Positions 1-64,000 of a stretch of 64,000 nucleotides of DNA are shown here, one piece after another. Location of the stretch: positions 434,001 to 498,000 of the forward strand of contig NZ_ARVX01000001.1 of assembly GCF_000384375.1 (NCBI RefSeq), given 5' to 3'. Position 1 is the first letter of the stretch, and every line of letters begins with the position of its first letter. Below the pieces are notes generated by a model. It was not told where the DNA came from and ran no database searches. It worked only from the letters and a program-made list of their open reading frames with translations. The stretch is from Methylotenera versatilis 79. Lineage in GTDB: Bacteria > Pseudomonadota > Gammaproteobacteria > Burkholderiales > Methylophilaceae. Both the position numbers and the translations under genes were made by a program.

Positions 1-1
1 G

Positions 2-766
2 CTCGGCAGTAAACTTCCTCCCGCTGCAACTATCGCCCACCCAGAAGCTGCTGGCCGCGCATGGGAAGCCATGGGCGTTTCACTGGTATTGCATCCACGC
101 AACCCTTATGTGCCTACGGTACATATGAATATTCGTTTTTTTGTAGCTAGAGCACAAGGAAACTCATCTAATCAAGCAGATGCAGACGAAGTCAACGCAG
201 TTACAGCTACAAAGGAATCCGAAGATATTTGGTGGTTCGGCGGCGGCATGGATCTAACGCCCTACTACGCGTTTGAAGAGGACTGCGTGCACTTTCATCG
301 CACCAACAAATCTGCATTAGACGCATTCGATTTAACCTACTATCCGCAATTCAAAAAACACTGCGATGAGTATTTTTACATTAAACATCGCAAAGAACCA
401 CGTGGCATAGGTGGCATTTTCTTTGATGACTTTAACGCGCTAGGTTTTGAACAAAGTTTCGCGCTACAACGTGCAGTGGGCGATAGTTTTGTACAAGCGT
501 ATTTACCTATTTTGCAACGCCGTAAAGATATTGCCTACACTGAAAAAGAGCGAGATTTTCAAGCTTACCGTCGTGGCCGTTATGTAGAGTTTAATTTGGT
601 ACATGATCGCGGTACGTTATTTGGATTGCAATCGAATGGCCGTACTGAATCGATACTAATGTCAATGCCGCCAATCGTGAAGTGGCGTTACGATTGGAAG
701 CCAGAAAATGGCAGCGCCGAATCTAAGTTATATACCGATTTTTTGATTGATAGAGATTGGTTATAA
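2..766 (+). CDS. hemF: Oxygen-dependent coproporphyrinogen III oxidase HemF (5' end missing)
   Basis: The frame is open from the left edge and ends in TAA at 764-766, giving 254 visible residues of a family usually near 300, so about 45-50 N-terminal residues lie outside the window. HemF oxidatively decarboxylates coproporphyrinogen III to protoporphyrinogen IX with O2 in the cytoplasm, late in haem synthesis. Family motifs seen in order are [25 protein letters not shown] with its conserved His and Asn, [13 protein letters not shown], and the C-terminal [17 protein letters not shown]. An internal ATG at 71 is not the real start because the homology continues upstream of it. A 59-bp gap separates it from the permease. 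Confidence 0.95.
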
Positions 767-825
767 ACGCTTAGAATTGTTGTACACTGTGCTTAAGACA
801 CTGTAGTCATGAGGAATCAAAGCAT

Positions 826-2226
826 ATGCTAAAACGATTATTGCGCACAAAACCTGTCGAAAATCATGCCAATAGTGGCCTTAAAAAGTGTTTAAGTGCC
901 TTTGATTTAGCCTTATTAGGTATCGGTTGCGCCATCGGCACCGGTATTTTTGTCTTAACAGGCCTTGCCGCCGCTACTCAATCTGGTCCCGCTGTCGTTT
1001 TATCCTTTGTATTTGCAGGCATTGCCAGCGCTTTTGCAGCGCTGGCTTATGCAGAATTAGCTGCTTCAGTCGGCGGCTCTGGCAGTGCTTATGGTTATAG
1101 CTACGTTGCCTTTGGCGAATTAATCGCTTGGGTAATAGGTTGGATTCTATTGCTTGAATACGGTGTGGGTGCCGCTGCGGTCGCAAATGGTTGGTCTGGT
1201 TATTTTATTAATACACTCGCCAATTTTAACCTGCATTTGCCTGAGTCTTTAACTAAAGCGCCAATGCTAGGTGGCATTATCAATCTGCCTGCTTTTGCCA
1301 TCATTTGGCTATTGATTATATTATTGATTATCGGCGTAAAAGAAAGTGCACGTTTTAACAATATTATTGTTGTCATCAAGTTAAGTACGATTGGCATTTT
1401 TATAGCACTAGCAAGCGCGCACATTAACACAGATAACTGGCATCCTTTTACTCCATTTGGCTGGTTCAGCACTTTAGAAAATGGCAAAAACATCGGTGTA
1501 TTCGCAGGCGCATCTTTAGTATTTTTTGCTTATTTTGGATTTGATGCAGTATCAACAGCGGCAGAAGAAGCTAAAAATCCACAGCGCGACTTACCCATTG
1601 GCTTACTGGCATCATTAACATTTTGCACCACCATCTATATCATCGTTTCCGCAGTTCTCACTGGCGTTGTGCCATATACAGAACTCAATACATCTTCACC
1701 TGTTGCGTATGCATTATTTAAACTTGGCTACACTTGGTCGTCCACCTTGGTTGCCACTGGCGTTTTAGCTGGATTAATTACCGTGTTATTAGTTTTACTG
1801 TATGGTCTTACGCGGATTTTATTCGCCATGAGCCGCGATGGATTAATATCGCCCATCTTCTCAAAAGTGAATCCAGACAGACAAACCCCCACGCGCATCA
1901 TATTAATGTGCGGCGTGGTGGTGTCTTTAGTCGCGGGGTTCTTCCCTTTGGGTGAGTTGGCAGAGACAGTGAATATCGGCACCTTAGCCGCATTTGTCAT
2001 GGTCTGCGTTGGGGTAATTGTGTTGCGTATACGCCAACCTGATTTACCGCGACCATTTAAAAACCCATGGAATCCTGTGATTCCCGTATTAGGCATATTA
2101 TCTTGCGGCGCATTAATGTATTTTTTGCCAACATCCACCTGGATACGCTTTGGCTGGTGGATTTTAATTGGTGTTATATTCTATTTCGCCTATTCAATTA
2201 GGCACAGCAAACTTAACAACATTTAA
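826..2226 (+). CDS. APC-superfamily amino acid permease
   Basis: This is a 466-residue inner-membrane protein with about 12 hydrophobic segments. The N-terminal signature IGCAIGTGIFVLTG (about residues 33-46) is the unwound TM1 substrate-binding segment of APC transporters. A stretch with AYFGFDAVSTAAEEAKNPQ (about 236-254) matches TM6 and the loop after it in the cationic-amino-acid-transporter (YfnA-like) subgroup. It probably imports amino acids by proton coupling; the substrate cannot be read from sequence. ATG 826 is supported by a GAGGA Shine-Dalgarno at about 811-815. The gene runs into the hairpin at 2232-2260. Confidence 0.85.
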   Translation: MLKRLLRTKPVENHANSGLKKCLSAFDLALLGIGCAIGTGIFVLTGLAAATQSGPAVVLSFVFAGIASAFAALAYAELAASVGGSGSAYGYSYVAFGELIAWVIGWILLLEYGVGAAAVANGWSGYFINTLANFNLHLPESLTKAPMLGGIINLPAFAIIWLLIILLIIGVKESARFNNIIVVIKLSTIGIFIALASAHINTDNWHPFTPFGWFSTLENGKNIGVFAGASLVFFAYFGFDAVSTAAEEAKNPQRDLPIGLLASLTFCTTIYIIVSAVLTGVVPYTELNTSSPVAYALFKLGYTWSSTLVATGVLAGLITVLLVLLYGLTRILFAMSRDGLISPIFSKVNPDRQTPTRIILMCGVVVSLVAGFFPLGELAETVNIGTLAAFVMVCVGVIVLRIRQPDLPRPFKNPWNPVIPVLGILSCGALMYFLPTSTWIRFGWWILIGVIFYFAYSIRHSKLNNI

Positions 2227-2231
2227 GCAAT

Positions 2232-2260
2232 AAAAAAGCCAGCGGTTAGCTGGCTTTTTT
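2232..2260. terminator. Bidirectional intrinsic terminator between the permease and cytochrome c genes
   Basis: A perfect 12-bp stem AAAAAAGCCAGC / GCTGGCTTTTTT has a 5-nt loop. The T-tract on one strand and A-tract on the other let it stop transcription from both convergent genes. Confidence 0.85.
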
Positions 2261-2285
2261 AATAATGAAATATAGTTAACCGAAG

Positions 2286-2609
2286 TTAAAGTGTCAAAAT
2301 CCACTGTACGATTGTTTTGATATCTTCATCTTTTACTTGTGGGCTATTAGCTGGCATTGGCATAGGGCCCCAAACACCACTACCACCTGCTTTAACTTTT
2401 GCCACCAATTTTGCTTCGGCTGTTTTGTCACCTTTGTATTTGGCTGCAACATCTTTGTAAGATGGGCCTAATACTTTTTTATCGATACTGTGACAGGCTA
2501 AACAGCCACTTTTTTGTGCTAACGCTTTTGCCGCGTCAGCGCTCGCTGCATTGGCTTGACCCGCTAATAACATGGTGGCTACCGCAACTGTTGATAATAA
2601 AACTTTCAT
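2286..2609 (-). CDS. Small periplasmic class I cytochrome c (c551/c552-like)
   Basis: The product has 107 residues, with a signal peptide of about 21 residues ending QANA, so the mature protein is periplasmic. The haem-binding motif CLACH is at residues 36-40. The distal Met ligand lies in GPMPMPAN, most likely Met85 by analogy with Pseudomonas c551, which shares the GVWGP.PMP segment. It is a soluble one-electron carrier; the partner oxidase or dehydrogenase cannot be assigned. The start has a strong AAGGAG ribosome-binding site. It is monocistronic, facing the permease across a shared terminator. Confidence 0.9.
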   Translation of the reverse strand: MKVLLSTVAVATMLLAGQANAASADAAKALAQKSGCLACHSIDKKVLGPSYKDVAAKYKGDKTAEAKLVAKVKAGGSGVWGPMPMPANSPQVKDEDIKTIVQWILTL

Positions 2610-2636
2610 GCTATCTCCTTGAATTACGTGATAATT

Positions 2637-2664
2637 TTTATATTAATGCTGCAATTTTATGCAA
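2637..2664 (-). promoter_or_regulatory. Possible sigma70 promoter of the cytochrome c gene
   Basis: On the minus strand TTGCAT (2659-2664) and TATAAA (2637-2642) are 16 bp apart, about 30 bp before the start codon. It was read by eye in AT-rich DNA, so it is a weak call. Confidence 0.35.
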
Positions 2665-2856
2665 ATTGAATAATACCTATAATTTAAAAATCCACAATAG
2701 CTCTTATAGGATTTAAGACAATTTGGACTACAAATTCCAATACATTTGTAAGTCATTCATGCTTAAAGAGAAACAACGCCTTAAATGGCGTTGCGTTGAC
2801 GCCAATCAGTTATTGATGCAAATTATGTGTTAATCACAACATGTTAATAGCCTAGG

Positions 2857-3816
2857 CTATAAAGTTTCTATTACATATTCTGCGCTGATTACATGGGTAC
2901 GTCCTGGGTTGATGACCACCATATTATCCAGCGCATTGGTTGTTTCTACGCAAACCATTTTCCGCCACTCATCTGCTACGCCCATATCAGCCATTGCGTT
3001 CGCTTTTTCTGCTCCAGGACTCCAAACGACGGTCGTGTCACTGCCTGATTTAGAGACATGTATTAAACGATTGTAGCCTGTGTCATGCACAGTACAATCT
3101 GAACTATGGTTAACATATACACGGTCAAACTCGCCATCAAATTTCAGTGCATTATGTTCAACCTCACGTTGATATTTAAGCATTTTGTCTGCATAAACAT
3201 AGTCTTGCATACCGGTAATTTTAACATTTGCAATATCGCTGATATTTAAATAGGTATGAAATGCTTCACCAATCACAAATGGGTGATCTGCTTTATTAGT
3301 GGTAGACATATCCACTCTCAAACGTCGACCAACTGTAATGGTAATGGTGAGTGCATACGGATATGAAAGCTGGCGCTTAGCCTCTTCTGTTTCTAACATT
3401 TCCAGCATGATGCGTGTTGCGCCGGTTGGCGTGGCATCTATATCAATGATGCGCCAAGGAATAACGCGTGCAAAACCGTGTGGACAATAACTACTATCAG
3501 TTGGATGTGCACCAAACCAAGGCCAGCAAATTGGTACTCCACCACGAATTGAACGGCCTTTCATATAGCGCGCATTGCTAGATAGCCACAAAACCGGATC
3601 TTTTAAAAACTTAGGTTGCCAGTGCATAACATGCGCACCTTGCAGCGCGATTTTTGCTGTACAAAGCGGATTGTCCACCTCTAAGTATTGCATGCCATTT
3701 TCATCTTTTGTTTGCAACACATGCGCGTGCAATCTTAAAAGTTTTTCAGTTTTCAAACCGCTGGCTTCTGTCGCACTTGTTTGTGTCACACTGGTTTCTG
3801 ACATTTCTGTATCCAT
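2857..3816 (-). CDS. D-hexose-6-phosphate mutarotase (YeaD-like aldose epimerase family)
   Basis: The 319-residue protein belongs to the galactose-mutarotase-like fold, hexose-6-phosphate subgroup. Recognisable segments are SIRGGVPICWPWFG, the catalytic-histidine region YCPHGFARVIPWRI, VIGEAFHTYLNISDI with the second histidine, and KMVCVETTNA with the catalytic Glu. It would interconvert alpha and beta anomers of sugar phosphates in the cytoplasm. Residues 1-25 are polar, Ser/Thr-rich and atypical, so a later start is possible, although no other ATG precedes the conserved core. It lies 52 bp downstream of ilvD on the same strand and could be co-transcribed with it. Confidence 0.85.
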   Translation of the reverse strand: MDTEMSETSVTQTSATEASGLKTEKLLRLHAHVLQTKDENGMQYLEVDNPLCTAKIALQGAHVMHWQPKFLKDPVLWLSSNARYMKGRSIRGGVPICWPWFGAHPTDSSYCPHGFARVIPWRIIDIDATPTGATRIMLEMLETEEAKRQLSYPYALTITITVGRRLRVDMSTTNKADHPFVIGEAFHTYLNISDIANVKITGMQDYVYADKMLKYQREVEHNALKFDGEFDRVYVNHSSDCTVHDTGYNRLIHVSKSGSDTTVVWSPGAEKANAMADMGVADEWRKMVCVETTNALDNMVVINPGRTHVISAEYVIETL

Positions 3817-3868
3817 AATATTGATTTACTTTATTAACTAGGAATTAATTGAGTATTTAAGCTTAAGA

Positions 3869-5719
3869 TTACTTCTCGATTTGCGTTACATCACGCACTG
3901 CGCCGCGGGCCGCGCTAGTTGTCATCGCTGCGTAGGCGCGTAATGCCAAGGACACTTCACGCGTACGATTAACCGGTTTCCACGCGTCCTTACCTTTGGC
4001 TTCCATGTGCGCACGACGGTGTGCCATTTCTTCATCGGTAATGGCTAAATGAATAGTGCGATTTGGAATATCGATTTCAATAGTATCGCCCTCTTCAACC
4101 AAACCAATCGCGCCGCCTTCGGCTGCTTCTGGTGAAGCATGGCCAATACTTAAGCCTGATGTACCACCTGAAAAGCGACCATCTGTTAGTAATGCACAAA
4201 CCTTGCCTAAATCTTTCGATTTCAAATAAGACGTCGGATAGAGCATTTCTTGCATGCCAGGTCCGCCGCGCGGCCCTTCATAACGAATCACCACTACATC
4301 TCCCGCTACAATCTGATCTGCCAAAATCGCTTCTACCGTTGCGTCTTGGGATTCAAAAATGCGTGCGCGGCCAGTGAATTTCAGAATACTGTCATCAACA
4401 CCAGCTGTTTTAACAATACAGCCATCTAAAGCAATATTGCCGTACAACACTGCTAAACCACCATCTAGCGAATAAGCATGCGCTTTATCACGAATACAAC
4501 CTTCAGCACGGTCATCATCTAGCGTTGGATACAACATGCTTTGACTGAAAGCAATCGTCGTAGAAATGCCGCCTGGTGCCGCGCGGAAGAATTTTTTAAC
4601 TTCTTCATCCTGCGTCACTTTGATATCCCACTTATCCAAAGCATCGCCCATTGTTTTGCTATGAACGGTTGGCGTATCACGATGGATGACACCAGCGCGA
4701 TCTAATTCACCCAAAATACCCATTACGCCACCAGCGCGGTGCACGTCTTCCATATGGTACTTGGCAGTCGCAGGGGCAACTTTGCTTAAACATGGTACTT
4801 TGCGAGAGATACGGTCAATGTCACTCATCGTGAAATCAAGCTCGGCTTCATGTGCAGCCGCCAGCAAATGCAATACAGTGTTGGTCGAACCGCCCATTGA
4901 AACATCTAACGCCATGGCATTTTCAAAGGCGTTCATATTGGCGATGCTACGTGGCAATACGCTGTAATCATCTTGCTCATAATGGCGTTTTGCTAGCTCA
5001 ACAATCAAACGACCCGCTTTTAAGAACAATTCTTTACGTGCGCCATGTGTGGCTAAAGTTGAGCCATTACCAGGCAAGCTAAGACCAAGCGCTTCGGTTA
5101 AACAGTTCATAGAGTTAGCAGTAAACATACCAGAACATGAACCGCAAGTTGGACAGGCTGAGCGCTCAATCGCATCCGATTCCGCATCTGAAACTTTGCT
5201 ATCGGCCGCAGCGACCATCGCATCCACTAAATCCAGCTTGTGCGTATTGCCATTCCAATTCACTTTACCCGCTTCCATTGGGCCGCCAGATACAAACACC
5301 ACGGGAATATTCAAGCGCAATGCCGCCATTAACATACCAGGAGTAATTTTGTCGCAATTCGAAATACACACTAGCGCATCAGCACAATGCGCATTCACCA
5401 TATATTCAACGCTGTCAGCGATCAGGTCGCGTGAAGGTAGGCTGTAAAGCATGCCGCCATGTCCCATAGCGATACCATCGTCCACTGCAATCGTGTTGAA
5501 CTCTTTCGCCACACCGCCCGCTCGCTCAATTTCGCGCGCAACTAATTGGCCTAGATCTTTTAAATGCACATGACCTGGTACAAATTGCGTAAATGAATTG
5601 GAAATAGCGATGATTGGTTTATCAAAATCGCCATCCTTCATGCCCGTAGCACGCCATAAGGCGCGTGCTCCAGCCATGTTACGGCCGTGTGTTGTGGTAC
5701 GAGAACGATAAACTGGCAT
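3869..5719 (-). CDS. ilvD: Dihydroxy-acid dehydratase
   Basis: IlvD (616 residues, full length) dehydrates 2,3-dihydroxy-isovalerate and -methylvalerate to the 2-keto acids in valine and isoleucine synthesis. Fe-S and Mg-binding motifs are present: [12 protein letters not shown] (about 119-130) and [20 protein letters not shown] (about 188-207), plus the C-terminal [20 protein letters not shown] active-site segment. The length and motifs fit the long E. coli-type enzyme. No other ilv gene is nearby. The YeaD-like mutarotase follows it. Confidence 0.97.
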
Positions 5720-5822
5720 GATTGCAAATCCTAAAATAATACTTAATACGCTATTTTAGCTGATGCAGTGCCTAGAGTAAGCAGGTTTTTACATGTAATG
5801 CTTAAATTATGTGTAATTAAGC

Positions 5823-8321
5823 TTATTTGCTTAATCGTAGCAAAAGCTGCTCAAAACCAAGCGGCTTGCTAAATAAGTAGCCCTGGCCAATATGACAGCC
5901 CCAACTTTTCAGCAAATCTGCCTGCTTTTGGGTTTCCACACCTTCTGCAACCAACTCTTTACCCAAACTGATTGCCATATCAATGACGGCTTTGACCAAT
6001 TTGGCATGATCTTCATGCGTCGTAATATCGTTAACAAAGCTACGGTCTATTTTCACTTCGCTAATAGGAAATTTATTCAGATAAGAAAGTGAAGAATAGC
6101 CCGTACCAAAATCATCAATGGCAATTTTCACGCCCAAATCCACTAGTTTATGCAATATATTGAGCACAGAGGCAGAATCATTTAACAACAAGCTTTCAGT
6201 GATTTCCAGCGTCACCCACTCAGGCTTACATCCTGTGACACTGATACAATATTCAATCGCGCCAAAAATGTTATAACGCAAAAACTGCCGTGCAGATAAG
6301 TTAACTGCAAATATGAGCGGATTTTTGCGTGTCGCATTCACTTCTGCCGCATCTTTGAATGCTTGCATCATGACCCAACGACCAATTTCAGTAATGACAC
6401 CCAATTCTTCAGCCAACGGAATAAATTCAACTGGGCTTAACTCACCCAGCACACCATTTTTCCAGCGCAATAACGCTTCTACACCGACAATTTCGCCTGT
6501 ACCTAACTGCACTAATGGCTGATAATTTAAGTAAAACTCATTTTTTTCGATGGCATGCATGAGTTCCGTCTGCATTTGCAAACGCTGCGACATGCGCTGA
6601 TTGAGTTCTTTTACAAAAAATTGATAATTATTGCGACCTAGTTTTTTTGCGGCATACATCGCCATATCGGCATATTTAAGTAAATCATCCACATGTTCGG
6701 TATCTTGCGGGTAAACCGCGATACCAATACTCGCGGTCACATACAACTCTTGTTCTGACACATAAAACGGCAATACCAACATTTGTAGAATCTTGCTAGC
6801 CAATACAGCCAAGTCTTCTGCCTTGTTCACATCTTGAATCAAGATAGCAAATTCATCGCCACCCAAACGCGCAACTGAATCACCTCCGCGCAAAGTACTC
6901 AAAATCCGCGCCGCCACATCAACCAATAGCGCATCGCCAATCACATGACCTAAAGTATCGTTAATCGATTTAAAATGATCCAAATCGATCATTAAGATAC
7001 CTAACAACTGTTGCTGGCGTTTGGCGATACTGATGGCAGAAACAATGCGCTTATTAAACAGGGCGCGGTTAGGTAAACTGGTTAACGTATCGTGATACGC
7101 CATATATTCAAGTTGCTCACGATATTCGCTCACCTCAGAAATATCATTACCCAACATCATCACGCCGATGACTTTTTTTTCCGCATCGAATTCAGGTATC
7201 AGTTGAACCAAAAACGCAAAAGTTTTGTTTTCGGCATGATTGTATAATTCGAAAACACAAGGCTCGGCGGTCTCTATCACTTGCGCCATCTTGGTTTCGG
7301 TCTCTTCTGCTGCCACACTTAACTGGTGTAAATGCCAAAATTCTGATGGCGTTTTTCCCAACATAGATTCCATTGACACACCTGAGATACGCTCAGAATA
7401 GGAATTCATAAAAATACATTTATGATTCAAATCGTAGCGTGAGATCGTCAGCGGCAAGCTTTCGACCAGCGTCATATAATCTAACTTGGTTTTTGAAATG
7501 TCCGCCTGTAACTTTTTAAATTCAGACAAGTCGCGCGCAAAACCTACCGTTCCAATGACGATATCATCAATTAATACAGGAGATTTGTAGACCTCAGCCC
7601 AGTGCGCCTCACCCGAATCACTGTGAATGGACTCAACCATAATTTTAGATTCACCTGACAACAACACTTCGCGATCAAACGCCACATAACCATCGGCGAT
7701 TTCTTTCGGAAAATAGTCATAGTCACTTTTGCCGATCGCCTCTTCAGGATAAGTCACGCCAATTAATTGTGCGAAGGTGTTATTGATGGCCAAAAAGCGA
7801 TTATCAATATCTTTTAGCCACACCATAAACGGGAAATTATCAATCAATGCGCGTTGATAACGCTCTTTTTGCGCTAATATTTGGTGTTGTGTTTGGCGAT
7901 AATCATCTAAATTTCGCCCAATTGAAATAACACCTAAAATGGATTGGTTTTGACTCTTAATGGCGGTCATAGAAATCATATCGTGTATATGACGACGCAT
8001 CGTTGAAGGCTGGCAATCCAATAAAAATGTAGTGGCTTCGCCAGTGCTTAATACATTATTTAATGCATCACGATAAGGCTTCAAACTTTCGGGCACCTGA
8101 TCTTGAAGCGATTGTGCATAATGCAAAGGGTAGCCCCAAGTGTTCTCAAGACTTGTATTTGCATAAACGATACTTGCGTCATCGGCATAGATGGCAACAC
8201 AATCCGGCGAATCTTGAAAAATTGCCGTCAGTAATGGAATAAAATCCGCTAGAAGTCCAGCACTTAAGGTTAAACTATTTGCCTCAGTTGATAGTTGCGG
8301 TTTTTTTGAACCATGCGCCAT
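5823..8321 (-). CDS. PAS-PAS-PAS-GGDEF-EAL cyclic-di-GMP signalling protein
   Basis: The 832-residue protein has no clear membrane segment and is likely cytoplasmic. Three PAS-type segments lie at roughly 25-150, 150-275 and 280-395. They are followed by a GGDEF domain (about 410-570, with intact RLGGDEFAIL) and an EAL domain (about 575-830, with GVEALLRW and DDFGTGYSSL). Both catalytic motifs are canonical, so it could make and hydrolyse c-di-GMP; which activity dominates is not predictable. The second PAS contains FPFMVWLKDIDNRF, typical of PAS_4 or PAS_9. It is transcribed divergently from lgt across a 109-bp gap. Confidence 0.92.
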   Translation of the reverse strand: MAHGSKKPQLSTEANSLTLSAGLLADFIPLLTAIFQDSPDCVAIYADDASIVYANTSLENTWGYPLHYAQSLQDQVPESLKPYRDALNNVLSTGEATTFLLDCQPSTMRRHIHDMISMTAIKSQNQSILGVISIGRNLDDYRQTQHQILAQKERYQRALIDNFPFMVWLKDIDNRFLAINNTFAQLIGVTYPEEAIGKSDYDYFPKEIADGYVAFDREVLLSGESKIMVESIHSDSGEAHWAEVYKSPVLIDDIVIGTVGFARDLSEFKKLQADISKTKLDYMTLVESLPLTISRYDLNHKCIFMNSYSERISGVSMESMLGKTPSEFWHLHQLSVAAEETETKMAQVIETAEPCVFELYNHAENKTFAFLVQLIPEFDAEKKVIGVMMLGNDISEVSEYREQLEYMAYHDTLTSLPNRALFNKRIVSAISIAKRQQQLLGILMIDLDHFKSINDTLGHVIGDALLVDVAARILSTLRGGDSVARLGGDEFAILIQDVNKAEDLAVLASKILQMLVLPFYVSEQELYVTASIGIAVYPQDTEHVDDLLKYADMAMYAAKKLGRNNYQFFVKELNQRMSQRLQMQTELMHAIEKNEFYLNYQPLVQLGTGEIVGVEALLRWKNGVLGELSPVEFIPLAEELGVITEIGRWVMMQAFKDAAEVNATRKNPLIFAVNLSARQFLRYNIFGAIEYCISVTGCKPEWVTLEITESLLLNDSASVLNILHKLVDLGVKIAIDDFGTGYSSLSYLNKFPISEVKIDRSFVNDITTHEDHAKLVKAVIDMAISLGKELVAEGVETQKQADLLKSWGCHIGQGYLFSKPLGFEQLLLRLSK

Positions 8322-8430
8322 GCACTTAAGCTTTCTTTACGGTTTTATTATTACAATCATGCTTAAACCATAGCATAAAATTTAAATTAACATAATCCCT
8401 CAAATTACTTACTTAACACCTTAAATTATC

Positions 8431-9231
8431 ATGATATTTACTCATCCAAAGTTCGACCCAGTTGCCATCCATTTCACCGATAGCTTCGGCATTCATTGGT
8501 ACGGATTAATGTACTTGATTGGTTTTTTGGCATTTTTAGGTTTAGGACGTTACCAGGTGAAACACAAACCTTGGTTTAATTGGTCGAATCAGATGATTGA
8601 TGATGCGTTATTTTATGGCGCATTAGGCGTGATATTAGGCGGCAGAATTGGTTATGTGCTGTTTTATCAGTTCTCTAGCTTTGTCGAGCATCCGTTGGAT
8701 ATTTTCAAAATATGGCAAGGCGGCATGAGTTTTCACGGCGGTTTTTTAGGCGTGCTGGTTGCCATGTTCTTTTTTACTAGAAAATATCCACAGCCTTGGT
8801 TAAAAATTATGGATTTTGTCGCGCCACTTGTGCCAATCGGTTTAGGCGCTGGGCGCATGGGCAATTTTATCAATGGCGAATTATGGGGCAGAACAACCAA
8901 TGCCAACTACGGCATGATTTTCCCACAAGCCGACATGCTTGCGCGCCACCCTTCTCAACTCTATGAGTTTGCGTTAGAAGGCATCGCCTTATTCTGCATT
9001 TTATGGTGGTTCTCACGCAAACAACGTCCGGTTGGCGCAATCTCAGCGCTATTTTTAATCGGCTATGGCAGCTTTAGATTCTTAGTCGAATTTACGCGTC
9101 AACCAGATGATTATTTAGGTCTGTTGCAGCTAGGTTTAAGCATGGGCCAATGGTTGAGTTTACCGATGATTTTAATCGGTATTTGGATGTGGCTTAAAAC
9201 GAAATCAGGTCGATTTAACGCAGCAACTTAA
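8431..9231 (+). CDS. lgt: Prolipoprotein diacylglyceryl transferase
   Basis: Lgt (266 residues) is a polytopic inner-membrane enzyme. It transfers diacylglyceryl from phosphatidylglycerol to the lipobox Cys of prolipoproteins, the first step of lipoprotein maturation. The Lgt signature [14 protein letters not shown] (about 147-160) and the essential His region HGGFLG (about 105-110) are present, and there are about seven hydrophobic segments. ATG 8431 has only a weak ribosome-binding site, but [15 protein letters not shown] is the usual Lgt N-terminus, so the start is good. Confidence 0.96.
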
Positions 9232-9322
9232 CTCTGAAATATTGATGAAAATTAAACGTTAATCTTTAAATTACAACACAGCTTCAAAAATGACAATATT
9301 ACACAAATAATTTAATTAATAA

Positions 9323-9335
9323 AATCAATCAGTTA
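9323..9335 (+). promoter_or_regulatory. IHF-binding site candidate
   Basis: AATCAATCAGTTA matches the IHF consensus WATCARNNNNTTR at every fixed position. It lies about 52-64 bp before the predicted sigma54 start, a usual place for IHF bending between an enhancer and a sigma54 promoter. Confidence 0.5.
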
Positions 9336-9360
9336 AACAAGTCGTTTTGTTTAAAAAATT

Positions 9361-9376
9361 TGGCATGTTGATTGCA
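9361..9376 (+). promoter_or_regulatory. Sigma54 (-24/-12) promoter before a 59-residue ORF
   Basis: TGGCATGTTGATTGCA fits TGGCAYG-N4-TTGCA, with GG and GC exactly 12 bp apart. The predicted start is near 9387, leaving a 36-nt leader before ATG 9423. A small dyad AGTAC-TG-GTACT spans the start site. I found no NtrC-like palindrome upstream, so another enhancer-binding protein may be the activator. Confidence 0.65.
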
Positions 9377-9422
9377 GTACTGGTACTAGCAACAACTAAC
9401 CTAGAATTTTGGAACGAATGAT

Positions 9423-9602
9423 ATGATTAATTTACTTGCGCGTTTATTGAAAAAAGAACCAGCATACAATTACATCATTGCTGAATACCAGCCCATTAAA
9501 ATCGACAAAATGCGATTAGATGTAAGTGTAACTGAACATGAAACGGATCAGTCTGAAGAGCTGGATGAAATGCAAATTGATAATATTTATAAAGGCATGT
9601 AA
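9423..9602 (+). CDS. Small 59-residue protein of unknown function behind a sigma54 promoter
   Basis: I do not recognise this protein. The start is ATG 9423, with GGAAC at 9411-9415 as ribosome-binding site 7-8 nt upstream, and TAA at 9600-9602. The N-terminus MINLLARLLKKEPAYNY is short, amphipathic and basic, which could suit membrane or partner contact. The C-terminal half is strongly acidic (ETDQSEELDEMQID). There is no Cys, no signal peptide and no full-length transmembrane segment. Support for its being real is the sigma54 promoter, IHF site and ribosome-binding site in good register; the protein sequence alone would not prove it. It is flanked by lgt and the convergent YbdD-like gene. 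Confidence 0.55.
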   Translation: MINLLARLLKKEPAYNYIIAEYQPIKIDKMRLDVSVTEHETDQSEELDEMQIDNIYKGM

Positions 9603-9733
9603 GTTTGTTGCGGTTTAAATATTATTTTTGCTCGGTTTAATTAACTTAAAGCTTGTTTTAATTTATTTGATTTAAATCTAAATTCCGATTTAAGATTGAT
9701 TGTTTTTGTGTGTAAAGCGCCTATTTAAAAATC

Positions 9734-9925
9734 CTAGCAGCAGCGTTTCAATCCTTTCCATTTACTGTCTTGCCATAATTTGTAAAAATCCTTACGCGTT
9801 AACATTGGCGGCGCATCTACACTACAAGCATGAAAGTCCGCATGATGTTTCGCATATTGTTCATACGCATCATCACCCGATAACTGGCGGATTAAATGCC
9901 AAATGTGGCGCAATTTTTTAAGCAT
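9734..9925 (-). CDS. YbdD/YjiX family protein (CstA accessory)
   Basis: This 63-residue protein has the family pattern: YEQYAKHHADFH, then PPMLTRKDFYKLWQDSKWKG and a C-terminal CC (E. coli YbdD ends in a very similar way). YbdD-type proteins are encoded next to CstA/BtsT carriers and are needed for their transport activity. It lies 59 bp downstream of cstA on the same strand, so the two probably form one operon. There is no signal peptide or membrane segment, so it is expected at the cytoplasmic face. Confidence 0.85.
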   Translation of the reverse strand: MLKKLRHIWHLIRQLSGDDAYEQYAKHHADFHACSVDAPPMLTRKDFYKLWQDSKWKGLKRCC

Positions 9926-9984
9926 ACTGTTGCCTCAAATCAACAATTACTTCACTGAAAACTCTGTGTTTTAAATACTGCAAT

Positions 9985-12048
9985 TTAAAGACTATGTTTG
10001 AATAACTTTGTTTCAACATAAGCCACTTCTGTACTTGGCAACACTGGCTTGCCAGACAAATGCCGCGCACAAACAATCAAAGTATTGATAATCACAATCC
10101 ACAACATTGCCACAAAAAATAGTGTTAAGTACGCATCCAGTTGCTGATTAAAAATAAGCTGTGGCGCAATCGCAGCTTTTTCAACGGATAAAGCACCGCT
10201 GGCTAATTTGCTACTTAAGTCATTCGCGGCGGCAAAAAAGCCAATGCGCACATCATCAGAGAATATTTTTTCATAAGCCGCCGTGCTGGTAATCATTACC
10301 AGCCAAACCAATGGCAAACCAGTGACCCAAGCGTATTTCAATCGTCCGGATTTCACTAAAATACCCGTTGCTACGCACAGCGCAATCGCCGCTAACATTT
10401 GATTAGAAATACCAAATAATGGCCATAAGATGTTCACGCCACCATTTGGGTCAATCACGCCGATATATAAAAAGTATCCCCAGCCAGCCACTACGATGGC
10501 ACTTGTTAGGATGACAGACGGCATATAAGACGTTTCACCCAGTTTTTTATTAAAGTTCCCCAGCATATCTTGCAGCATAAATCGGCCAACGCGCGTGCCT
10601 GCATCTAAGGTGGTTAAAATAAAAATCGCTTCAAACATAATGGCAAAGTGATACCACAATGCCAGCATGCTTTTGCCAAACGCGCTGCCAAAAATGCTGG
10701 CCATGCCAACCGCTAAACTGGGTGCGCCGCCTGTACGCGCAAATAAACTGGTTTCGCCCATATCTTTGGCTAGCTGGTTCATTTGTTCAACTGTGACAGC
10801 AAAACCCCAGCTATTAATGGTGGCCACCGCATCAACCGCCTCTTTACCTACAACGCCTGCTGGGCTGTTAATGGCGAAAAATACGCCTGGTTCTAATACG
10901 GTTGCAGCAATCATCGCCATAATCGCGACAAAGCTTTCTAGCAACATCGCGCCGTAACCAATGGTGCGAATATCGCGTTCGTTCTCTAATAATTTAGGCG
11001 TTGTGCCCGAAGCGATTAACGCGTGAAAACCAGAAATCGCACCGCAAGCAATGGTGATAAATACAAATGGGAAGAGCTTGCCGCCGAAAATCGGCCCTGT
11101 GCCATCGATAAATTGGGTGAAAGCGGGCATATGAATTTCTGGCCGTAAAATAACAATCGCAATGGCTAATAAAATAACCGTGCCTAGCTTAATATAGGTC
11201 GATAAATAATCACGCGGTGCTAATAACAGCCAAACTGGTAACACTGCCGCTGCAAACCCGTACACAATAATCGCATATGCCAGTGGTAAACCTTCATGGT
11301 CAAAAAGCACGCGCAAAGTAGCATTGTGGTCAATCCAACCACCTGCAAAAACAGACAATAAAAGCAGCACTACGCCAATGGCTGAAGCTTCTAACACGCG
11401 TCCTGGCCGAATATTGCGCATGTAAACGCCAATCAACATGGCGATTGGAATCGTCGCAGCAATGGTAGAAGTCGCCCACGGGCTATGTTTCATGGCATTC
11501 ACCACTACCAAACCCAATACGGCAATCAAGATAATCATGATGATAAAAGTGCCAAGTAATGCAGCTGTGCCGCCGATAACGCCGATTTCATCTCGCGCCA
11601 TTTGGCCTAAACTTCTGCCATTGCGTCGTGTTGAGAAAAACAGCGTCACCATATCTTGCACCGCGCCGCCCAACACTGCGCCGATTAAAATCCACAAGGT
11701 GCCAGGTAAATAACCAAATTGCGCCGCCAAAGTAGGGCCAACTAATGGGCCAGGCCCAGCAATCGCGGCAAAATGATGTCCGAATACCACCCATTTATTG
11801 GTTGGCACAAAATCGCGGCCATCATCTAATCTTTCGGCAGGTGTTGCGCGCGTTTCGTCTATGGTCAACACTTTTGCTGCAATCCATGCCGCATAAAAAC
11901 GATAAGCGATGGCGTAGATACAGATTGCCGCGGTAATTAACCACAGCGCGTTAATACTTTCGCCACGATGCAAGGCAATCGTACTCAGCGCAAAAGTACC
12001 CAACAATCCAACTAATATCCAGAGAATGAATTTGAAATTTTTAGGCAT
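9985..12048 (-). CDS. cstA: CstA-family carbon-starvation / pyruvate transporter
   Basis: This is a 687-residue polytopic inner-membrane protein with about 16-18 hydrophobic segments. Segments typical of CstA are NKWVVFGHHFAAIAGPGPLVGPTLAAQ near residue 80, GGAVQDMVTLFFSTRRNGRSLG, and ACGAISGFHALIASGTTPK in the middle. E. coli homologues CstA and BtsT import peptides and pyruvate under carbon limitation. Here the paired YbdD-like gene supports the same role; the substrate is inferred. A 225-bp gap separates it from the divergently transcribed ABC exporter; I see no clear CRP-type or sigma54 site in it. Confidence 0.92.
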   Translation of the reverse strand: MPKNFKFILWILVGLLGTFALSTIALHRGESINALWLITAAICIYAIAYRFYAAWIAAKVLTIDETRATPAERLDDGRDFVPTNKWVVFGHHFAAIAGPGPLVGPTLAAQFGYLPGTLWILIGAVLGGAVQDMVTLFFSTRRNGRSLGQMARDEIGVIGGTAALLGTFIIMIILIAVLGLVVVNAMKHSPWATSTIAATIPIAMLIGVYMRNIRPGRVLEASAIGVVLLLLSVFAGGWIDHNATLRVLFDHEGLPLAYAIIVYGFAAAVLPVWLLLAPRDYLSTYIKLGTVILLAIAIVILRPEIHMPAFTQFIDGTGPIFGGKLFPFVFITIACGAISGFHALIASGTTPKLLENERDIRTIGYGAMLLESFVAIMAMIAATVLEPGVFFAINSPAGVVGKEAVDAVATINSWGFAVTVEQMNQLAKDMGETSLFARTGGAPSLAVGMASIFGSAFGKSMLALWYHFAIMFEAIFILTTLDAGTRVGRFMLQDMLGNFNKKLGETSYMPSVILTSAIVVAGWGYFLYIGVIDPNGGVNILWPLFGISNQMLAAIALCVATGILVKSGRLKYAWVTGLPLVWLVMITSTAAYEKIFSDDVRIGFFAAANDLSSKLASGALSVEKAAIAPQLIFNQQLDAYLTLFFVAMLWIVIINTLIVCARHLSGKPVLPSTEVAYVETKLFKHSL

Positions 12049-12273
12049 GATTATTGGGGTTATTTCTGTGTTAAGTGGTTGAATAAATAATGTTCATTAG
12101 TATAAATCAGACTGGTGATTTGAACCTAGTGCAGTCGCTTGTCATCTAGTTGTGCTAACAATCTATTTATCCTGAGTCAGGCAAAACAGACTGCATATCA
12201 TGCCTGTCGGGTGCTACACTTAACCCTAAAAACAACCCAACATTTAAACTAGAATATCTAAGACAAAGCAATC

Positions 12274-14085
12274 ATGCAAACCAATTCAACCGATACCGCG
12301 TTATCTAAAATCACATCAAAAAAACTGTCGCCACTGGCTAATTTATGGCCGTTTTTAAAGCCTTATCGCGCACGGGTTATCTTGTCATTTGTGTTGCTGT
12401 GTTTAGGCTCAGCCACTTTATTACTGGTGCCACTCGCCTTTCGCGATTTAATCGATTTTGGCTTTATCAGTAATCCATCTGCCGTAAAGTCAGGCACGGG
12501 CTTGTTAGGTGGTTTGAGTTTGAACGGCCATTTTTTGGTGATGTTCGTATTAGCGGGATTTTGGGCGCTGATGATTTCCATGCGCTATTACAATATTTCG
12601 TGGGTGGGCGAACGCGTCACAGCCGATTTACGCAGTGCGGTTTATGGACGTGTGATGACGCAAAGCCCGCAGTTTTTTGAAACCACGCAAACAGGCGAAG
12701 TGCTATCACGTTTAACCGGCGATACCACGCTGATTCAAACCGTAGTTGGCAGCTCAATTTCGATGGGTTTACGCAGTTTGTTTCAGTTTACTGGCGGCAT
12801 GATCATGCTGGCAATAACGAATTTTTACTTGTTTTCACTGAATATTGGCTTAATGTTATTGTTAATTCTGCCGATTATCTTGATTGGGCGCAAAGTTAAA
12901 AAACTGTCTCGCGAATCGCAAGATCGTATTGCAGACAGCTCCGCAATGGCAGGTGAAATATTGAATGCCATGCCGACTGTACAATCGTACACGCAAGAGC
13001 AAGCGGAGATTTCACGTTTTAGCAAAAGCGCAAATATCAGTTTTAACACCGCATTAAAACGCGTAAAAGTGCGCGCTGGATTAACGCTATTAATGGTGAC
13101 GGCGATACTGGGCACGATTATTTTTGTGCTATGGATTGGCGCAAGACAAGTAAGCGCTGGCAGCATGACAGGCGGTGAACTGGCTTCATTCGTGCTCTAC
13201 GCATTAATGGTGGCTGGCGCAGTCGGCACAATGGCGGAAGTGTGGGGAGAAGTGATGCGCGCGGCGGGTGCGACAGAGCGTTTATTAGAATTGCTACATG
13301 CCGATGCCGCGATTACAGAACCTGAGAACGCACAAACTTTAATCAACCCAACGCAAGCAAAAATCGAGTTTAAAAGCGTCGTTTTCCATTATCCATCACG
13401 TCCACAAATTGCGGCTTTAGATGGCATTAACTTAACGATTGCAGCAGGTGAAACAGTCGCGTTAGTCGGCCCATCTGGCGCAGGAAAGACCACTTTATTC
13501 CAATGTTTATTGCGTTTTTATGAGCCAACTTCGGGCGAAATCACCATTAACGGCCAAGCAATCAATTCGCTCAGCTTAACCAGTTTGCGCGGCAATATCG
13601 CAATCGTCCCGCAAGATGCGGTGATTTTTTCTGCCAACGCGCTAGAAAATATTCGTTACGGTAAACCCAGCGCGACGGATGCAGAAGTGCTGGCGGCGGC
13701 TAAAGCGGCACAAGTCGATGAATTTATCCAGAAACTGCCAGATGCTTATCAAACATTTTTGGGCGAACGCGGCACGCGTTTATCTGGCGGCCAGCGTCAA
13801 CGTATTGCGATTGCGCGCGCGATATTAAAAGACGCGCCGATTTTATTATTAGATGAAGCCACTAGCGCGCTGGATGCAGAAAGCGAGATTCTGGTTCAGC
13901 AAGGTTTGCAAGCCGCGATGCAAGGCCGCACCACTTTAATGATCGCGCACCGATTAAGCACGGTACAAAAAGCGGATCGTATTATCGTATTAGAAAACGG
14001 GCATATCGTTGAAACAGGCAGCCCGGCAGAATTACGCGAGCAAGCAGGCTTATATGCACGCTTGGCTAAACTACAACTAGCATAA
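12274..14085 (+). CDS. ABC exporter half-transporter (TMD-NBD fusion, MsbA/ABCB-like)
   Basis: The 603-residue protein has an N-terminal six-helix transmembrane domain (about 25-330) and a C-terminal ATPase domain (about 365-600). Walker A GPSGAGKTT is near residue 400, the signature LSGGQRQR near 504 and Walker B ILLLDEATSALD near 523, followed by the H-loop AHRLSTV. It would act as a homodimeric exporter in the inner membrane. Relatives include lipid flippases and multidrug or peptide exporters, and the cargo cannot be told. Nothing next to it suggests lipid A export specifically. Confidence 0.88.
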   Translation: MQTNSTDTALSKITSKKLSPLANLWPFLKPYRARVILSFVLLCLGSATLLLVPLAFRDLIDFGFISNPSAVKSGTGLLGGLSLNGHFLVMFVLAGFWALMISMRYYNISWVGERVTADLRSAVYGRVMTQSPQFFETTQTGEVLSRLTGDTTLIQTVVGSSISMGLRSLFQFTGGMIMLAITNFYLFSLNIGLMLLLILPIILIGRKVKKLSRESQDRIADSSAMAGEILNAMPTVQSYTQEQAEISRFSKSANISFNTALKRVKVRAGLTLLMVTAILGTIIFVLWIGARQVSAGSMTGGELASFVLYALMVAGAVGTMAEVWGEVMRAAGATERLLELLHADAAITEPENAQTLINPTQAKIEFKSVVFHYPSRPQIAALDGINLTIAAGETVALVGPSGAGKTTLFQCLLRFYEPTSGEITINGQAINSLSLTSLRGNIAIVPQDAVIFSANALENIRYGKPSATDAEVLAAAKAAQVDEFIQKLPDAYQTFLGERGTRLSGGQRQRIAIARAILKDAPILLLDEATSALDAESEILVQQGLQAAMQGRTTLMIAHRLSTVQKADRIIVLENGHIVETGSPAELREQAGLYARLAKLQLA

Positions 14086-14227
14086 CGTATCTAATTGCTT
14101 TAATTAATCGATATGAATATCGCTGATTTAATGCCCGATTAAATGCGCGCATTATTCTGAGTTAACGCTTAAATTTCAGCCATTTTCAGGAATTTCCCCC
14201 TAGTTATTCAGTTAAGTTCGGTGCGTT

Positions 14228-14244
14228 CGCACTTAATTTGTGCA
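14228..14244 (+). promoter_or_regulatory. NtrC-like enhancer site upstream of nasT
   Basis: CGCACTTAATTTGTGCA is a GCAC/GTGC palindrome matching 12 of 17 positions of the strong E. coli glnAp2 NtrC site. It is centred about 123 bp before the predicted sigma54 start, the usual enhancer distance. A right half-site AGTGCA lies about two helical turns further down (14260-14265). Confidence 0.5.
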
Positions 14245-14302
14245 TGAAATGCGTGAGTTAGTGCACACTCACAGCCATATCTGCAATTAGATTAATCAAC
14301 AA

Positions 14303-14315
14303 ATTCAATCAGTTA
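14303..14315 (+). promoter_or_regulatory. IHF-like site between the NtrC site and the nasT promoter
   Basis: ATTCAATCAGTTA has one mismatch to WATCARNNNNTTR and is nearly identical to the site at 9323-9335. It lies at about -44 to -56 from the predicted start. Confidence 0.4.
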
Positions 14316-14332
14316 ATATAAAAAAATACAAT

Positions 14333-14348
14333 TGGCATAGCCTTTGCT
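14333..14348 (+). promoter_or_regulatory. Sigma54 (-24/-12) promoter of nasT
   Basis: TGGCATAGCCTTTGCT has GG and GC 12 bp apart and fits TGGCAY-N5-TTGCW. The predicted start is near 14359, one base before ATG 14360. The promoter sits inside an imperfect dyad, with ATTGG and CATAGC facing GCTATG and CCAAT (14331-14358). Confidence 0.7.
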
Positions 14349-14359
14349 ATGTACCAATC

Positions 14360-14938
14360 ATGTTGAAGGTGATGATTGTTGATAATGACTTAATGCGTGT
14401 CAAACCATTAAAACAATCTTTGATTGATAATGGGTTTGAAGTGATTGCACATGTTGAAGATACCATCAATCTAGAAGCGAAATGTTGTGAAATTAAACCC
14501 GACATTGTGATTATTGATACCGATTCACCAACACGAGATACGCTGGAAAATATTTGTGTGTTGAGTATGCATGATGCGCGACCAGTGGTGATGTTTACCC
14601 ACGATGGTGACAAAGAAAAAATTAAGGCTGCTACGCAAGCGGGTGTAAGTGCTTATGTAGTAGGCGATATTTCAAGTGAAAGGCTAACACCTGTGATAGA
14701 TGCTGCGATAGCGAGATTTGAAGAGTTTAAAAATTTACGCACTGAATTAAACATTGCGAACACTAAGCTAGATGAGCGCAAAACGATTGAGCGCGCAAAA
14801 GGTTTGCTGATGAGACAGCGTATGTTAAATGAAGATGAGGCTTACAACCTACTGCGCAGTATGGCGATGAAAAAGAATATGAAGTTAGCGGATTTATCGC
14901 ATCAATTGAATGAAGCGGCAAAGATGTTGATTATTTAA
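14360..14938 (+). CDS. nasT: NasT-type response regulator with REC and ANTAR RNA-binding domains
   Basis: The 192-residue protein has an N-terminal receiver domain (1-120, beginning LKVMIVDND, with Asp53 in DIVIIDTDSP at the phospho-acceptor position). A short coiled segment follows, then a C-terminal ANTAR domain (about 130-190) with the hallmark ERAKGLLMRQR. NasT proteins bind two-hairpin leader RNA and prevent termination ahead of nitrate-assimilation genes; the nitrate sensor NasS normally holds NasT inactive. A matching leader lies just downstream (15022-15145). ATG 14360 makes the mRNA nearly leaderless under the sigma54 promoter; Met5 (14372) is an alternative start. No nasS is next to it. 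Confidence 0.92.
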   Translation: MLKVMIVDNDLMRVKPLKQSLIDNGFEVIAHVEDTINLEAKCCEIKPDIVIIDTDSPTRDTLENICVLSMHDARPVVMFTHDGDKEKIKAATQAGVSAYVVGDISSERLTPVIDAAIARFEEFKNLRTELNIANTKLDERKTIERAKGLLMRQRMLNEDEAYNLLRSMAMKKNMKLADLSHQLNEAAKMLII

Positions 14939-15021
14939 TTAACTGATCGATTAGTAAATTAAGTAAGTTTGTAGCAGAGATTTTGTAACACCGATTTGTA
15001 ATATTTAGTTTGTAGTAAATG

Positions 15022-15075
15022 CGCATGACCCAACGGTGGGTAATGCGATATTAAAATGATGCCAAAGTTGGCATC
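15022..15075 (+). promoter_or_regulatory. ANTAR-target tandem hairpins (P1 and P2) in the nrt leader
   Basis: Two hairpins are 10 nt apart. P1 (15022-15047) has stem CGCAT-ACCC / GGGT-ATGCG and hexaloop AACGGT. P2 (15058-15075) has stem GATGCC / GGCATC and hexaloop AAAGTT. Both loops carry A at position 1 and G at position 4, the known recognition rule for ANTAR proteins. They follow the nasT stop by 83 nt and precede the terminator by 17 nt. Confidence 0.85.
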
Positions 15076-15092
15076 AATAGAAAGAAAAAGAC

Positions 15093-15146
15093 AAAGACGT
15101 CTTAGTAGTGAGGTTTTAACCCTCATTGTTAAGGCGTCTTTTTTAT
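15093..15146 (+). terminator. Conditional leader terminator before nrtA
   Basis: A long stem (AAGACGTCTTA facing TAAGGCGTCTT with one G-U pair, plus an inner TGAGG/CCTCA stem) is followed by a run of T. Placed directly after the ANTAR hairpins, it is the expected attenuator that NasT overcomes. Confidence 0.85.
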
Positions 15147-15183
15147 TGGGTGAAACTTTTTGATGCAAAACTTTGGTTAAGGA

Positions 15184-16515
15184 ATGAATGTGCAAAATCA
15201 AGATGAATTAAAAAATACCACAGCTGTTATTGGCACAGGTGTTGATAGCAGTGTAAGCAAAATGGACACGTTAAATACTGACCGTCGGCAGTTTTTTAAA
15301 CACACCATCGCAGGTGCATTTGGAGCAGCGACCATGATGAATATCGTGCCAGCAGGCATTCAAAATATGGCGTATGCAGCGGGCAGCGATGCGCCAGAAA
15401 TCACTGAAGTCAAAATCGGTTTTATTCCTTTAACCGATTGCGCACCGATTGTAGTGGCGGCTGAGATGGGTTTTGATAAGAAATACGGCATTAAGATTAT
15501 TCCTGCTAAACAAGCCTCTTGGGCGGCGATTCGCGATAAAACCGTGAATGGCGAATTACACGCATCGCACGTGTTATACGGCTTGGTTTACGGCGTGCAG
15601 CTTGGCATTGGCGGACAGCAAAAAGACATGAAAGTGTTGATGAGTTTAAATAATAATGGCCAAGCCATTACCTTATCGAATCAACTAAAAGATAAAGGCG
15701 TGAAAGACGGAAAATCTCTTAAACGCGTGATGGCGAATGAAAACCGCGATTTTACTTTTGCACAGACATTTCCAACAGGCACACATGCCATGTGGCTTAA
15801 CTATTGGTTGGCAGCCAACGGTATTAACCCTGTAAAAGACATCAAAAATATCGTGGTACCGCCACCGCAAATGGTCGCCAATATGCGCATTGGCAATATG
15901 GATGGTTTCTGTGTGGGCGAGCCTTGGAATGCGCGTGCGATATACGACAAGCTTGGTTTCACTGTGACGACGACACAAGATATCTGGACCGATCATCCAG
16001 AAAAAGTATTAGGTACCACGGCTGAGTTTGTGGCGAAAAATCCGAATACAACACGCGCCATGATTGCCGCCATTTTGGATGCTTGCAAATATATCGATGC
16101 ATTGGAAAACCGCGCAAAAGTAGCAAAACTAATATCCGGTAAAGCGTATGTGAATACTACTGAAGAGGTGATTTCTGGTCGTTTTGTAGGTGATTACGAC
16201 GATGGTAATGGCAGAAAATATAAAGACCCTAATTACATGAAGTTCTATAACGATGGCGCAGTGAATTTCCCTTATCTATCAGACGGTATGTGGTTTTTAA
16301 CACAGCATAAACGCTGGGGCATGTTGAAAACTGACCCTGATTATCTGGGTGTTGCGACCAAAGTAAATGAAATCAAACTTTATTCTGAAGCAGCCAGCTT
16401 AGTTGGCGCGAGCATTCCTAAAGATGTGATGCGCAGCAGCAAACTGATGGATAACGTGGTGTGGGATGGTAAAAATCCAGCCGCCTATGCAGCGGGTTTT
16501 AAAATTAAAGCCTAA
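15184..16515 (+). CDS. nrtA: Nitrate ABC transporter substrate-binding protein (NrtA/CmpA family)
   Basis: The 443-residue periplasmic binding protein carries a twin-arginine signal (TDRRQFFKHTIAGAFG, Arg34-Arg35, then a hydrophobic stretch to about residue 65). The mature part has family motifs: VKIGFIPLTDCAPIVVAAEMG, SWAAIRDKTVNGELHASH, and MDGFCVGEPWNARA with the ligand-site Trp-Asn region. It captures nitrate, and perhaps nitrite, for NrtB and the ATPase. ATG 15184 is only one base after an AAGGA, so GTG 15190 with 6-nt spacing may be the true start. Because it is exported, it is unlikely to be the cytoplasmic sensor NasS, which is a signal-less relative. Confidence 0.92.
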   Translation: MNVQNQDELKNTTAVIGTGVDSSVSKMDTLNTDRRQFFKHTIAGAFGAATMMNIVPAGIQNMAYAAGSDAPEITEVKIGFIPLTDCAPIVVAAEMGFDKKYGIKIIPAKQASWAAIRDKTVNGELHASHVLYGLVYGVQLGIGGQQKDMKVLMSLNNNGQAITLSNQLKDKGVKDGKSLKRVMANENRDFTFAQTFPTGTHAMWLNYWLAANGINPVKDIKNIVVPPPQMVANMRIGNMDGFCVGEPWNARAIYDKLGFTVTTTQDIWTDHPEKVLGTTAEFVAKNPNTTRAMIAAILDACKYIDALENRAKVAKLISGKAYVNTTEEVISGRFVGDYDDGNGRKYKDPNYMKFYNDGAVNFPYLSDGMWFLTQHKRWGMLKTDPDYLGVATKVNEIKLYSEAASLVGASIPKDVMRSSKLMDNVVWDGKNPAAYAAGFKIKA

Positions 16516-16577
16516 CTTAAGTTAGTGGCGATTTAAGCACTTAAGTGAATGCAAATTTTAATGACCCTTGTGAGCAT

Positions 16578-16616
16578 CACCCGAAGATTGTCAGTATCCC
16601 CTGCAATTTTCGGGTG
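16578..16616 (+). other. Intercistronic hairpin between nrtA and nrtB
   Basis: CACCCGAA pairs with TTCGGGTG, with an inner ATTG-CAG / CTG-CAAT stem and a short loop. There is no T-tract, so it is probably an mRNA processing or 3'-protecting structure rather than a terminator; it could raise binding protein over permease. Confidence 0.5.
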
Positions 16617-16661
16617 AAGCAAACAAATGTGGCAACTATTCAATGCAAAAAGGAGCGCAAC

Positions 16662-17609
16662 ATGAGCGCAGTCAATAGTAATAAAGACTTAAACCTGCAA
16701 GACAGTTTAACGGATGTTAGCAATGAGAATGTTGCAGATAAACTCGTCGCGGCTAATGAAGATAACACTCACATGAAAATGTTAAACAGAAAAAACAAGT
16801 CAAAAACCCGTGCAGCTAAAATAAAAACCCCAGGCCAACTCAAAAGAAACGAGTTTTTTAAAATAATTATTCCACCTGCATTTGGCATTTTACTATTCTT
16901 AGCTGTTTGGACTTTAATCTCGCATTTGCAACCCGTGATGCCCGGCCCAGTCAGCACATGGCATTCTGCGGTGGAGTTATTTGCACATCCTTTCCACCAA
17001 AATAGCTTGGATGACCAAGGCATTGGCTGGAACATTCTTTCATCTTTAGAACGCGTGGCATTGGGCTTTGGCTTAGCTGCATTAGTTGGTATTCCGCTGG
17101 GCTTTATGATTGGCCGTTTTGAATTTATATCACGCATGACAGCACCCGTCATCGGTCTGCTACGCCCGGTTTCACCGCTCGCCTGGTTGCCATTGGGTTT
17201 GTTGGTGCTTAAAGCCGCTGGCCCAGCCGCAATCTGGGTGATCTTTATATCGAGTATTTGGCCAATGGTCATTAATACAGCGGTCGGTGTCAGCAAAGTG
17301 CCGCAAGACTATATGAACGTCGCCAAAGTGCTGAATTTAAGTGAATGGAAAATCATATCTAAAATCTCATTCCCTTATGTATTGCCTTACATGATGACTG
17401 GCGTGCGCCTTTCAATCGGCATCGCTTGGCTAGTGATTGTGGCGGCAGAAATGCTCAACGGCGGTGCAGGTATTGGTTTCTGGTTATGGGATGAATACAA
17501 CGCCTCTAACTACGAACACATCATTATCGCGATTTTTATTGTCGGCATCGTCGGCTTGTTGCTTGAACTAGGTTTGACTGCAATCGCTAACCGTTTTAAT
17601 TACGAATAA
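16662..17609 (+). CDS. nrtB: Nitrate ABC transporter permease
   Basis: ATG 16662 follows an AAGGAG at 16650-16654 and gives 315 residues; the reading frame is open further upstream, but no earlier start has such a site. The first 60 residues are hydrophilic and Lys-rich, longer than in cyanobacterial NrtB. Six or so transmembrane helices follow, with the EAA-type coupling loop around WKIISKISFPYVLPYMMTGVRLS near residue 240. It forms the nitrate channel with the ATPase encoded next, 11 bp downstream. Confidence 0.93.
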   Translation: MSAVNSNKDLNLQDSLTDVSNENVADKLVAANEDNTHMKMLNRKNKSKTRAAKIKTPGQLKRNEFFKIIIPPAFGILLFLAVWTLISHLQPVMPGPVSTWHSAVELFAHPFHQNSLDDQGIGWNILSSLERVALGFGLAALVGIPLGFMIGRFEFISRMTAPVIGLLRPVSPLAWLPLGLLVLKAAGPAAIWVIFISSIWPMVINTAVGVSKVPQDYMNVAKVLNLSEWKIISKISFPYVLPYMMTGVRLSIGIAWLVIVAAEMLNGGAGIGFWLWDEYNASNYEHIIIAIFIVGIVGLLLELGLTAIANRFNYE

Positions 17610-17620
17610 GGGATAAGCAA

Positions 17621-18469
17621 ATGTCTAATATTTCACACGAAAAAAATCATACCGATGGCTATAAAGTGACCAAAAAAATCACTGAACGCTATGTAGAAAT
17701 TGAAGATGTCGGCATGCGCTTTGTCAGCAAAAAAGGCGAATTTGAGGCATTAAAACACGTTAACTTAAGCATCACACAAGGTGAATTTATATCAATAATC
17801 GGTCACTCAGGTTGCGGAAAATCAACGGTGCTGAATTTAATCGCTGGTTTATTGCATCCCACTAGCGGCAATCTGTTTTGTGCGGGACGCGAGATTGCTG
17901 CGCCTGGTCCAGAGCGTGCGGTTGTGTTTCAAAATCATTCTTTACTACCGTGGTTGAACTGTTATGAGAACGTCTATTTAGCAGTTGAACGGGTATTTGG
18001 CAGTGAATCGAAAGTGCAACAAGAAGCGCGTACTTACGCTGCGCTAGATCTAGTTGGCTTGGGTCACGCCGTTGAAAAACGTCCGAATGAAATATCTGGT
18101 GGCATGAAGCAACGCGTAGGTATTGCCAGAGCATTGGCGATGGAACCAAAAGTGTTATTACTGGATGAGCCATTTGGCGCACTGGATGCATTAACCCGCG
18201 CAGGCTTGCAAGATGAACTGATGAAAATCATGCAGAAATCTGGCGCAACCGCGGTGATGGTGACGCACGATGTAGATGAAGCCGTATTGTTATCAGACCG
18301 AATCGTGATGATGACCAACGGCCCAAGCGCGACCATTGGTGAAATTCTCACTGTCGATTTACCGTATCCACGCAAACGTCTTGAGTTGGCTGAAGACAAG
18401 CAATACAACCATTTACGTTCTGAAGTATTGAAATTTTTATACGAACGCCACGCCAAAAAAGCGGCTTAG
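17621..18469 (+). CDS. Nitrate ABC transporter ATP-binding protein (NrtD-type, single domain)
   Basis: The 282-residue cytoplasmic ATPase has Walker A GHSGCGKST near residue 63, Q-loop FQNHSLLPW, signature SGGMKQR near 158, Walker B VLLLDEPFGALD near 175 and H-loop THDVDE. It belongs to the nitrate/taurine/sulfonate group that energises NrtB. The length matches NrtD; it lacks the C-terminal NrtA-like regulatory domain of cyanobacterial NrtC, so nitrate inhibition through that domain is not expected. It starts 11 bp after nrtB and has no terminator behind it. Confidence 0.93.
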   Translation: MSNISHEKNHTDGYKVTKKITERYVEIEDVGMRFVSKKGEFEALKHVNLSITQGEFISIIGHSGCGKSTVLNLIAGLLHPTSGNLFCAGREIAAPGPERAVVFQNHSLLPWLNCYENVYLAVERVFGSESKVQQEARTYAALDLVGLGHAVEKRPNEISGGMKQRVGIARALAMEPKVLLLDEPFGALDALTRAGLQDELMKIMQKSGATAVMVTHDVDEAVLLSDRIVMMTNGPSATIGEILTVDLPYPRKRLELAEDKQYNHLRSEVLKFLYERHAKKAA

Positions 18470-18544
18470 GCTTATTGGTAAGATTTTTTGTTCACACGAC
18501 TTTTAATTACCTTAATTAATCCCTTACTTAAAAAGATAACTTCA

Positions 18545-20023
18545 ATGAAAAAAACGCATTTATTTAAATTAAACCTATTAACGCTTAACTTATATATGGC
18601 ATTCACTAGTTTTGCTGGCAGTGCCTATGCAGAGGAATCTGTAGCGGCAGAAGCCGCAGAACCGGAATATACGTTTTTAGATGCAATTAAAGATGGTAAA
18701 TCACTGAGCAGTGTGCGTGCCCGCTATGAAAATGTGGATCAAGCCAATTTACAGCCTGCGCCGAATGGTACTAAAGAATTAAAAAACAGTTATGCGTATA
18801 CCACTCGCACTTTATTGGGCTGGCAAACTGCGCCATATAAGAACTTTAGTTTTGCTGCTCAGATAACCGATGTACATGAGTTTAACGATGACTTTAATGA
18901 CAGACGTGGCAATGAGCCAGAGCACAATAATGGCACGGCTACTTCCTCTTTATTTAAGCGCCAATATGCCAATATTGTTGACCCGGGTTTTACCGATATC
19001 AATCAACTTTATGTCGATTGGACAGGTATCAAGAACACCAAATTTCGTCTTGGACGCCAAGTAGTCAATTTAGATAATGTGCGTTTTATCGGTGATATCG
19101 CGTTCCGTCAAAATACACAAGTGTTCGATGGCGTTTCTGTGTTGAATAAAAGCATCCCCGATACTGAGCTGTTTTATAGCCATTTTTACCAAGTCAGGCA
19201 AATCAACACTGAATACCGCAACGGCAATATTGATCTGGTCAACGCAAAATATCGCATTTCGCCATCAGAATTTTTAGTGGGTTATGGCTACTTTGTTGAT
19301 GTCAAAAACTTAAGTCAGAACGCAGGTAATCCAGCAGCAGCAGGTTTTGCAACACAAGGCGGCAATGGATTAGGCTCTAGTCAAGATACGCCAATTGTAG
19401 GCGGCGTGCCTTATGCCGATGCCAGCAGTAAAACCTTCGGCTTGCGTTTAGATGGCGTGCATATTTTTACACCCAACTGGAAAGGCTTGTATACAGCGGA
19501 ATATGCAAAACAAGATGATTATCGTGGCGGTAATTCGGCGATTGATGCGCACTACATCAAAATAGGCGGTGGCGCTGGTTATAACACGTGGTCGATTCGT
19601 GTGGACCATGAAGTACTCTCTAGCAATGATGGCAAATATGCTTTCCAAACGCCGCTTGGCACCAACCATTTGTTTCAAGGTTGGGCTGACCATTTCTTAA
19701 CCACACCAAGACAGGGCATTAAAGATACTTTTGTGACCTTATCTGGTGCAGTCGATAAATTGAAAATTTACTCTGAATATCACATATTTAAGTCAGATGA
19801 AAAGTATGAAACGCTGGGTAGCACACCTGCTAGCCGTCGCTTTGGCGATAAATACGGCACTGAGTTCGATTTAGGCCTGACCTACCCGTTTAACGATAAC
19901 CTATGGGGCAAGGTGGAGTATGCCAAATTTAACGAAAGCGACGTTTACGGCACAACATTAGGCGCTGCCCCACGCAAAGCTGATAAAGAGATTGTTTGGG
20001 TAACTGCACAGTATAGTTTTTAA
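18545..20023 (+). CDS. AlgE-like (alginate-export family) outer-membrane beta-barrel protein
   Basis: With the start at ATG 18545 the protein has 492 residues and a signal peptide ending near GSAYA|EE. The body alternates short polar loops with aromatic-rich strands and ends WVTAQYSF, a C-terminal Phe typical of outer-membrane barrels. The segments YVDWTGIKNTKFRLGRQVVNLDNVRFIGDIAFRQ and the repeated FDGVSV-like strands match the alginate_exp family. Here it lies directly after the nitrate ABC genes with no terminator, so I infer an outer-membrane channel for nitrate or nitrite. Substrate evidence is positional only. Confidence 0.8.
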   Translation: MKKTHLFKLNLLTLNLYMAFTSFAGSAYAEESVAAEAAEPEYTFLDAIKDGKSLSSVRARYENVDQANLQPAPNGTKELKNSYAYTTRTLLGWQTAPYKNFSFAAQITDVHEFNDDFNDRRGNEPEHNNGTATSSLFKRQYANIVDPGFTDINQLYVDWTGIKNTKFRLGRQVVNLDNVRFIGDIAFRQNTQVFDGVSVLNKSIPDTELFYSHFYQVRQINTEYRNGNIDLVNAKYRISPSEFLVGYGYFVDVKNLSQNAGNPAAAGFATQGGNGLGSSQDTPIVGGVPYADASSKTFGLRLDGVHIFTPNWKGLYTAEYAKQDDYRGGNSAIDAHYIKIGGGAGYNTWSIRVDHEVLSSNDGKYAFQTPLGTNHLFQGWADHFLTTPRQGIKDTFVTLSGAVDKLKIYSEYHIFKSDEKYETLGSTPASRRFGDKYGTEFDLGLTYPFNDNLWGKVEYAKFNESDVYGTTLGAAPRKADKEIVWVTAQYSF

Positions 20024-20038
20024 AGCTTGGCCACGCTG

Positions 20039-20085
20039 CGCACTGTTTTGGTTCATCAAAATAGTGTGCTTGCTGTTTTGGTGCA
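20039..20085 (+). promoter_or_regulatory. Tandem NtrC-like sites upstream of nirB
   Basis: The site at 20039-20055 (CGCACTGTTTTGGTTCA) matches 14 of 17 positions of the strong glnAp2 NtrC site. The site at 20069-20085 (CTTGCTGTTTTGGTGCA) matches 12 of 17 with a perfect right half. Their centres are 30 bp apart, on the same DNA face, about 147 and 117 bp before the predicted start. Confidence 0.65.
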
Positions 20086-20167
20086 TCAATTCAGACCTGC
20101 CGGCACCAGGAATTTAGCAAGCCGATGTATTTAAACGTAAAAACTTTTGTTTAGTTACAAATAATAG

Positions 20168-20183
20168 TGGCACATTAATTGCC
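20168..20183 (+). promoter_or_regulatory. Sigma54 (-24/-12) promoter of the nirB operon
   Basis: TGGCACATTAATTGCC has GG and GC 12 bp apart, a close fit to TGGCAC-N5-TTGCW. The predicted start is near 20194, 31 nt before ATG 20225. That leader is too short to hold ANTAR hairpins. Confidence 0.75.
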
Positions 20184-20224
20184 AATACATGGCTATCTGT
20201 ATCAACAATTTTTAAGTAGATATT

Positions 20225-22681
20225 ATGCAAAAAATGAAATTAGTAGTAGTGGGCAACGGCATGGCAGGTATGCGCGTGGTAGAAGAGTTGCTAAAAATCG
20301 CACCACATATTTACGATATCACTGTGTTTGGTGATGAGCCCTACCCTAACTACAACCGTATCATGCTATCGCCAGTGCTGGCGAACGAGCAAACCATTAA
20401 CGACATTATTTTGAATACGCGTGAATGGTATGCCGCAAACAATATCACGCTCTATACCAGTGCGCGTATCAATAAAATCGACCGTAAAAATCGCGTTGTT
20501 TATGCAGAAGATGGCACCAGTGCGGAATATGACCGCTTGCTGCTGGCTACTGGCTCAAAACCCTTTATGTTGCCGATTCCTGGCGCAGATTTAAAAGGGG
20601 TCATTGGTTATCGCGATATTAAAGATACCAACGACATGATTGACACTGCAAAGTCACACAAACACGCAGTAGTCATCGGTGGTGGATTGCTTGGGTTGGA
20701 AGCTGCAAACGGCTTAAAAATTCAAGGCATGGATGTCACTGTGATTCACCGCAATGAATGGCTGTTAGAAAAGCAGCTAGACAAAACCGCAGGCAAAATG
20801 CTGCAACAAAGCTTGGAAGCCAAAGGGCTTAAGTTTCAATTAAATCAAAATACTAAAGAACTTACAGGTGACAGTTCTGACGGAAAAACAGACCGAGTCA
20901 CCACCATCCATTTTGATGATGGCACACAATTACCTGCCGATTTAGTGGTGATGGCGGTTGGTATTCGCCCTAATTTTTCACTAGCAGAATCCGCAGGCAT
21001 TTATTGCAACAAAGGTATTGTGGTGAACGATACGATGCAAACTTACGATCCACGTATCTATTCAGTGGGCGAATGTGTAGCACACCGCGGTATTTCATAC
21101 GGTTTGGTAGCGCCGCTCTTCGAAATGGCAAAAGTGTGTGCAACGCATTTGGCTAATTTTGGCATTGGTTCATACAAAGGCTCTGTCACCTCTACCAAAT
21201 TAAAAGTAACAGGTATCGATTTATTCAGCGCGGGCGATTTTGCTAGCGGTGATGGTGTTGCTGATGATGGCAGAGAAGAAATAGTTTTGCACGACGCAGT
21301 TGGCGGGGTTTACAAAAAACTCGTCATTAAAAATGACAAAATCATTGGCAGCGTGCTTTATGGTGACACCGCAGACGGAGCTTGGTATTTCCAAATGCTA
21401 CGTGATGCAAAACCGATTCATGAAATTCGCGACTCTTTAATGTTTGGGCAAGATAGTTTAGGCAACTCAGGCCATCAAGGCCAGGATAAAGCTGCTGCCA
21501 TGACCAACGAAATGGAAGTTTGCGGTTGTAATGGCGTGTGCAAAGGCACTATTGTCAAAGCCATTCAAGACCAAGGCTTATTCACCATCGATGATGTAAA
21601 AAAACAAACTAAAGCGGGTTCAAGCTGCGGTTCATGTGTAGGTTTAGTTGAGCAAATTTTAGCGTCAACTTTAGGTGGCGGTTATGCGCCTCCATCCACT
21701 AGCAAAGCCATTTGTGGTTGTTCCGATAAAAACCACGAAGAAGTTCGTGCAGAAATCCGTAACAATAAATACCTGAATATTCCAGATGCGATGAAAGGCA
21801 TGAATTGGCGCACACCAAATGGCTGCGCAACTTGCAGACCAGCGCTGAACTATTACTTACTTTCTACATGGCCGCATGAAGCAGTGGATGATCCGCAATC
21901 GCGCTTTATTAACGAGCGCGTGCATGCCAATATTCAAAAAGATGGTACTTACTCGGTTATTCCGCGTATGTACGGCGGTGTGACTACACCTGACCAATTA
22001 CGCAAAATTGCAGATGTGGCTGATAAATACGCCGTGCCAATGGTGAAAGTCACTGGCGGCCAACGCATTGACTTGCTAGGCGTGAAAAAAGAAGACTTAG
22101 TCGACATGTGGAAAGATCTCGACATGCCGTCTGGCTATGCTTACGCCAAAGGTATTCGTACCGTTAAAACTTGCGTAGGTTCTGAATTTTGCCGTTTTGG
22201 CACGCAAAACTCTACTCAAATGGGCATTGATATCGAAAAAGCTTTTGACCATATGTGGGCACCACATAAAGTTAAATTCGCTGTTTCTGGTTGCCCAAGA
22301 AATTGTGCTGAATCTGGCATTAAAGACGTTGGTATCATCGGCGTGGATTCAGGCTGGGAAATCTATGTGGGCGGCAATGGCGGCATCAAAACCGAAGTGG
22401 CTCAATTCTTATGCAAGGTCAAAACATCAGATGAAGTGTTGGAATATTCGGGTGCCTTTATCCAAATCTATCGTGAAGAAGCACGCTATTTAGACCGGAC
22501 TGTGCATTGGATTGAACGCGTTGGTTTGGAATATGTGAAACAACGCGTTCTAGAAGACAGCGAAGGCCGCAAAGCTGCTTACGAACGTTTGTTATTTGCG
22601 CTGCAAGGTGCAATTGAACCTTGGTCTGAGCGTGTACAGAAACGTGCAGAACATAAAGAGTTCGAGACGATTACCGTTTAA
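20225..22681 (+). CDS. nirB: Assimilatory NAD(P)H nitrite reductase, large subunit
   Basis: NirB (818 residues, full length) reduces nitrite to ammonium in the cytoplasm. The domain order is FAD-binding VVVGNGMAGMRVVEEL (about 7-22), NAD(P)-binding VVIGGGLLGLEAANGL (about 149), two BFD-type [2Fe-2S] cysteine segments (CGCNGVCKG near 432 with SCGSC near 467; CGCSD near 497), a nitrite/sulfite reductase half-domain, and the sirohaem/[4Fe-4S] ligands in TCVGSEFC (about 649) and SGCPRNCAES (about 689). It is first in the operon nirB-narK-PP2C/kinase-nirD-nasA behind an NtrC/sigma54 promoter. NirD is separated from it by two genes, which is unusual. Confidence 0.97.
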   Translation: MQKMKLVVVGNGMAGMRVVEELLKIAPHIYDITVFGDEPYPNYNRIMLSPVLANEQTINDIILNTREWYAANNITLYTSARINKIDRKNRVVYAEDGTSAEYDRLLLATGSKPFMLPIPGADLKGVIGYRDIKDTNDMIDTAKSHKHAVVIGGGLLGLEAANGLKIQGMDVTVIHRNEWLLEKQLDKTAGKMLQQSLEAKGLKFQLNQNTKELTGDSSDGKTDRVTTIHFDDGTQLPADLVVMAVGIRPNFSLAESAGIYCNKGIVVNDTMQTYDPRIYSVGECVAHRGISYGLVAPLFEMAKVCATHLANFGIGSYKGSVTSTKLKVTGIDLFSAGDFASGDGVADDGREEIVLHDAVGGVYKKLVIKNDKIIGSVLYGDTADGAWYFQMLRDAKPIHEIRDSLMFGQDSLGNSGHQGQDKAAAMTNEMEVCGCNGVCKGTIVKAIQDQGLFTIDDVKKQTKAGSSCGSCVGLVEQILASTLGGGYAPPSTSKAICGCSDKNHEEVRAEIRNNKYLNIPDAMKGMNWRTPNGCATCRPALNYYLLSTWPHEAVDDPQSRFINERVHANIQKDGTYSVIPRMYGGVTTPDQLRKIADVADKYAVPMVKVTGGQRIDLLGVKKEDLVDMWKDLDMPSGYAYAKGIRTVKTCVGSEFCRFGTQNSTQMGIDIEKAFDHMWAPHKVKFAVSGCPRNCAESGIKDVGIIGVDSGWEIYVGGNGGIKTEVAQFLCKVKTSDEVLEYSGAFIQIYREEARYLDRTVHWIERVGLEYVKQRVLEDSEGRKAAYERLLFALQGAIEPWSERVQKRAEHKEFETITV

Positions 22682-22714
22682 AACATTATTAGTTTAAACA
22701 GTTAAAAATCCTCA

Positions 22715-22752
22715 TCACAGAAAGCGCAGTAACCATACTGCGCTTTCTGTGA
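22715..22752 (+). other. Perfect 17-bp hairpin between nirB and the nitrate transporter
   Basis: The arms TCACAGAAAGCGCAGTA and TACTGCGCTTTCTGTGA pair without mismatch around loop ACCA. No T-tract follows. It is likely an RNA-stability or partial-termination element between the first two genes of the operon. Confidence 0.6.
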
Positions 22753-22782
22753 CTGAAAATAAATCACATTGGGAATAAACAA

Positions 22783-23994
22783 ATGAAAAGCAGTTTTTGG
22801 AAAGCTGGCCACACACCAACCTTACTATCCTCATTTTTGTATTTTGATTTAAGTTTTATGGTGTGGGTTTTACTAGGGCCATTGGCAGTGCAAATTGCCA
22901 CCGATTTGAATCTAACGCCCGCACAAAAGGGCTTGATGGTCGCCACGCCTGTACTTGCAGGGGCACTATTGCGTATCTTTATGGGTGTTTTAGTCGACCA
23001 AATTAAGCCAAAAAATGCCGGTACGATTGGGCAAATCATCGTTATTTTAAGTTTGTTAACTGCTTGGCTGCATGGTTTGCAAACGTTTCAACATACATTA
23101 TTACTGGGCGTTGGTTTAGGTTTTGCTGGTGCCGCATTTGCGGTCGCTCTACCTTTAGCTAGCCGCTGGTATCCGCCAGAACACCAAGGCACAGCTTTAG
23201 GTATTGCAGGGGCAGGTAATTCTGGCACCGTATTTGCCGCCCTATTCGCACCTAGTTTGGCAGTGGCATACGGCTGGAATAGTGTATTTGGTTTAGCACT
23301 AATCCCACTGGGCATTGCCTTTGCGATCTATTTAATTTACGCAAAAGATAGCCCAGAAACGCCTAGCGCAAAATCATTAAGCCAATATATGGCGATATTA
23401 AAAGACAAAGACGCTTGGTGGTTTATGTTTTTCTACAGCGTTACTTTTGGCGGCTTTGTTGGCTTGGCTTCATCACTGACAATTTATTTTAATGATCTGT
23501 ACAGCTTAGGCCCAGTGGTTGCCGGTTATTGTACGGCAGCTTGCGTGTTTGCAGGTTCATTGGTACGCCCAATCGGCGGTATGATCGCTGACCGCATCGG
23601 CGGCATTCGCACATTACTCACCATGTATTCAATTGCTGCAATCTTGTTGTTTATCATGAGTTTTGGGCAACCAACTTACCAATTAGCATTGGCTATCATT
23701 ATTCCAGTAATGGCGGTATTAGGTATGGGCAACGGCGCAGTATTTCAATTAGTGCCACAACGCTTCCGCAAAGAAATCGGCGTCATGACTGGTTTAGTAG
23801 GTATGGCCGGCGGTGTAGGTGGTTTTTATTTGGCGGCAAGCTTGGGTTACGTTAAGCAAGTAACTGGCAACTACCAAATAGGTATATTGATTTTTGCAGG
23901 CCTTGCCGTATTGGCAATGATTGGTTTAAGTGGTGTAAAAACACGCTGGAGAACCACTTGGGGCAGCGCGGTTAACACCGCAGCCAAAGTATAA
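22783..23994 (+). CDS. narK: NarK/NasA-type MFS nitrate/nitrite transporter
   Basis: This is a 403-residue major-facilitator protein with about 12 transmembrane helices. It contains the nitrate-signature segments of the NNP family: GIAGAGNSGTVFAALFAPSLA (about 143-163) and, in the second half, VGMAGGVGGFYLAASLGYVKQVTG. It imports nitrate by proton symport, or exchanges nitrate for nitrite. This is a second uptake route beside NrtABC, encoded with the reductases. ATG 22783 has GGGAATAA upstream. The next gene starts 102 bp downstream. Confidence 0.92.
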   Translation: MKSSFWKAGHTPTLLSSFLYFDLSFMVWVLLGPLAVQIATDLNLTPAQKGLMVATPVLAGALLRIFMGVLVDQIKPKNAGTIGQIIVILSLLTAWLHGLQTFQHTLLLGVGLGFAGAAFAVALPLASRWYPPEHQGTALGIAGAGNSGTVFAALFAPSLAVAYGWNSVFGLALIPLGIAFAIYLIYAKDSPETPSAKSLSQYMAILKDKDAWWFMFFYSVTFGGFVGLASSLTIYFNDLYSLGPVVAGYCTAACVFAGSLVRPIGGMIADRIGGIRTLLTMYSIAAILLFIMSFGQPTYQLALAIIIPVMAVLGMGNGAVFQLVPQRFRKEIGVMTGLVGMAGGVGGFYLAASLGYVKQVTGNYQIGILIFAGLAVLAMIGLSGVKTRWRTTWGSAVNTAAKV

Positions 23995-24096
23995 TTTAAG
24001 CTAAATTAGCATTTAACTTAGCTATTTATTTACTTAAAGTAAAACATGTCGTTCAAAAACAAAACTCATTACTCAGTTGTATAACGCTATCACCAC

Positions 24097-25791
24097 ATGT
24101 CGCTAAAATTTGAAATAGGTCAATCTAGCCTCACAGGGCCAAGACCGCGTAATGAAGATTACGTAGGTGTGGTGACGCCGATTAATGAGCAATTGAATAT
24201 CAAAGGCTCACTTATTGCGGTGGCTGATGGCGTAAGTGGTAACGCGGGCGGCGGTGAAGCGTCTGAGATGACTATTCGCAATATTTCGACTGATTACTTC
24301 GCCACGCCAGATACCTGGGAACCATCTACCGCATTAGATAAAGTGATTACCGCTGCTAATCGCTGGTTGATTTCACAAGCGAATGCCAATCGCGATCTGG
24401 CTGGAATGGCGACTACGCTATCACTGATTATTTTGCGCGGGCAGCGTTATTATCTGGCACACGTTGGCGATACGCGCATCTATTTGCTGCGTGATAATGT
24501 GTTAACCCAGCTGACTACCGACCACGTTTGGGATAGGCCAGATATGCGCCACGTGTTAAAACGCGCGGTCGGTTTGGATGCACATTTGTCTGTAGATTTG
24601 ACCGAAGGCGCCCTGCATGTAGGCGATATTTTTGCCTTGATGACAGATGGCGTCTGGGAAACCTTAGGCGAAAAAGCCATTCATGAAGGCTTAAAAAAAT
24701 TCGACAGCGTGCAGATGATTGCTAATCATCTCACCAAAACTGCGCTAACTCAGCAAAGCGGAGATAATTCAACTGCTGTTATCGTCAAGATTACACAACT
24801 GGGCGCAGATACTTTAAGTGAGCGCATCGCAGGTGGAAAACACTTGGCTTTGCCGCCAAAACTGGCGATTAATGATTCCATTGATGGCTTTATAGTAGAA
24901 GATATTTTGCACGAATCACGTGCAAGTTTGCTTTACAAAGTACGCCAAGTTAGCACTAAACAATTATTCGTATTAAAAACGCTACAGCCCGCGCTGACCA
25001 ACGATATCGAAAGCTGCAATGGCTTGCTGAACGAAGAGTGGCTGGGCAAGCGCGTTGTATCGCAATATATCCCGCAGGTATTGACGCTATCGCTTGAGAA
25101 TCGTAGCAAATTGTATTTTGTGATGAGCTGGCACGAAGGCGCAACATTGCAGCAACGGTTGGATAATGGACACTATTTTACCGTTGCAGGTACGGCCAAA
25201 ATCGGTATGGATATCATGCGCGGCATTGGTGCCTTGCATCGCTTGAATATTATGCATCGCGATATTAAGCCAGCGAATATTCATCAGGCCAGTGACCAAC
25301 GCCTGCGCATTTTAGACTTGGGTGTGGCATTAAGTACGGGCGCTGAGATGATTGGCGCCACACAAAATCCTGGCACACCTAGTTTTATGGCGCCAGAGTT
25401 ATTTGACGGTGCAGTGGCAAACGCACAAACCGATATTTATGCCGCAGGCGCTACGCTGTATCATTTGTTGACGCGCAAATATCCTTATGGCGAAATTGAG
25501 CCGTTCCAGCATCCCAAGTTCGGCACACCTACCCCGCTCACGCGTTACCGGCCTGATATTCCGTATTGGTTAGAAAATATCATTTTAAAAGCCGTTGCGC
25601 GCGATCCGCAATTGCGATTTGAAACCGCAGAAGAAATGCTGCTTGCATTAGAACATGGCGAACTTAAGCCACTATTAGCACCAGCGCGTACACCCTTGAT
25701 TGCACGCGCCAGATTAGTTAAATGGCAATGGATCGCCATTTTTTCATTTATGATCAATATATTCTTAATTTACTTACTCTTGGTTTCTTGA
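24097..25791 (+). CDS. Bifunctional PP2C-type phosphatase / Ser-Thr kinase with C-terminal membrane anchor
   Basis: In this 564-residue protein, residues 1-235 form a PP2C phosphatase domain (RPRNEDYVG, VADGVSG with a metal Asp, GMATTLSLI, VGDTRIYLL, DGVWE, GDNSTAV). Residues about 265-525 form a eukaryotic-like kinase with the catalytic loop MHRDIKPANIH near 385-395, DLG in place of DFG, and GTPSFMAPEL in the activation segment. The presumed ATP-binding Lys is in FVLKTLQ. The glycine-rich loop is degenerate (EDILHESRASLLYKV). A hydrophobic segment at about 543-563 anchors it in the membrane. It lies inside the nitrate operon, so I infer a role in controlling nitrate uptake or reduction; the target is unknown. 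Confidence 0.9.
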   Translation: MSLKFEIGQSSLTGPRPRNEDYVGVVTPINEQLNIKGSLIAVADGVSGNAGGGEASEMTIRNISTDYFATPDTWEPSTALDKVITAANRWLISQANANRDLAGMATTLSLIILRGQRYYLAHVGDTRIYLLRDNVLTQLTTDHVWDRPDMRHVLKRAVGLDAHLSVDLTEGALHVGDIFALMTDGVWETLGEKAIHEGLKKFDSVQMIANHLTKTALTQQSGDNSTAVIVKITQLGADTLSERIAGGKHLALPPKLAINDSIDGFIVEDILHESRASLLYKVRQVSTKQLFVLKTLQPALTNDIESCNGLLNEEWLGKRVVSQYIPQVLTLSLENRSKLYFVMSWHEGATLQQRLDNGHYFTVAGTAKIGMDIMRGIGALHRLNIMHRDIKPANIHQASDQRLRILDLGVALSTGAEMIGATQNPGTPSFMAPELFDGAVANAQTDIYAAGATLYHLLTRKYPYGEIEPFQHPKFGTPTPLTRYRPDIPYWLENIILKAVARDPQLRFETAEEMLLALEHGELKPLLAPARTPLIARARLVKWQWIAIFSFMINIFLIYLLLVS

Positions 25792-25882
25792 TGAGGGACT
25801 TCTTAAAGTTGTGAGTTTTTGAGTGTTAAGTATTTTCCACGTTTTTTGCATATTTAAAGTTATTTAGTACAAAGGTTAAAAC

Positions 25883-26215
25883 ATGAGCAATTGGGTTAAA
25901 GTAGCGCCGTTTGAAGACATCCCTAAATTAGGCGCGCGCGTTGTGCGCACAAAAGATAGTGAGCAAAAAGAATTCGACATCGGCGTATTTCGTACAGAAG
26001 ACGACCGCATTTTTGCGATTAACAATAGCTGTCCACATAAAGCAGGGCCTTTGTCGCAAGGCATTGTGTACGGCGATAAAGTCGCTTGCCCGTTGCATTC
26101 CTGGAAAATTAGTTTAGTAGACGGCAAAGCGGAAGAGCCAGATGTGGGCGAAACCGCCTGTTTTAATACCAAAGTGGAAGACGGTATTGTATATTTGGAA
26201 TTAAAAGGCCAGTAA
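25883..26215 (+). CDS. nirD: Assimilatory nitrite reductase small subunit (Rieske type)
   Basis: NirD (110 residues) is the Rieske-fold partner of NirB. The [2Fe-2S] ligands are present (Cys50-Pro-His52 and Cys69-Pro-Leu-His72), unlike E. coli NirD, which lost them, so this subunit can probably carry a cluster. The N-terminus MSNWVKVAPFEDIPKLGARVV is typical. It starts 91 bp after the kinase gene and ends 15 bp before nasA. The positions in the operon suggest the subunits are made together even though nirB is three genes upstream. Confidence 0.95.
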   Translation: MSNWVKVAPFEDIPKLGARVVRTKDSEQKEFDIGVFRTEDDRIFAINNSCPHKAGPLSQGIVYGDKVACPLHSWKISLVDGKAEEPDVGETACFNTKVEDGIVYLELKGQ

Positions 26216-26230
26216 ATAAAGACTAGTAAA

Positions 26231-28957
26231 TTGGACACTTTAATCAAACAAACTAAAAGTACTTGTTGCTACTGCGGCGTTGGTTGCGGCGTGATTATTC
26301 ACTCACTCAACGATAAGATTATTGACGTTAAAGGCGATACAGAGCATCCCGCCAATTTTGGTCGACTTTGCACTAAAGGCTCTACGCTACATTTAACCGC
26401 CAAACTGGATAATCGCCTGCTGTACCCAGAGATGCGCTTGACTCGTGAAGCCCCACGCAAGCGTGTTTCGTGGGATGTTTCGCTGGATTACTTAACCGAA
26501 AAATTTGCGCAAACCATCGAAAAACATGGGCCTGATTCGGTCGCATTTTATATCTCAGGCCAACTGTTAACCGAAGATTATTATGTGTTTAACAAGCTCG
26601 CTAAAGGCTTGATTGGCACGAATAACGTCGATACTAATTCACGTTTATGTATGAGCTCGGCTGTTGCAGGTTACAAAGCCACATTAGGCGCAGATTCACC
26701 GCCCGCGTGTTACGAAGATATCGACCATACCAATTGCCTGTTTATCGCTGGCAGCAATACCGCATTTGCGCACCCGATTATTTTCAGGCGTATTGAAGAT
26801 GCCAAAACAAAGAATCCCGATCTAAAAATCATCGTGGTTGACCCACGCAAAACTGACACTGCTCGTTCAGCCGATTTGCATTTGGCTATTTTACCTGGCA
26901 CCGATGTTGCCTTATTTAATGGCTTGTTGCATGTGATGTTGTGGGAAGGCTTGCTAGATATGGCCTTTATTAACGCCCACACCAATGGTTTTGATGAGCT
27001 AAAGGAAACTCTACGCGAATATACGCCTAAAATGGTGGCGGATATTTGTGGTATTAAACAGTCAGATATCATCCAAGCCGCTAAATGGTTTGGCGCTGGC
27101 CCAACATTAAGCATGTACTGCATGGGACTTAACCAAAGTATTCATGGTACAGACAAAAATGCCGCGCTGATTAATTTGCACTTAGCAACAGGCCAAATCG
27201 GCAAAAAAGGCGCAGGTCCGTTCTCTCTCACAGGTCAGCCAAACGCCATGGGTGGACGTGAAGTAGGCGGCATGGCAAACTTGATGTCTGGCCATCGCGA
27301 CTTAGATAATGCCGAACACCGCGCAGAAGTCGCCAAACTGTGGGGCATTGATTCTGTGCCTGAAACTGCAGGCAAAACAGCGATTGAAATGTTTGACGCG
27401 GTAAAAGCAGGTGAAATTAAAGCCATCTGGATTGCCTGTACTAATCCGGCGCATTCCATGCCCGACTTGAATAACGTATTGACTGCATTGAATAATGCGG
27501 AATTAGTCGTCGTGCAGGACGCTTACAATAATACTGATACCTGCGCGTATGCAGATGTACTGTTGCCAGCAAGCACTTGGGGCGAAAAAGAAGGTACTGT
27601 CACCAATTCAGAGCGCCGTATCACGCGTGTAAATCCCGCCGTGCCGCCGCCAGCTGAAGCCAAGCACGACTGGGCGATTATGGTCGATTTTGCACAGCGT
27701 TTAGAAAAACGACTAGCTAAAAATACCGATTTATTTGCCTTTAATACGACTGAAGATATTTTCAACGAACACCGCGAATCCACACGCGGACGTGATTTGG
27801 ATATTACGGGCTTGAGTTATGGTTTGCTCAACGAAAATGGTCCGCAACAATGGCCATTTAAAACAGGCGAATCACAAGGCTTAGCCCGACTTTATGCCGA
27901 TGGCGTTTTTCAAAAACCTAACGGTAAAGCGCAGTTTTTAAACGCCGTATACAAAGGCACAACAGATAAAACCGATGCGCGTCATCCGTTGCATTTACTC
28001 ACTGGTCGATTGCGCGATCAGTGGCATGGCATGAGCCGTACAGGTACAACTGCGCAGTTATTTAATCACGTAGAAGAACCAGCCATCCAGATGAATGCGG
28101 ATGACATGATGCGTCGCAGTATTAAAAATGGCGATATCGTCAAAGTACAAAACAAGCGCGGCAGCATGGTTTTGCCTGCGCAAGCTTCTACCGATGTGCA
28201 GCCTTCGCAGACCTTTATCGCCATGCATTGGGGCAGGCAATTTATGCACGGTTTGGGTGTTAATGCGTTAATGCCCCCAAATTTTGATAAAACATCAAAA
28301 CAGCCTGAACTGAAACATACTGCCATTAAAATTGAGAAACTAGAGCTGCCGTGGCGCATGACAGTGATGCGCGCCGTAAGTGATTTGGGCATGCTGCAAG
28401 AAATTCGTGCCTTGCTACCGCATTTTGAGTACGCAAGTTGCGGCCTATTTAGTCGCGAATCAGCCAATGGTATCGGCATGCTGATATTACGTGCAGCGCA
28501 CGCAGATACGCCAATATCTGATAACCCACAAATGGACTTAATCACCCAAATCGACACGATTTTAGGCATGACAGACGAGATGCCGCTGCTTAACTACAAC
28601 GATGCTAAACGTGGCATTAGCAAACGTATTTTAGTGGAGAATGACCAAGTGACCGGTGTGCGTTTGATGGGCGAAACACTAGCAGCCGATTGGTTAAAAG
28701 ATGTAATGTCGAGCGGCAGATTTACAGATGAATTACGTCGCTGGGCATTGGCACCTGTCGTTACGCCGCCAACTGGACAAAAAGGTCGTGGCAAAATCGT
28801 GTGTAACTGCTTAGACGTTTCGCAAAATGAAATTATCGACAATATTGAATTAGGTGCAGATTTACTTACACTACAAGCCAAGCTCAAATGCGGAACTGAG
28901 TGCGGATCTTGCGTGCCTGAATTGAAAAAACTAGTGCAAATGCACGGTAAATTTTAA
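26231..28957 (+). CDS. nasA: Assimilatory nitrate reductase catalytic subunit
   Basis: The protein has 908 residues, with no Tat signal, so it is cytoplasmic. The N-terminal [4Fe-4S] motif CCYCGVGCG (12-20) and LCTKG near 46 are followed by the molybdopterin oxidoreductase domain (to about 580), with RLCMSSAVAGYK at the Mo site. The molybdopterin dinucleotide-binding domain (about 590-710) comes next. The C-terminus carries a BFD-like [2Fe-2S] domain (CNCLDVS near 858, CGTECGSC near 890), as in NasA proteins that take electrons directly. It reduces nitrate to nitrite for NirBD. The only start in frame after the nirD stop is TTG 26231, with no clear ribosome-binding site. Confidence 0.95.
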   Translation: MDTLIKQTKSTCCYCGVGCGVIIHSLNDKIIDVKGDTEHPANFGRLCTKGSTLHLTAKLDNRLLYPEMRLTREAPRKRVSWDVSLDYLTEKFAQTIEKHGPDSVAFYISGQLLTEDYYVFNKLAKGLIGTNNVDTNSRLCMSSAVAGYKATLGADSPPACYEDIDHTNCLFIAGSNTAFAHPIIFRRIEDAKTKNPDLKIIVVDPRKTDTARSADLHLAILPGTDVALFNGLLHVMLWEGLLDMAFINAHTNGFDELKETLREYTPKMVADICGIKQSDIIQAAKWFGAGPTLSMYCMGLNQSIHGTDKNAALINLHLATGQIGKKGAGPFSLTGQPNAMGGREVGGMANLMSGHRDLDNAEHRAEVAKLWGIDSVPETAGKTAIEMFDAVKAGEIKAIWIACTNPAHSMPDLNNVLTALNNAELVVVQDAYNNTDTCAYADVLLPASTWGEKEGTVTNSERRITRVNPAVPPPAEAKHDWAIMVDFAQRLEKRLAKNTDLFAFNTTEDIFNEHRESTRGRDLDITGLSYGLLNENGPQQWPFKTGESQGLARLYADGVFQKPNGKAQFLNAVYKGTTDKTDARHPLHLLTGRLRDQWHGMSRTGTTAQLFNHVEEPAIQMNADDMMRRSIKNGDIVKVQNKRGSMVLPAQASTDVQPSQTFIAMHWGRQFMHGLGVNALMPPNFDKTSKQPELKHTAIKIEKLELPWRMTVMRAVSDLGMLQEIRALLPHFEYASCGLFSRESANGIGMLILRAAHADTPISDNPQMDLITQIDTILGMTDEMPLLNYNDAKRGISKRILVENDQVTGVRLMGETLAADWLKDVMSSGRFTDELRRWALAPVVTPPTGQKGRGKIVCNCLDVSQNEIIDNIELGADLLTLQAKLKCGTECGSCVPELKKLVQMHGKF

Positions 28958-28981
28958 AAGTACAAATGTATGGGAAAAATC

Positions 28982-29338
28982 ATGTTTAAACATCACTTAA
29001 AACACGCTATATATTTAACCAATACTGCCAAATTGGCTAAAATTTTAGCGGTTGGGATTTGTTTAAGCACGATGAATGTTTATGCCGATGACGCCCATCC
29101 GGATATTGAGGCACAAACGACCAGTAGTGAAAGTGTGATTTTGCACGCCAATGGAAAGTGGGAGTTCGTGAATACGCAAAAAGCAGCCCAAGCCAAAGAA
29201 ATTGCTATCAAGCTTGACCCTGCTGCTAATTGTCCACCAGGCAGCCAAGGCACTTTTTTTGGCTTTGGCCGCTGCATTTTGCCTGGCGATAAAGATTATC
29301 AAACAGGTTCGCGCAGCGGCAAAGGTTTTGGTAACTAA
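28982..29338 (+). CDS. Small exported protein of unknown function at the end of the nitrate operon
   Basis: I do not recognise the family. From ATG 28982 (GGGA about 7 nt upstream; ATG 28970 in frame is the alternative) it has 118 residues, with a signal peptide ending near NVYA|DD. The mature protein is about 80 residues with a short ILHANGKWEFVN segment (predicted beta), two Cys in ANCPPGSQGTFFGFGRC that could form a disulfide, and a Gly/Ser-rich tail ending GKGFGN. It starts about 25 bp after nasA on the same strand and has only a weak stem (29343-29357) behind it. Periplasmic location is an inference. Confidence 0.65.
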   Translation: MFKHHLKHAIYLTNTAKLAKILAVGICLSTMNVYADDAHPDIEAQTTSSESVILHANGKWEFVNTQKAAQAKEIAIKLDPAANCPPGSQGTFFGFGRCILPGDKDYQTGSRSGKGFGN

Positions 29339-29378
29339 TTTTCGTTAATAGTTAACGGTTTATTTAGGCCAGTATTTA

Positions 29379-30758
29379 CTAAAATGACACTGCAGGTTTA
29401 CGCATTGTCACAAACTCTTCAGCCGCAGTCGGGTGTATGCCGATAGTGCTATCGAATACTGCTTTTGTTGCACCTGCACGAATCGCTACAGAAAAACCTT
29501 GAATAATCTCACCTGCATCTGGCCCTACCATATGCATACCAACGACTTTATCTGTACTGCGCACCACTACCATTTTCATGAGTGTGCGCTCGCTGCTACC
29601 TGATAATGTATTTTTCATTGGCTTAAAATCAGCTTTGTAAATATCAATATCCGCTGGATATTTTGCCAAAGCTTGCGCCTCGGTTAGACCAACAGTACCA
29701 ATACTAGGCTGGCTGAATACAGCGGTTGGAATATTATCGTAATCCACTTTTTTATCGTGTGCCGCATACAGCTTGTTCACTAAAGCCATACCTTCAGATG
29801 TCGCCACCGGTGTTAAATTCACGCGATTGGTCACATCGCCCAGTGCATAGATAGACGGCACATTGGTTTGATAGTCAGCATTCACTTTAATCGCACCCAC
29901 TGCATCCAGCGTCACACCTAATGCCTCAAGTCCTATATTTTTACTATTAGGCACACGACCAGTAGCGTACATGACCAACTCAGCCGCGACGGTTTCACCA
30001 TTTGTGGTGTGTACACTTAAACCTTCGCAATCCAAATTAATCTTGTCTACGCTGGTGTTAAACATAAACTTGATGCCTTTTTTGGTCATCTCTGCGATTA
30101 AGAAGTCGCGAATATCCTCATCAAAACCGCGCAATACTTTAGCACCACGCTCAAAAATCGTTACATCCACGCCCAAGCCATGCAAAATACCAGCAAATTC
30201 CACGGCAATATACCCGCCGCCAACAATCACCATTTGTTTAGGCAACACAGGTAAATTAAAAATCTCATTTGAAGTAACAATATGTTCTTTGCCTTCAACT
30301 TCTGGTACGAATGGCCAGCCACCAGTAGCGACTAAAATACGTTCTGCCGTATATGTGTTATCGCCTACTTTTACAGTATGCGCGCCTACCAATGTCGCGC
30401 GACCATTTAGCACAAACACTTGGCTGTCACGTAACAATTTATCGTAAACGCTTTGTAAGCGATTGATTTCTTTATCTTTACTGGCCACTAAATTTGACCA
30501 AGTAAATGCAGAGTCGCCTACTTTCCAGCCAAAACCAGCCGCCGCAGCAAAACTCTCAGAGAATTGTGATGCATACACGTACAATTTTTTAGGTACGCAA
30601 CCCACATTCACACAAGTACCGCCAAAATAGCGGTCTTCTGCAATCGCGACTTTTGCGCCCAAGCCAGCTGCCATGCGTGCCGCACGTACGCCGCCAGAGC
30701 CTGCGCCTATTACAAATAGATCATAATCGTATTGAGTTGTTGGAGTGTATGTAGACAA
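29379..30758 (-). CDS. gor: Glutathione-disulfide reductase
   Basis: The 459-residue cytoplasmic flavoprotein reduces GSSG with NADPH. Features in order: FAD motif GAGSGGVRAARMAA (18-31), redox disulfide GGTCVNVGCVPKK (Cys49, Cys54), NADPH-binding GGGYIAVEFAGI (about 173) and a second FAD contact ALGDVTNR. The C-terminal HPTAAEE holds the active-site His-Glu pair. The GCVPKKLYVYAS context and the NADPH-type pocket favour glutathione reductase over lipoamide dehydrogenase. A peroxiredoxin gene lies just upstream on the same strand, ending in its own terminator, so gor has its own promoter in 30759-30850 or depends on readthrough. Confidence 0.95.
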   Translation of the reverse strand: MSTYTPTTQYDYDLFVIGAGSGGVRAARMAAGLGAKVAIAEDRYFGGTCVNVGCVPKKLYVYASQFSESFAAAAGFGWKVGDSAFTWSNLVASKDKEINRLQSVYDKLLRDSQVFVLNGRATLVGAHTVKVGDNTYTAERILVATGGWPFVPEVEGKEHIVTSNEIFNLPVLPKQMVIVGGGYIAVEFAGILHGLGVDVTIFERGAKVLRGFDEDIRDFLIAEMTKKGIKFMFNTSVDKINLDCEGLSVHTTNGETVAAELVMYATGRVPNSKNIGLEALGVTLDAVGAIKVNADYQTNVPSIYALGDVTNRVNLTPVATSEGMALVNKLYAAHDKKVDYDNIPTAVFSQPSIGTVGLTEAQALAKYPADIDIYKADFKPMKNTLSGSSERTLMKMVVVRSTDKVVGMHMVGPDAGEIIQGFSVAIRAGATKAVFDSTIGIHPTAAEEFVTMRKPAVSF

Positions 30759-30851
30759 TTTATTTCTCTTTAATATGCTAATTAATATAGTCGTGCTAAG
30801 TTAATTTTAAGATTTTCTTGCTTTGATATTCAACAAAAAGTGTTTTAAACA

Positions 30852-30884
30852 AAAAAGGGCGATGCACATCACATCGCCCTTTTT
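30852..30884. terminator. Intrinsic terminator downstream of the peroxiredoxin gene
   Basis: Stem AAAAAGGGCGATG / CATCGCCCTTTTT (13 bp) has a 7-nt loop and lies 14 bp past the peroxiredoxin stop on the minus strand. The A and T tracts make it usable in both directions. Confidence 0.85.
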
Positions 30885-30897
30885 AATGCGAATGTGC

Positions 30898-31416
30898 TTA
30901 TTTTTTCAAATAATTCAACATCGTGTCTGCATCAGAAACTTCAAATGGATCATCACCAAAATCATCAGATTTACCAGCTTCAGCGAAAACTTGTTTCACT
31001 TCGCCGTCTACTACTAATGCTGAATAGCGCCATGAACGGTCACCGAAACCAAGGTTGTTTTTCTTCACTAACATATTCATGCCACGTGTGAAATCACCGT
31101 TACCATCTGGCAACATTTTCACGTTTTTAACGCCAAGGTTTTTACCCCATTGAAACATCACAAAGGCGTCATTCACGCTTACGCAGTAAATATCATCAAC
31201 ACCAGCCGCTTTAAATTCAGCAAATTTAGCTTCATAGCCTGGTAAATGTGTGCTTGAACAAGTTGGTGTAAACGCACCTGGAAGCGCAACAATCACCACT
31301 TTTTTGCCTTTAAAAATGTCGTCAGATGTTACATCTTGCCAACGGAATGGGTTCTCGCCGCCAATGCTCTCATCGCGAACACGGGTTTTAAAAGTTACGT
31401 TTGGTACTCTTGCCAT
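30898..31416 (-). CDS. Peroxiredoxin of the Prx5 (atypical 2-Cys) family
   Basis: The 172-residue thiol peroxidase has its peroxidatic Cys53 in the family motif PGAFTPTCSSTHLPGY (46-61). A further Cys near residue 76 (DIYCVSVND) is the usual second Cys of the bacterial group. It reduces H2O2 or organic peroxides, with glutathione/glutaredoxin the likely reductant. Some bacteria carry the same enzyme fused to glutaredoxin; here there is no fusion, but glutathione reductase is the next gene downstream, consistent with a glutathione-linked pair. The start has AAGGAAATAATC upstream. Confidence 0.93.
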   Translation of the reverse strand: MARVPNVTFKTRVRDESIGGENPFRWQDVTSDDIFKGKKVVIVALPGAFTPTCSSTHLPGYEAKFAEFKAAGVDDIYCVSVNDAFVMFQWGKNLGVKNVKMLPDGNGDFTRGMNMLVKKNNLGFGDRSWRYSALVVDGEVKQVFAEAGKSDDFGDDPFEVSDADTMLNYLKK

Positions 31417-31548
31417 GATTATTTCCTTTTCACTGATTAAAAAAATACGCTGTATAAAAACAGCCTGTCAAAACATTTATTCCGTTGCTTTTGACCTTGA
31501 ACAACATCATACACAGATTACAGTTAACATTAAATTTAATTGTATTTA

Positions 31549-31581
31549 TTTATTTGATAAATTTTACTTATCAAATAAATA
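31549..31581. repeat. AT-rich perfect inverted repeat between radC and the peroxiredoxin gene
   Basis: ATTTATTTGATAA and TTATCAAATAAAT (13 bp) pair around a 7-nt spacer. The rest of the 293-bp gap (31417-31709) shows nothing else. It is 3' of radC and about 130 bp before the peroxiredoxin start, so it could be a weak terminator or an operator. Confidence 0.45.
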
Positions 31582-31709
31582 ATTTAAGCAACCGTAAAGA
31601 TGCTTTAACGAAATGATGTTTTGATGAAATTTTAATAAAAACTCCCAACATTTTCATCTCCATTCTCTACAGGTATTCTTAAATATTCTAAACCTCAAAA
31701 TCTTAAGTC

Positions 31710-32384
31710 TCAAAGCAATCCGCGCTCTACAAAAGACATAGTGTGATTTCCCGCCACAATAAAATGATCCAATACTTTTACATCCACCAACGCTAAAGCC
31801 TGTTTAAGTTGTTTGGTGATCAACTCATCAGCCTGACTTTGTTTCGCGATGCCATAAGGATGATTGTGCGCAAAAATAACACCCGCGGCATTATGATGCA
31901 TCGCACGTTTCACTACTTCGCGCGGGTAAACGCTGGTTTCTGTCAGCGTGCCGCTAAACATCTGTTCACTGGCCTGTAAACGATTTTGTGCATCTAAAAA
32001 CAATACTAAAAATACTTCTTTATTCAGATTACCTAGTTTTAACACTAAATAATCATGTACTTGTTTTGGCGATTCGAACACATCTTTTTGTTGCAACTGC
32101 TCGGTTAATGCGCGGCGGCTCATTTCAAATATCGCTTGTAATTGCACATATTTACTAGCGCCAATGCCATGCACTTGGCTTAATTCAGATTCACTTGCAC
32201 TGAATATTCCATTCAAACTGCCAAATTGCGTAAGCAAATCGCGCGCTAAATCCACCGCACTTTTGCCCACTACTCCTACACGTAAAAAAATCGCCAGTAA
32301 CTCAGCATCTGACAACGCTTCTGCGCCCAGTTCAACCAATTTTTCACGCGGCCGTTCTGCCGCAGGCCAATCTCTTATTGCCAT
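31710..32384 (-). CDS. radC: RadC family protein (JAB/MPN domain)
   Basis: The 224-residue protein has an N-terminal UPF0758 region with a helix-hairpin-helix segment (about 50-75, [15 protein letters not shown]) and a C-terminal JAB1/MPN metalloprotease-like domain. The zinc motif is intact: HNHPYG in [18 protein letters not shown], with the Asp ten residues on. The cellular role of RadC is unsettled; the early link to DNA repair in E. coli came from a recG mutation. It is often a neighbour of coaBC and dut, as here. It follows the HExxH protein gene by 61 bp on the same strand. Confidence 0.93.
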
Positions 32385-32445
32385 ATAGAGCCTATCATTA
32401 TTATTCTCCCGATGATTTTTATTGCGTTATTTATTGTGATGACTT

Positions 32446-33234
32446 TTACTTTGCAGGTCTTAACCATCCTATTTCTTGCGCAGTTTTATGTCCAATCACT
32501 GTCTGCGCAAGGCTTGCTGAAATTTCAGCGCGCGACTCACTTAACGGTATTCGCCCGCCCATTAGTTCGGCAAAGTCTTGTGGATAAAGCGGCCGTTTAT
32601 CCGGCTCTGCGAATCCATCGGGGAAAATCGGTAGTGTGGTTTGTAAATCATATTTATCGGTAGCAGTAAGCGTGTGCAACAATTCATGTGACAAAATAAC
32701 TAAATTTTTCTTAGCATATTTTGCATCGCCAAACAGGTTAACTCGGCCGATACGCCCTTTATTCAGCGCAGTTGAATGGCTTAATACCGGATGAGTTTTG
32801 GGATTATGGTAAAGTAAATAAAGTTTAATATCAGGCTTAACAGACATTTTAGGGCTATTTTTCCAAGCGAAATACCTGAACTTCAAGCTCCAGATAATCG
32901 TCTCTAACAAGCTATTATTTTTTGGCGGCGCAGCTGGAATCTCATGTACTACGTCACCTAATTGCACCTCAATTGGCCGACGCAGTCCAAGATCGTAGCG
33001 CGCAGATTGTTCCGCAAAATATGCAGCGACTGGCTCAAAATCATCGCGTGTTAACGTACTGATGTAAGTGTTTACTTCCTTAGCCGTCTCGCTATCTTCA
33101 GCATCTGCGTTAATTGGATAAACCGCAACATAGAGATTATCTTTCCAATCTAAATCCGCTTTATCCAACCATATTTGCTGAATAGCTGTACCCAAAACAA
33201 TCAGCAAAATAAAGATTCTAAGACTTTTCCACAT
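32446..33234 (-). CDS. Membrane-anchored protein of unknown function with an HExxH motif
   Basis: I do not recognise the family. ATG at 33234 (GAGAG ribosome-binding site) gives 262 residues; the longer frame to 33354 would overlap coaBC and lacks support. An N-terminal uncleaved-looking segment (MWKSLRIFILLIVLGTAIQ) anchors it, with the bulk in the periplasm. Near residues 192-196 it has HELLH in LVILSHELLHTLTATDKYD, the zinc-site pattern of zincin metallopeptidases, with a Glu further on (FAEP) that could be the third ligand. A peptidase role is an inference. It is divergent from coaBC and precedes radC. Confidence 0.7.
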   Translation of the reverse strand: MWKSLRIFILLIVLGTAIQQIWLDKADLDWKDNLYVAVYPINADAEDSETAKEVNTYISTLTRDDFEPVAAYFAEQSARYDLGLRRPIEVQLGDVVHEIPAAPPKNNSLLETIIWSLKFRYFAWKNSPKMSVKPDIKLYLLYHNPKTHPVLSHSTALNKGRIGRVNLFGDAKYAKKNLVILSHELLHTLTATDKYDLQTTLPIFPDGFAEPDKRPLYPQDFAELMGGRIPLSESRAEISASLAQTVIGHKTAQEIGWLRPAK

Positions 33235-33332
33235 AACGCTCTCGTTGTTGGTTTTTTGCCAGTTTATCAGCATTAACTTGGCAAATAGTTGCGCGCATCG
33301 CAATTGCTTAGGCTTTGATATAAAATCACAGC

Positions 33333-34535
33333 ATGAGTGCAAATAAAAAACCAATATTACGTAAACTTGTTTTAGGCATAACAGGCGGCATCGCTGCTTA
33401 TAAGGCTGCAGAGTTGGTGCGATTGTTAGTGAAATCAGACATTGATGTGCAAGTGGTAATGACGGAAGCGGCTTGCCAATTTATTACGCCAGTTACTATG
33501 CAAGCGCTATCTGGCAAACCTGTTTTTACGGGCATGTGGGATAGCAGCGTTAATAACGGCATGCCACATATTGAATTAAGTCGCGAAGCAGATGCGATTT
33601 TAATTGCACCTGCCAGTGCCGATTTTCTAGCAAAACTGGTGCATGGTCGTGCGGATGATTTATTGTCTACTTTATGTTTGGCAAGAGATTGCCCGCTTTT
33701 AGTTGCACCTGCGATGAATAAACAAATGTGGGAAAACCCCGCCACGCAACGCAATATCACCCAATTAATCACTGATGGCATCACTATTTTAGGACCTGAT
33801 TCAGGCGAACAAGCGTGTGGCGAAATAGGCTTGGGCCGTATGTTAGAAGCCGAGAATCTATTAGAGGCATTAACCACATATTTCACCCCAAAATTATTTG
33901 CTGACAAACGCATATTAATTACGGCAGGCGCTACGCTTGAAATGATCGACCCTGTGCGCGCCATCACTAATTTAAGTAGTGGGAAAATGGGCTACGCTTT
34001 GGCAAAAACCGCAACAGATATGGGTGCAATTGTGACGTTAATCAGTGGCGCAACCGCAATTAACGCGCCTGAAAATGTAACGAATATTCGCGCAACCAGT
34101 GCCGATGCCATGTATCAAGCTGTTATGCAAAATATTTCTACACAGGATATTTTTATCAGCGTTGCCGCCGTTGCTGATTACACGCCAGTGGATACGCTTG
34201 CGCAAAAAATCAAGAAAACTGATTATTTAACTGAGAAACCACTGAGTTTGAATCTAAAGAAAACTAAAGATATTTTGGCAGATGTTGCCAGTTTACCAAG
34301 CCCTCCATTTTGCGTGGGTTTTGCGGCAGAAAGTGAACACTTAATTGAATACGCTAGCCAAAAACGTATTGCCAAAAAACTGCCATTGATCGTGGCGAAC
34401 GAGGTGATAAGCGCATTAGGCAGCGATGATAATCAAGTGACATTAATTGATGAAAAAGGCATTCACCCATTGCCGCGCGCGCATAAAACTGAAGTTGCAA
34501 AACGCATTTTGATGCACATATCTAGTTTGTTGTAA
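33333..34535 (+). CDS. coaBC: Bifunctional phosphopantothenoylcysteine decarboxylase / phosphopantothenate-cysteine ligase
   Basis: CoaBC (400 residues) catalyses two steps of coenzyme A synthesis from 4'-phosphopantothenate. The N-terminal FMN decarboxylase half (1-180) shows GITGGIAAYKAAELVR, the catalytic-His region MPHIELS and PAMNKQMWENP. The C-terminal CTP-dependent ligase half (about 187-400) begins ILITAGATLEMIDPVRAITN and has the SSGKMGYALA nucleotide loop. It is divergent from the HExxH gene (98 bp between starts). A TonB-dependent receptor separates it from dut, its usual neighbour. Confidence 0.97.
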   Translation: MSANKKPILRKLVLGITGGIAAYKAAELVRLLVKSDIDVQVVMTEAACQFITPVTMQALSGKPVFTGMWDSSVNNGMPHIELSREADAILIAPASADFLAKLVHGRADDLLSTLCLARDCPLLVAPAMNKQMWENPATQRNITQLITDGITILGPDSGEQACGEIGLGRMLEAENLLEALTTYFTPKLFADKRILITAGATLEMIDPVRAITNLSSGKMGYALAKTATDMGAIVTLISGATAINAPENVTNIRATSADAMYQAVMQNISTQDIFISVAAVADYTPVDTLAQKIKKTDYLTEKPLSLNLKKTKDILADVASLPSPPFCVGFAAESEHLIEYASQKRIAKKLPLIVANEVISALGSDDNQVTLIDEKGIHPLPRAHKTEVAKRILMHISSLL

Positions 34536-34645
34536 AAAACGTCTAAAAACCCACAATCTTAATCAAAAATCATGAAAATGCTGATGCATATTATCGGCAT
34601 TTGTATTTATGATGCAGCTTTACTTTTTCCTGTTAAGAATCAATT

Positions 34646-36811
34646 ATGTCTGTACGCCACGCCTATCTTAATACTCGCCTCAAATTCAAACTTATTCCGC
34701 TAGCCATATTGTCTGCATTTAGTTATTCACCAACCAGTTTTGCGGAAGATGAGTCGAAAAAAGTCATTCAACTTGCCCCCATAGTGGTAACTGGTACACG
34801 TGTCGAACAAAACAGTTTTGATTTGCCGATTGCGATTGATGTAGTCGATCAAGAAGATATTCAAGCTGGCCAATTACAAATGACGCTATCTGAAAGTTTA
34901 ATTCGCATTCCAGGCATCACTGCACAAAACCGTACACAGTCTGCGCAAGACCCACAAATCTCAAGCCGCGGTTTTGGCTCACGCTCAAGCTTTGGCGTGC
35001 GTGGCGTACGCGTTTATGTAGACGGCATTCCATTAACCATGCCAGATGGTCAAGGTCAGCCTGGCGTTGTAGATTTATCTGCAATCAAAAGTATAGAGGT
35101 CATGCGCGGGCCATTTTCTGCACTTTACGGCAATTCGTCTGGCGGTGTAATCCAACTATTTACAGAAGATGCACCTAAAACACCAGAAATCGGCGCAACC
35201 GTTATGTTTGGTAGTTACGATACAAAGCGTCAGTCATTAGAAGCTGCAGGCAAAGCAGATGGCGTAGAGTATTTACTCAACTTTTCTAACTTTGAAAGCG
35301 ATGGTTATCGTGACAATAGCGAAAGTAATAAACAACAAGCCACTGCAAAATTCAAATTTAACATCAGTGACGTTACAAAAATCACCACTCTTATTAACTG
35401 GTTTGATCAAGAAGCACAAGATCCACTAGGCCTTGATAGAGCAAGAGCATTTAATAGCAACACGCGTGATTCCGTAGTACCTGCTGTAGATTTTGCTAAC
35501 ACCAGCGTTAAAAGAGATCACACACAAATTGGATTCAATATAGAACATGCATTTAACGAAAACAATAAGATTACTTTTACGCCTTACGTAGGCAACCGAA
35601 ATAATGCACAAATTTTAACAACTACAGCAAATGCTACCACTCGCGCAACCACCAGTGCGCGCCTGAGTGAAATTGAACGAGAGTTTTATGGCATGGATGC
35701 TCGCTGGGATAACAAAGGCTCACTTGGTGCGATGCCATATAATATTAGCTTGGGTCTTACCTACGGAAAACAAACTGATGACCGTTTAGATACTAATACT
35801 CTCAGTCTTGGTAACCCTGTTAATCAGCTAAATCGTAGAGAAGAGAATATTGCTAGTAATTTTGATCAATACATTCAAGGTAAATTAGGCATTACAGACA
35901 AAATAGACATTCATGCGGGCGCACGACGCACTAAAGTAAAGCTTGAGGTTGACGATGATCTTGCCCTTAATGGAGATAATAGCGGTACTGTTGAGTATCA
36001 AAAAACGACGCCTGTCATTGGCGCTATATGGAAAGTTACCCCTACGTTTAATCTGTATACAAACTTTGGTAAAGGTTTTGAAACGCCCACTTTTGTTGAA
36101 GCCGCATTTGATAACGTAAGTAACAATGTTGCAAGCAAACCAAATTTGGCACTAAAACCATCAGAAAGTAATAATTATGAAGTGGGGGCAAAAGCCATTA
36201 TTGCTGACAACACACTTGTCAATTTAGCTTTATTTAAAACCACCACAAATGATGAAATCGTTACTGCATTGACCAATGCTGGTCGCTCGTCTTTTACAAA
36301 TGCCAGCAAAACAGCGCGTAAAGGCATTGAGCTATCAATCGACTCTTCATTTGCTAATGATATTGGCACTTATTTTTCTTACACTTTATTAGATGCAGAG
36401 TTTAAAGATAATTTCTCATACACAACCATCGCAAATAATGTAACCACAACTCGCACTGTTTTAGCAGGAAACAAAATTCCAGGTACTTATCGCAGCCAAA
36501 TTTATGGTGAAATTAGTTGGAAATATCAGCCATTAGGCTTTAGCACCGCCATTGAAGGCCGTTACAACAGTAAAGTATATGTTAATGATTTGAATGCCGA
36601 CACTGCCAACTCTTACGCGATCTTCAACGTACGTGCAGGATTTAAACAAAACTTAGAGCACTGGAGTTTTGCAGAATATATTCGTGTAGAAAACATATTT
36701 GATAAAGAATATATTGGTTCTGTAAGAGTAAATGATGGCAACAATCTATTCTTTGAACCAGCGGCAGATAGAAACTATTTATTAGGGCTAAGTGCCAGCT
36801 ATAAATTCTAG
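34646..36811 (+). CDS. TonB-dependent outer-membrane receptor
   Basis: The 721-residue protein has a signal peptide ending near PTSFA|ED, a TonB box (IQLAPIVVTGTR, about 40-51), a plug domain (about 55-180, with SSRGFGSRSSFGVRGVRVYVDGIPLTMPDG split across it and VMRGPFSALYGNSSGGVIQL) and a 22-strand barrel ending LGLSASYKF. It imports a scarce ligand, most likely a ferric siderophore by plug similarity to FecA-type receptors; the true ligand is unknown. There are no partner transport genes beside it. I see no clear Fur box in the 110 bp upstream. A terminator follows. Confidence 0.9.
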   Translation: MSVRHAYLNTRLKFKLIPLAILSAFSYSPTSFAEDESKKVIQLAPIVVTGTRVEQNSFDLPIAIDVVDQEDIQAGQLQMTLSESLIRIPGITAQNRTQSAQDPQISSRGFGSRSSFGVRGVRVYVDGIPLTMPDGQGQPGVVDLSAIKSIEVMRGPFSALYGNSSGGVIQLFTEDAPKTPEIGATVMFGSYDTKRQSLEAAGKADGVEYLLNFSNFESDGYRDNSESNKQQATAKFKFNISDVTKITTLINWFDQEAQDPLGLDRARAFNSNTRDSVVPAVDFANTSVKRDHTQIGFNIEHAFNENNKITFTPYVGNRNNAQILTTTANATTRATTSARLSEIEREFYGMDARWDNKGSLGAMPYNISLGLTYGKQTDDRLDTNTLSLGNPVNQLNRREENIASNFDQYIQGKLGITDKIDIHAGARRTKVKLEVDDDLALNGDNSGTVEYQKTTPVIGAIWKVTPTFNLYTNFGKGFETPTFVEAAFDNVSNNVASKPNLALKPSESNNYEVGAKAIIADNTLVNLALFKTTTNDEIVTALTNAGRSSFTNASKTARKGIELSIDSSFANDIGTYFSYTLLDAEFKDNFSYTTIANNVTTTRTVLAGNKIPGTYRSQIYGEISWKYQPLGFSTAIEGRYNSKVYVNDLNADTANSYAIFNVRAGFKQNLEHWSFAEYIRVENIFDKEYIGSVRVNDGNNLFFEPAADRNYLLGLSASYKF

Positions 36812-36841
36812 TAGTTTAATTAAATGAGATAATGCACGAAT

Positions 36842-36866
36842 AAAAACCAGCTTTTAGCTGGTTTTT
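36842..36866 (+). terminator. Intrinsic terminator of the TonB receptor gene
   Basis: Stem AAAAACCAGC / GCTGGTTTTT (10 bp) with loop TTTTA lies 31 bp after the stop codon and is followed by a T-rich tract. Confidence 0.85.
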
Positions 36867-36997
36867 ACTTTTTAAGCACTGGGTTTAATCATTAATAAAT
36901 GCTTATCTGAAATCACATCAGCTCAATCTGCCTCGCCTAGTGATTTTAATCATCATTTAGTGTTTAATATGACCTTTAATCATCACTTCAGATTGCC

Positions 36998-37450
36998 ATG
37001 TCCATTTCAGTCGATTTAAAAATTTTAGATAACCGCCTGCATCATATGATGCCAAGTTACGCTACGCAAGGTTCTGCAGGGCTTGATTTGCGTGCGTGCA
37101 TTGAACACACGCAAACTATTCAGCCCAATGAAACAGTGATGATTCCTACTGGCATGGCGATTCATATCGATAACACTTATTACGCCGCGTTAATTTTGCC
37201 GCGCTCTGGGCTTGGCCACAAACACGGCATTGTTTTGGGTAACTTGGTAGGGTTAATCGATTCAGATTACCAAGGTCAATTGCTAGTTTCCTGTTGGAAC
37301 CGCGGTAAAGAGGCGTTTATTTTGAATCCGATGGAACGTATCGCGCAATTAGTCATTGTGCCGGTAGTGCAGGCAGAGTTTCATGTGGTGGATGAATTTA
37401 CAGAAAGTGATCGCGGCGAAGGCGGCTTCGGCAGTACAGGCAAGCACTAA
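36998..37450 (+). CDS. dut: dUTP diphosphatase
   Basis: The 150-residue homotrimeric dUTPase hydrolyses dUTP to dUMP, keeping uracil out of DNA. All five family motifs can be seen: GSAGLDLRA, an acidic [16 protein letters not shown] segment, [21 protein letters not shown] and the C-terminal Gly-rich [10 protein letters not shown] that closes over the substrate. The catalytic Asp is in the central GLIDSDY region. It stands alone between the TonB receptor and rpmB, where dut commonly follows coaBC. Confidence 0.97.
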
Positions 37451-37534
37451 ACGTGCGCAAATTCAGAATGTCCGAACATTAAAATACAAGTTTAAATTAT
37501 TAAGTAGTTAAATAAATAAAAACAGACATTTAGC

Positions 37535-37564
37535 TTGAATAAATTTAGGCTTTCATACTATAAT
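37535..37564 (+). promoter_or_regulatory. Sigma70 promoter of rpmB-rpmG
   Basis: TTGAAT (37535-37540) and a perfect TATAAT (37559-37564) are 18 bp apart, followed by a 55-60-nt leader to rpmB. Confidence 0.7.
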
Positions 37565-37624
37565 TGCGGTCTTTCTAAAAAAGCACAGCATTTAAGGCTA
37601 AATGCCTTGTTTAAAGGGTTTATT

Positions 37625-37861
37625 ATGGCACGTGTATGTATGGTAACTGGCAAAAAGCCAATGGTGGGCAACAATGTTTCTCACGCACAAAACAAAACAA
37701 AACGTCGTTTTTTACCAAATTTACAAAATCGTAAATTTTGGGTTGAATCAGAGAATCGCTGGGTAAGTATGCGCATTACTAATGCTGCATTGCGCACAAT
37801 TGATAAAAACGGTATTGATTCTGTGTTAGCCAAATTACGCGCTAACGGCGAAAAAATCTAA
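37625..37861 (+). CDS. rpmB: 50S ribosomal protein L28
   Basis: The protein has 78 residues from ATG 37625, the universal [13 protein letters not shown]-terminus; a longer frame upstream begins inside the promoter and is not real. L28 sits near the L1 stalk and E-site of the 50S subunit. It lacks the paired CxxC zinc motifs (a single Cys5), so it is the zinc-independent form. It is co-transcribed with rpmG, 13 bp downstream, as is usual. Confidence 0.97.
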
Positions 37862-37874
37862 AAGGTAGAACAAA

Positions 37875-38030
37875 ATGCGCGAAAAAATTAAATTAGAGTC
37901 AAGTGCTGGTACAGGTCATTTCTATACCACTACAAAAAACAAACGTACTATGCCAGAAAAAATGGAAATCAAAAAATTTGATCCAGTAGTACGTAAACAT
38001 GTGATTTACAAAGAAACAAAACTTAAATAA
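37875..38030 (+). CDS. rpmG: 50S ribosomal protein L33
   Basis: The 51-residue protein ([20 protein letters not shown] through YKETKLK) is too short for routine length cut-offs but unmistakable. It has no Cys, so it is the zinc-independent C-minus paralogue. An AAAGGTAGAA ribosome-binding site lies just after the rpmB stop. L33 binds 23S rRNA near the E-site. The terminator at 38069-38094 closes the operon. Confidence 0.97.
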
Positions 38031-38068
38031 TAGAATTAATTAATGCTGAATAGCGTTAGTTAATCAAT

Positions 38069-38094
38069 AAAAAACCCGCAAATGCGGGTTTTTT
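38069..38094 (+). terminator. Intrinsic terminator of rpmB-rpmG
   Basis: Stem AAAAAACCCGCA / TGCGGGTTTTTT closes around a very short loop and is followed by TATT. It lies 39 bp after the rpmG stop. Confidence 0.88.
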
Positions 38095-38144
38095 ATTGTG
38101 TATCGTTTATGTATTTTTTAATACTAAGCATTTTAAATGCCGAA

Positions 38145-39395
38145 TTACTCAACTTTAATATCTGCCGGTTTCACAAAACGAATTGCATGAAGCTTAGAGG
38201 CTTTCCAAACATCCAAATACAAAGCAGATTGCAAGCTGCTAGCGCCTTTTTCAGGATCGGCTATCCAAACGGTTAATACAAGCTCTGCACCTTGCTCGCC
38301 AAACCCTCTTATGAATGCAACGGGGGCAGGCATTTCCAACACACGTGAGTGTTTTAATGCAATCTCACGTGTTAACTGAACAGCCAATTCAATGGGAGAG
38401 TCATAGCTGATGGTAAAGTTAATCTGTACACGCCCCTTGTGCTCCATCAATGAATGATTCACCACCGCAGTAGTAATTAATGTCTCATTGGGAATAATGA
38501 CATTTGTGCCATCCAGCTTGTTCAATACCATATAACGCGAACGCAAATCGTGCACGACACCATAATGCTTATCTACAGCAATCACATCACCAATTTGCAT
38601 AGATTTATCTAATAAAATAATAAATCCGCTGACATAGTTACTGGCGATTTTTTGTAAGCCAAAACCCAAACCAACGCCCAGCGCACCACCAAAAACGGAT
38701 AGCAAAGTAATATCTAAACCGACAGCTGATAATGCAATCAATATGGCGACAAATAACAATACAATGCGAATCAGCTTGGTTAATACCACGCGCATATTCA
38801 TATTCACTTGCTCAGCGCGCATCAATTTATTTTCAAACAGACGGCTAATCCACAAAGCAATAAAAATAGTAATGACAATTGTAAATAGGCCTTGAATAAT
38901 CAACAGTAAATTAACTGGATTCTTACCTATACTAAACTGGACACTTGCTAGACTATCCATGATTTGTGGTAATAGGCCGGTTAAATGTAAAGCCAACAAA
39001 CCCCATATTGTCCACGCAGCAACGTTTTCTAAGGTTTTAAGCCAGGCACCCGTAAATATATAACGCATAAAATACACAATTAATCGAATGGCTGCCATTG
39101 CCAAGAAAAGCCGGTTAGCCAGTTTCAATAAACCGATATGCTGCCAATGTTCCAGTATGAGTTGCCCGACTAAAATGAGAATTAAACTGGTGAGTGGAAA
39201 AAGTACACGATTAATACTGCCTATCGCTATTTTCCAATGTAGCGGCGCATGTTCCATTACGTACTTGCGCAACATGCCATTGATTCCGTGCGCGATTGCA
39301 ACGGCGGCCATAATAATCGCCAATTGCCACAGCACTACTGATGTAGATAAGTCTGCTTGTATTTCTTGCCAGATAAGGAAAATTTCGTTATTCAT
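38145..39395 (-). CDS. MscS-family mechanosensitive ion channel
   Basis: The 416-residue inner-membrane protein has about five or six hydrophobic segments in the first 230 residues. The MscS pore helix and beta-domain follow: VFGGALGVGLGFGLQKIASNYVSGFIILLDKSM (about 230-262), with Gly/Ala-rich packing and then GDVIAVD. The cytoplasmic tail (about 280-416) includes VIIPNETLITTAVVNHS, the typical upper-vestibule motif. It would release solutes on hypo-osmotic shock. It is longer than E. coli MscS (286), with two to three extra N-terminal helices. It is downstream of mgtE on the same strand, 58 bp apart. Confidence 0.93.
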   Translation of the reverse strand: MNNEIFLIWQEIQADLSTSVVLWQLAIIMAAVAIAHGINGMLRKYVMEHAPLHWKIAIGSINRVLFPLTSLILILVGQLILEHWQHIGLLKLANRLFLAMAAIRLIVYFMRYIFTGAWLKTLENVAAWTIWGLLALHLTGLLPQIMDSLASVQFSIGKNPVNLLLIIQGLFTIVITIFIALWISRLFENKLMRAEQVNMNMRVVLTKLIRIVLLFVAILIALSAVGLDITLLSVFGGALGVGLGFGLQKIASNYVSGFIILLDKSMQIGDVIAVDKHYGVVHDLRSRYMVLNKLDGTNVIIPNETLITTAVVNHSLMEHKGRVQINFTISYDSPIELAVQLTREIALKHSRVLEMPAPVAFIRGFGEQGAELVLTVWIADPEKGASSLQSALYLDVWKASKLHAIRFVKPADIKVE

Positions 39396-39453
39396 ATTGA
39401 TTGTTGATATTCGTTATTAACACTGTGTTAAGTCAGTTTATATAACAAAAAGT

Positions 39454-40902
39454 TTATATTAAGAAAATAGTGGCCAAGCCTAAAAAGATAAAAAAGCCGC
39501 CACTATCGGTCATCGCTGTGATTAATACGCTTGAGCCTACTGCAGGATCGCGCCCAAACCTGTTCATCACCAATGGAATCGTTACACCCATTATTGCGGC
39601 TAATAACATGTTAAGTGTCATTGCGGACATCATGACCATGCCTAATTGATAATTTCCATACAATACATATGCGATCAAACCAAGCACACTACCCCAAAAT
39701 AAACCATTTAGCAGCGCAACGCCAAGTTCTTTTTTAATCAGCGACTGCATATTATGTGAAGCGATTTGCCCTAGCGCTAAACCGCGCACAATCATTGTGG
39801 TGGTTTGGTTACCAGAGTTGCCTCCTATACCTGCAACGATTGGCATTAATGCCGCCAGTGCAACTATTTTCTCAATGGAGTTTTCAAATAAGCCAATCAC
39901 GCGAGAAGCAATCAAGGCGGTGATTAAATTAATAGCTAACCAAGCCCAACGGTTTTGCACGGATTTCCATACGGATGCGAAAAAGTCTTCCTCTTCGCGT
40001 AAACCTGCCATAGATAACATATCAGAATCAGATTCTTCACGAATATAATCCATCACGGCATCGACCGTAATACGGCCAACTAACTTATTATTACGGTCAA
40101 CGACCGGCGCCGTCACCAAGTCGTAACGTTCAAACGCGCTGGCCGCTTCATCCGCAACATCTTCTGGATGAAACACGACCGCATCTGCAATCATCACATC
40201 CGCAACGATGTCATCTAAATCATTCACCACCAAGGTTTTAAGCGGCAGTACACCGAGCAAAATATCATGTCTATCCACAATGAAGATTTTATCGGTATGG
40301 TCAGGCAAACTAGCTAAGCGACGTAAATAGCGTAATGCGACTTCTAGAGTAATATCCTCACGAATCGTCACAATATCAAAATCCATTAATGCGCCAACCG
40401 CAGCATCAGGATAAGAAAGTGCAGACTGCAAACGTTCACGATTTTGCGAATCCAAACTATCCATCAAGTCTTGCAACACATCTTTTGGCAGATCAGGTGC
40501 TAAATCGGCCAGTTCATCTGTGTCTAATTGTTCAGCTGCAGCTAAAAGCTCATCTGAATCCATGTCTGCAATCAGACTTTGCCTGACTGAATCAGACACT
40601 TCTAATAAGATGTCACCATCACGCTCGGCTTTTACTAACTCCCAAACTTTTAAACGCTCATCCAGTGGCAACGCTTCTAAAATATAAGCAACGTCAGCCG
40701 GATGTAAGGCATCTAATTTTTTTTGTAACTCGCTGACATTTTGTTTATGGACCAGTTGTTCGACGAGATCATGTTTTGGCATATCTTGTTTATGCACAAG
40801 GCTTTCCAATAGCTTGTGTTTATCAAGCAGCGTAATCACTTGCTTCAGACTCTCGCCTAAGCTTTCTTTGGAAGTTTCTTTTATTTCATTTTTATTTGTC
40901 AT
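39454..40902 (-). CDS. mgtE: Magnesium transporter MgtE
   Basis: MgtE (482 residues) is a Mg2+-gated Mg2+ channel. Order: an N-terminal superhelical MgtE_N domain (about 45-160, with ALHPADVAYILEALP), two CBS domains (about 165-290) with acidic Mg-sensing residues, and a plug helix. A five-helix membrane domain (about 315-480) follows, with PIVAGIGGNSGNQTTTMIVRGLA in the pore and MTDSGGFFIFLGLATIFL at the end. The first 35 residues are Lys/Glu-rich. It is divergent from the glutaredoxin-like gene across 160 bp. No M-box-like structure was recognised upstream. Confidence 0.95.
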   Translation of the reverse strand: MTNKNEIKETSKESLGESLKQVITLLDKHKLLESLVHKQDMPKHDLVEQLVHKQNVSELQKKLDALHPADVAYILEALPLDERLKVWELVKAERDGDILLEVSDSVRQSLIADMDSDELLAAAEQLDTDELADLAPDLPKDVLQDLMDSLDSQNRERLQSALSYPDAAVGALMDFDIVTIREDITLEVALRYLRRLASLPDHTDKIFIVDRHDILLGVLPLKTLVVNDLDDIVADVMIADAVVFHPEDVADEAASAFERYDLVTAPVVDRNNKLVGRITVDAVMDYIREESDSDMLSMAGLREEEDFFASVWKSVQNRWAWLAINLITALIASRVIGLFENSIEKIVALAALMPIVAGIGGNSGNQTTTMIVRGLALGQIASHNMQSLIKKELGVALLNGLFWGSVLGLIAYVLYGNYQLGMVMMSAMTLNMLLAAIMGVTIPLVMNRFGRDPAVGSSVLITAMTDSGGFFIFLGLATIFLI

Positions 40903-41062
40903 GCAAAACCTTACAACCGATTACCAACATTAAACGTTATTATGATTTATTTTATCTGGCGATAGTCTTTTAATCCGATATTTAATCGAAAATTAACACT
41001 TATAATAAGCTTGAATTTGTTCACATGAAAATTTGTAGTGTTAATCAAAAAACTTTATTTAT

Positions 41063-41284
41063 ATGCTTTATTTGTATAGCACATCTCATTGCCATTTATG
41101 CGAACTAGCGCAAACGTTGCTTACAGAGCTAAATGTTGAAACAGTTAATATCGTTGAAATCGCGGATGACGATCAACTATTATTGGAGTATGGAATACGT
41201 ATTCCTGTATTAAAACGCGAAGATACAAAAGCAGAATTAGACTGGCCTTTTAATTCAGCAGATATTGCATTATTTTTGCGTTAA
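41063..41284 (+). CDS. Glutaredoxin-like (DUF836) thioredoxin-fold protein
   Basis: The 73-residue protein begins with a beta-strand and then the redox motif CHLC (Cys10-Cys13) in YSTSHCHLCELAQTLL. The cis-proline region YGIRIPVLKRED (about 47-58) completes a minimal thioredoxin fold. It is the NrdH/glutaredoxin-like DUF836 type, found as a lone small gene in many proteobacteria; the physiological partner is unknown. It is divergent from mgtE and shares a terminator with the ribosomal alpha operon. Confidence 0.85.
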   Translation: MLYLYSTSHCHLCELAQTLLTELNVETVNIVEIADDDQLLLEYGIRIPVLKREDTKAELDWPFNSADIALFLR

Positions 41285-41320
41285 CTCATAAACGTAAATA
41301 ATATGAACCGTTCGCATAAC

Positions 41321-41349
41321 AAAAAAGCCAGCATAATGCTGGCTTTTTT
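41321..41349. terminator. Bidirectional terminator between the glutaredoxin-like gene and rplQ
   Basis: A perfect 13-bp stem AAAAAAGCCAGCA / TGCTGGCTTTTTT with loop TAA lies between converging genes. Its core is the same as that of the terminator at 2232-2260. Confidence 0.9.
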
Positions 41350-41368
41350 GGTGTTAACTTAACCGAAT

Positions 41369-41758
41369 TTATTCTGCAGAAACTGCTTCAGTCGTTGTAT
41401 CTGGACGATCAACTAATTCTACTAAAGCCATTGGTGCATTGTCGCCATTACGGAAACCGCATTTAAGGATGCGTAAATAACCGCCATTACGTGCATTGTA
41501 CCGTGGGCCAAGTTCGCCAAACAATTTACCAACGATATCACGGTCACGTAAGCGACTAAAAGCCAAACGACGGTTTGCTAAAGTTGCATCTTTACCCAAT
41601 GTAATCAATGGCTCTGCATATTTACGCAACTCTTTTGCTTTTGGCAAAGTTGTTCTGATGATTTCGTGACGTAACAAAGACACTGACATGTTGCGAAACA
41701 TCGCCGCACGATGGCTGCTGGTACGATTTAATTTACGATTGCTATTACCGTGACGCAT
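41369..41758 (-). CDS. rplQ: 50S ribosomal protein L17
   Basis: L17 (129 residues) is the last gene of the alpha operon. The conserved start [24 protein letters not shown] is complete, and the C-terminus carries a short acidic tail ([10 protein letters not shown]) beyond the core. It lies near the polypeptide exit on the 50S subunit. It starts 42 bp after rpoA, and the terminator 20 bp beyond its stop ends the 19-kb ribosomal run. Confidence 0.97.
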
Positions 41759-41800
41759 AGTAATTCCTTAAGTTTCTTTAAATATTAAGCGTAAGCTTAA

Positions 41801-42787
41801 TTACGCTTTTTCTAGACCAACTGGCGGCCAGTTTTCTAATTTCATGCCTAATGTTAAGCCTTTAGTTGCCAATACATCTTTAATTTCATTTAAAGATTTG
41901 CGACCCAAATTAGGTGCTTTTAATAGTTCATTTTCGCTACGTTGAATCAAATCACCAATGTAGAAAATATTTTCCGCTTTTAAGCAATTTGCAGAACGTA
42001 CTGTTAATTCCAAATCATCTACTGGACGCAATAGAATCGGATCAACTTGTGGTGCAGATTTCACTTCAACTTCGTTAGGCGAACCTTCTAAGTTAGCAAA
42101 TACTGACAACTGACCGATTAAGATACGCGCAGCATCACGAATCGCTTGTTCTGGCTCAATCACACCGTTTGTTTCAACATCCATGACTAATTTGTCTAAG
42201 TCAGTACGTTGTTCAACACGCGCACTCTCAACTTGATAGCTCACTTTATTGATTGGGCTAAAAGACGCATCAACCATGATGAAACCTAATACACGGTCTT
42301 CTTCATCATTTTTTTGACGTGCTGGAACAGGTTGATAACCACGACCCATTTCAATTTTTACTTCCAAATTCAGTTTGCCACCTTTTGTTAAGTGTGCAAT
42401 CACGTGATTTGGGTTTACAATTTCCGCATCATGGCCAGTATCAAAATCGCCAGCAGTCACTACACCTTCAGTAGACTTGTTAAGCGTTAAAATAGCTTCT
42501 GATTTATTGTTTAACTTTAGTGCCACACCTTTAAGGTTTAGCAAAATATCGACTACATCTTCTTGTACGCCATCGATAGTTGAATATTCATGGACTACGC
42601 CATCAATTTTCACTTCAGTGATAGCAAAGCCAGGAATAGATGACAATAAAACACGGCGTAATGCGTTACCTAATGTATAACCAAAACCGCGCTCCATAGG
42701 CTCAAGCGTGACGCGAGCGCGTAATGGTGTAATCACTTCTACATCAACTACGCGTGGCTTTAAATATTCAGTTGGGTTGTTTTGCAT
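41801..42787 (-). CDS. rpoA: RNA polymerase alpha subunit
   Basis: RpoA (328 residues) dimerises to nucleate RNA polymerase assembly. The N-terminal domain (1-230) includes [19 protein letters not shown]; the C-terminal domain (about 245-315) holds the UP-element and activator contact surface, with LRSANC-like [12 protein letters not shown] and [19 protein letters not shown]. Length and both domains are standard. It lies between rpsD (59 bp) and rplQ. Confidence 0.98.
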
Positions 42788-42846
42788 AAAATTCCTTGAC
42801 GTTATTGGGTGAGTAAGTTTTAACTAAGTAATTAATTAGGCATTAA

Positions 42847-43476
42847 TTACTTAGAATACAACTCAACGACCAATGATTCGTTAATGGTTGAAGGCAAATC
42901 ATCACGTTGTGGTTTAGATTTAAATGTGCCTGTAAAAGCTTTAACATCCACTTCTAACCATGCTGGGAAACCACGTTGTTCAGCCGCTTCTAAAGCACCT
43001 TTAATACGCAATTGCGCTTTTGAAGCATCAGCTACAGAAACTACATCACCCGCTTTTACTTGGTATGACGGAATATTCACACGCTTACCATTCACTAAAA
43101 TGCTGTTGTGACGCACAACTTGACGCGCTTCAGTACGTGAACCACCCAAACCCATACGGAAAGCAACGTTATCTAAACGACATTCCAATAATTGCAATAA
43201 GTTTTCACCAGTAATACCTTTTTGGCGATCAGCTTCTGCATAGTATTTACGGAATTGACCTTCAAGCACGCCATAAATACGACGTACTTTTTGTTTTTCA
43301 CGCAATTGCACACCGTAATCTGACAAACGTGAGTTACGACGTTGACCATGTTGTCCTGGTGGGAAGTTGCGTTTTTCAATTGCGCATTTATCTGTAAAGC
43401 ATTTTTCAGCTTTTAAGAATAATTTCTCACCTTCACGGCGGCACTGACGGCATTTAGGGTCTAAGTTTCTAGCCAA
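42847..43476 (-). CDS. rpsD: 30S ribosomal protein S4
   Basis: S4 (209 residues) is a primary 16S binder and, in E. coli, the translational repressor of the alpha operon. Four N-terminal cysteines (9, 12, 26, 31) mark the zinc-binding C-plus form. The S4 RNA-binding domain lies at about 95-160 ([22 protein letters not shown], then an [16 protein letters not shown] loop). Gene order rpsK-rpsD-rpoA is standard. Confidence 0.98.
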
Positions 43477-43535
43477 AGTAATTCTCCTGTAATCTTTTTT
43501 CGCTTAAATACGACGAAATTTATATGCTGCGTAAT

Positions 43536-43925
43536 TTAAATTCTACGTTTTTTAGGCGGACGGCAACCGTTGTGTGGCACTGGCGTCACATCGGTAATGC
43601 TGGTAATTTTAAAACCAGCAGCATTAAGTGCACGTACTGCAGATTCACGACCTGGGCCAGGACCTTTAATGCGCACTTCTAAATTTTTAACACCAGACTC
43701 TTGTGCTGATTTACCAGCAACCTCTGCAGCAACTTGTGCAGCAAATGGCGTACTTTTACGTGAGCCTTTAAAACCTTGACCGCCTGAAGTTGCCCATGAA
43801 AGCGCATTACCTTGACGATCAGTAATTGTAATAATTGTGTTGTTAAATGAAGCGTGCACGTGAGCAATGCCCTCAGCAATATTCTTTTTAACTTTTTTTC
43901 TTACGCGTACATTAGCTTTTGCCAT
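43536..43925 (-). CDS. rpsK: 30S ribosomal protein S11
   Basis: S11 (129 residues) lies on the platform of the 30S subunit near the mRNA exit. The conserved core includes [20 protein letters not shown] and the C-terminal [19 protein letters not shown]. The basic N-terminus ([12 protein letters not shown]) is typical of proteobacteria. It is in the alpha operon, 62 bp after rpsM and 59 bp before rpsD. Confidence 0.98.
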
Positions 43926-43987
43926 GTTGTACAGTCCTTACCTATAAGTCTTACTTAAATCGAATCTTAATAAAATTAAACAACTAA

Positions 43988-44350
43988 TTATTTAGCTTGT
44001 TTAATTGCTTTAACTGGGCCTTTACGCGTACGCGCATTGGTTTTGGTGCGCTGACCACGAACTGGCAAGCCACGACGGTGACGTACACCACGGTAACAAC
44101 CTAAGTCCATCAAGCGCTTGATATTCATAGATACTTCACGACGCAAATCGCCTTCTACTTTTACTTTAGCAACTTCATCACGCAGCTTTTCTACATCAGC
44201 ATCGTTCAGATCTTTGATCTTAGTACTGACTAAAACGCCAGCAGCTGCACAAATTTTTTGCGCTGTATTTCTACCAATACCAAAAATCGCTGTTAATGCG
44301 ATTTCTGCATGTTTGTTATTCGGGATATTAACCCCAGCAATACGAGCCAT
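43988..44350 (-). CDS. rpsM: 30S ribosomal protein S13
   Basis: S13 (120 residues) is in the 30S head and contacts the P-site tRNA and the 50S bridge. The N-terminus [20 protein letters not shown], the helix-hairpin-helix [11 protein letters not shown] and the basic tail [14 protein letters not shown] are standard. It is the first gene of the alpha operon, behind a sigma70-like promoter at 44406-44434. Confidence 0.98.
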
Positions 44351-44405
44351 ACTTTAACTCCAAAACAAATCGCAACTTGTAGCGACCAAAAATAAAAAGC
44401 CTTAA

Positions 44406-44434
44406 ATTTTAACAGCTTGTACTTGTTTTTTCAA
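44406..44434 (-). promoter_or_regulatory. Sigma70 promoter of the alpha operon
   Basis: On the minus strand TTGAAA (44429-44434) and TAAAAT (44406-44411) are separated by 17 bp, leaving a leader of about 50 nt to rpsM. It fills the rpmJ-rpsM gap where E. coli also has the alpha promoter region. Confidence 0.7.
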
Positions 44435-44474
44435 TCTTTAAAAACTGACTAAATACATAGCTGCACTAAACAAT

Positions 44475-44588
44475 TTAACCTTGACGTTGTTTATGACGTG
44501 GATCCGTACAAATAATACGTACCACACCACGACGACGAACAACTTTACAATTGCGGCACAATGCTTTTACTGATGCACGAACTCTCAT
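44475..44588 (-). CDS. rpmJ: 50S ribosomal protein L36
   Basis: The 37-residue protein begins [20 protein letters not shown] and ends HKQRQG. Cys11, Cys14, Cys27 and His32 make the zinc ribbon of the C-plus form. It is too short for usual length cut-offs but certain. Its place after secY, closing the spc operon, is standard. Confidence 0.97.
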
Positions 44589-44701
44589 AATTAACCTCTA
44601 CACTACTTAATTTTCAAATATCTTACTTTTAAATCTACTTAACCTTCGATATAACTCATATTATTGAATCACATCCGGTTATTTAAATCATTACTCTAAA
44701 G

Positions 44702-46021
44702 TTATCGCGTTCCCGCATTACCTTTAAAATTAGCCTTTTTAAGCAAACCCTCATATTGATGAGACATCAAATGGGATTGCACTTGCGTCATAAAGTCCAT
44801 TGTTACCACAACAATAATCAACAATGACGTACCGCCAAAATAGAAAGGCGTATTAAATTTCAAAATCAAAAACTCAGGTAACAAGCAAACTAAAGTAATG
44901 TAAAAAGCACCGATTAACGTGAGTCGACCCATGATTTTATCGATGTACTTCGCTGTCTGATCACCTGGGCGAATACCTGGTACAAATGCGCCGCTTTTCT
45001 TTAAATTATCTGCTGTTTCTTTTGGGTTAAATACTAACGCCGTGTAAAAGAAACAGAAAAATATAATCGCTGCTGCAAAGAATAAAATATAAATAGGCTG
45101 TCCTGGTGACAAGACGTTACTAATGTCTTTTAACCAATACAGTCTTTCACTACTACCAAACCAACCAGCCAAAGTCGCTGGGAACAAAATAATACTTGAT
45201 GCAAAAATAGGAGGAATCACTCCAGCCATATTCAGTTTCAAAGGTAGATGTGTTGTCTGACCACCGTAAACCTTATTACCAACCTGACGCTTTGCATAGT
45301 TGACTGTAATCTTGCGTTGACCGCGCTCTACAAACACAACTAATGCAGTTACTAGCAATATTGCAACAAACAAGAACATTACCAATGGTATTGAGAATGC
45401 ACCCGTTCTAGCCAACTCTAAGGTAGAACTTACAGCGTGCGGCAAGCCTGCAACAATACCAGCGAAGATGATAATAGAAATACCATTACCAATACCGCGT
45501 TCAGTAATTTGCTCGCCTAACCACATTAAAAACATCGTTCCACTCACTAATGTCACTACAGCTGTCAATCTGAAAGCCATGCCAGGCTCTAAAACCAAAC
45601 CCGCTTGACCTTCAAGCGCAATAGCAATACCTAAAGCCTGAAACGTTGCTAAAACGACCGTGCCGTAGCGTGTATATTTAGTAATAGTACGTCTGCCAGC
45701 CTCGCCTTCTTTTTTCAGCTGCTCCATTTTCGGAGAAACCACAGACATTAACTGCATAATAATAGAGGCTGAAATGTACGGCATAATGCCTAAAGCAAAT
45801 ACCGTGAAGCGAGATAAAGCACCGCCTGAGAACATGTTGAACATGCCCAAAATTCCGCCACTTTGTGAATCAAATAATTGCTTCAACACGGTAGGATCAA
45901 TGCCTGGCACTGGAATATGCGCACCTAAACGGTATACAACTAAAGCACCTAAAACAAACCATAAGCGGCTTTTCAGCTCGCTCATTTTACCTACCGCACT
46001 TAAAAGACTATCTTGAGCCAA
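44702..46021 (-). CDS. secY: Preprotein translocase subunit SecY
   Basis: SecY (439 residues) is the ten-helix channel of the Sec translocon in the inner membrane. The plug region [33 protein letters not shown] (TM2) and the cytoplasmic SecA/ribosome loops with [14 protein letters not shown] are present. It lies in the spc operon between rplO (22 bp) and rpmJ (113 bp), the usual site. Confidence 0.98.
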
Positions 46022-46043
46022 TACTATTCTCTAATCTTATGAC

Positions 46044-46484
46044 TTATTCAGCGTCAGCAACTTTACCGCCTGCAGCTTCAACAGCAGCGCGAGCGCCTTT
46101 TGTCAGCAACAAACCAGTTAAGTTAAGTTTTTTAGTAATTTCGCCAGACAAAAACACTTTTGCAGCCAGAACATTACCTGATACAACATTCGCTTGCTTC
46201 AATACAAGCAAATCAATCACATCAACTGGTAAATTATTCAACTCTGATGTACGCACATGCGCAGTATCTTTTTTAGTTAGTGATTTAAAACCACGTTTTG
46301 GCAAACGACGTTGCAAAGGCATTTGACCGCCTTCGAAACCAACTTTATGAAAACCACCAGTACGAGATTTTTGACCTTTGTGACCACGACCAGCTGTTTT
46401 ACCTAAACCAGAACCGATACCACGACCAACACGACGAGCATTTTTCTTAGAGCCTTCTGCAGGCTTAATTGTATTTAATTGCAT
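46044..46484 (-). CDS. rplO: 50S ribosomal protein L15
   Basis: L15 (146 residues) is a late-assembly 50S protein with the glycine/lysine-rich extension [21 protein letters not shown] (about 18-38) that reaches into 23S rRNA. The start ATG overlaps the rpmD stop as TAATG, indicating translational coupling. Confidence 0.98.
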
Positions 46485-46681
46485 TATCCTTCTACCTTTA
46501 ATAGATAACCAACTGTGTTAATCATGCCGCGAATCGATGGAGTGTCTTGCAACTCTACCGTGTGGCGAATACGACGCAAGCCTAAGCCTTTTACAGTCGC
46601 TTTATGTGACTCAATACGACCAATCACACTTTTTACCAACGTCACTTTAATTGTTGACGCTTCTACTTTTGCTTTAGCCAT
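46484..46681 (-). CDS. rpmD: 50S ribosomal protein L30
   Basis: L30 (65 residues) shows the family pattern [27 protein letters not shown], here in two overlapping segments, and a hydrophobic C-terminal strand. It starts 2 bp after rpsE and overlaps rplO by one base, in normal spc order. Confidence 0.97.
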
Positions 46682-46683
46682 GA

Positions 46684-47193
46684 TTAGCCTCTAATTTCTT
46701 CTACTGATTTACCACGTTTAGCGGCGATTTCTGATGGCGTATTCATTGACTCTAAACCGTTCAATGTAGCGCGCACCAAATTGTAAGGGTTTGTTGAACC
46801 GATACATTTAGCAACAACGTTTGTCACACCCATCACTTCAAAAATAGCGCGCATCGCACCACCAGCAATAATGCCAGTACCTTCAGAAGCAGGCTGAATA
46901 AACACTTTAGCAGCACCATGTACACCAGTTACCGCATGAAATAACGTACCGTTATTTAAATTCACTTTCAACATACCGCGACGTGCTTCATCCATGGCCT
47001 TTTGTACAGCAACTGGCACTTCACGCGCCTTGCCTTTACCCATACCTACAGCGCCATCGCCATCACCGACAACAGTCAATGCCGCGAAACTCATAATACG
47101 ACCACCTTTAACCGTTTTACTTACACGATTTACAGTAATCATCTTTTCACGCAAACCATCGGTTTGCTGTTGTTGTTCGTTTTCTCTAGCCAT
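46684..47193 (-). CDS. rpsE: 30S ribosomal protein S5
   Basis: S5 (169 residues) has the double-stranded-RNA-binding N-terminal domain (about 14-80; [24 protein letters not shown]) and a C-terminal fold with [20 protein letters not shown]. It works in decoding fidelity with S4 and S12. The Gln-rich start ([10 protein letters not shown]) is not conserved. It begins 15 bp after rplR. Confidence 0.98.
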
Positions 47194-47208
47194 TATCTGT
47201 CTCGCTTC

Positions 47209-47562
47209 TTAGAATGACAGGCCGTTTTCACGCGCAGCATCTGCTAACGCCTTGATACGACCATGGTATTTGTAACCTGAACGATCAAAAGCAACAGTAG
47301 TGATACCCGCTTTTTTCGCCTTTTCAGCAATTAATTTACCAATAGCGGCAGCTGCTTCTACATTGCCACCATTCTTAACTTTTTTACGCACATCTGCTTC
47401 AACTGTTGAAGCACTTGCTAATACTGTATCGCCGGTTTCAGCGATAATTTGTGCATAGATATGCGTATTAGTACGATGTACGCTTAAACGCGTCACTTTT
47501 AGCTCAGCAATTTTGGCACGGGTTTTACGTGCGCGGCGTAAGCGATTATCTACGTTGTTCAT
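47209..47562 (-). CDS. rplR: 50S ribosomal protein L18
   Basis: L18 (117 residues) binds 5S rRNA in the central protuberance. The basic N-terminal arm [20 protein letters not shown] and the C-terminal [22 protein letters not shown] are diagnostic. It is in the spc operon between rplF (32 bp) and rpsE. Confidence 0.98.
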
Positions 47563-47594
47563 ATTGATCCTTATTGACCTATTTTTCCGACTAC

Positions 47595-48128
47595 TTATTT
47601 TTTCTTGGTTTCTTTGATTGCAACAACTTCATCTGCATAACGAACGCCTTTGCCTTTATAAGGCTCTGGTGCACGGTAAGAACGAATTTGTGCTGCAACT
47701 TGACCAATCACTTGCTTGTCGTAACCCGTTAAGATTACTTCAGTTGGTGTCGGTGTTGTTACCGTTACGCCAACAGGCATTTTGTGATTGATTGGATGTG
47801 AATAACCAAGCTCTAAATTCAACATAGCACCTTGCGCATTAGCTTTATAACCCACGCCTACCAATGTAAGCTTGCGAGTAAAACCAACAGAAACGCCTTG
47901 AACCATATTAGCCACAAGCGCACGCAATGTACCAGACATCGCACTTGAGTGTTTAGTATCGTTAGATGCTGTAAATGTAATTGTTTCACCTTCACGCTTA
48001 AGCGCAACAGCACTCGTTAACGGAAGAGATAATTTACCTAAAGGGCCGCTAACCGCAATATTGTTTGCACTTAGCACCACTTCAACTTTTTCTGGAATGG
48101 CGACTGGATTTTTAGCAACACGTGACAT
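47595..48128 (-). CDS. rplF: 50S ribosomal protein L6
   Basis: L6 (177 residues) consists of two similar RNA-binding domains (1-80, 82-177) near the sarcin-ricin loop and factor-binding site. [14 protein letters not shown] and the C-terminal [19 protein letters not shown] are conserved. It starts 10 bp after rpsH. Confidence 0.98.
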
Positions 48129-48138
48129 TTGCTTCTCC

Positions 48139-48534
48139 TTAAGCCACTACGCACAACACTTCGCCACCGATACCGGCTGCTTGTGCTTTACGATCTGTCA
48201 TTACACCCTTGGATGTAGACATAATTGTCACACCAAGACCATTCATTACTTTAGGAATATTGTCTGAACCTTTGTAAATGCGAAGACCAGGCTTACTTAC
48301 ACGGTCAATTTTCTCAATTACTGGACGGCCAGCATAATATTTCAGACTAATGCTCAACAATGGTTTGCCATCGTTTGCACTCACCGCAAAATCATCAATA
48401 TAACCTTCATCTTTTAACACAGCGGCAATAGCGCTTTTCAATTTAGAAGCAGGCATAACAACTGATAGTTTGTTAACACTTTGTGCGTTACGAATACGCG
48501 TTAGCATATCGGCAATCGGATCACTCATACTCAT
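48139..48534 (-). CDS. rpsH: 30S ribosomal protein S8
   Basis: S8 (131 residues) binds the central domain of 16S rRNA and, in E. coli, represses the spc operon at the rplX-rplE border. [14 protein letters not shown] at the start and the C-terminal [19 protein letters not shown] segment with the RNA-binding STSKG are present. Possible regulation by S8 is known for the family, not shown here. Confidence 0.98.
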
Positions 48535-48548
48535 AATTTATTCCTCCG

Positions 48549-48854
48549 TTACCAGCTAGCTTTGGTGACGCCTGGCACTTGGCCACTCATCATCAAATCG
48601 CGCAACTTGCTGCGACCGATACCAAATTTACTGAAAACACCACGTGGGCGACCTGTTAATGCACAGCGATTACGCAAACGCACTGGGCTAGAATTACGTG
48701 GTAAAGCTTGCAATTTCAAACGTGCTTCACGACGATCTTCCAATGTTGCACTTTGATCGTTAATCGTTGCATTTAGCGCTTCGCGCTTGCCTGCGAATTT
48801 TGCAACTGTTGCGCGACGTTTAGATTCGCGTTCTGTCATACATGTTTTTGCCAT
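48549..48854 (-). CDS. rpsN: 30S ribosomal protein S14 (zinc-independent long form)
   Basis: S14 has 101 residues, the long C-minus form without CxxC zinc pairs. The conserved C-terminus [40 protein letters not shown] is split across the 3'-major domain contact. It starts 3 bp after rplE, so the two are probably translationally coupled. Confidence 0.97.
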
Positions 48855-48857
48855 GTC

Positions 48858-49397
48858 TTAACCCCTAAAAGGAAAACTAAACGCAGCTAACAATGCCTTA
48901 GCCTCTTCGTCTGTTTTTGCCGTTGTAGTAATCGTAATATTCATACCGCGAATCACGTCAATTTTGTCATATTCAATTTCCGGGAATATGATCTGCTCTT
49001 TAACGCCCATATTGTAGTTACCACGGCCATCAAATGATTTTGCTGAAATACCGCGGAAGTCACGAATACGTGGAATAGCAACTGTAACCAAGCGATCCAA
49101 GAATTCATACATACGCTCGCGACGCAAAGTTACTTTGCAGCCGACAGGATAATCATCACGAATTTTAAATGCTGCAACAGATTTCTTTGCTTTGGTCACA
49201 ACCACTTTTTGACCAGCAATTTTTTCCATATCGCCAACTGCATTTTCCATCACTTTTTTATCAGCAACCGCTTCGCCCACACCCATGTTCAGGGTGATCT
49301 TTTCAATGCGAGGAACTTGCATGACTGAAGTGTAACCAAATTGCTCTGTCATACTTTTAACAACAGAGTCTTTATAAAATTGTTTTAAGCGCGCCAT
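48858..49397 (-). CDS. rplE: 50S ribosomal protein L5
   Basis: L5 (179 residues) binds 5S rRNA and touches the P-site tRNA through its loop. Diagnostic segments are [37 protein letters not shown] and the C-terminal [17 protein letters not shown]. It starts 8 bp after rplX. Confidence 0.98.
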
Positions 49398-49405
49398 GAT
49401 TTATC

Positions 49406-49723
49406 CTATGCGTCCACTGCTTCGCCGTTAGATTTGAATACGCGCACTTTTTTGCCGTCTTTCAAAACTTTATAACCTACACGGTCAGCTTTTTGTGTTG
49501 CATTATTAAATAACGCAACGTTAGAAATATCGATCGGCATTTCTTTAGCGATGATTCCGCCAGTAACACCCTTTGCTGGATTTGGCTTAGCATGCTTTTT
49601 AGCAACGTTAAGACCTTCAACCACCACATGACCAGACTCAAGCACGTTAAGCACAACGCCTCGCTTACCTTTGTCTTTACCTGTATTTAAAACGACTTGG
49701 TCGCCTTTATGAATTTTGCTCAT
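49406..49723 (-). CDS. rplX: 50S ribosomal protein L24
   Basis: L24 (105 residues) initiates 50S assembly and lies by the exit tunnel. The KOW motif [20 protein letters not shown] occupies about 4-23, followed by [15 protein letters not shown]. It starts 16 bp after rplN. Confidence 0.98.
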
Positions 49724-49739
49724 ATATTGTCCTTATCCC

Positions 49740-50108
49740 TTACAGCACTTCAGGCGCAAGAGAAACAATTTTCATGAATTTTTCAGTACGTAATTCACGA
49801 GTTACCGGGCCAAAAATACGTGTACCAATCGGCTCTAATTTACTATTCAGTAAAACGGCAGCATTAGTATCGAATTTAACTAAAGAACCATCTGGACGAC
49901 GCACGCCTTTAGCCGTACGCACCACAACAGCACTATAAACTTCGCCTTTTTTGACGCGACCACGTGGAGCAGCATCTTTGATGCTAACTTTAATGATGTC
50001 GCCTATACCAGCGTAACGACGTTTTGAGCCACCTAACACTTTAATGCACTGAACTGAACGCGCACCCGTGTTATCGGCAACTTCTAGCCGAGATTGCATT
50101 TGAATCAT
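49740..50108 (-). CDS. rplN: 50S ribosomal protein L14
   Basis: I chose ATG at 50108, giving 122 residues that start [16 protein letters not shown], the universal L14 N-terminus; a start five codons earlier only adds MEIIL. A GGAG lies 9 nt upstream. L14 forms an inter-subunit bridge. As in E. coli it opens the spc operon, behind its own promoter at 50260-50289. Confidence 0.97.
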
Positions 50109-50259
50109 GAGAATAATCTCCAACTTAATCCGTTAAACCAACACCAGCCGCATGAATTTAATCACAACGGCCAGTAGACCACGGTCAGTATTGGGGTACT
50201 AGCTTTTATGAACCTTAGAAACTACTAACCAAGAATTCACGAGTACCGAAAAGTCCAAC

Positions 50260-50289
50260 ATTATAACTTACAAACTAATTGTGTAGCAA
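50260..50289 (-). promoter_or_regulatory. Sigma70 promoter of the spc operon
   Basis: On the minus strand TTGCTA (50284-50289) and a perfect TATAAT (50260-50265) are 18 bp apart. The 212-bp rpsQ-rplN gap is the S10/spc operon border. It leaves a leader of about 145 nt. Confidence 0.65.
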
Positions 50290-50312
50290 GGCTAAAATCG
50301 CTTTACCACACA
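50281..50312 (-). other. Imperfect hairpin after rpsQ, overlapping the spc promoter -35 region
   Basis: The outer arms TGTGTGG and CTACACA and inner AAGC/GCTT-like pairs fold around GATTTTA, with mismatches. No T-tract follows, so it is at most a weak terminator or 3'-end stabiliser for the S10 operon. Confidence 0.35.
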
Positions 50313-50320
50313 ATAATTAC

Positions 50321-50593
50321 TTAGGCTTTTGTATTAACCTTACTTACAACCCATGTCTTTGTTTTTGACAATGGTCGTGATTCAGTAATAGTCACTAAAT
50401 CGCCTTCTTTACATGCATTTGTTTCGTCATGCGCATGGAATTTATTCGATTTTACAACTACCTTACCGATTAATGGATGTTTCACTTTACGCTCAACTAA
50501 AACCGTTACAGTTTTATCCATTTTGTCGCTCACTACACGGCCATTAAGGCTGCGTACAACTTTAGTAGATTCCGCTAATTTAACGTCTGTCAT
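50321..50593 (-). CDS. rpsQ: 30S ribosomal protein S17
   Basis: S17 (90 residues) is an OB-fold primary binder of the 16S 5' domain. [20 protein letters not shown] and [19 protein letters not shown] are diagnostic. It is the last gene of the S10 operon and starts 2 bp after rpmC. Confidence 0.98.
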
Positions 50594-50595
50594 GA

Positions 50596-50790
50596 TTATG
50601 CCTGTTTCGCTTTCTCAGCCAAAACAAGCTTAACACGCGCAACATCTTTGCGTACTTTACCTAGCTGATCTACTTTGGTTAATTGTTGTGTTGCAACTTG
50701 CATGCGAAGTGAGAATTGCGCACGGCGTAATTCAATCAATTCCGCATTTAACTCATCAACACTTTTTGCTCTTAAATCTAAAGCTTTCAT
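50596..50790 (-). CDS. rpmC: 50S ribosomal protein L29
   Basis: L29 (64 residues) is a two-helix protein at the tunnel exit, part of the SRP and trigger-factor docking site. [23 protein letters not shown] is the family signature and is followed by [14 protein letters not shown]. It starts 16 bp after rplP. Confidence 0.97.
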
Positions 50791-50806
50791 TTTAGCTCGC
50801 CTTTTC

Positions 50807-51223
50807 TTAACTGCCGATTTGACGTGTCATGAAAGTAGTTTCGATTGGTAGCTTAGCAGCCGCCAAACGGAACGCTTCACGCGCAAGCTCTTCACTTACG
50901 CCGTCCATTTCGTACAACATTTTACCTGGCTGGATTTGTGCTACGTAGTACTCTGTACTACCTTTACCATTACCCATACGTACTTCAGCAGGTTTTTTAG
51001 AAATTGGTTGATCTGGGAAAATACGGATCCACACACGACCACCACGCTTAATGTGACGCGTCATTACGCGACGTGCCGCTTCGATTTGACGGGCAGTCAA
51101 ACGACCACGACCAATTGCTTTTAATCCAAAATCACCAAAACTTACTTTATTACCTGTCGTTGCAATGCCTTTATTACGGCCTTTTTGCATCTTGCGGTAT
51201 TTTTGTCTAGACGGTTGCAGCAT
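50807..51223 (-). CDS. rplP: 50S ribosomal protein L16
   Basis: L16 (138 residues) helps position A-site t[43 protein letters not shown]-type [20 protein letters not shown] and [22 protein letters not shown] are standard. Its start lies inside the 3' end of rpsC (17-bp overlap), suggesting coupled translation. Confidence 0.98.
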
Positions 51224-51941
51224 CTTTAGCCCTCGGCTTTCTTACTTTTTTCTCTGGTTCAGCAACTGGTGTAGCAGCTGGCGCTGTAGCACCAATTGGC
51301 GTTGGTACGTTATCAGCAAAAATCTCGCCTTTAAATACCCACACTTTAATACCAATAATGCCGTATGTTGTTAATGCTTCAGCAACACCGTAATCAATAT
51401 CAGCACGCAATGTATGTAATGGCACACGGCCTTCACGATACCATTCAGTACGTGCAATCTCTATACCATTCAAACGGCCTGAACTCATGATTTTGATACC
51501 TTGAGCACCTAAACGCATTGCATTTTGCATAGCACGCTTCATGGCACGACGGAACATCACACGCTTTTCAAGTTGTTGCGCGATAGATTGTGCGATTAAT
51601 GTCGCATCGATTTCTGGCTTACGTACTTCTTCAATATTCAAATGAACAGGAACGCCCATTAAACCTTGTAAAGTAGCGCGTAAAGATTCGATATCCTCAC
51701 CTTTTTTACCAATAACAACACCTGGACGGGCACTGTGAATAGTAATTTTTGCATTTTTTGCTGGGCGCTCAATAATAATTTTACTTACTGCAGCACTGGC
51801 TAATTTTTTATTTAAAAACTCACGTACTTTAATGTCGCTTTGCAACATAGCAGGAAAGTTTTTGCTATTGGCGTACCAACGTGAAGCCCAATTTTTTTGG
51901 ACACTCAGACGGAAACCAATTGGATGAATTTTTTGACCCAT
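51207..51941 (-). CDS. rpsC: 30S ribosomal protein S3
   Basis: S3 (244 residues) is at the mRNA entrance and contributes to the ribosomal helicase. The KH domain (about 40-110) has [19 protein letters not shown], and the C-terminal domain includes [20 protein letters not shown]. The tail is extended and rich in Ala/Pro/Lys (about 215-244). It overlaps rplP by 17 bp. Confidence 0.98.
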
Positions 51942-51950
51942 GATTATCCT

Positions 51951-52283
51951 TTAGTTACCGACAGTCACATGAATGTGACAGGTTGGTTTAGTAATACGAC
52001 CCGCACGGCCTTTTGCGCGTGGACGAATACGTTTAAGCACAATGCCTTTATCAACATAAATTGAAGTAACCTTCAACTCATCGATATCAGCGCCATTATT
52101 ATGTTCAGCATTAGCAATTGCTGACTCAACCACTTTTTTAATGACCTCAGCACCTTTTTTAGGTGTGAAGTTCAAAATATTTAATGCGTGATCTACTTTT
52201 TTGCCACGAACAAGGTCAGCCACCAAACGCGCTTTTTGCGGAGAAAGGTGAACGCCTCTTAATATTGCAGTTACTTGCATCAT
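51951..52283 (-). CDS. rplV: 50S ribosomal protein L22
   Basis: L22 (110 residues from the first of two adjacent ATGs; the second, at 52280, has better spacing to GAGG and gives 109) lines the exit tunnel with its long hairpin. [25 protein letters not shown] and the hairpin [20 protein letters not shown] are diagnostic. Macrolide-relevant hairpin residues look intact. Confidence 0.97.
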
Positions 52284-52289
52284 AGGCCT

Positions 52290-52565
52290 CTATTTCTTCG
52301 CTTTTCTATCAGCTGCATGGCCCTTGAATGTACGTGTTAACGCAAATTCACCGAGCTTATGACCAACCATGTTTTCTGAAATCAACACAGGAATGTGTTG
52401 CTTACCATTGTGAATCGCAATGGTTAACCCAATAAAATCTGGCAAAATAGTAGAACGACGTGACCAAGTTTTAATTGGTTTACGATCGCGTGTAGCTGCT
52501 GCGACTTCTACTTTTTTTGCCAAATGACCATCAATAAATGGACCTTTTTTAACTGAACGTGCCAT
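52290..52565 (-). CDS. rpsS: 30S ribosomal protein S19
   Basis: S19 (91 residues) is in the 30S head near the A-site finger. The sequence is typical: [15 protein letters not shown], then [20 protein letters not shown] and the C-terminal [23 protein letters not shown]. It starts 4 bp after rplB. Confidence 0.98.
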
Positions 52566-52569
52566 ATGA

Positions 52570-53403
52570 TTACCTTACGCCTCTCGGACGACGACTGATA
52601 CGCATGTTATCAGTACGCTTATTGCTACGTGTACGATAACCCTTCGTTTTAACACCCCATGGGCTCACTGGATTCATACCAGCTGCAGTTTTACCTTCAC
52701 CACCACCGTGCGGGTGATCAACCGGGTTCATTACCACACCGCGAACGGTTGGACGAACACCACGCCAGCGCATTGCACCAGCTTTACCGATTGAACGTAA
52801 TGAATGCTCTTCGTTACCCACTTCACCTAAAGTTGCTTTGCAATCCACGTGAACGCGGCGAACTTCACCTGAACGTAAACGCAACTGTGCATAAGCACCT
52901 TCACGCGCTAATAACTGAACAGAGGTACCAGCTGAACGTGCAATTTGCGCGCCTTTGCCTGGTTGCAATTCGATACAATGAATCGTGCTACCTACTGGGA
53001 TATTACGTAATGGCAATGCATTACCTACTTTGATTGGCGCTTCTGCACCACTAATCAATTGCGCACCAGCAGCAATGCCGCGTGGCGCAATAATGTAACG
53101 ACGCTCACCATCCGCATAACAAAGCAATGCAATATGTGCCGTACGATTTGGATCGTACTCGATATGCTCCACTTTCGCAGGAATACCGTCTTTGTTACGA
53201 CGAAAATCAATCATACGATAATGCTGCTTATGACCACCACCTTGGTGACGAGTTGTAATATGACCGTTATTATTACGGCCAGCGTGTTTACTTTGACTTT
53301 CCAACAGCGGCGCGTGTGGCTTACCTTTGTAAAGATCTGGTGTTACGACCTTTACGACACCACGACGACCGGGGGAAGTTGGTTTGACTTTAACTAATGC
53401 CAT
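52570..53403 (-). CDS. rplB: 50S ribosomal protein L2
   Basis: L2 (277 residues) is needed for subunit association and peptidyl transfer. It has an OB-like domain (about 60-130), an SH3-like domain (about 130-200) and the loop [16 protein letters not shown] with the functionally important His near 230. It starts 11 bp after rplW. Confidence 0.98.
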
Positions 53404-53414
53404 ATCTTCTCTCC

Positions 53415-53729
53415 TTATTCGCCCGCTGCGAAGTTAATTTCTTGACCTGGCTTCAAGCTAACATAAGCTTTTTTCCAGTCGTTACGCTTGCCGATACGTT
53501 TGCCAGCGCGTTTAATTTTGCCACCCACATTAATCGTAGCGACTTTTTCAACTTCAACTTTAAAAACAAGCTCAACTGCAGCTTTAATTTCCAGTTTAGT
53601 TGCGTCAGTGCGTACTTTAAAAGCAATTTGCTGATGTTTATCGGCAATGTATGTTGCTTTTTCTGTGATTTGTGGCGCTAAAATCACTTGTAATAAGCGA
53701 TCTTGAGATTTTGTAATCGCGGTCATCAT
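53415..53729 (-). CDS. rplW: 50S ribosomal protein L23
   Basis: L23 (104 residues) at the tunnel exit is the dock for trigger factor and [26 protein letters not shown] at the start and the loop [23 protein letters not shown] are typical. The start overlaps the rplD stop by 4 bp (ATGA type), and the first of two ATGs has a GAGGAG 8 nt upstream. Confidence 0.97.
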
Positions 53730-54352
53730 GCTAGCAACTCCTCAAGTTTTTTAACTGCACCTGCGGTTGCCAATACTTTAGGGAAACGCACCAAGCTGAC
53801 TGGGTCAGCATATTGCGCTTCAATCACCATAACATTGGTTAAGTTACGTGATGACAAATACAAGTTCTCATCAAAACCATCTGTTAACAATAAAACGCCA
53901 TCGGCATAGCCTAGACCTTTGATTTTCTCAACAAATTGTTTTGTTTTAGGTGTCTCGATTTTAAACTCTTCAACAACGGTAATACGCTCTTGGCGAACTA
54001 ATTCAGACAAAATCGTTTGCATACCAGCACGGTAGGCTTTACGGTTTACTTTGTGGCTGAAATTTTCGTTAGGTGAATTAGGGAATGCACGTCCACCTCC
54101 ACGCCAGATTGGGCTTGAGCTCATACCTGCACGTGCGTTACCAGTACCTTTTTGTGCGTATGGCTTGTGCGTTGTATGCGCCACAGTGTCACGGCCTTTT
54201 TGTGCGCGCGTTGCTGTACGGGCATTCGCCATATACGCAACCACAACTTGATGCACCAAAGCTTCGTTAAACTCACGACCAAATGTTACTTCAGAAACGT
54301 CAACGCCTTTCTTAGCAGCTTTACCGTTTTTATCAATTAATTTGAGTTCCAT
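53726..54352 (-). CDS. rplD: 50S ribosomal protein L4
   Basis: L4 (208 residues) has an extended tunnel-lining loop (about 40-95: [20 protein letters not shown] and [20 protein letters not shown]). In gammaproteobacteria it represses the S10 operon through the leader of rpsJ; here a hairpin leader precedes rplC instead, and an L4 role there is only a possibility. It is coupled to rplC by a TAATG overlap. Confidence 0.98.
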
Positions 54353-55017
54353 TATTTAGCTCCCTTAGATTTCTGAAGCTTAACTTTAACGGCTGGGCGA
54401 ACAACAACATCACCACCTTTAGAGCCAGGAATCGCACCTTTAATCAACAATAAGTTACGCTCTACATCAACACGCACTATTTCTAGATTTTGTGTTGTAA
54501 CAGTTACATCACCTAAATGACCAGGCATACGCTTACCAGGGAATACTCGACCTGGATCTTGCGCCATACCGATTGAGCCAGGAACGTTATGCGATTTAGA
54601 GTTACCGTGCGATGCGCGGTTAGACTTAAAGTGATGGCGTTTAATCGCGCCAGCAAAGCCTTTACCAATCGAGGTACCAGTCACATCAACGATTTGACCT
54701 GCTGAGAAAATCTCTACTGTAATGCTGCCACCAACTTGGTAGCCGCTTAACACATCAGCAGAAACATTGAATTCTTTGATGCCAGAACCAGCAGCAACGC
54801 CCGCTTTGGCATAATGGCCAGTAAGCGCTTTGTTGATGCGGCTAGCACGACGCTCGCCATGAGCAACTTGAAGGCCAGTATAGCCATCGCTCGCGATTGT
54901 CTTGATCTGTGTCACACGGTTAGGAACAACTTCCAACACGGTTACCGGGATGCTTGCGCCATCATCAGTAAACACGCGGGTCATGCCCACCTTGCGACCA
55001 ATAAGCCCTAAGCTCAT
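54352..55017 (-). CDS. rplC: 50S ribosomal protein L3
   Basis: L3 (221 residues) starts 50S assembly and reaches the peptidyl-transferase centre with its loop. [20 protein letters not shown] and [23 protein letters not shown] are diagnostic, the latter holding the Gln that is methylated by PrmB in related bacteria. AAGGA lies 7 nt before the start. It is preceded by its own promoter and leader. Confidence 0.98.
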
Positions 55018-55041
55018 GATCGTATCCTTATTTTTAGTTAA

Positions 55042-55069
55042 AGAAGTCGATTACAATTGACCGACTTCT
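55042..55069 (-). promoter_or_regulatory. Leader hairpin upstream of rplC
   Basis: AGAAGTCGGT pairs with ATCGACTTCT (10 bp, one G-U) around an 8-nt loop, and the 3' side is followed by TTTAAC. It lies in the untranslated leader from the promoter at 55084-55112, so it could be a ribosomal-protein autoregulation or attenuation element. Confidence 0.45.
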
Positions 55070-55080
55070 GTGAAAGAGCG
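55070..55080 (-). promoter_or_regulatory. BoxA-like sequence before rplC
   Basis: CGCTCTTTCAC resembles the rrn antitermination boxA core GCTCTTTAACA. It overlaps the predicted start site of the rplC promoter, so it would be fully transcribed only in readthrough from rpsJ. Confidence 0.3.
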
Positions 55081-55083
55081 CGG

Positions 55084-55112
55084 ATTATACCGAACCCATG
55101 ATTTTATTACAA
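55084..55112 (-). promoter_or_regulatory. Sigma70 promoter before rplC, with GC-rich discriminator
   Basis: On the minus strand TTGTAA (55107-55112) and a perfect TATAAT (55084-55089) are 17 bp apart. The following CCGCGC discriminator is of the type linked to ppGpp/DksA control. The predicted leader is about 60 nt. Confidence 0.7.
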
Positions 55113-55155
55113 TAACTTTTTACAACACTTAACACTAATTTCAAGCTTAAATTAC

Positions 55156-55464
55156 TTACAATTTAATCTCTACATCAACACCAGCTGGTAAATCTAACTT
55201 CATTAATGCATCCACTGTTTTATCAGTTGGATCAACAATATCCATCAAACGTTGATGCGTACGAATCTCAAACTGATCGCGCGATGTTTTGTTCACATGC
55301 GGCGAACGCAAAATATCAAAACGTTCAATACGTGTTGGCAATGGCACTGGGCCTTTAACCACTGCACCAGTACGTTTAGCTGTTTCTACGATTTCTTGAG
55401 CAGATTGATCAATCAAACGATAATCAAATGCTTTCAAGCGAATACGAATTTTTTGAGCTGCCAT
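55156..55464 (-). CDS. rpsJ: 30S ribosomal protein S10 / NusE
   Basis: S10 (102 residues) is in the 30S head and, as NusE, binds boxA RNA with NusB in transcription antitermination. [30 protein letters not shown] and [22 protein letters not shown], read in shorter pieces, are standard. It lies 66 bp after tuf and 138 bp before rplC, and so is transcribed with the str genes as well as with S10. Confidence 0.98.
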
Positions 55465-55475
55465 TTTACTTTTCC

Positions 55476-55486
55476 TTTAAAGAGCG
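55476..55486 (-). promoter_or_regulatory. BoxA-like sequence before rpsJ
   Basis: CGCTCTTTAAA matches the boxA core GCTCTTTAA and runs into the rpsJ ribosome-binding site AAAGGA. It directly follows the tuf hairpin. Confidence 0.4.
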
Positions 55487-55512
55487 AAACGGCAGACTTA
55501 AGCCTGCCGTTT
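55487..55512 (-). other. Hairpin between tuf and rpsJ
   Basis: AAACGGCAG pairs with CTGCCGTTT (9 bp) around an 8-nt loop. On the transcribed strand it is followed by TCGCTCTTT rather than a clean T-tract. It may attenuate partially or protect the tuf mRNA 3' end. Confidence 0.5.
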
Positions 55513-55530
55513 AATTAATATTACCTACAA

Positions 55531-56721
55531 TTACTCGATGATTTTAGCCACAACACCAGCACCCACAGTACGGCCACCTTCACGGATAGCGAAGCGTAAG
55601 CCATCTTCCATCGCGATCGGTGCGATCAAAGCAACTGTGATTGATACGTTGTCACCTGGCATGACCATTTCAGTACCTGCTGGCAATTCAACTGCACCAG
55701 TTACGTCTGTGGTACGGAAGTAGAATTGTGGACGGTAGCCGTTGAAGAATGGTGTGTGACGACCGCCTTCATCTTTACCTAGCACGTAGATTTCTGCTGT
55801 GAATTTTGTGTGTGGTTTGATAGAGCCTGATTTAGACAATACTTGACCACGTTCGATATCTTCACGTTTTGTACCACGTAGCAATACACCAACGTTGTCG
55901 CCCGCTTGACCTTGGTCTAGTAATTTACGGAACATTTCAACACCAGTACAAGTGGTTTTTACAGTTGGTTTGATACCAACGATTTCGATCTCGTCACCGA
56001 CTTTTACAATACCACGCTCAATACGGCCTGTTACTACTGTACCGCGACCTGAGATTGAGAATACGTCTTCTACTGGCATTAAGAACGTGCCGTCGATTGC
56101 GCGTTCTGGCATTGGGATGTAGCTGTCTAAGGCTTCTGCTAATTTGAAGATTGCTGGTTCGCCGATTGGTGATTGGTCACCTTCTAAAGCGAGTTTAGCT
56201 GAACCGTGAATAATTGGTGTGTCGTCACCTGGGAAGTCATATTTGCTAAGCAATTCACGCACTTCCATTTCTACTAGCTCTAATAACTCAGCGTCATCTA
56301 CCATGTCTGCCTTGTTTAGAAACACAACGATGTAAGGTACGCCAACTTGACGAGCAAGAAGGATGTGCTCACGTGTTTGTGGCATTGGACCGTCAGCTGC
56401 TGAACATACTAGGATAGCGCCGTCCATTTGTGCTGCGCCTGTGATCATGTTTTTAACGTAGTCAGCATGGCCTGGGCAGTCTACGTGTGCGTAGTGACGG
56501 TTAGCCGTCTCATACTCAACGTGGGCAGTATTAATGGTAATACCACGTGCTTTTTCTTCTGGTGCTGCGTCAATTTGGTCGTAAGCTTTGGCTTCACCAC
56601 CGAATTTTTTAGACAGGATTGTGGTAATCGCTGCTGTTAATGTTGTCTTACCATGATCCACGTGGCCAATCGTGCCGACGTTGACGTGTGGCTTGGTCCG
56701 TTCAAATTTGCCTTTTGCCAT
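55531..56721 (-). CDS. tuf: Elongation factor Tu
   Basis: EF-Tu (396 residues) carries aminoacyl-tRNA to the ribosome. G-domain motifs are GHVDHGKTT (P-loop, about 19-27), [13 protein letters not shown] (switch I), DCPGHADY (81-88) and NKADMVD (136-142). Domains 2 and 3 run to residue 396. Many proteobacteria have a second tuf copy elsewhere; only this one is in the window. It follows fusA by 37 bp. Confidence 0.98.
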
Positions 56722-56758
56722 GACTTAGTTTCCTTTATGTTTTATATATTAAGAACAA

Positions 56759-58849
56759 TTATTTCTTATTCATAATGGCTTCCGCCACGTTTCTAGGTGC
56801 TTCTGTGTAATGCTTAAATTCCATACTGTAACTTGCACGACCTTGTGATAATGAACGCACGGTTGTTGAATAGCCAAACATTTCTGCCAACGGTACTTCT
56901 GCACGAATCACTTTACCCGTAGCATTGTCTTCCATGCCTTGAATCATACCGCGACGTGATGACAAGTCACCCATAATATCGCCCATATAATCTTCTGGCG
57001 TTTCAATTTCAACTGCCATCATTGGCTCAAGTAAAATTGGGTCTGCTTTACGCATACCGTCTTTAAAGCCGATTGAAGCCGCCATTTTAAAAGCATTTTC
57101 GTTCGAGTCAACATCATGGTATGAACCATCAAACAGGGTTACTTTTACATCAACCACCGGGAAGCCAGCCAACACACCTGAAGGGATTGTTTCGCGCAAG
57201 CCTTTTTCAACCGCTGGAATAAACTCACGCGGAACAGTACCACCCTTGATCGCATCAACAAACTCAAAGCCTTTACCTGGTTCATTTGGCTCCATAATTA
57301 GCCAAACATGACCGTACTGACCTTTACCGCCAGATTGCTTAACAAACTTACCTTCAACTTCGACTTTCTTCTTAATCGCCTCACGATAAGCCACTTGTGG
57401 CGCACCGACGTTTGCTTCAACGTTGAATTCGCGACGCATACGATCCACTAGAATCTCAAGATGCAACTCACCCATACCAGAAATAATAGTTTGGTTAGTC
57501 TCTTCATCTGTTTTAACACGGAAAGATGGATCTTCTTGCGCTAAGCGATTCAAAGCAACGCCCATTTTTTCTTGGTCGGCTTTAGTTTTTGGCTCAACAG
57601 CAACGTGAATCACTGGCTCAGGGAAAATCATGCGCTCTAAAATGATTTCATCATTTACTGAACACAAGGTATCGCCAGTAGTCGCTTCCTTCAAACCAAT
57701 CGCAGCAGCAATATCGCCAGCACGCACTTCAGTTAAAGGCTCACGAGTATTAGCATGCATCTGCACAATACGACCAATACGTTCTTTTTTGCCTTTGATT
57801 GGGTTGTAAACGGTATCGCCCGCATTAATCACACCAGAATAAACACGGAAGAAAATCAGCTGACCCACAAATGGATCTGTCATGATTTTGAAAGCTAACG
57901 CTGAGAATTTTTCATCATCAGAAGCTTTTAAGAAAATTTCATTACCATCTTCATCTTCAGCACGAGTTGGCGGAATATCAGTTGGAGCAGGCATTAACTC
58001 AACCACTTTATCCAACATAGCTTGCACGCCTTTATTTTTAAAAGCAGAACCACAAACCATCGGCACGATTTCAAAGGCAATCGTACGCATGCGCAAACCA
58101 ACCATGATGTCAGCCTCTGATAAATCACCTTCTTCAAGGTATTTATTCATCAGCTCTTCAGTGGCTTCAGCAGCCGCTTCAACCATGTTTTCACGCCATT
58201 TATCACATTCAGCTTTTAAATCGGCAGGGATTTCACGGTAATCAAATTTCATGCCTTGAGATGCATCATCCCAATACACAGCTTTCATTTTGATTAAGTC
58301 AACAACACCCTCAAACTTTTCTTCAGCACCGATTGGCACTTGCAATGGAATTGGGTTTGCTTTTAGACGTGCACGCATTTGATCGTACACTTTAAAGAAG
58401 TTAGCACCAGCGCGGTCCATTTTATTAACGAACGCTAAACGTGGCACTTTATATTTGTTAGCTTGACGCCAAACAGTTTCAGATTGTGGTTGCACACCAC
58501 CCACAGCACAGTACACCATACATGCGCCATCAAGCACACGCATTGAACGCTCTACTTCAATCGTAAAGTCAACGTGGCCCGGCGTATCAATAATATTAAT
58601 ACGATGTTGATCGAATTGACCAGCCATACCTTTCCAGAAACAGGTAGTAGCAGCAGAAGTAATAGTAATGCCGCGCTCTTGCTCTTGCTCCATCCAGTCC
58701 ATTGTTGCAGCGCCGTTATGCACTTCACCAATTTTATGGTTTACGCCAGTGTAGAACAGAATACGCTCTGTCGTCGTTGTTTTACCCGCGTCAATATGCG
58801 CAGAAATACCAATATTACGATAGCGTTCAATAGGGGTTATACGAGCCAC
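56759..58849 (-). CDS. fusA: Elongation factor G
   Basis: EF-G (696 residues) drives translocation. The N-terminal G domain has [15 protein letters not shown] (about 17-31), [27 protein letters not shown] and [10 protein letters not shown]. Domains II-V follow, with the domain IV loop [13 protein letters not shown] near 500. It is the standard (not fusidic-acid-resistance-like) length and sits in the str operon between rpsG (123 bp) and tuf. Confidence 0.98.
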
Positions 58850-58886
58850 GATACTTTACCTTTGCTTTTCAATTCGATCTTAAATT

Positions 58887-58897
58887 CTTAAAGAGCG
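58887..58897 (-). promoter_or_regulatory. BoxA-like sequence in the fusA leader
   Basis: CGCTCTTTAAG matches the rrn boxA core GCTCTTTAA. It lies about 40 nt before the fusA start and just after the strong hairpin at 58917-58947, so it is transcribed from the rpsL promoter. Confidence 0.4.
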
Positions 58898-58916
58898 GTT
58901 TAATTCTCACCACATC

Positions 58917-58947
58917 AATATTGCCTAAACTTTGTTTAGGCAATATT
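58917..58947 (-). other. Strong hairpin between rpsG and fusA
   Basis: Perfect 14-bp arms AATATTGCCTAAAC / GTTTAGGCAATATT flank a 3-nt loop. No T-tract follows on the transcribed strand. It is likely an RNA processing or translational-coupling barrier, or less likely a weak terminator. Confidence 0.55.
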
Positions 58948-58972
58948 ACAAACAACTAACTTATTAAAACAA

Positions 58973-59443
58973 TTAGAATCTAAAATGTGAGAACGCTTTA
59001 TTCGCTTCTGCCATACGGTGAACCTCTTCACGCTTCTTCATTGCAGATCCGCGACCTTCAGAAGCTTCAGCCAACTCAGCTGCTAAACGCAAACCCATAG
59101 ACTTCTCACCACGCTTACGCGCAGCATCACGCAACCAACGCATTGCCAAAGCACTACGACGGCTTGGACGCACTTCAACTGGCACTTGGTAGTTAGCACC
59201 ACCAACACGGCGGCTTTTCACCTCAACTAACGGACGTAAATTTGTTAACGCGAGTGTAAACACTTCAAGCGCATCTTTACCTGTTTTAGTGGCTACTTGA
59301 TCAAATGCACCGTACAAAATACGCTCAGCAACAGATTTTTTACCGCCTGTCATTAGTACGTTTACGAACTTAGACACTTCAGTGCTTCCGAATTTTGGAT
59401 CTGGCAGAATGTGGCGCTTGGGGACTTCTCTACGTCTTGGCAT
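58973..59443 (-). CDS. rpsG: 30S ribosomal protein S7
   Basis: S7 (156 residues from ATG 59443, the conserved [20 protein letters not shown] start with GAGAG upstream) organises the 30S head and contacts E-site t[21 protein letters not shown] and [21 protein letters not shown] are diagnostic. A longer frame adding 17 residues upstream has no homology. In E. coli S7 represses the str operon at the rpsL-rpsG border; the 86-bp gap here contains weak dyads only. Confidence 0.97.
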
Positions 59444-59529
59444 ACTTCTCTCAATTCTCTTTGTATATATTTTAGTCGGCAACAGCGCTGACAAGGCTAT
59501 TTCAAGCCGCCTTAATGATTAACTGCTAA

Positions 59530-59919
59530 TTATTTAGCAGCTTTACCTTCTTTAGGACGTTTAGCACCGTATTTAGAACGTGACTGTTTACGGTCTTTAA
59601 CACCTGCCGTATCCAAACTACCACGCACCATATGGTAACGTACACCCGGCAAATCTTTTACACGACCACCGCGCAATAGCACAACACTATGCTCTTGCAA
59701 GTTATGGCCTTCACCACCGATATAGCTAATCACTTCGTAGCCATTGGTTAAGCGCACCTTGGCAACTTTACGCAATGCAGAGTTTGGCTTTTTAGGTGTT
59801 GTAGTATAAACACGTGTACATACGCCGCGTTTTTGTGGACAAGATTCAAGTGCAGGCACTTTACTTTTTGTAACCACTTTAGCGCGTGGCTTACGTATTA
59901 ACTGATTGATGGTTGGCAT
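59530..59919 (-). CDS. rpsL: 30S ribosomal protein S12
   Basis: S12 (129 residues) controls decoding accuracy. The conserved [12 protein letters not shown] start, [20 protein letters not shown] with Lys43, and [14 protein letters not shown] with Lys88 are present; both lysines are the streptomycin-sensitive wild-type residues. It has a slightly longer Lys-rich C-terminus than E. coli S12 (124). It is first in the str operon behind the promoter at 60047-60075. Confidence 0.98.
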
Positions 59920-60046
59920 TGCCTATAACCTCTATAAAAAATTGCTTAACTGCATCTAAAAATGCTTGTTCATAAAATTTAGCCAACTAATTAGCTCTAA
60001 TCTTGACTTAAGTCAGTTAGAACATGGCTAATCTAGAAAACCGAGT

Positions 60047-60075
60047 ATTCTATTTAGCGCGAGGGAATGTGTCAA
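60047..60075 (-). promoter_or_regulatory. Strong sigma70 promoter of the str operon
   Basis: On the minus strand a perfect TTGACA (60070-60075) and TAGAAT (60047-60052) are 17 bp apart, leaving a leader of about 120 nt to rpsL. The -35 box lies in the downstream arm of the hairpin at 60068-60096. Confidence 0.75.
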
Positions 60076-60096
60076 GATAAAATTCACCTTGACACA
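60068..60096. other. Inverted repeat after rpoC that contains the str -35 box
   Basis: TGTGTCAAG and CTTGACACA (9 bp) pair around an 11-nt loop, 32 bp past the rpoC stop. On the + strand it is followed by TTTTT, so it looks like a terminator against antisense transcription; on the coding strand no T-tract follows. Confidence 0.5.
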
Positions 60097-60127
60097 TTTT
60101 TACCTCACTCAAATTAAAACGTTTAAT

Positions 60128-63100
60128 TTACTCAGCAGGTGTTTCTACTACCGTTGCTTCAGTAGATTCCACTGCAGTTGCATCTGCAAATAATGCTTCT
60201 GCAGCTGCAATTTGCGCTGAAGGCGTTGCTGGTGTTAAGGCTGCAATTGCTGCACGTTTACGTGCCTCGTGATAAGCCAAGCCAGTACCTGCTGGAATCA
60301 AGCGACCAACAATCACGTTTTCTTTCAAGCCACGTAACTCGTCACGTTTACCTAAAATTGCCGCTTCTGTTAGTACACGCGTTGTTTCCTGGAATGATGC
60401 CGCAGAAATAAACGAATCAGTTGAAAGTGATGCTTTAGTAATACCAAGCAACACGTAATCAAATGTCGCAGGACGTTTGTCTTGTGCAACGATTCTTTCA
60501 TTTTCTGCCAACAAATCCGCACGCTCTACTTGCTCACCCATGATAAAGCCTGTATCACCCGCATCTGAAACACGTACACGACGCAACATTTGACGCACAA
60601 TCACCTCAATATGCTTGTCATTAATCTTAACGCCTTGCAAACGATAAACGTCTTGCACTTCGTCAATCACATAACGCGCCAATGCTTCACGGCCTTGTAA
60701 ACGTAAAATGTCTTGCGGATCGGCTGGGCCGTCAACAATACTTTCACCTTTAGTCACCACTTGACCATCATGCGCTGTCACGTGTTTATCTTTAAGAATC
60801 AAGAACTCATGTGCAATGCCATCTAAATCAGTAATCACCAAACGTTGTTTACCTTTAGTATCTTTACCGAATGAAACGGTACCCGTTACTTCAGCCAACA
60901 TACCTGCATCTTTTGGTGAACGCGCTTCAAACAACTCTGCTACGCGTGGCAAACCACCGGTAATATCACGTGTTTTAGATGACTCTTGTGGAATACGCGC
61001 GATCACTTCACCAACGCCTACTTCTTGACCATCTTTAACCGTAATAATGCAACTTAATTGGAAAGTAACGTTAACGGGTAAATCACTACCAGCAATTTTC
61101 ACTTCAACGCCATTTGCATCTAACAACTTAACTTGTGGACGCAAACCTTTTGTTTGGCCCGCACGTTGTTTAGGATCGATAACCACTAATGATGACAAAC
61201 CTGTTACATCATCGATTTGTTTAGCTACCGTGATACCTTCTTCAACGTTTTCAAATTTAATGAAACCTGCATATTCCGTAATAATTGGACGGGTATGTGG
61301 ATCCCACGTTGCTAATACTTGACCAGCCTTAACGGTTTTACCATCAGTTACTGTCAATGTTGCACCGTAAGGCACTTTATGACGTTCACGCTCACGGCCA
61401 TTTTCATCCGCGATAAGCACTTCACCATTACGTGAAATCACAATTTGCTCATTACGGTTATTGGTCACATAACGCATAGTAGAAGTAAAGCTTAATACGC
61501 CGTTAGATTTACTCTCAACAGACGATACAGAAGCTGCTCGCGATACCGCGCCACCGATGTGGAACGTACGCATCGTTAACTGTGTACCAGGCTCACCGAT
61601 AGATTGCGCTGCAATCACGCCAACTGCCTCACCCATGCTGATTAACTTACCACGACCTAAATCGCGACCGTAACATTTTGCACAAATACCATAGCGTGTA
61701 TCGCAGGTTAATGCTGTACGTACTTTTACTTCATCGATACCTAATGCATCGATTTTCTCAACCTCATCTTCGCCCAGTACGGTACCAGCGGTGTAAACTA
61801 CAGCTTGCGTTTCAGGATTCAAAATATCAAACACGGTTGTACGACCTAAAATACGATCATGCAATGGTTCAACCACTTCACCGCCTTTAACTAAAGCTTT
61901 TGTTACCAAACCTTCAGTTGTGCCGCAATCATGCTCAGTTACTACCAAATCTTGCGTTACATCCACTAAACGGCGTGTTAAGTAACCAGAGTTAGCCGTT
62001 TTCAATGCCGTATCAGCCAAACCTTTACGTGCACCATGCGTAGAAATAAAGTACTGCAACACGTTAAGTCCATCACGGAAGTTCGCTTTAATCGGTGTTT
62101 CAATGATAGAACCATCTGGTTTTGCCATCAAACCACGCATACCAGCCAATTGACGTACCTGAGCTGCAGAACCACGCGCACCAGAGTCAGCCATCATATA
62201 AATCGCGTTAAACGATTCTTGTTTAAGCGCTTTGCCGTCTTTATCTTTTGCTTGCTTGCCATTCGCATCTAAAACAGGTTCTTCACGCAATTGCTTCATC
62301 ATGGCATCAGCCACTTTGTCACCTGCGCGACCCCAGATATCCACTACTTTGTTATAGCGTTCACCTTGAGTCACCAAACCTGAAACATATTGATCTTCAA
62401 TTTCTTTCACTTCATTTTCAGCAGCTGCAATTAATTGTGCTTTTTCTGGTGGAACCAGCATGTCATTAATTGAAATCGAAATACCCGCTTTAGTCGCGTA
62501 TGTATAACCTGTGTACATCAATTTATCAGCGAAAATTACCGTATCGCGAATACCTACTTTACGGAAAGAAGCATTGATTAATTTTGAAATTTCTTTCTTT
62601 TTCAACGCCTTATCAATGAAACTGAACGGTAAGCCAGCTGGCAGAATTTCTGACAACAAAGCACGACCAACAGTCGTTTCGTAACGTGTGGTTTTCTCGG
62701 TTTTAACACCATCTAAATCAACATCAAACTCTTTAATACGCACGGTAATCTTAGCGTGCAGATCGATTAAGTTTTGATCGAATACGCGTTGCACTTCTTT
62801 AATATCCGCAAAACGCATACCTTCACCACGCGCAGAAACTTTGTCACGCGTCATGTAGTAAAGACCCAACACGATATCTTGCGAAGGCACAATAATCGGC
62901 TCACCGTTTGCAGGTGACAACACGTTATTTGAAGCCAACATTAAAGTACGTGCTTCCATTTGCGCTTCTAAGCTCAATGGAACGTGCACAGCCATTTGGT
63001 CACCATCGAAGTCGGCGTTGAATGCCGCACAAACTAATGGATGCAATTGAATAGCCTTACCTTCAATTAAGATAGGTTCAAACGCTTGAATACCTAAACG

Positions 63101-64000
63101 GTGCAATGTAGGCGCACGGTTTAATAGAACCGGATGCTCACGAATCACGTCTTCCAAGATATCCCAAACTTCTGGTCCTTCTTCTTCAACTTTTTTCTTC
63201 GCCGCTTTAATCGTAGTTGCTAAACCTAACACTTCCAACTTGTGGAAAATGAATGGTTTGAACAATTCCAGCGCCATTTTTTTTGGTAAACCGCACTGAT
63301 GCAGCTTCAATGTCGGGCCAACCACAATCACTGAACGACCAGAGTAATCGACACGTTTACCAAGTAAGTTCTGACGGAAACGACCGCCTTTACCTTTGAT
63401 CATGTCTGCTAATGATTTCAATGGGCGTTTGTTAGCACCAGTCATCACTTTACCGCGACGACCATTGTCTAACAGTGAATCTACCGCTTCTTGCAACATA
63501 CGCTTTTCGTTACGTACGATAATTTCTGGCGCTTTCAACTCTAACAAACGTTTTAGACGATTGTTACGGTTAATCACGCGACGATATAAATCGTTCAAAT
63601 CAGAAGTCGCAAAACGACCGCCATCTAATGGTACTAATGGACGTAATTCTGGTGGCAATACTGGCAAGATTTCAAGAATCATCCACTCTGGTTTAATACC
63701 AGACTTTTGGAATGCTTCTAATACTTTTAAGCGTTTAGCGATTTTCTTGATTTTCGCTTCTGAACCCGTTGCACCTAAATCGACACGCAATGTTTCGATT
63801 TCGTTATGAATGTTCATCGTGCGCAATAATTCACGCACCGCTTCAGCACCCATTACCGCATTAAACTCATCGCCATATTCTTCTACTTTGGCAACATAGT
63901 CATCTTCTGTTAGCAATTGACCACGCGTTAACGGTGTCATGCCAGGATCAACGACGATAAATGCTTCAAAGTACAACACACGCTCAATATCACGCAAAGC
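60128..64000 (-). CDS. rpoC: RNA polymerase beta' subunit (N-terminus outside the window)
   Basis: The frame is open to the right edge and gives 1290 residues of a protein near 1400, so roughly 110-120 N-terminal residues, including the zinc ribbon, are missing. The catalytic motif [12 protein letters not shown] with the three Mg-binding Asp is present, as are the bridge-helix and trigger-loop region ([17 protein letters not shown]) and the second zinc site [19 protein letters not shown]. The first visible residues [13 protein letters not shown] match the E. coli region, where this position is internal, so the TTG at 63997 is not a start. The Ala/Glu/Thr-rich C-terminal tail ends VVETPAE. Confidence 0.97.

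Follow-up and report, generated by a model that had tools for sequence, protein, structure and literature searches.

The leader between nasT and nrtA in Methylotenera versatilis 79 very probably governs the nitrate importer genes nrtABC by NasT-dependent antitermination, in which upstream recruitment loops feed a further hairpin, P3, that shares its sequence with an intrinsic terminator. This leader is housed in the 246-nt gap between the two genes, within the 64-kb stretch of DNA analysed here (the window), which is itself part of a one-contig, 2.60-Mb genome scored as 100% complete. A first-pass annotation of the same DNA had placed an ANTAR-type antitermination leader between a NasT-type REC-ANTAR gene and nrtABC, and we retain that reading, with loops that recur in relatives. 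Binding of NasT, antitermination and a response to nitrate are what published relatives of the system would lead us to expect.

The nasT-nrtABC locus

The nasT gene (14360-14938, plus strand) encodes a 192-residue REC-ANTAR protein (Pfam ANTAR, 8.8e-18; Response_reg, 6.6e-11), the domain arrangement of NasT in NasS-NasT systems, and its best named relative is the NasT of Methylotenera versatilis 7 (94%). A profile search of the organism's own genome returned it as the sole ANTAR match at E 0.001, so the one ANTAR protein found in the genome that contains the element is also the one that adjoins the leader. On the same strand follow nrtA (15184-16515), which encodes a 443-residue nitrate-binding protein (Pfam NMT1_2, 2e-107) with a Tat-like motif, DRRQFF, called by our own pattern only; the permease gene nrtB (16545-17609; BPD_transp_1); and the ATPase gene nrtC (17621-18469; ABC_tran). 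Pfam matches identify the genes after nrtC as those for a porin-like protein (Alginate_exp), a protein resembling NirB and an MFS transporter. More terminator-like hairpins, without pairs of ANTAR loops, occur among the porin-like gene, nirB and the MFS gene (20038-20069 and 22714-22753).

A full match to the sigma-54 promoter pattern, TGGCATAGCCTTTGCT, stands ahead of nasT at 14333-14348 on the plus strand. The window contains two full matches to this pattern, against 0.12 expected; the second, at 9361-9376 on the plus strand, lies behind an open reading frame at 8431-9231. Across 46 distinct nasT regions, the window's included, the site ahead of nasT is present in 44, of which 43 agree at 16 of 16 positions and one at 15, and the distance from the start of the site to the start codon is 26-28 nt in 16 regions and 48-64 nt in 28. 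Because the window's site ends so near the ATG, the nasT transcript is expected to begin with the ATG itself or about one base upstream, as a leaderless mRNA. With the site conserved in this way, initiation would answer to nitrogen need and elongation to NasT. A link between this promoter and NtrC is suggested by Paracoccus denitrificans, in which an NtrC site ahead of nasT matters (PMC5424462, in excerpt).

Three hexaloop hairpins in the leader

The leader contains three small hairpins, all on the plus strand. P1 (15022-15047) presents the loop AACGGU at 15032-15037 on an inner stem that pairs 15028-15031 with 15038-15041, P2 (15057-15076) presents AAAGUU at 15064-15069, and P3 (15088-15103) holds AAAGAC at 15093-15098 between the arms AAGAC and GUCUU. 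Each loop has A at position 1 and G at position 4, and with stems of 4, 7 and 5 bp, respectively, and C-G closing pairs, the three hairpins have the form of ANTAR-target RNA, namely two or more small hexaloop hairpins with A1 and G4 on stems of at least 3 bp. Such RNA is described with two hairpins only, though this is not required, and here there are three. The linkers are short, at 9 nt between P1 and P2 and 11 nt between P2 and P3.

These structures lie far beyond chance. Hexaloop hairpins with A1 and G4, closed by C-G on at least 4 bp, occur three times in the nasT-nrtA gap, a number reached in none of 20,000 dinucleotide shuffles. The whole 64-kb window contains 14 such hairpins on the plus strand and 13 on the minus strand, and solely in this leader do they fall within 60 nt of each other. 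In addition, the fold of 15000-15160 has a z score of -7.66, with none of 200 shuffles equally stable. The two hexaloop hairpins named in the first-pass annotation, P1 and P2, are therefore real, and the strong terminator that it had put some 17 nt past P2 begins after a gap that we measured at 16-17 nt. P3, a hairpin of the same kind with a 5-bp stem, was absent from its list.

Whether the loops stand open in the RNA is less uniform. The energy model, applied to the window's own sequence, adds an A1-U6 pair that turns the loops of P1 and P2 into tetraloops, a correction to the two hexaloops claimed earlier. Among 36 aligned leaders, however, loop position 6 is unable to pair with A1 in 23 for P1 (C in 17, A in 6; U in 13), in 16 for P2 (C in 8, A in 7, G in 1; U in 20) and in 33 for P3 (C in 33; U in 3). 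By this measure the alignment supports an open hexaloop well in P1 and P3, whereas the case for P2 is less clear.

P3 and the terminator are mutually exclusive

The intrinsic terminator (15093-15145, plus strand) has a stem running from about 15093 to 15141, with 20 pairs counted, 7 of them GC, and a U run at 15139-15144. Its 5' arm begins with the loop and 3' arm of P3, the 5' arm of P3 lying outside it, and because the two structures draw on the same bases only one of them can form at a time. Folding of the nascent chain follows this exchange as the RNA lengthens: P3 forms with a probability of 0.88-0.997 for 3' ends at 15102-15114, falls to 0.06-0.31 against a transient rival at 15116-15122, is back at 0.85-0.996 for 3' ends at 15124-15132, drops to 0.26 at 15134, and from 15136 onwards has a probability of 0, with the terminator standing alone. 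Read-through would follow if a protein kept P3 folded over this span. As P3 is weak (-3.2 kcal/mol) compared with the terminator and is outcompeted at 15116-15122, NasT would have to act fast.

Overlap between an ANTAR hairpin and the terminator, as in published elements, is thus found for P3 and not for P2. The first-pass annotation had noticed that P2 does not overlap the terminator and had concluded that the mechanism may differ from the Enterococcus model. The overlapping hairpin is P3, which it had missed, and with P3 in place this doubt disappears. A 12-base P3-like pattern hit 17 places, versus 52 for its reversed control, and is hence uninformative.

In the mechanism that we propose, the sigma-54 promoter would transcribe nasT and then the leader, and by default the RNA would fold the terminator at 15093-15141 and transcription would stop before nrtA. 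Once active, NasT would bind P1, P2 or both through their A1/G4 loops as soon as these have been transcribed, and then P3, which would tie up the 5' arm of the terminator until polymerase has passed the U run, allowing nrtABC to be made. P2 and P3, with the 11-nt linker between them, would be the counterpart of the known two-hairpin element, and P1 would serve as an extra recruitment loop.

Conservation across nasT leaders

The comparison covers 46 distinct regions downstream of nasT genes, including that of the window. A P3-type hairpin followed by a terminator is present in 44 of them; the exceptions are L066, in which a NasS-like gene lies 49 nt behind nasT, and L063, in which nrtA does not adjoin nasT. 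With these two left out, the set of 44 leaders consists of 43 whose NasT is at least 64% identical, together with L065 at 50%. Rows of a 36-leader alignment had to show A1 and G4, closure by C-G and 3 paired bases. The alignment leaves out L018, L019, L020, L027 and L055 (no full triplet) as well as L030-L032 (P1 and P2 more than 60 nt apart), while P3 itself was located by a rule that demands G-purine-C before the loop and GT behind it. Because the rows and P3 were picked by rule, the constancy of these letters is built in, as is some of the pairing.

Across the 44 leaders, each of the four counted P3 pairs is a standard base pair throughout (176 of 176 cells), compared with 29.5-53.4% for slid partners; two of the four pairs are invariant and one varies on one side only. 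As the location rule fixes some P3 letters, the telling rows are the seven leaders in which the outer counted pair is G-C rather than A-U, and every one of them has G instead of A as the 3' partner in the terminator (L048 and L052, which were ended at an inner T run, have empty terminator columns in this comparison). For P1, P2 and P3 together the 36 leaders give a covariation score of 0.404, against 0.187 when shuffled and at most 0.099 when slid, with two-sided changes in 3 of the 4 counted pairs of P1 and 6 of the 7 pairs of P2.

Since the alignment rows were chosen by rule, two unselected checks were run for P1 and P2. RNAalifold, given 14 whole gaps with no base-by-base selection of hairpins, recovered P1 and P2, each with an open hexaloop, as well as the terminator. 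Furthermore, the first 250 nt of the 46 regions contain 226 hexaloop hairpins with stems of 5 bp or longer, of which 106 belong to the A1/G4 class, versus 8.3 expected, and no other hexaloop class rises above about twice background. The first-pass annotation had staked its case on loops with A1 and G4 being conserved in related genomes, and there they are found again.

Number and spacing of the loops

Three loops on stems of 3 bp or more occur in 39 of the 44 leaders, and the other 5 fall short of this. Under a stricter rule (4 bp, no more than 110 nt ahead of P3) two upstream loops are present in 26 of the 44 and one in 18. Among 35 leaders from other families, the same rule finds two upstream loops in 7, one in 25 and none in 3, and among 19 NasR-side leaders from the window's own family it finds none in 6, one in 11, two in 1 and three in 1. 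Judged by these sequence counts across the three leader sets, a second upstream loop prevails beside NasT in Methylophilaceae and recurs elsewhere.

The composition of the two further sets bears on how these counts are read. The other-family leaders come from 39 of 44 loci, the remaining five (L071, L074, L077, L078 and L080) being of the window's own family, and were reduced to 35 by dropping L200, L204, L212 and L214, which have no P3 with a terminator; within the counts P3 is misplaced in L198, where two upstream loops are seen, and L199 and L217 are included with an unclear P3 at the match. The 19 NasR-side loci are from same-family genomes and have their ANTAR match inside a long open frame of about 424-466 aa; the NIT domain was checked in two such proteins (L080, L063), and some of the ANTAR genes are kilobases from nrtA. 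The 11 single loops on the NasR side lie 56-101 nt ahead of P3, and in many of these leaders other hairpins fold in between.

The linker between P2 and P3 is also variable. Of the 41 leaders that have a P2, 26 have a linker of 13-19 nt, with five leaders each at under 5 nt, at 5-12 nt and at 29-34 nt, and in four of the five longest (L042, L047, L018 and L054) a further hairpin folds within it; the linker of L064 is 15 nt. The eut linker measures 5-12 nt, with one of 14 nt impairing eutP (excerpts of PMC3369931), and an actinobacterial survey accepts linkers of 2-25 nt (PMC8164766, in excerpt). Both linkers of the window's leader fall inside the eut range. The looser spacing in relatives speaks against simply equating the element with that of eut.

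It is possible, if not what we expect, that the leader is an ordinary two-loop element, in which P2 and P3 work with NasT and P1 is a dispensable hairpin, concerned with stability or pausing, that carries A1 and G4 by chance. The 25 of 35 other-family leaders with a single upstream loop, most of them with that loop 21-33 nt from P3, are consistent with such a reading, as are the five of 44 nasT leaders that fail the three-loop rule at 3 bp. However, P1 covaries and was recovered without selection, and the second upstream loop recurs in 7 of the 35 leaders from other families, all of which speaks against this reading.

A connection between the third loop and the loss of NasS was considered and rejected: a single upstream loop is present in L070, L072 and L076, which are arranged nasT-leader-nrtA, and two are present in L075 despite its NasS-type gene, while the second upstream loop of L069 may be coding.

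Relationship to narK RNA

The covariance-model search against Rfam that the first-pass annotation had recommended gave no clean call. Nothing in the window matched at the gathering score, and the best match under relaxed conditions was RF03032, narK RNA, at 26.4 bits, below its gathering score of 43.2, which places the leader outside the family by that measure. The 13 other relaxed matches were to microRNA, snoRNA and unrelated families, all below their cut-offs, and were treated as chance. In the alignment, P2 falls on the single annotated hairpin of narK RNA and P3 on the unpaired 3' end of that RNA, CGACAAAGACGUCGC; in the Rfam structure, however, P3 is not paired, and the region of P1 is unpaired in the model.

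Matches to RF03032 were found in 16 of 199 relatives, none of them above the cut-off, and in 29 of 369 genomes of the class, two of which pass it. At both passing loci (L190 and L191) the hexaloop hairpin is accompanied by P3 and by a terminator that draws on the P3 arm. A loose script rule finds a P3-type hairpin and terminator in 35 of 39 RF03032 matches, although these loci were found by family similarity, which fixes some of the P3 letters in advance. Many of the loci have NasT-like matches in the flanking DNA that was retrieved with them. On the strength of the P3 and terminator structures at the passing and tested loci, and of the NasT-like matches nearby, narK RNA (RF03032; L067-L081 and L190-L218) is probably this same ANTAR element, a target of NasT or NasR whose antiterminator hairpin has been left unannotated. 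Our literature search found no paper naming narK RNA. A covariance-model search of the organism's own genome found one element, at 70.8 bits, the next match scoring 22.0 bits (E 0.83).

NasT without a recognizable NasS

The NasS of P. denitrificans keeps hold of NasT and lets it go when nitrate or nitrite is bound (PMC3795266, in excerpt). NasS is a nitrate-binding protein that lacks a signal peptide, and no such protein was found in the organism's own genome, in which the sole NMT1_2 match at E 0.001 is NrtA with its Tat-like motif. A NIT-domain protein, as expected of a NasR (NIT-ANTAR) system, was likewise not found in this genome by a search that succeeds in the relatives G055 and G068. 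The statement in the first-pass annotation that nitrate or nitrite "frees" NasT is therefore unsupported, as the genome search gave no NasS gene. This result also counts against our own preferred explanation, which is left with the known nitrate trigger for NasT missing. Phosphorylation of NasT is unlikely, since in all 23 NasT rows the AYVV-x stretch, which we take to be the place of the receiver lysine, lacks a lysine.

A tree of 74 distinct NrtA/NasS proteins (FastTree, midpoint-rooted, support values not shown) puts the signal-free proteins L128, L197, L216, L066 and L075 in a clade of their own, and the NrtA of the window groups among the Tat-bearing proteins. Four other proteins without the Tat pattern fall elsewhere in the tree, and one of these, L194, has a slightly different twin-arginine motif. 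L128 (G020:C1:626500-631500) consists of a second nasT followed by a signal-free NasS-like gene, in addition to the nasT-leader-nrtA locus of the same genome; the idea that this NasS is a recent copy of NrtA was rejected, as it groups with the other signal-free proteins. In L026 (genome G068) and L063, a 435-aa NIT-ANTAR gene is preceded by a nasT-like stretch that an in-frame stop interrupts, leaving ORFs of 83 and 116 aa in L063, and judging from these remnants it looks as if NasR had replaced NasT.

An elaboration of the proposed mechanism, which we regard as doubtful, would have NasT relayed from P1 to P2 to P3 as each emerges, thereby better catching the terminator, with NasT switched without NasS, perhaps by NrtA, the transporter's binding protein, which the same operon encodes. 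The narrower suggestion that NrtA, as an unexported precursor or cytosolic form, holds NasT until nitrate binds is unlikely. NasS and NrtA are related (PMC3795266, in excerpt), nrtA is directly downstream of nasT, and the genome has no other NMT1_2 match and no NIT-domain match, the latter with a positive control in two relatives; moreover, a protein partner is likely given the 23 NasT rows without the expected lysine. Nevertheless, a sensory role for NrtA is a guess, the NasS proteins group apart from the Tat-bearing NrtA proteins, and one member of the family, G020, carries a nasT-nasS pair alongside its nasT-leader-nrtA locus.

Discussion

The mechanism implied by the first-pass annotation, in which P1 and P2 form the whole NasT site and termination is blocked without an overlapping antiterminator, is highly improbable. 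Taken singly, P1 (-14.0 kcal/mol) and P2 (-11.7 kcal/mol) are more stable than P3 (-3.2 kcal/mol), and in the folds they can form together with the terminator. However, the 5' arm of P3 lies outside the terminator and yet stays paired in 44 of 44 leaders, changing together with its partner, and P3 resembles the known second hairpin in both form and place. Highly improbable as well is a plain terminator behind nasT, with nrtABC under its own promoter and NasT acting elsewhere: a strong terminator does close nasT and our pattern scan leaves room for a promoter of another type between 15146 and 15184, but neither a sigma-70-like match nor either of the window's two sigma-54 sites falls in that interval, and the conserved ANTAR loops would be purposeless there, the next element in the genome having an E value of 0.83.

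Antitermination by NasT through P3 is consistent with the published model, in which the second hairpin is hidden at the 5' base of the terminator (excerpts of PMC3369931, Ramesh et al., and PMC3369936, Stewart and van Tilbeurgh). According to the same excerpts, the eut (Enterococcus faecalis, EutV), nasF (Klebsiella, NasR) and amiE (AmiR) leaders likewise have small A1/G4 hexaloop hairpins, the last of them hidden at this position, and NasR selects a C-G closing pair (PMC7496416, in excerpt). Those leaders have two loops, whereas three stand in series here, and the spacing among relatives of the window is looser than that of eut. The nasA leader of P. denitrificans and the nosR leader of Bradyrhizobium similarly combine NasT with a leader ahead of nitrogen-oxide genes (excerpts of PMC5424462 and PMC6759348), but both systems carry NasS, none of which was found here, and for P. 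denitrificans the excerpted text names two hairpins, HI and HII (PMC5424462). Recruitment followed by a hand-over is also known from EutV, whose dimer binds the first hairpin and passes to the terminator hairpin (PMC8934654, in excerpt); in the present leader, by comparison, two possible recruitment hairpins precede P3.

Two hairpins, or HI and HII, are what the excerpts of PMC3369931, PMC3369936, PMC7496416, PMC5424462, PMC8164766 and PMC8934654 describe. The main texts of PMC7496416, PMC3369931 and PMC5424462 do not contain the phrase "three hairpin", and our search of the open-access literature for three hairpins or stem-loops in connection with ANTAR or NasT found no such wording among the papers listed. 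NasT antitermination is known in principle, and what is new in this leader is its build, with three loops and without the known sensor.

Elements of this kind were also seen at other loci. In one genome (G052; L124, L125 and L126) three further elements made up of a loop, P3 and a terminator lie ahead of a CheW protein gene (with a Cache match below the cut-off), ahead of genes for a PilJ-Hpt-HATPase protein with a receiver and for CheX, and ahead of a PAS-GGDEF-EAL protein gene. A single element with a loop, P3 and a terminator lies ahead of an EAL protein gene in G106 (L127). Going by these positions, NasT may control taxis and cyclic-di-GMP genes in the two genomes.

An ANTAR dimer may either bridge two loops simultaneously or hop from a recruitment loop to the antitermination loop (PMC8934654, in excerpt). 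A natural three-loop leader provides a ready test of these models, as simple bridging needs no third loop and hopping could use one. In addition, a NasT without NasS raises the question of how nitrate is sensed in Methylotenera, whose members use both methanol and nitrate.
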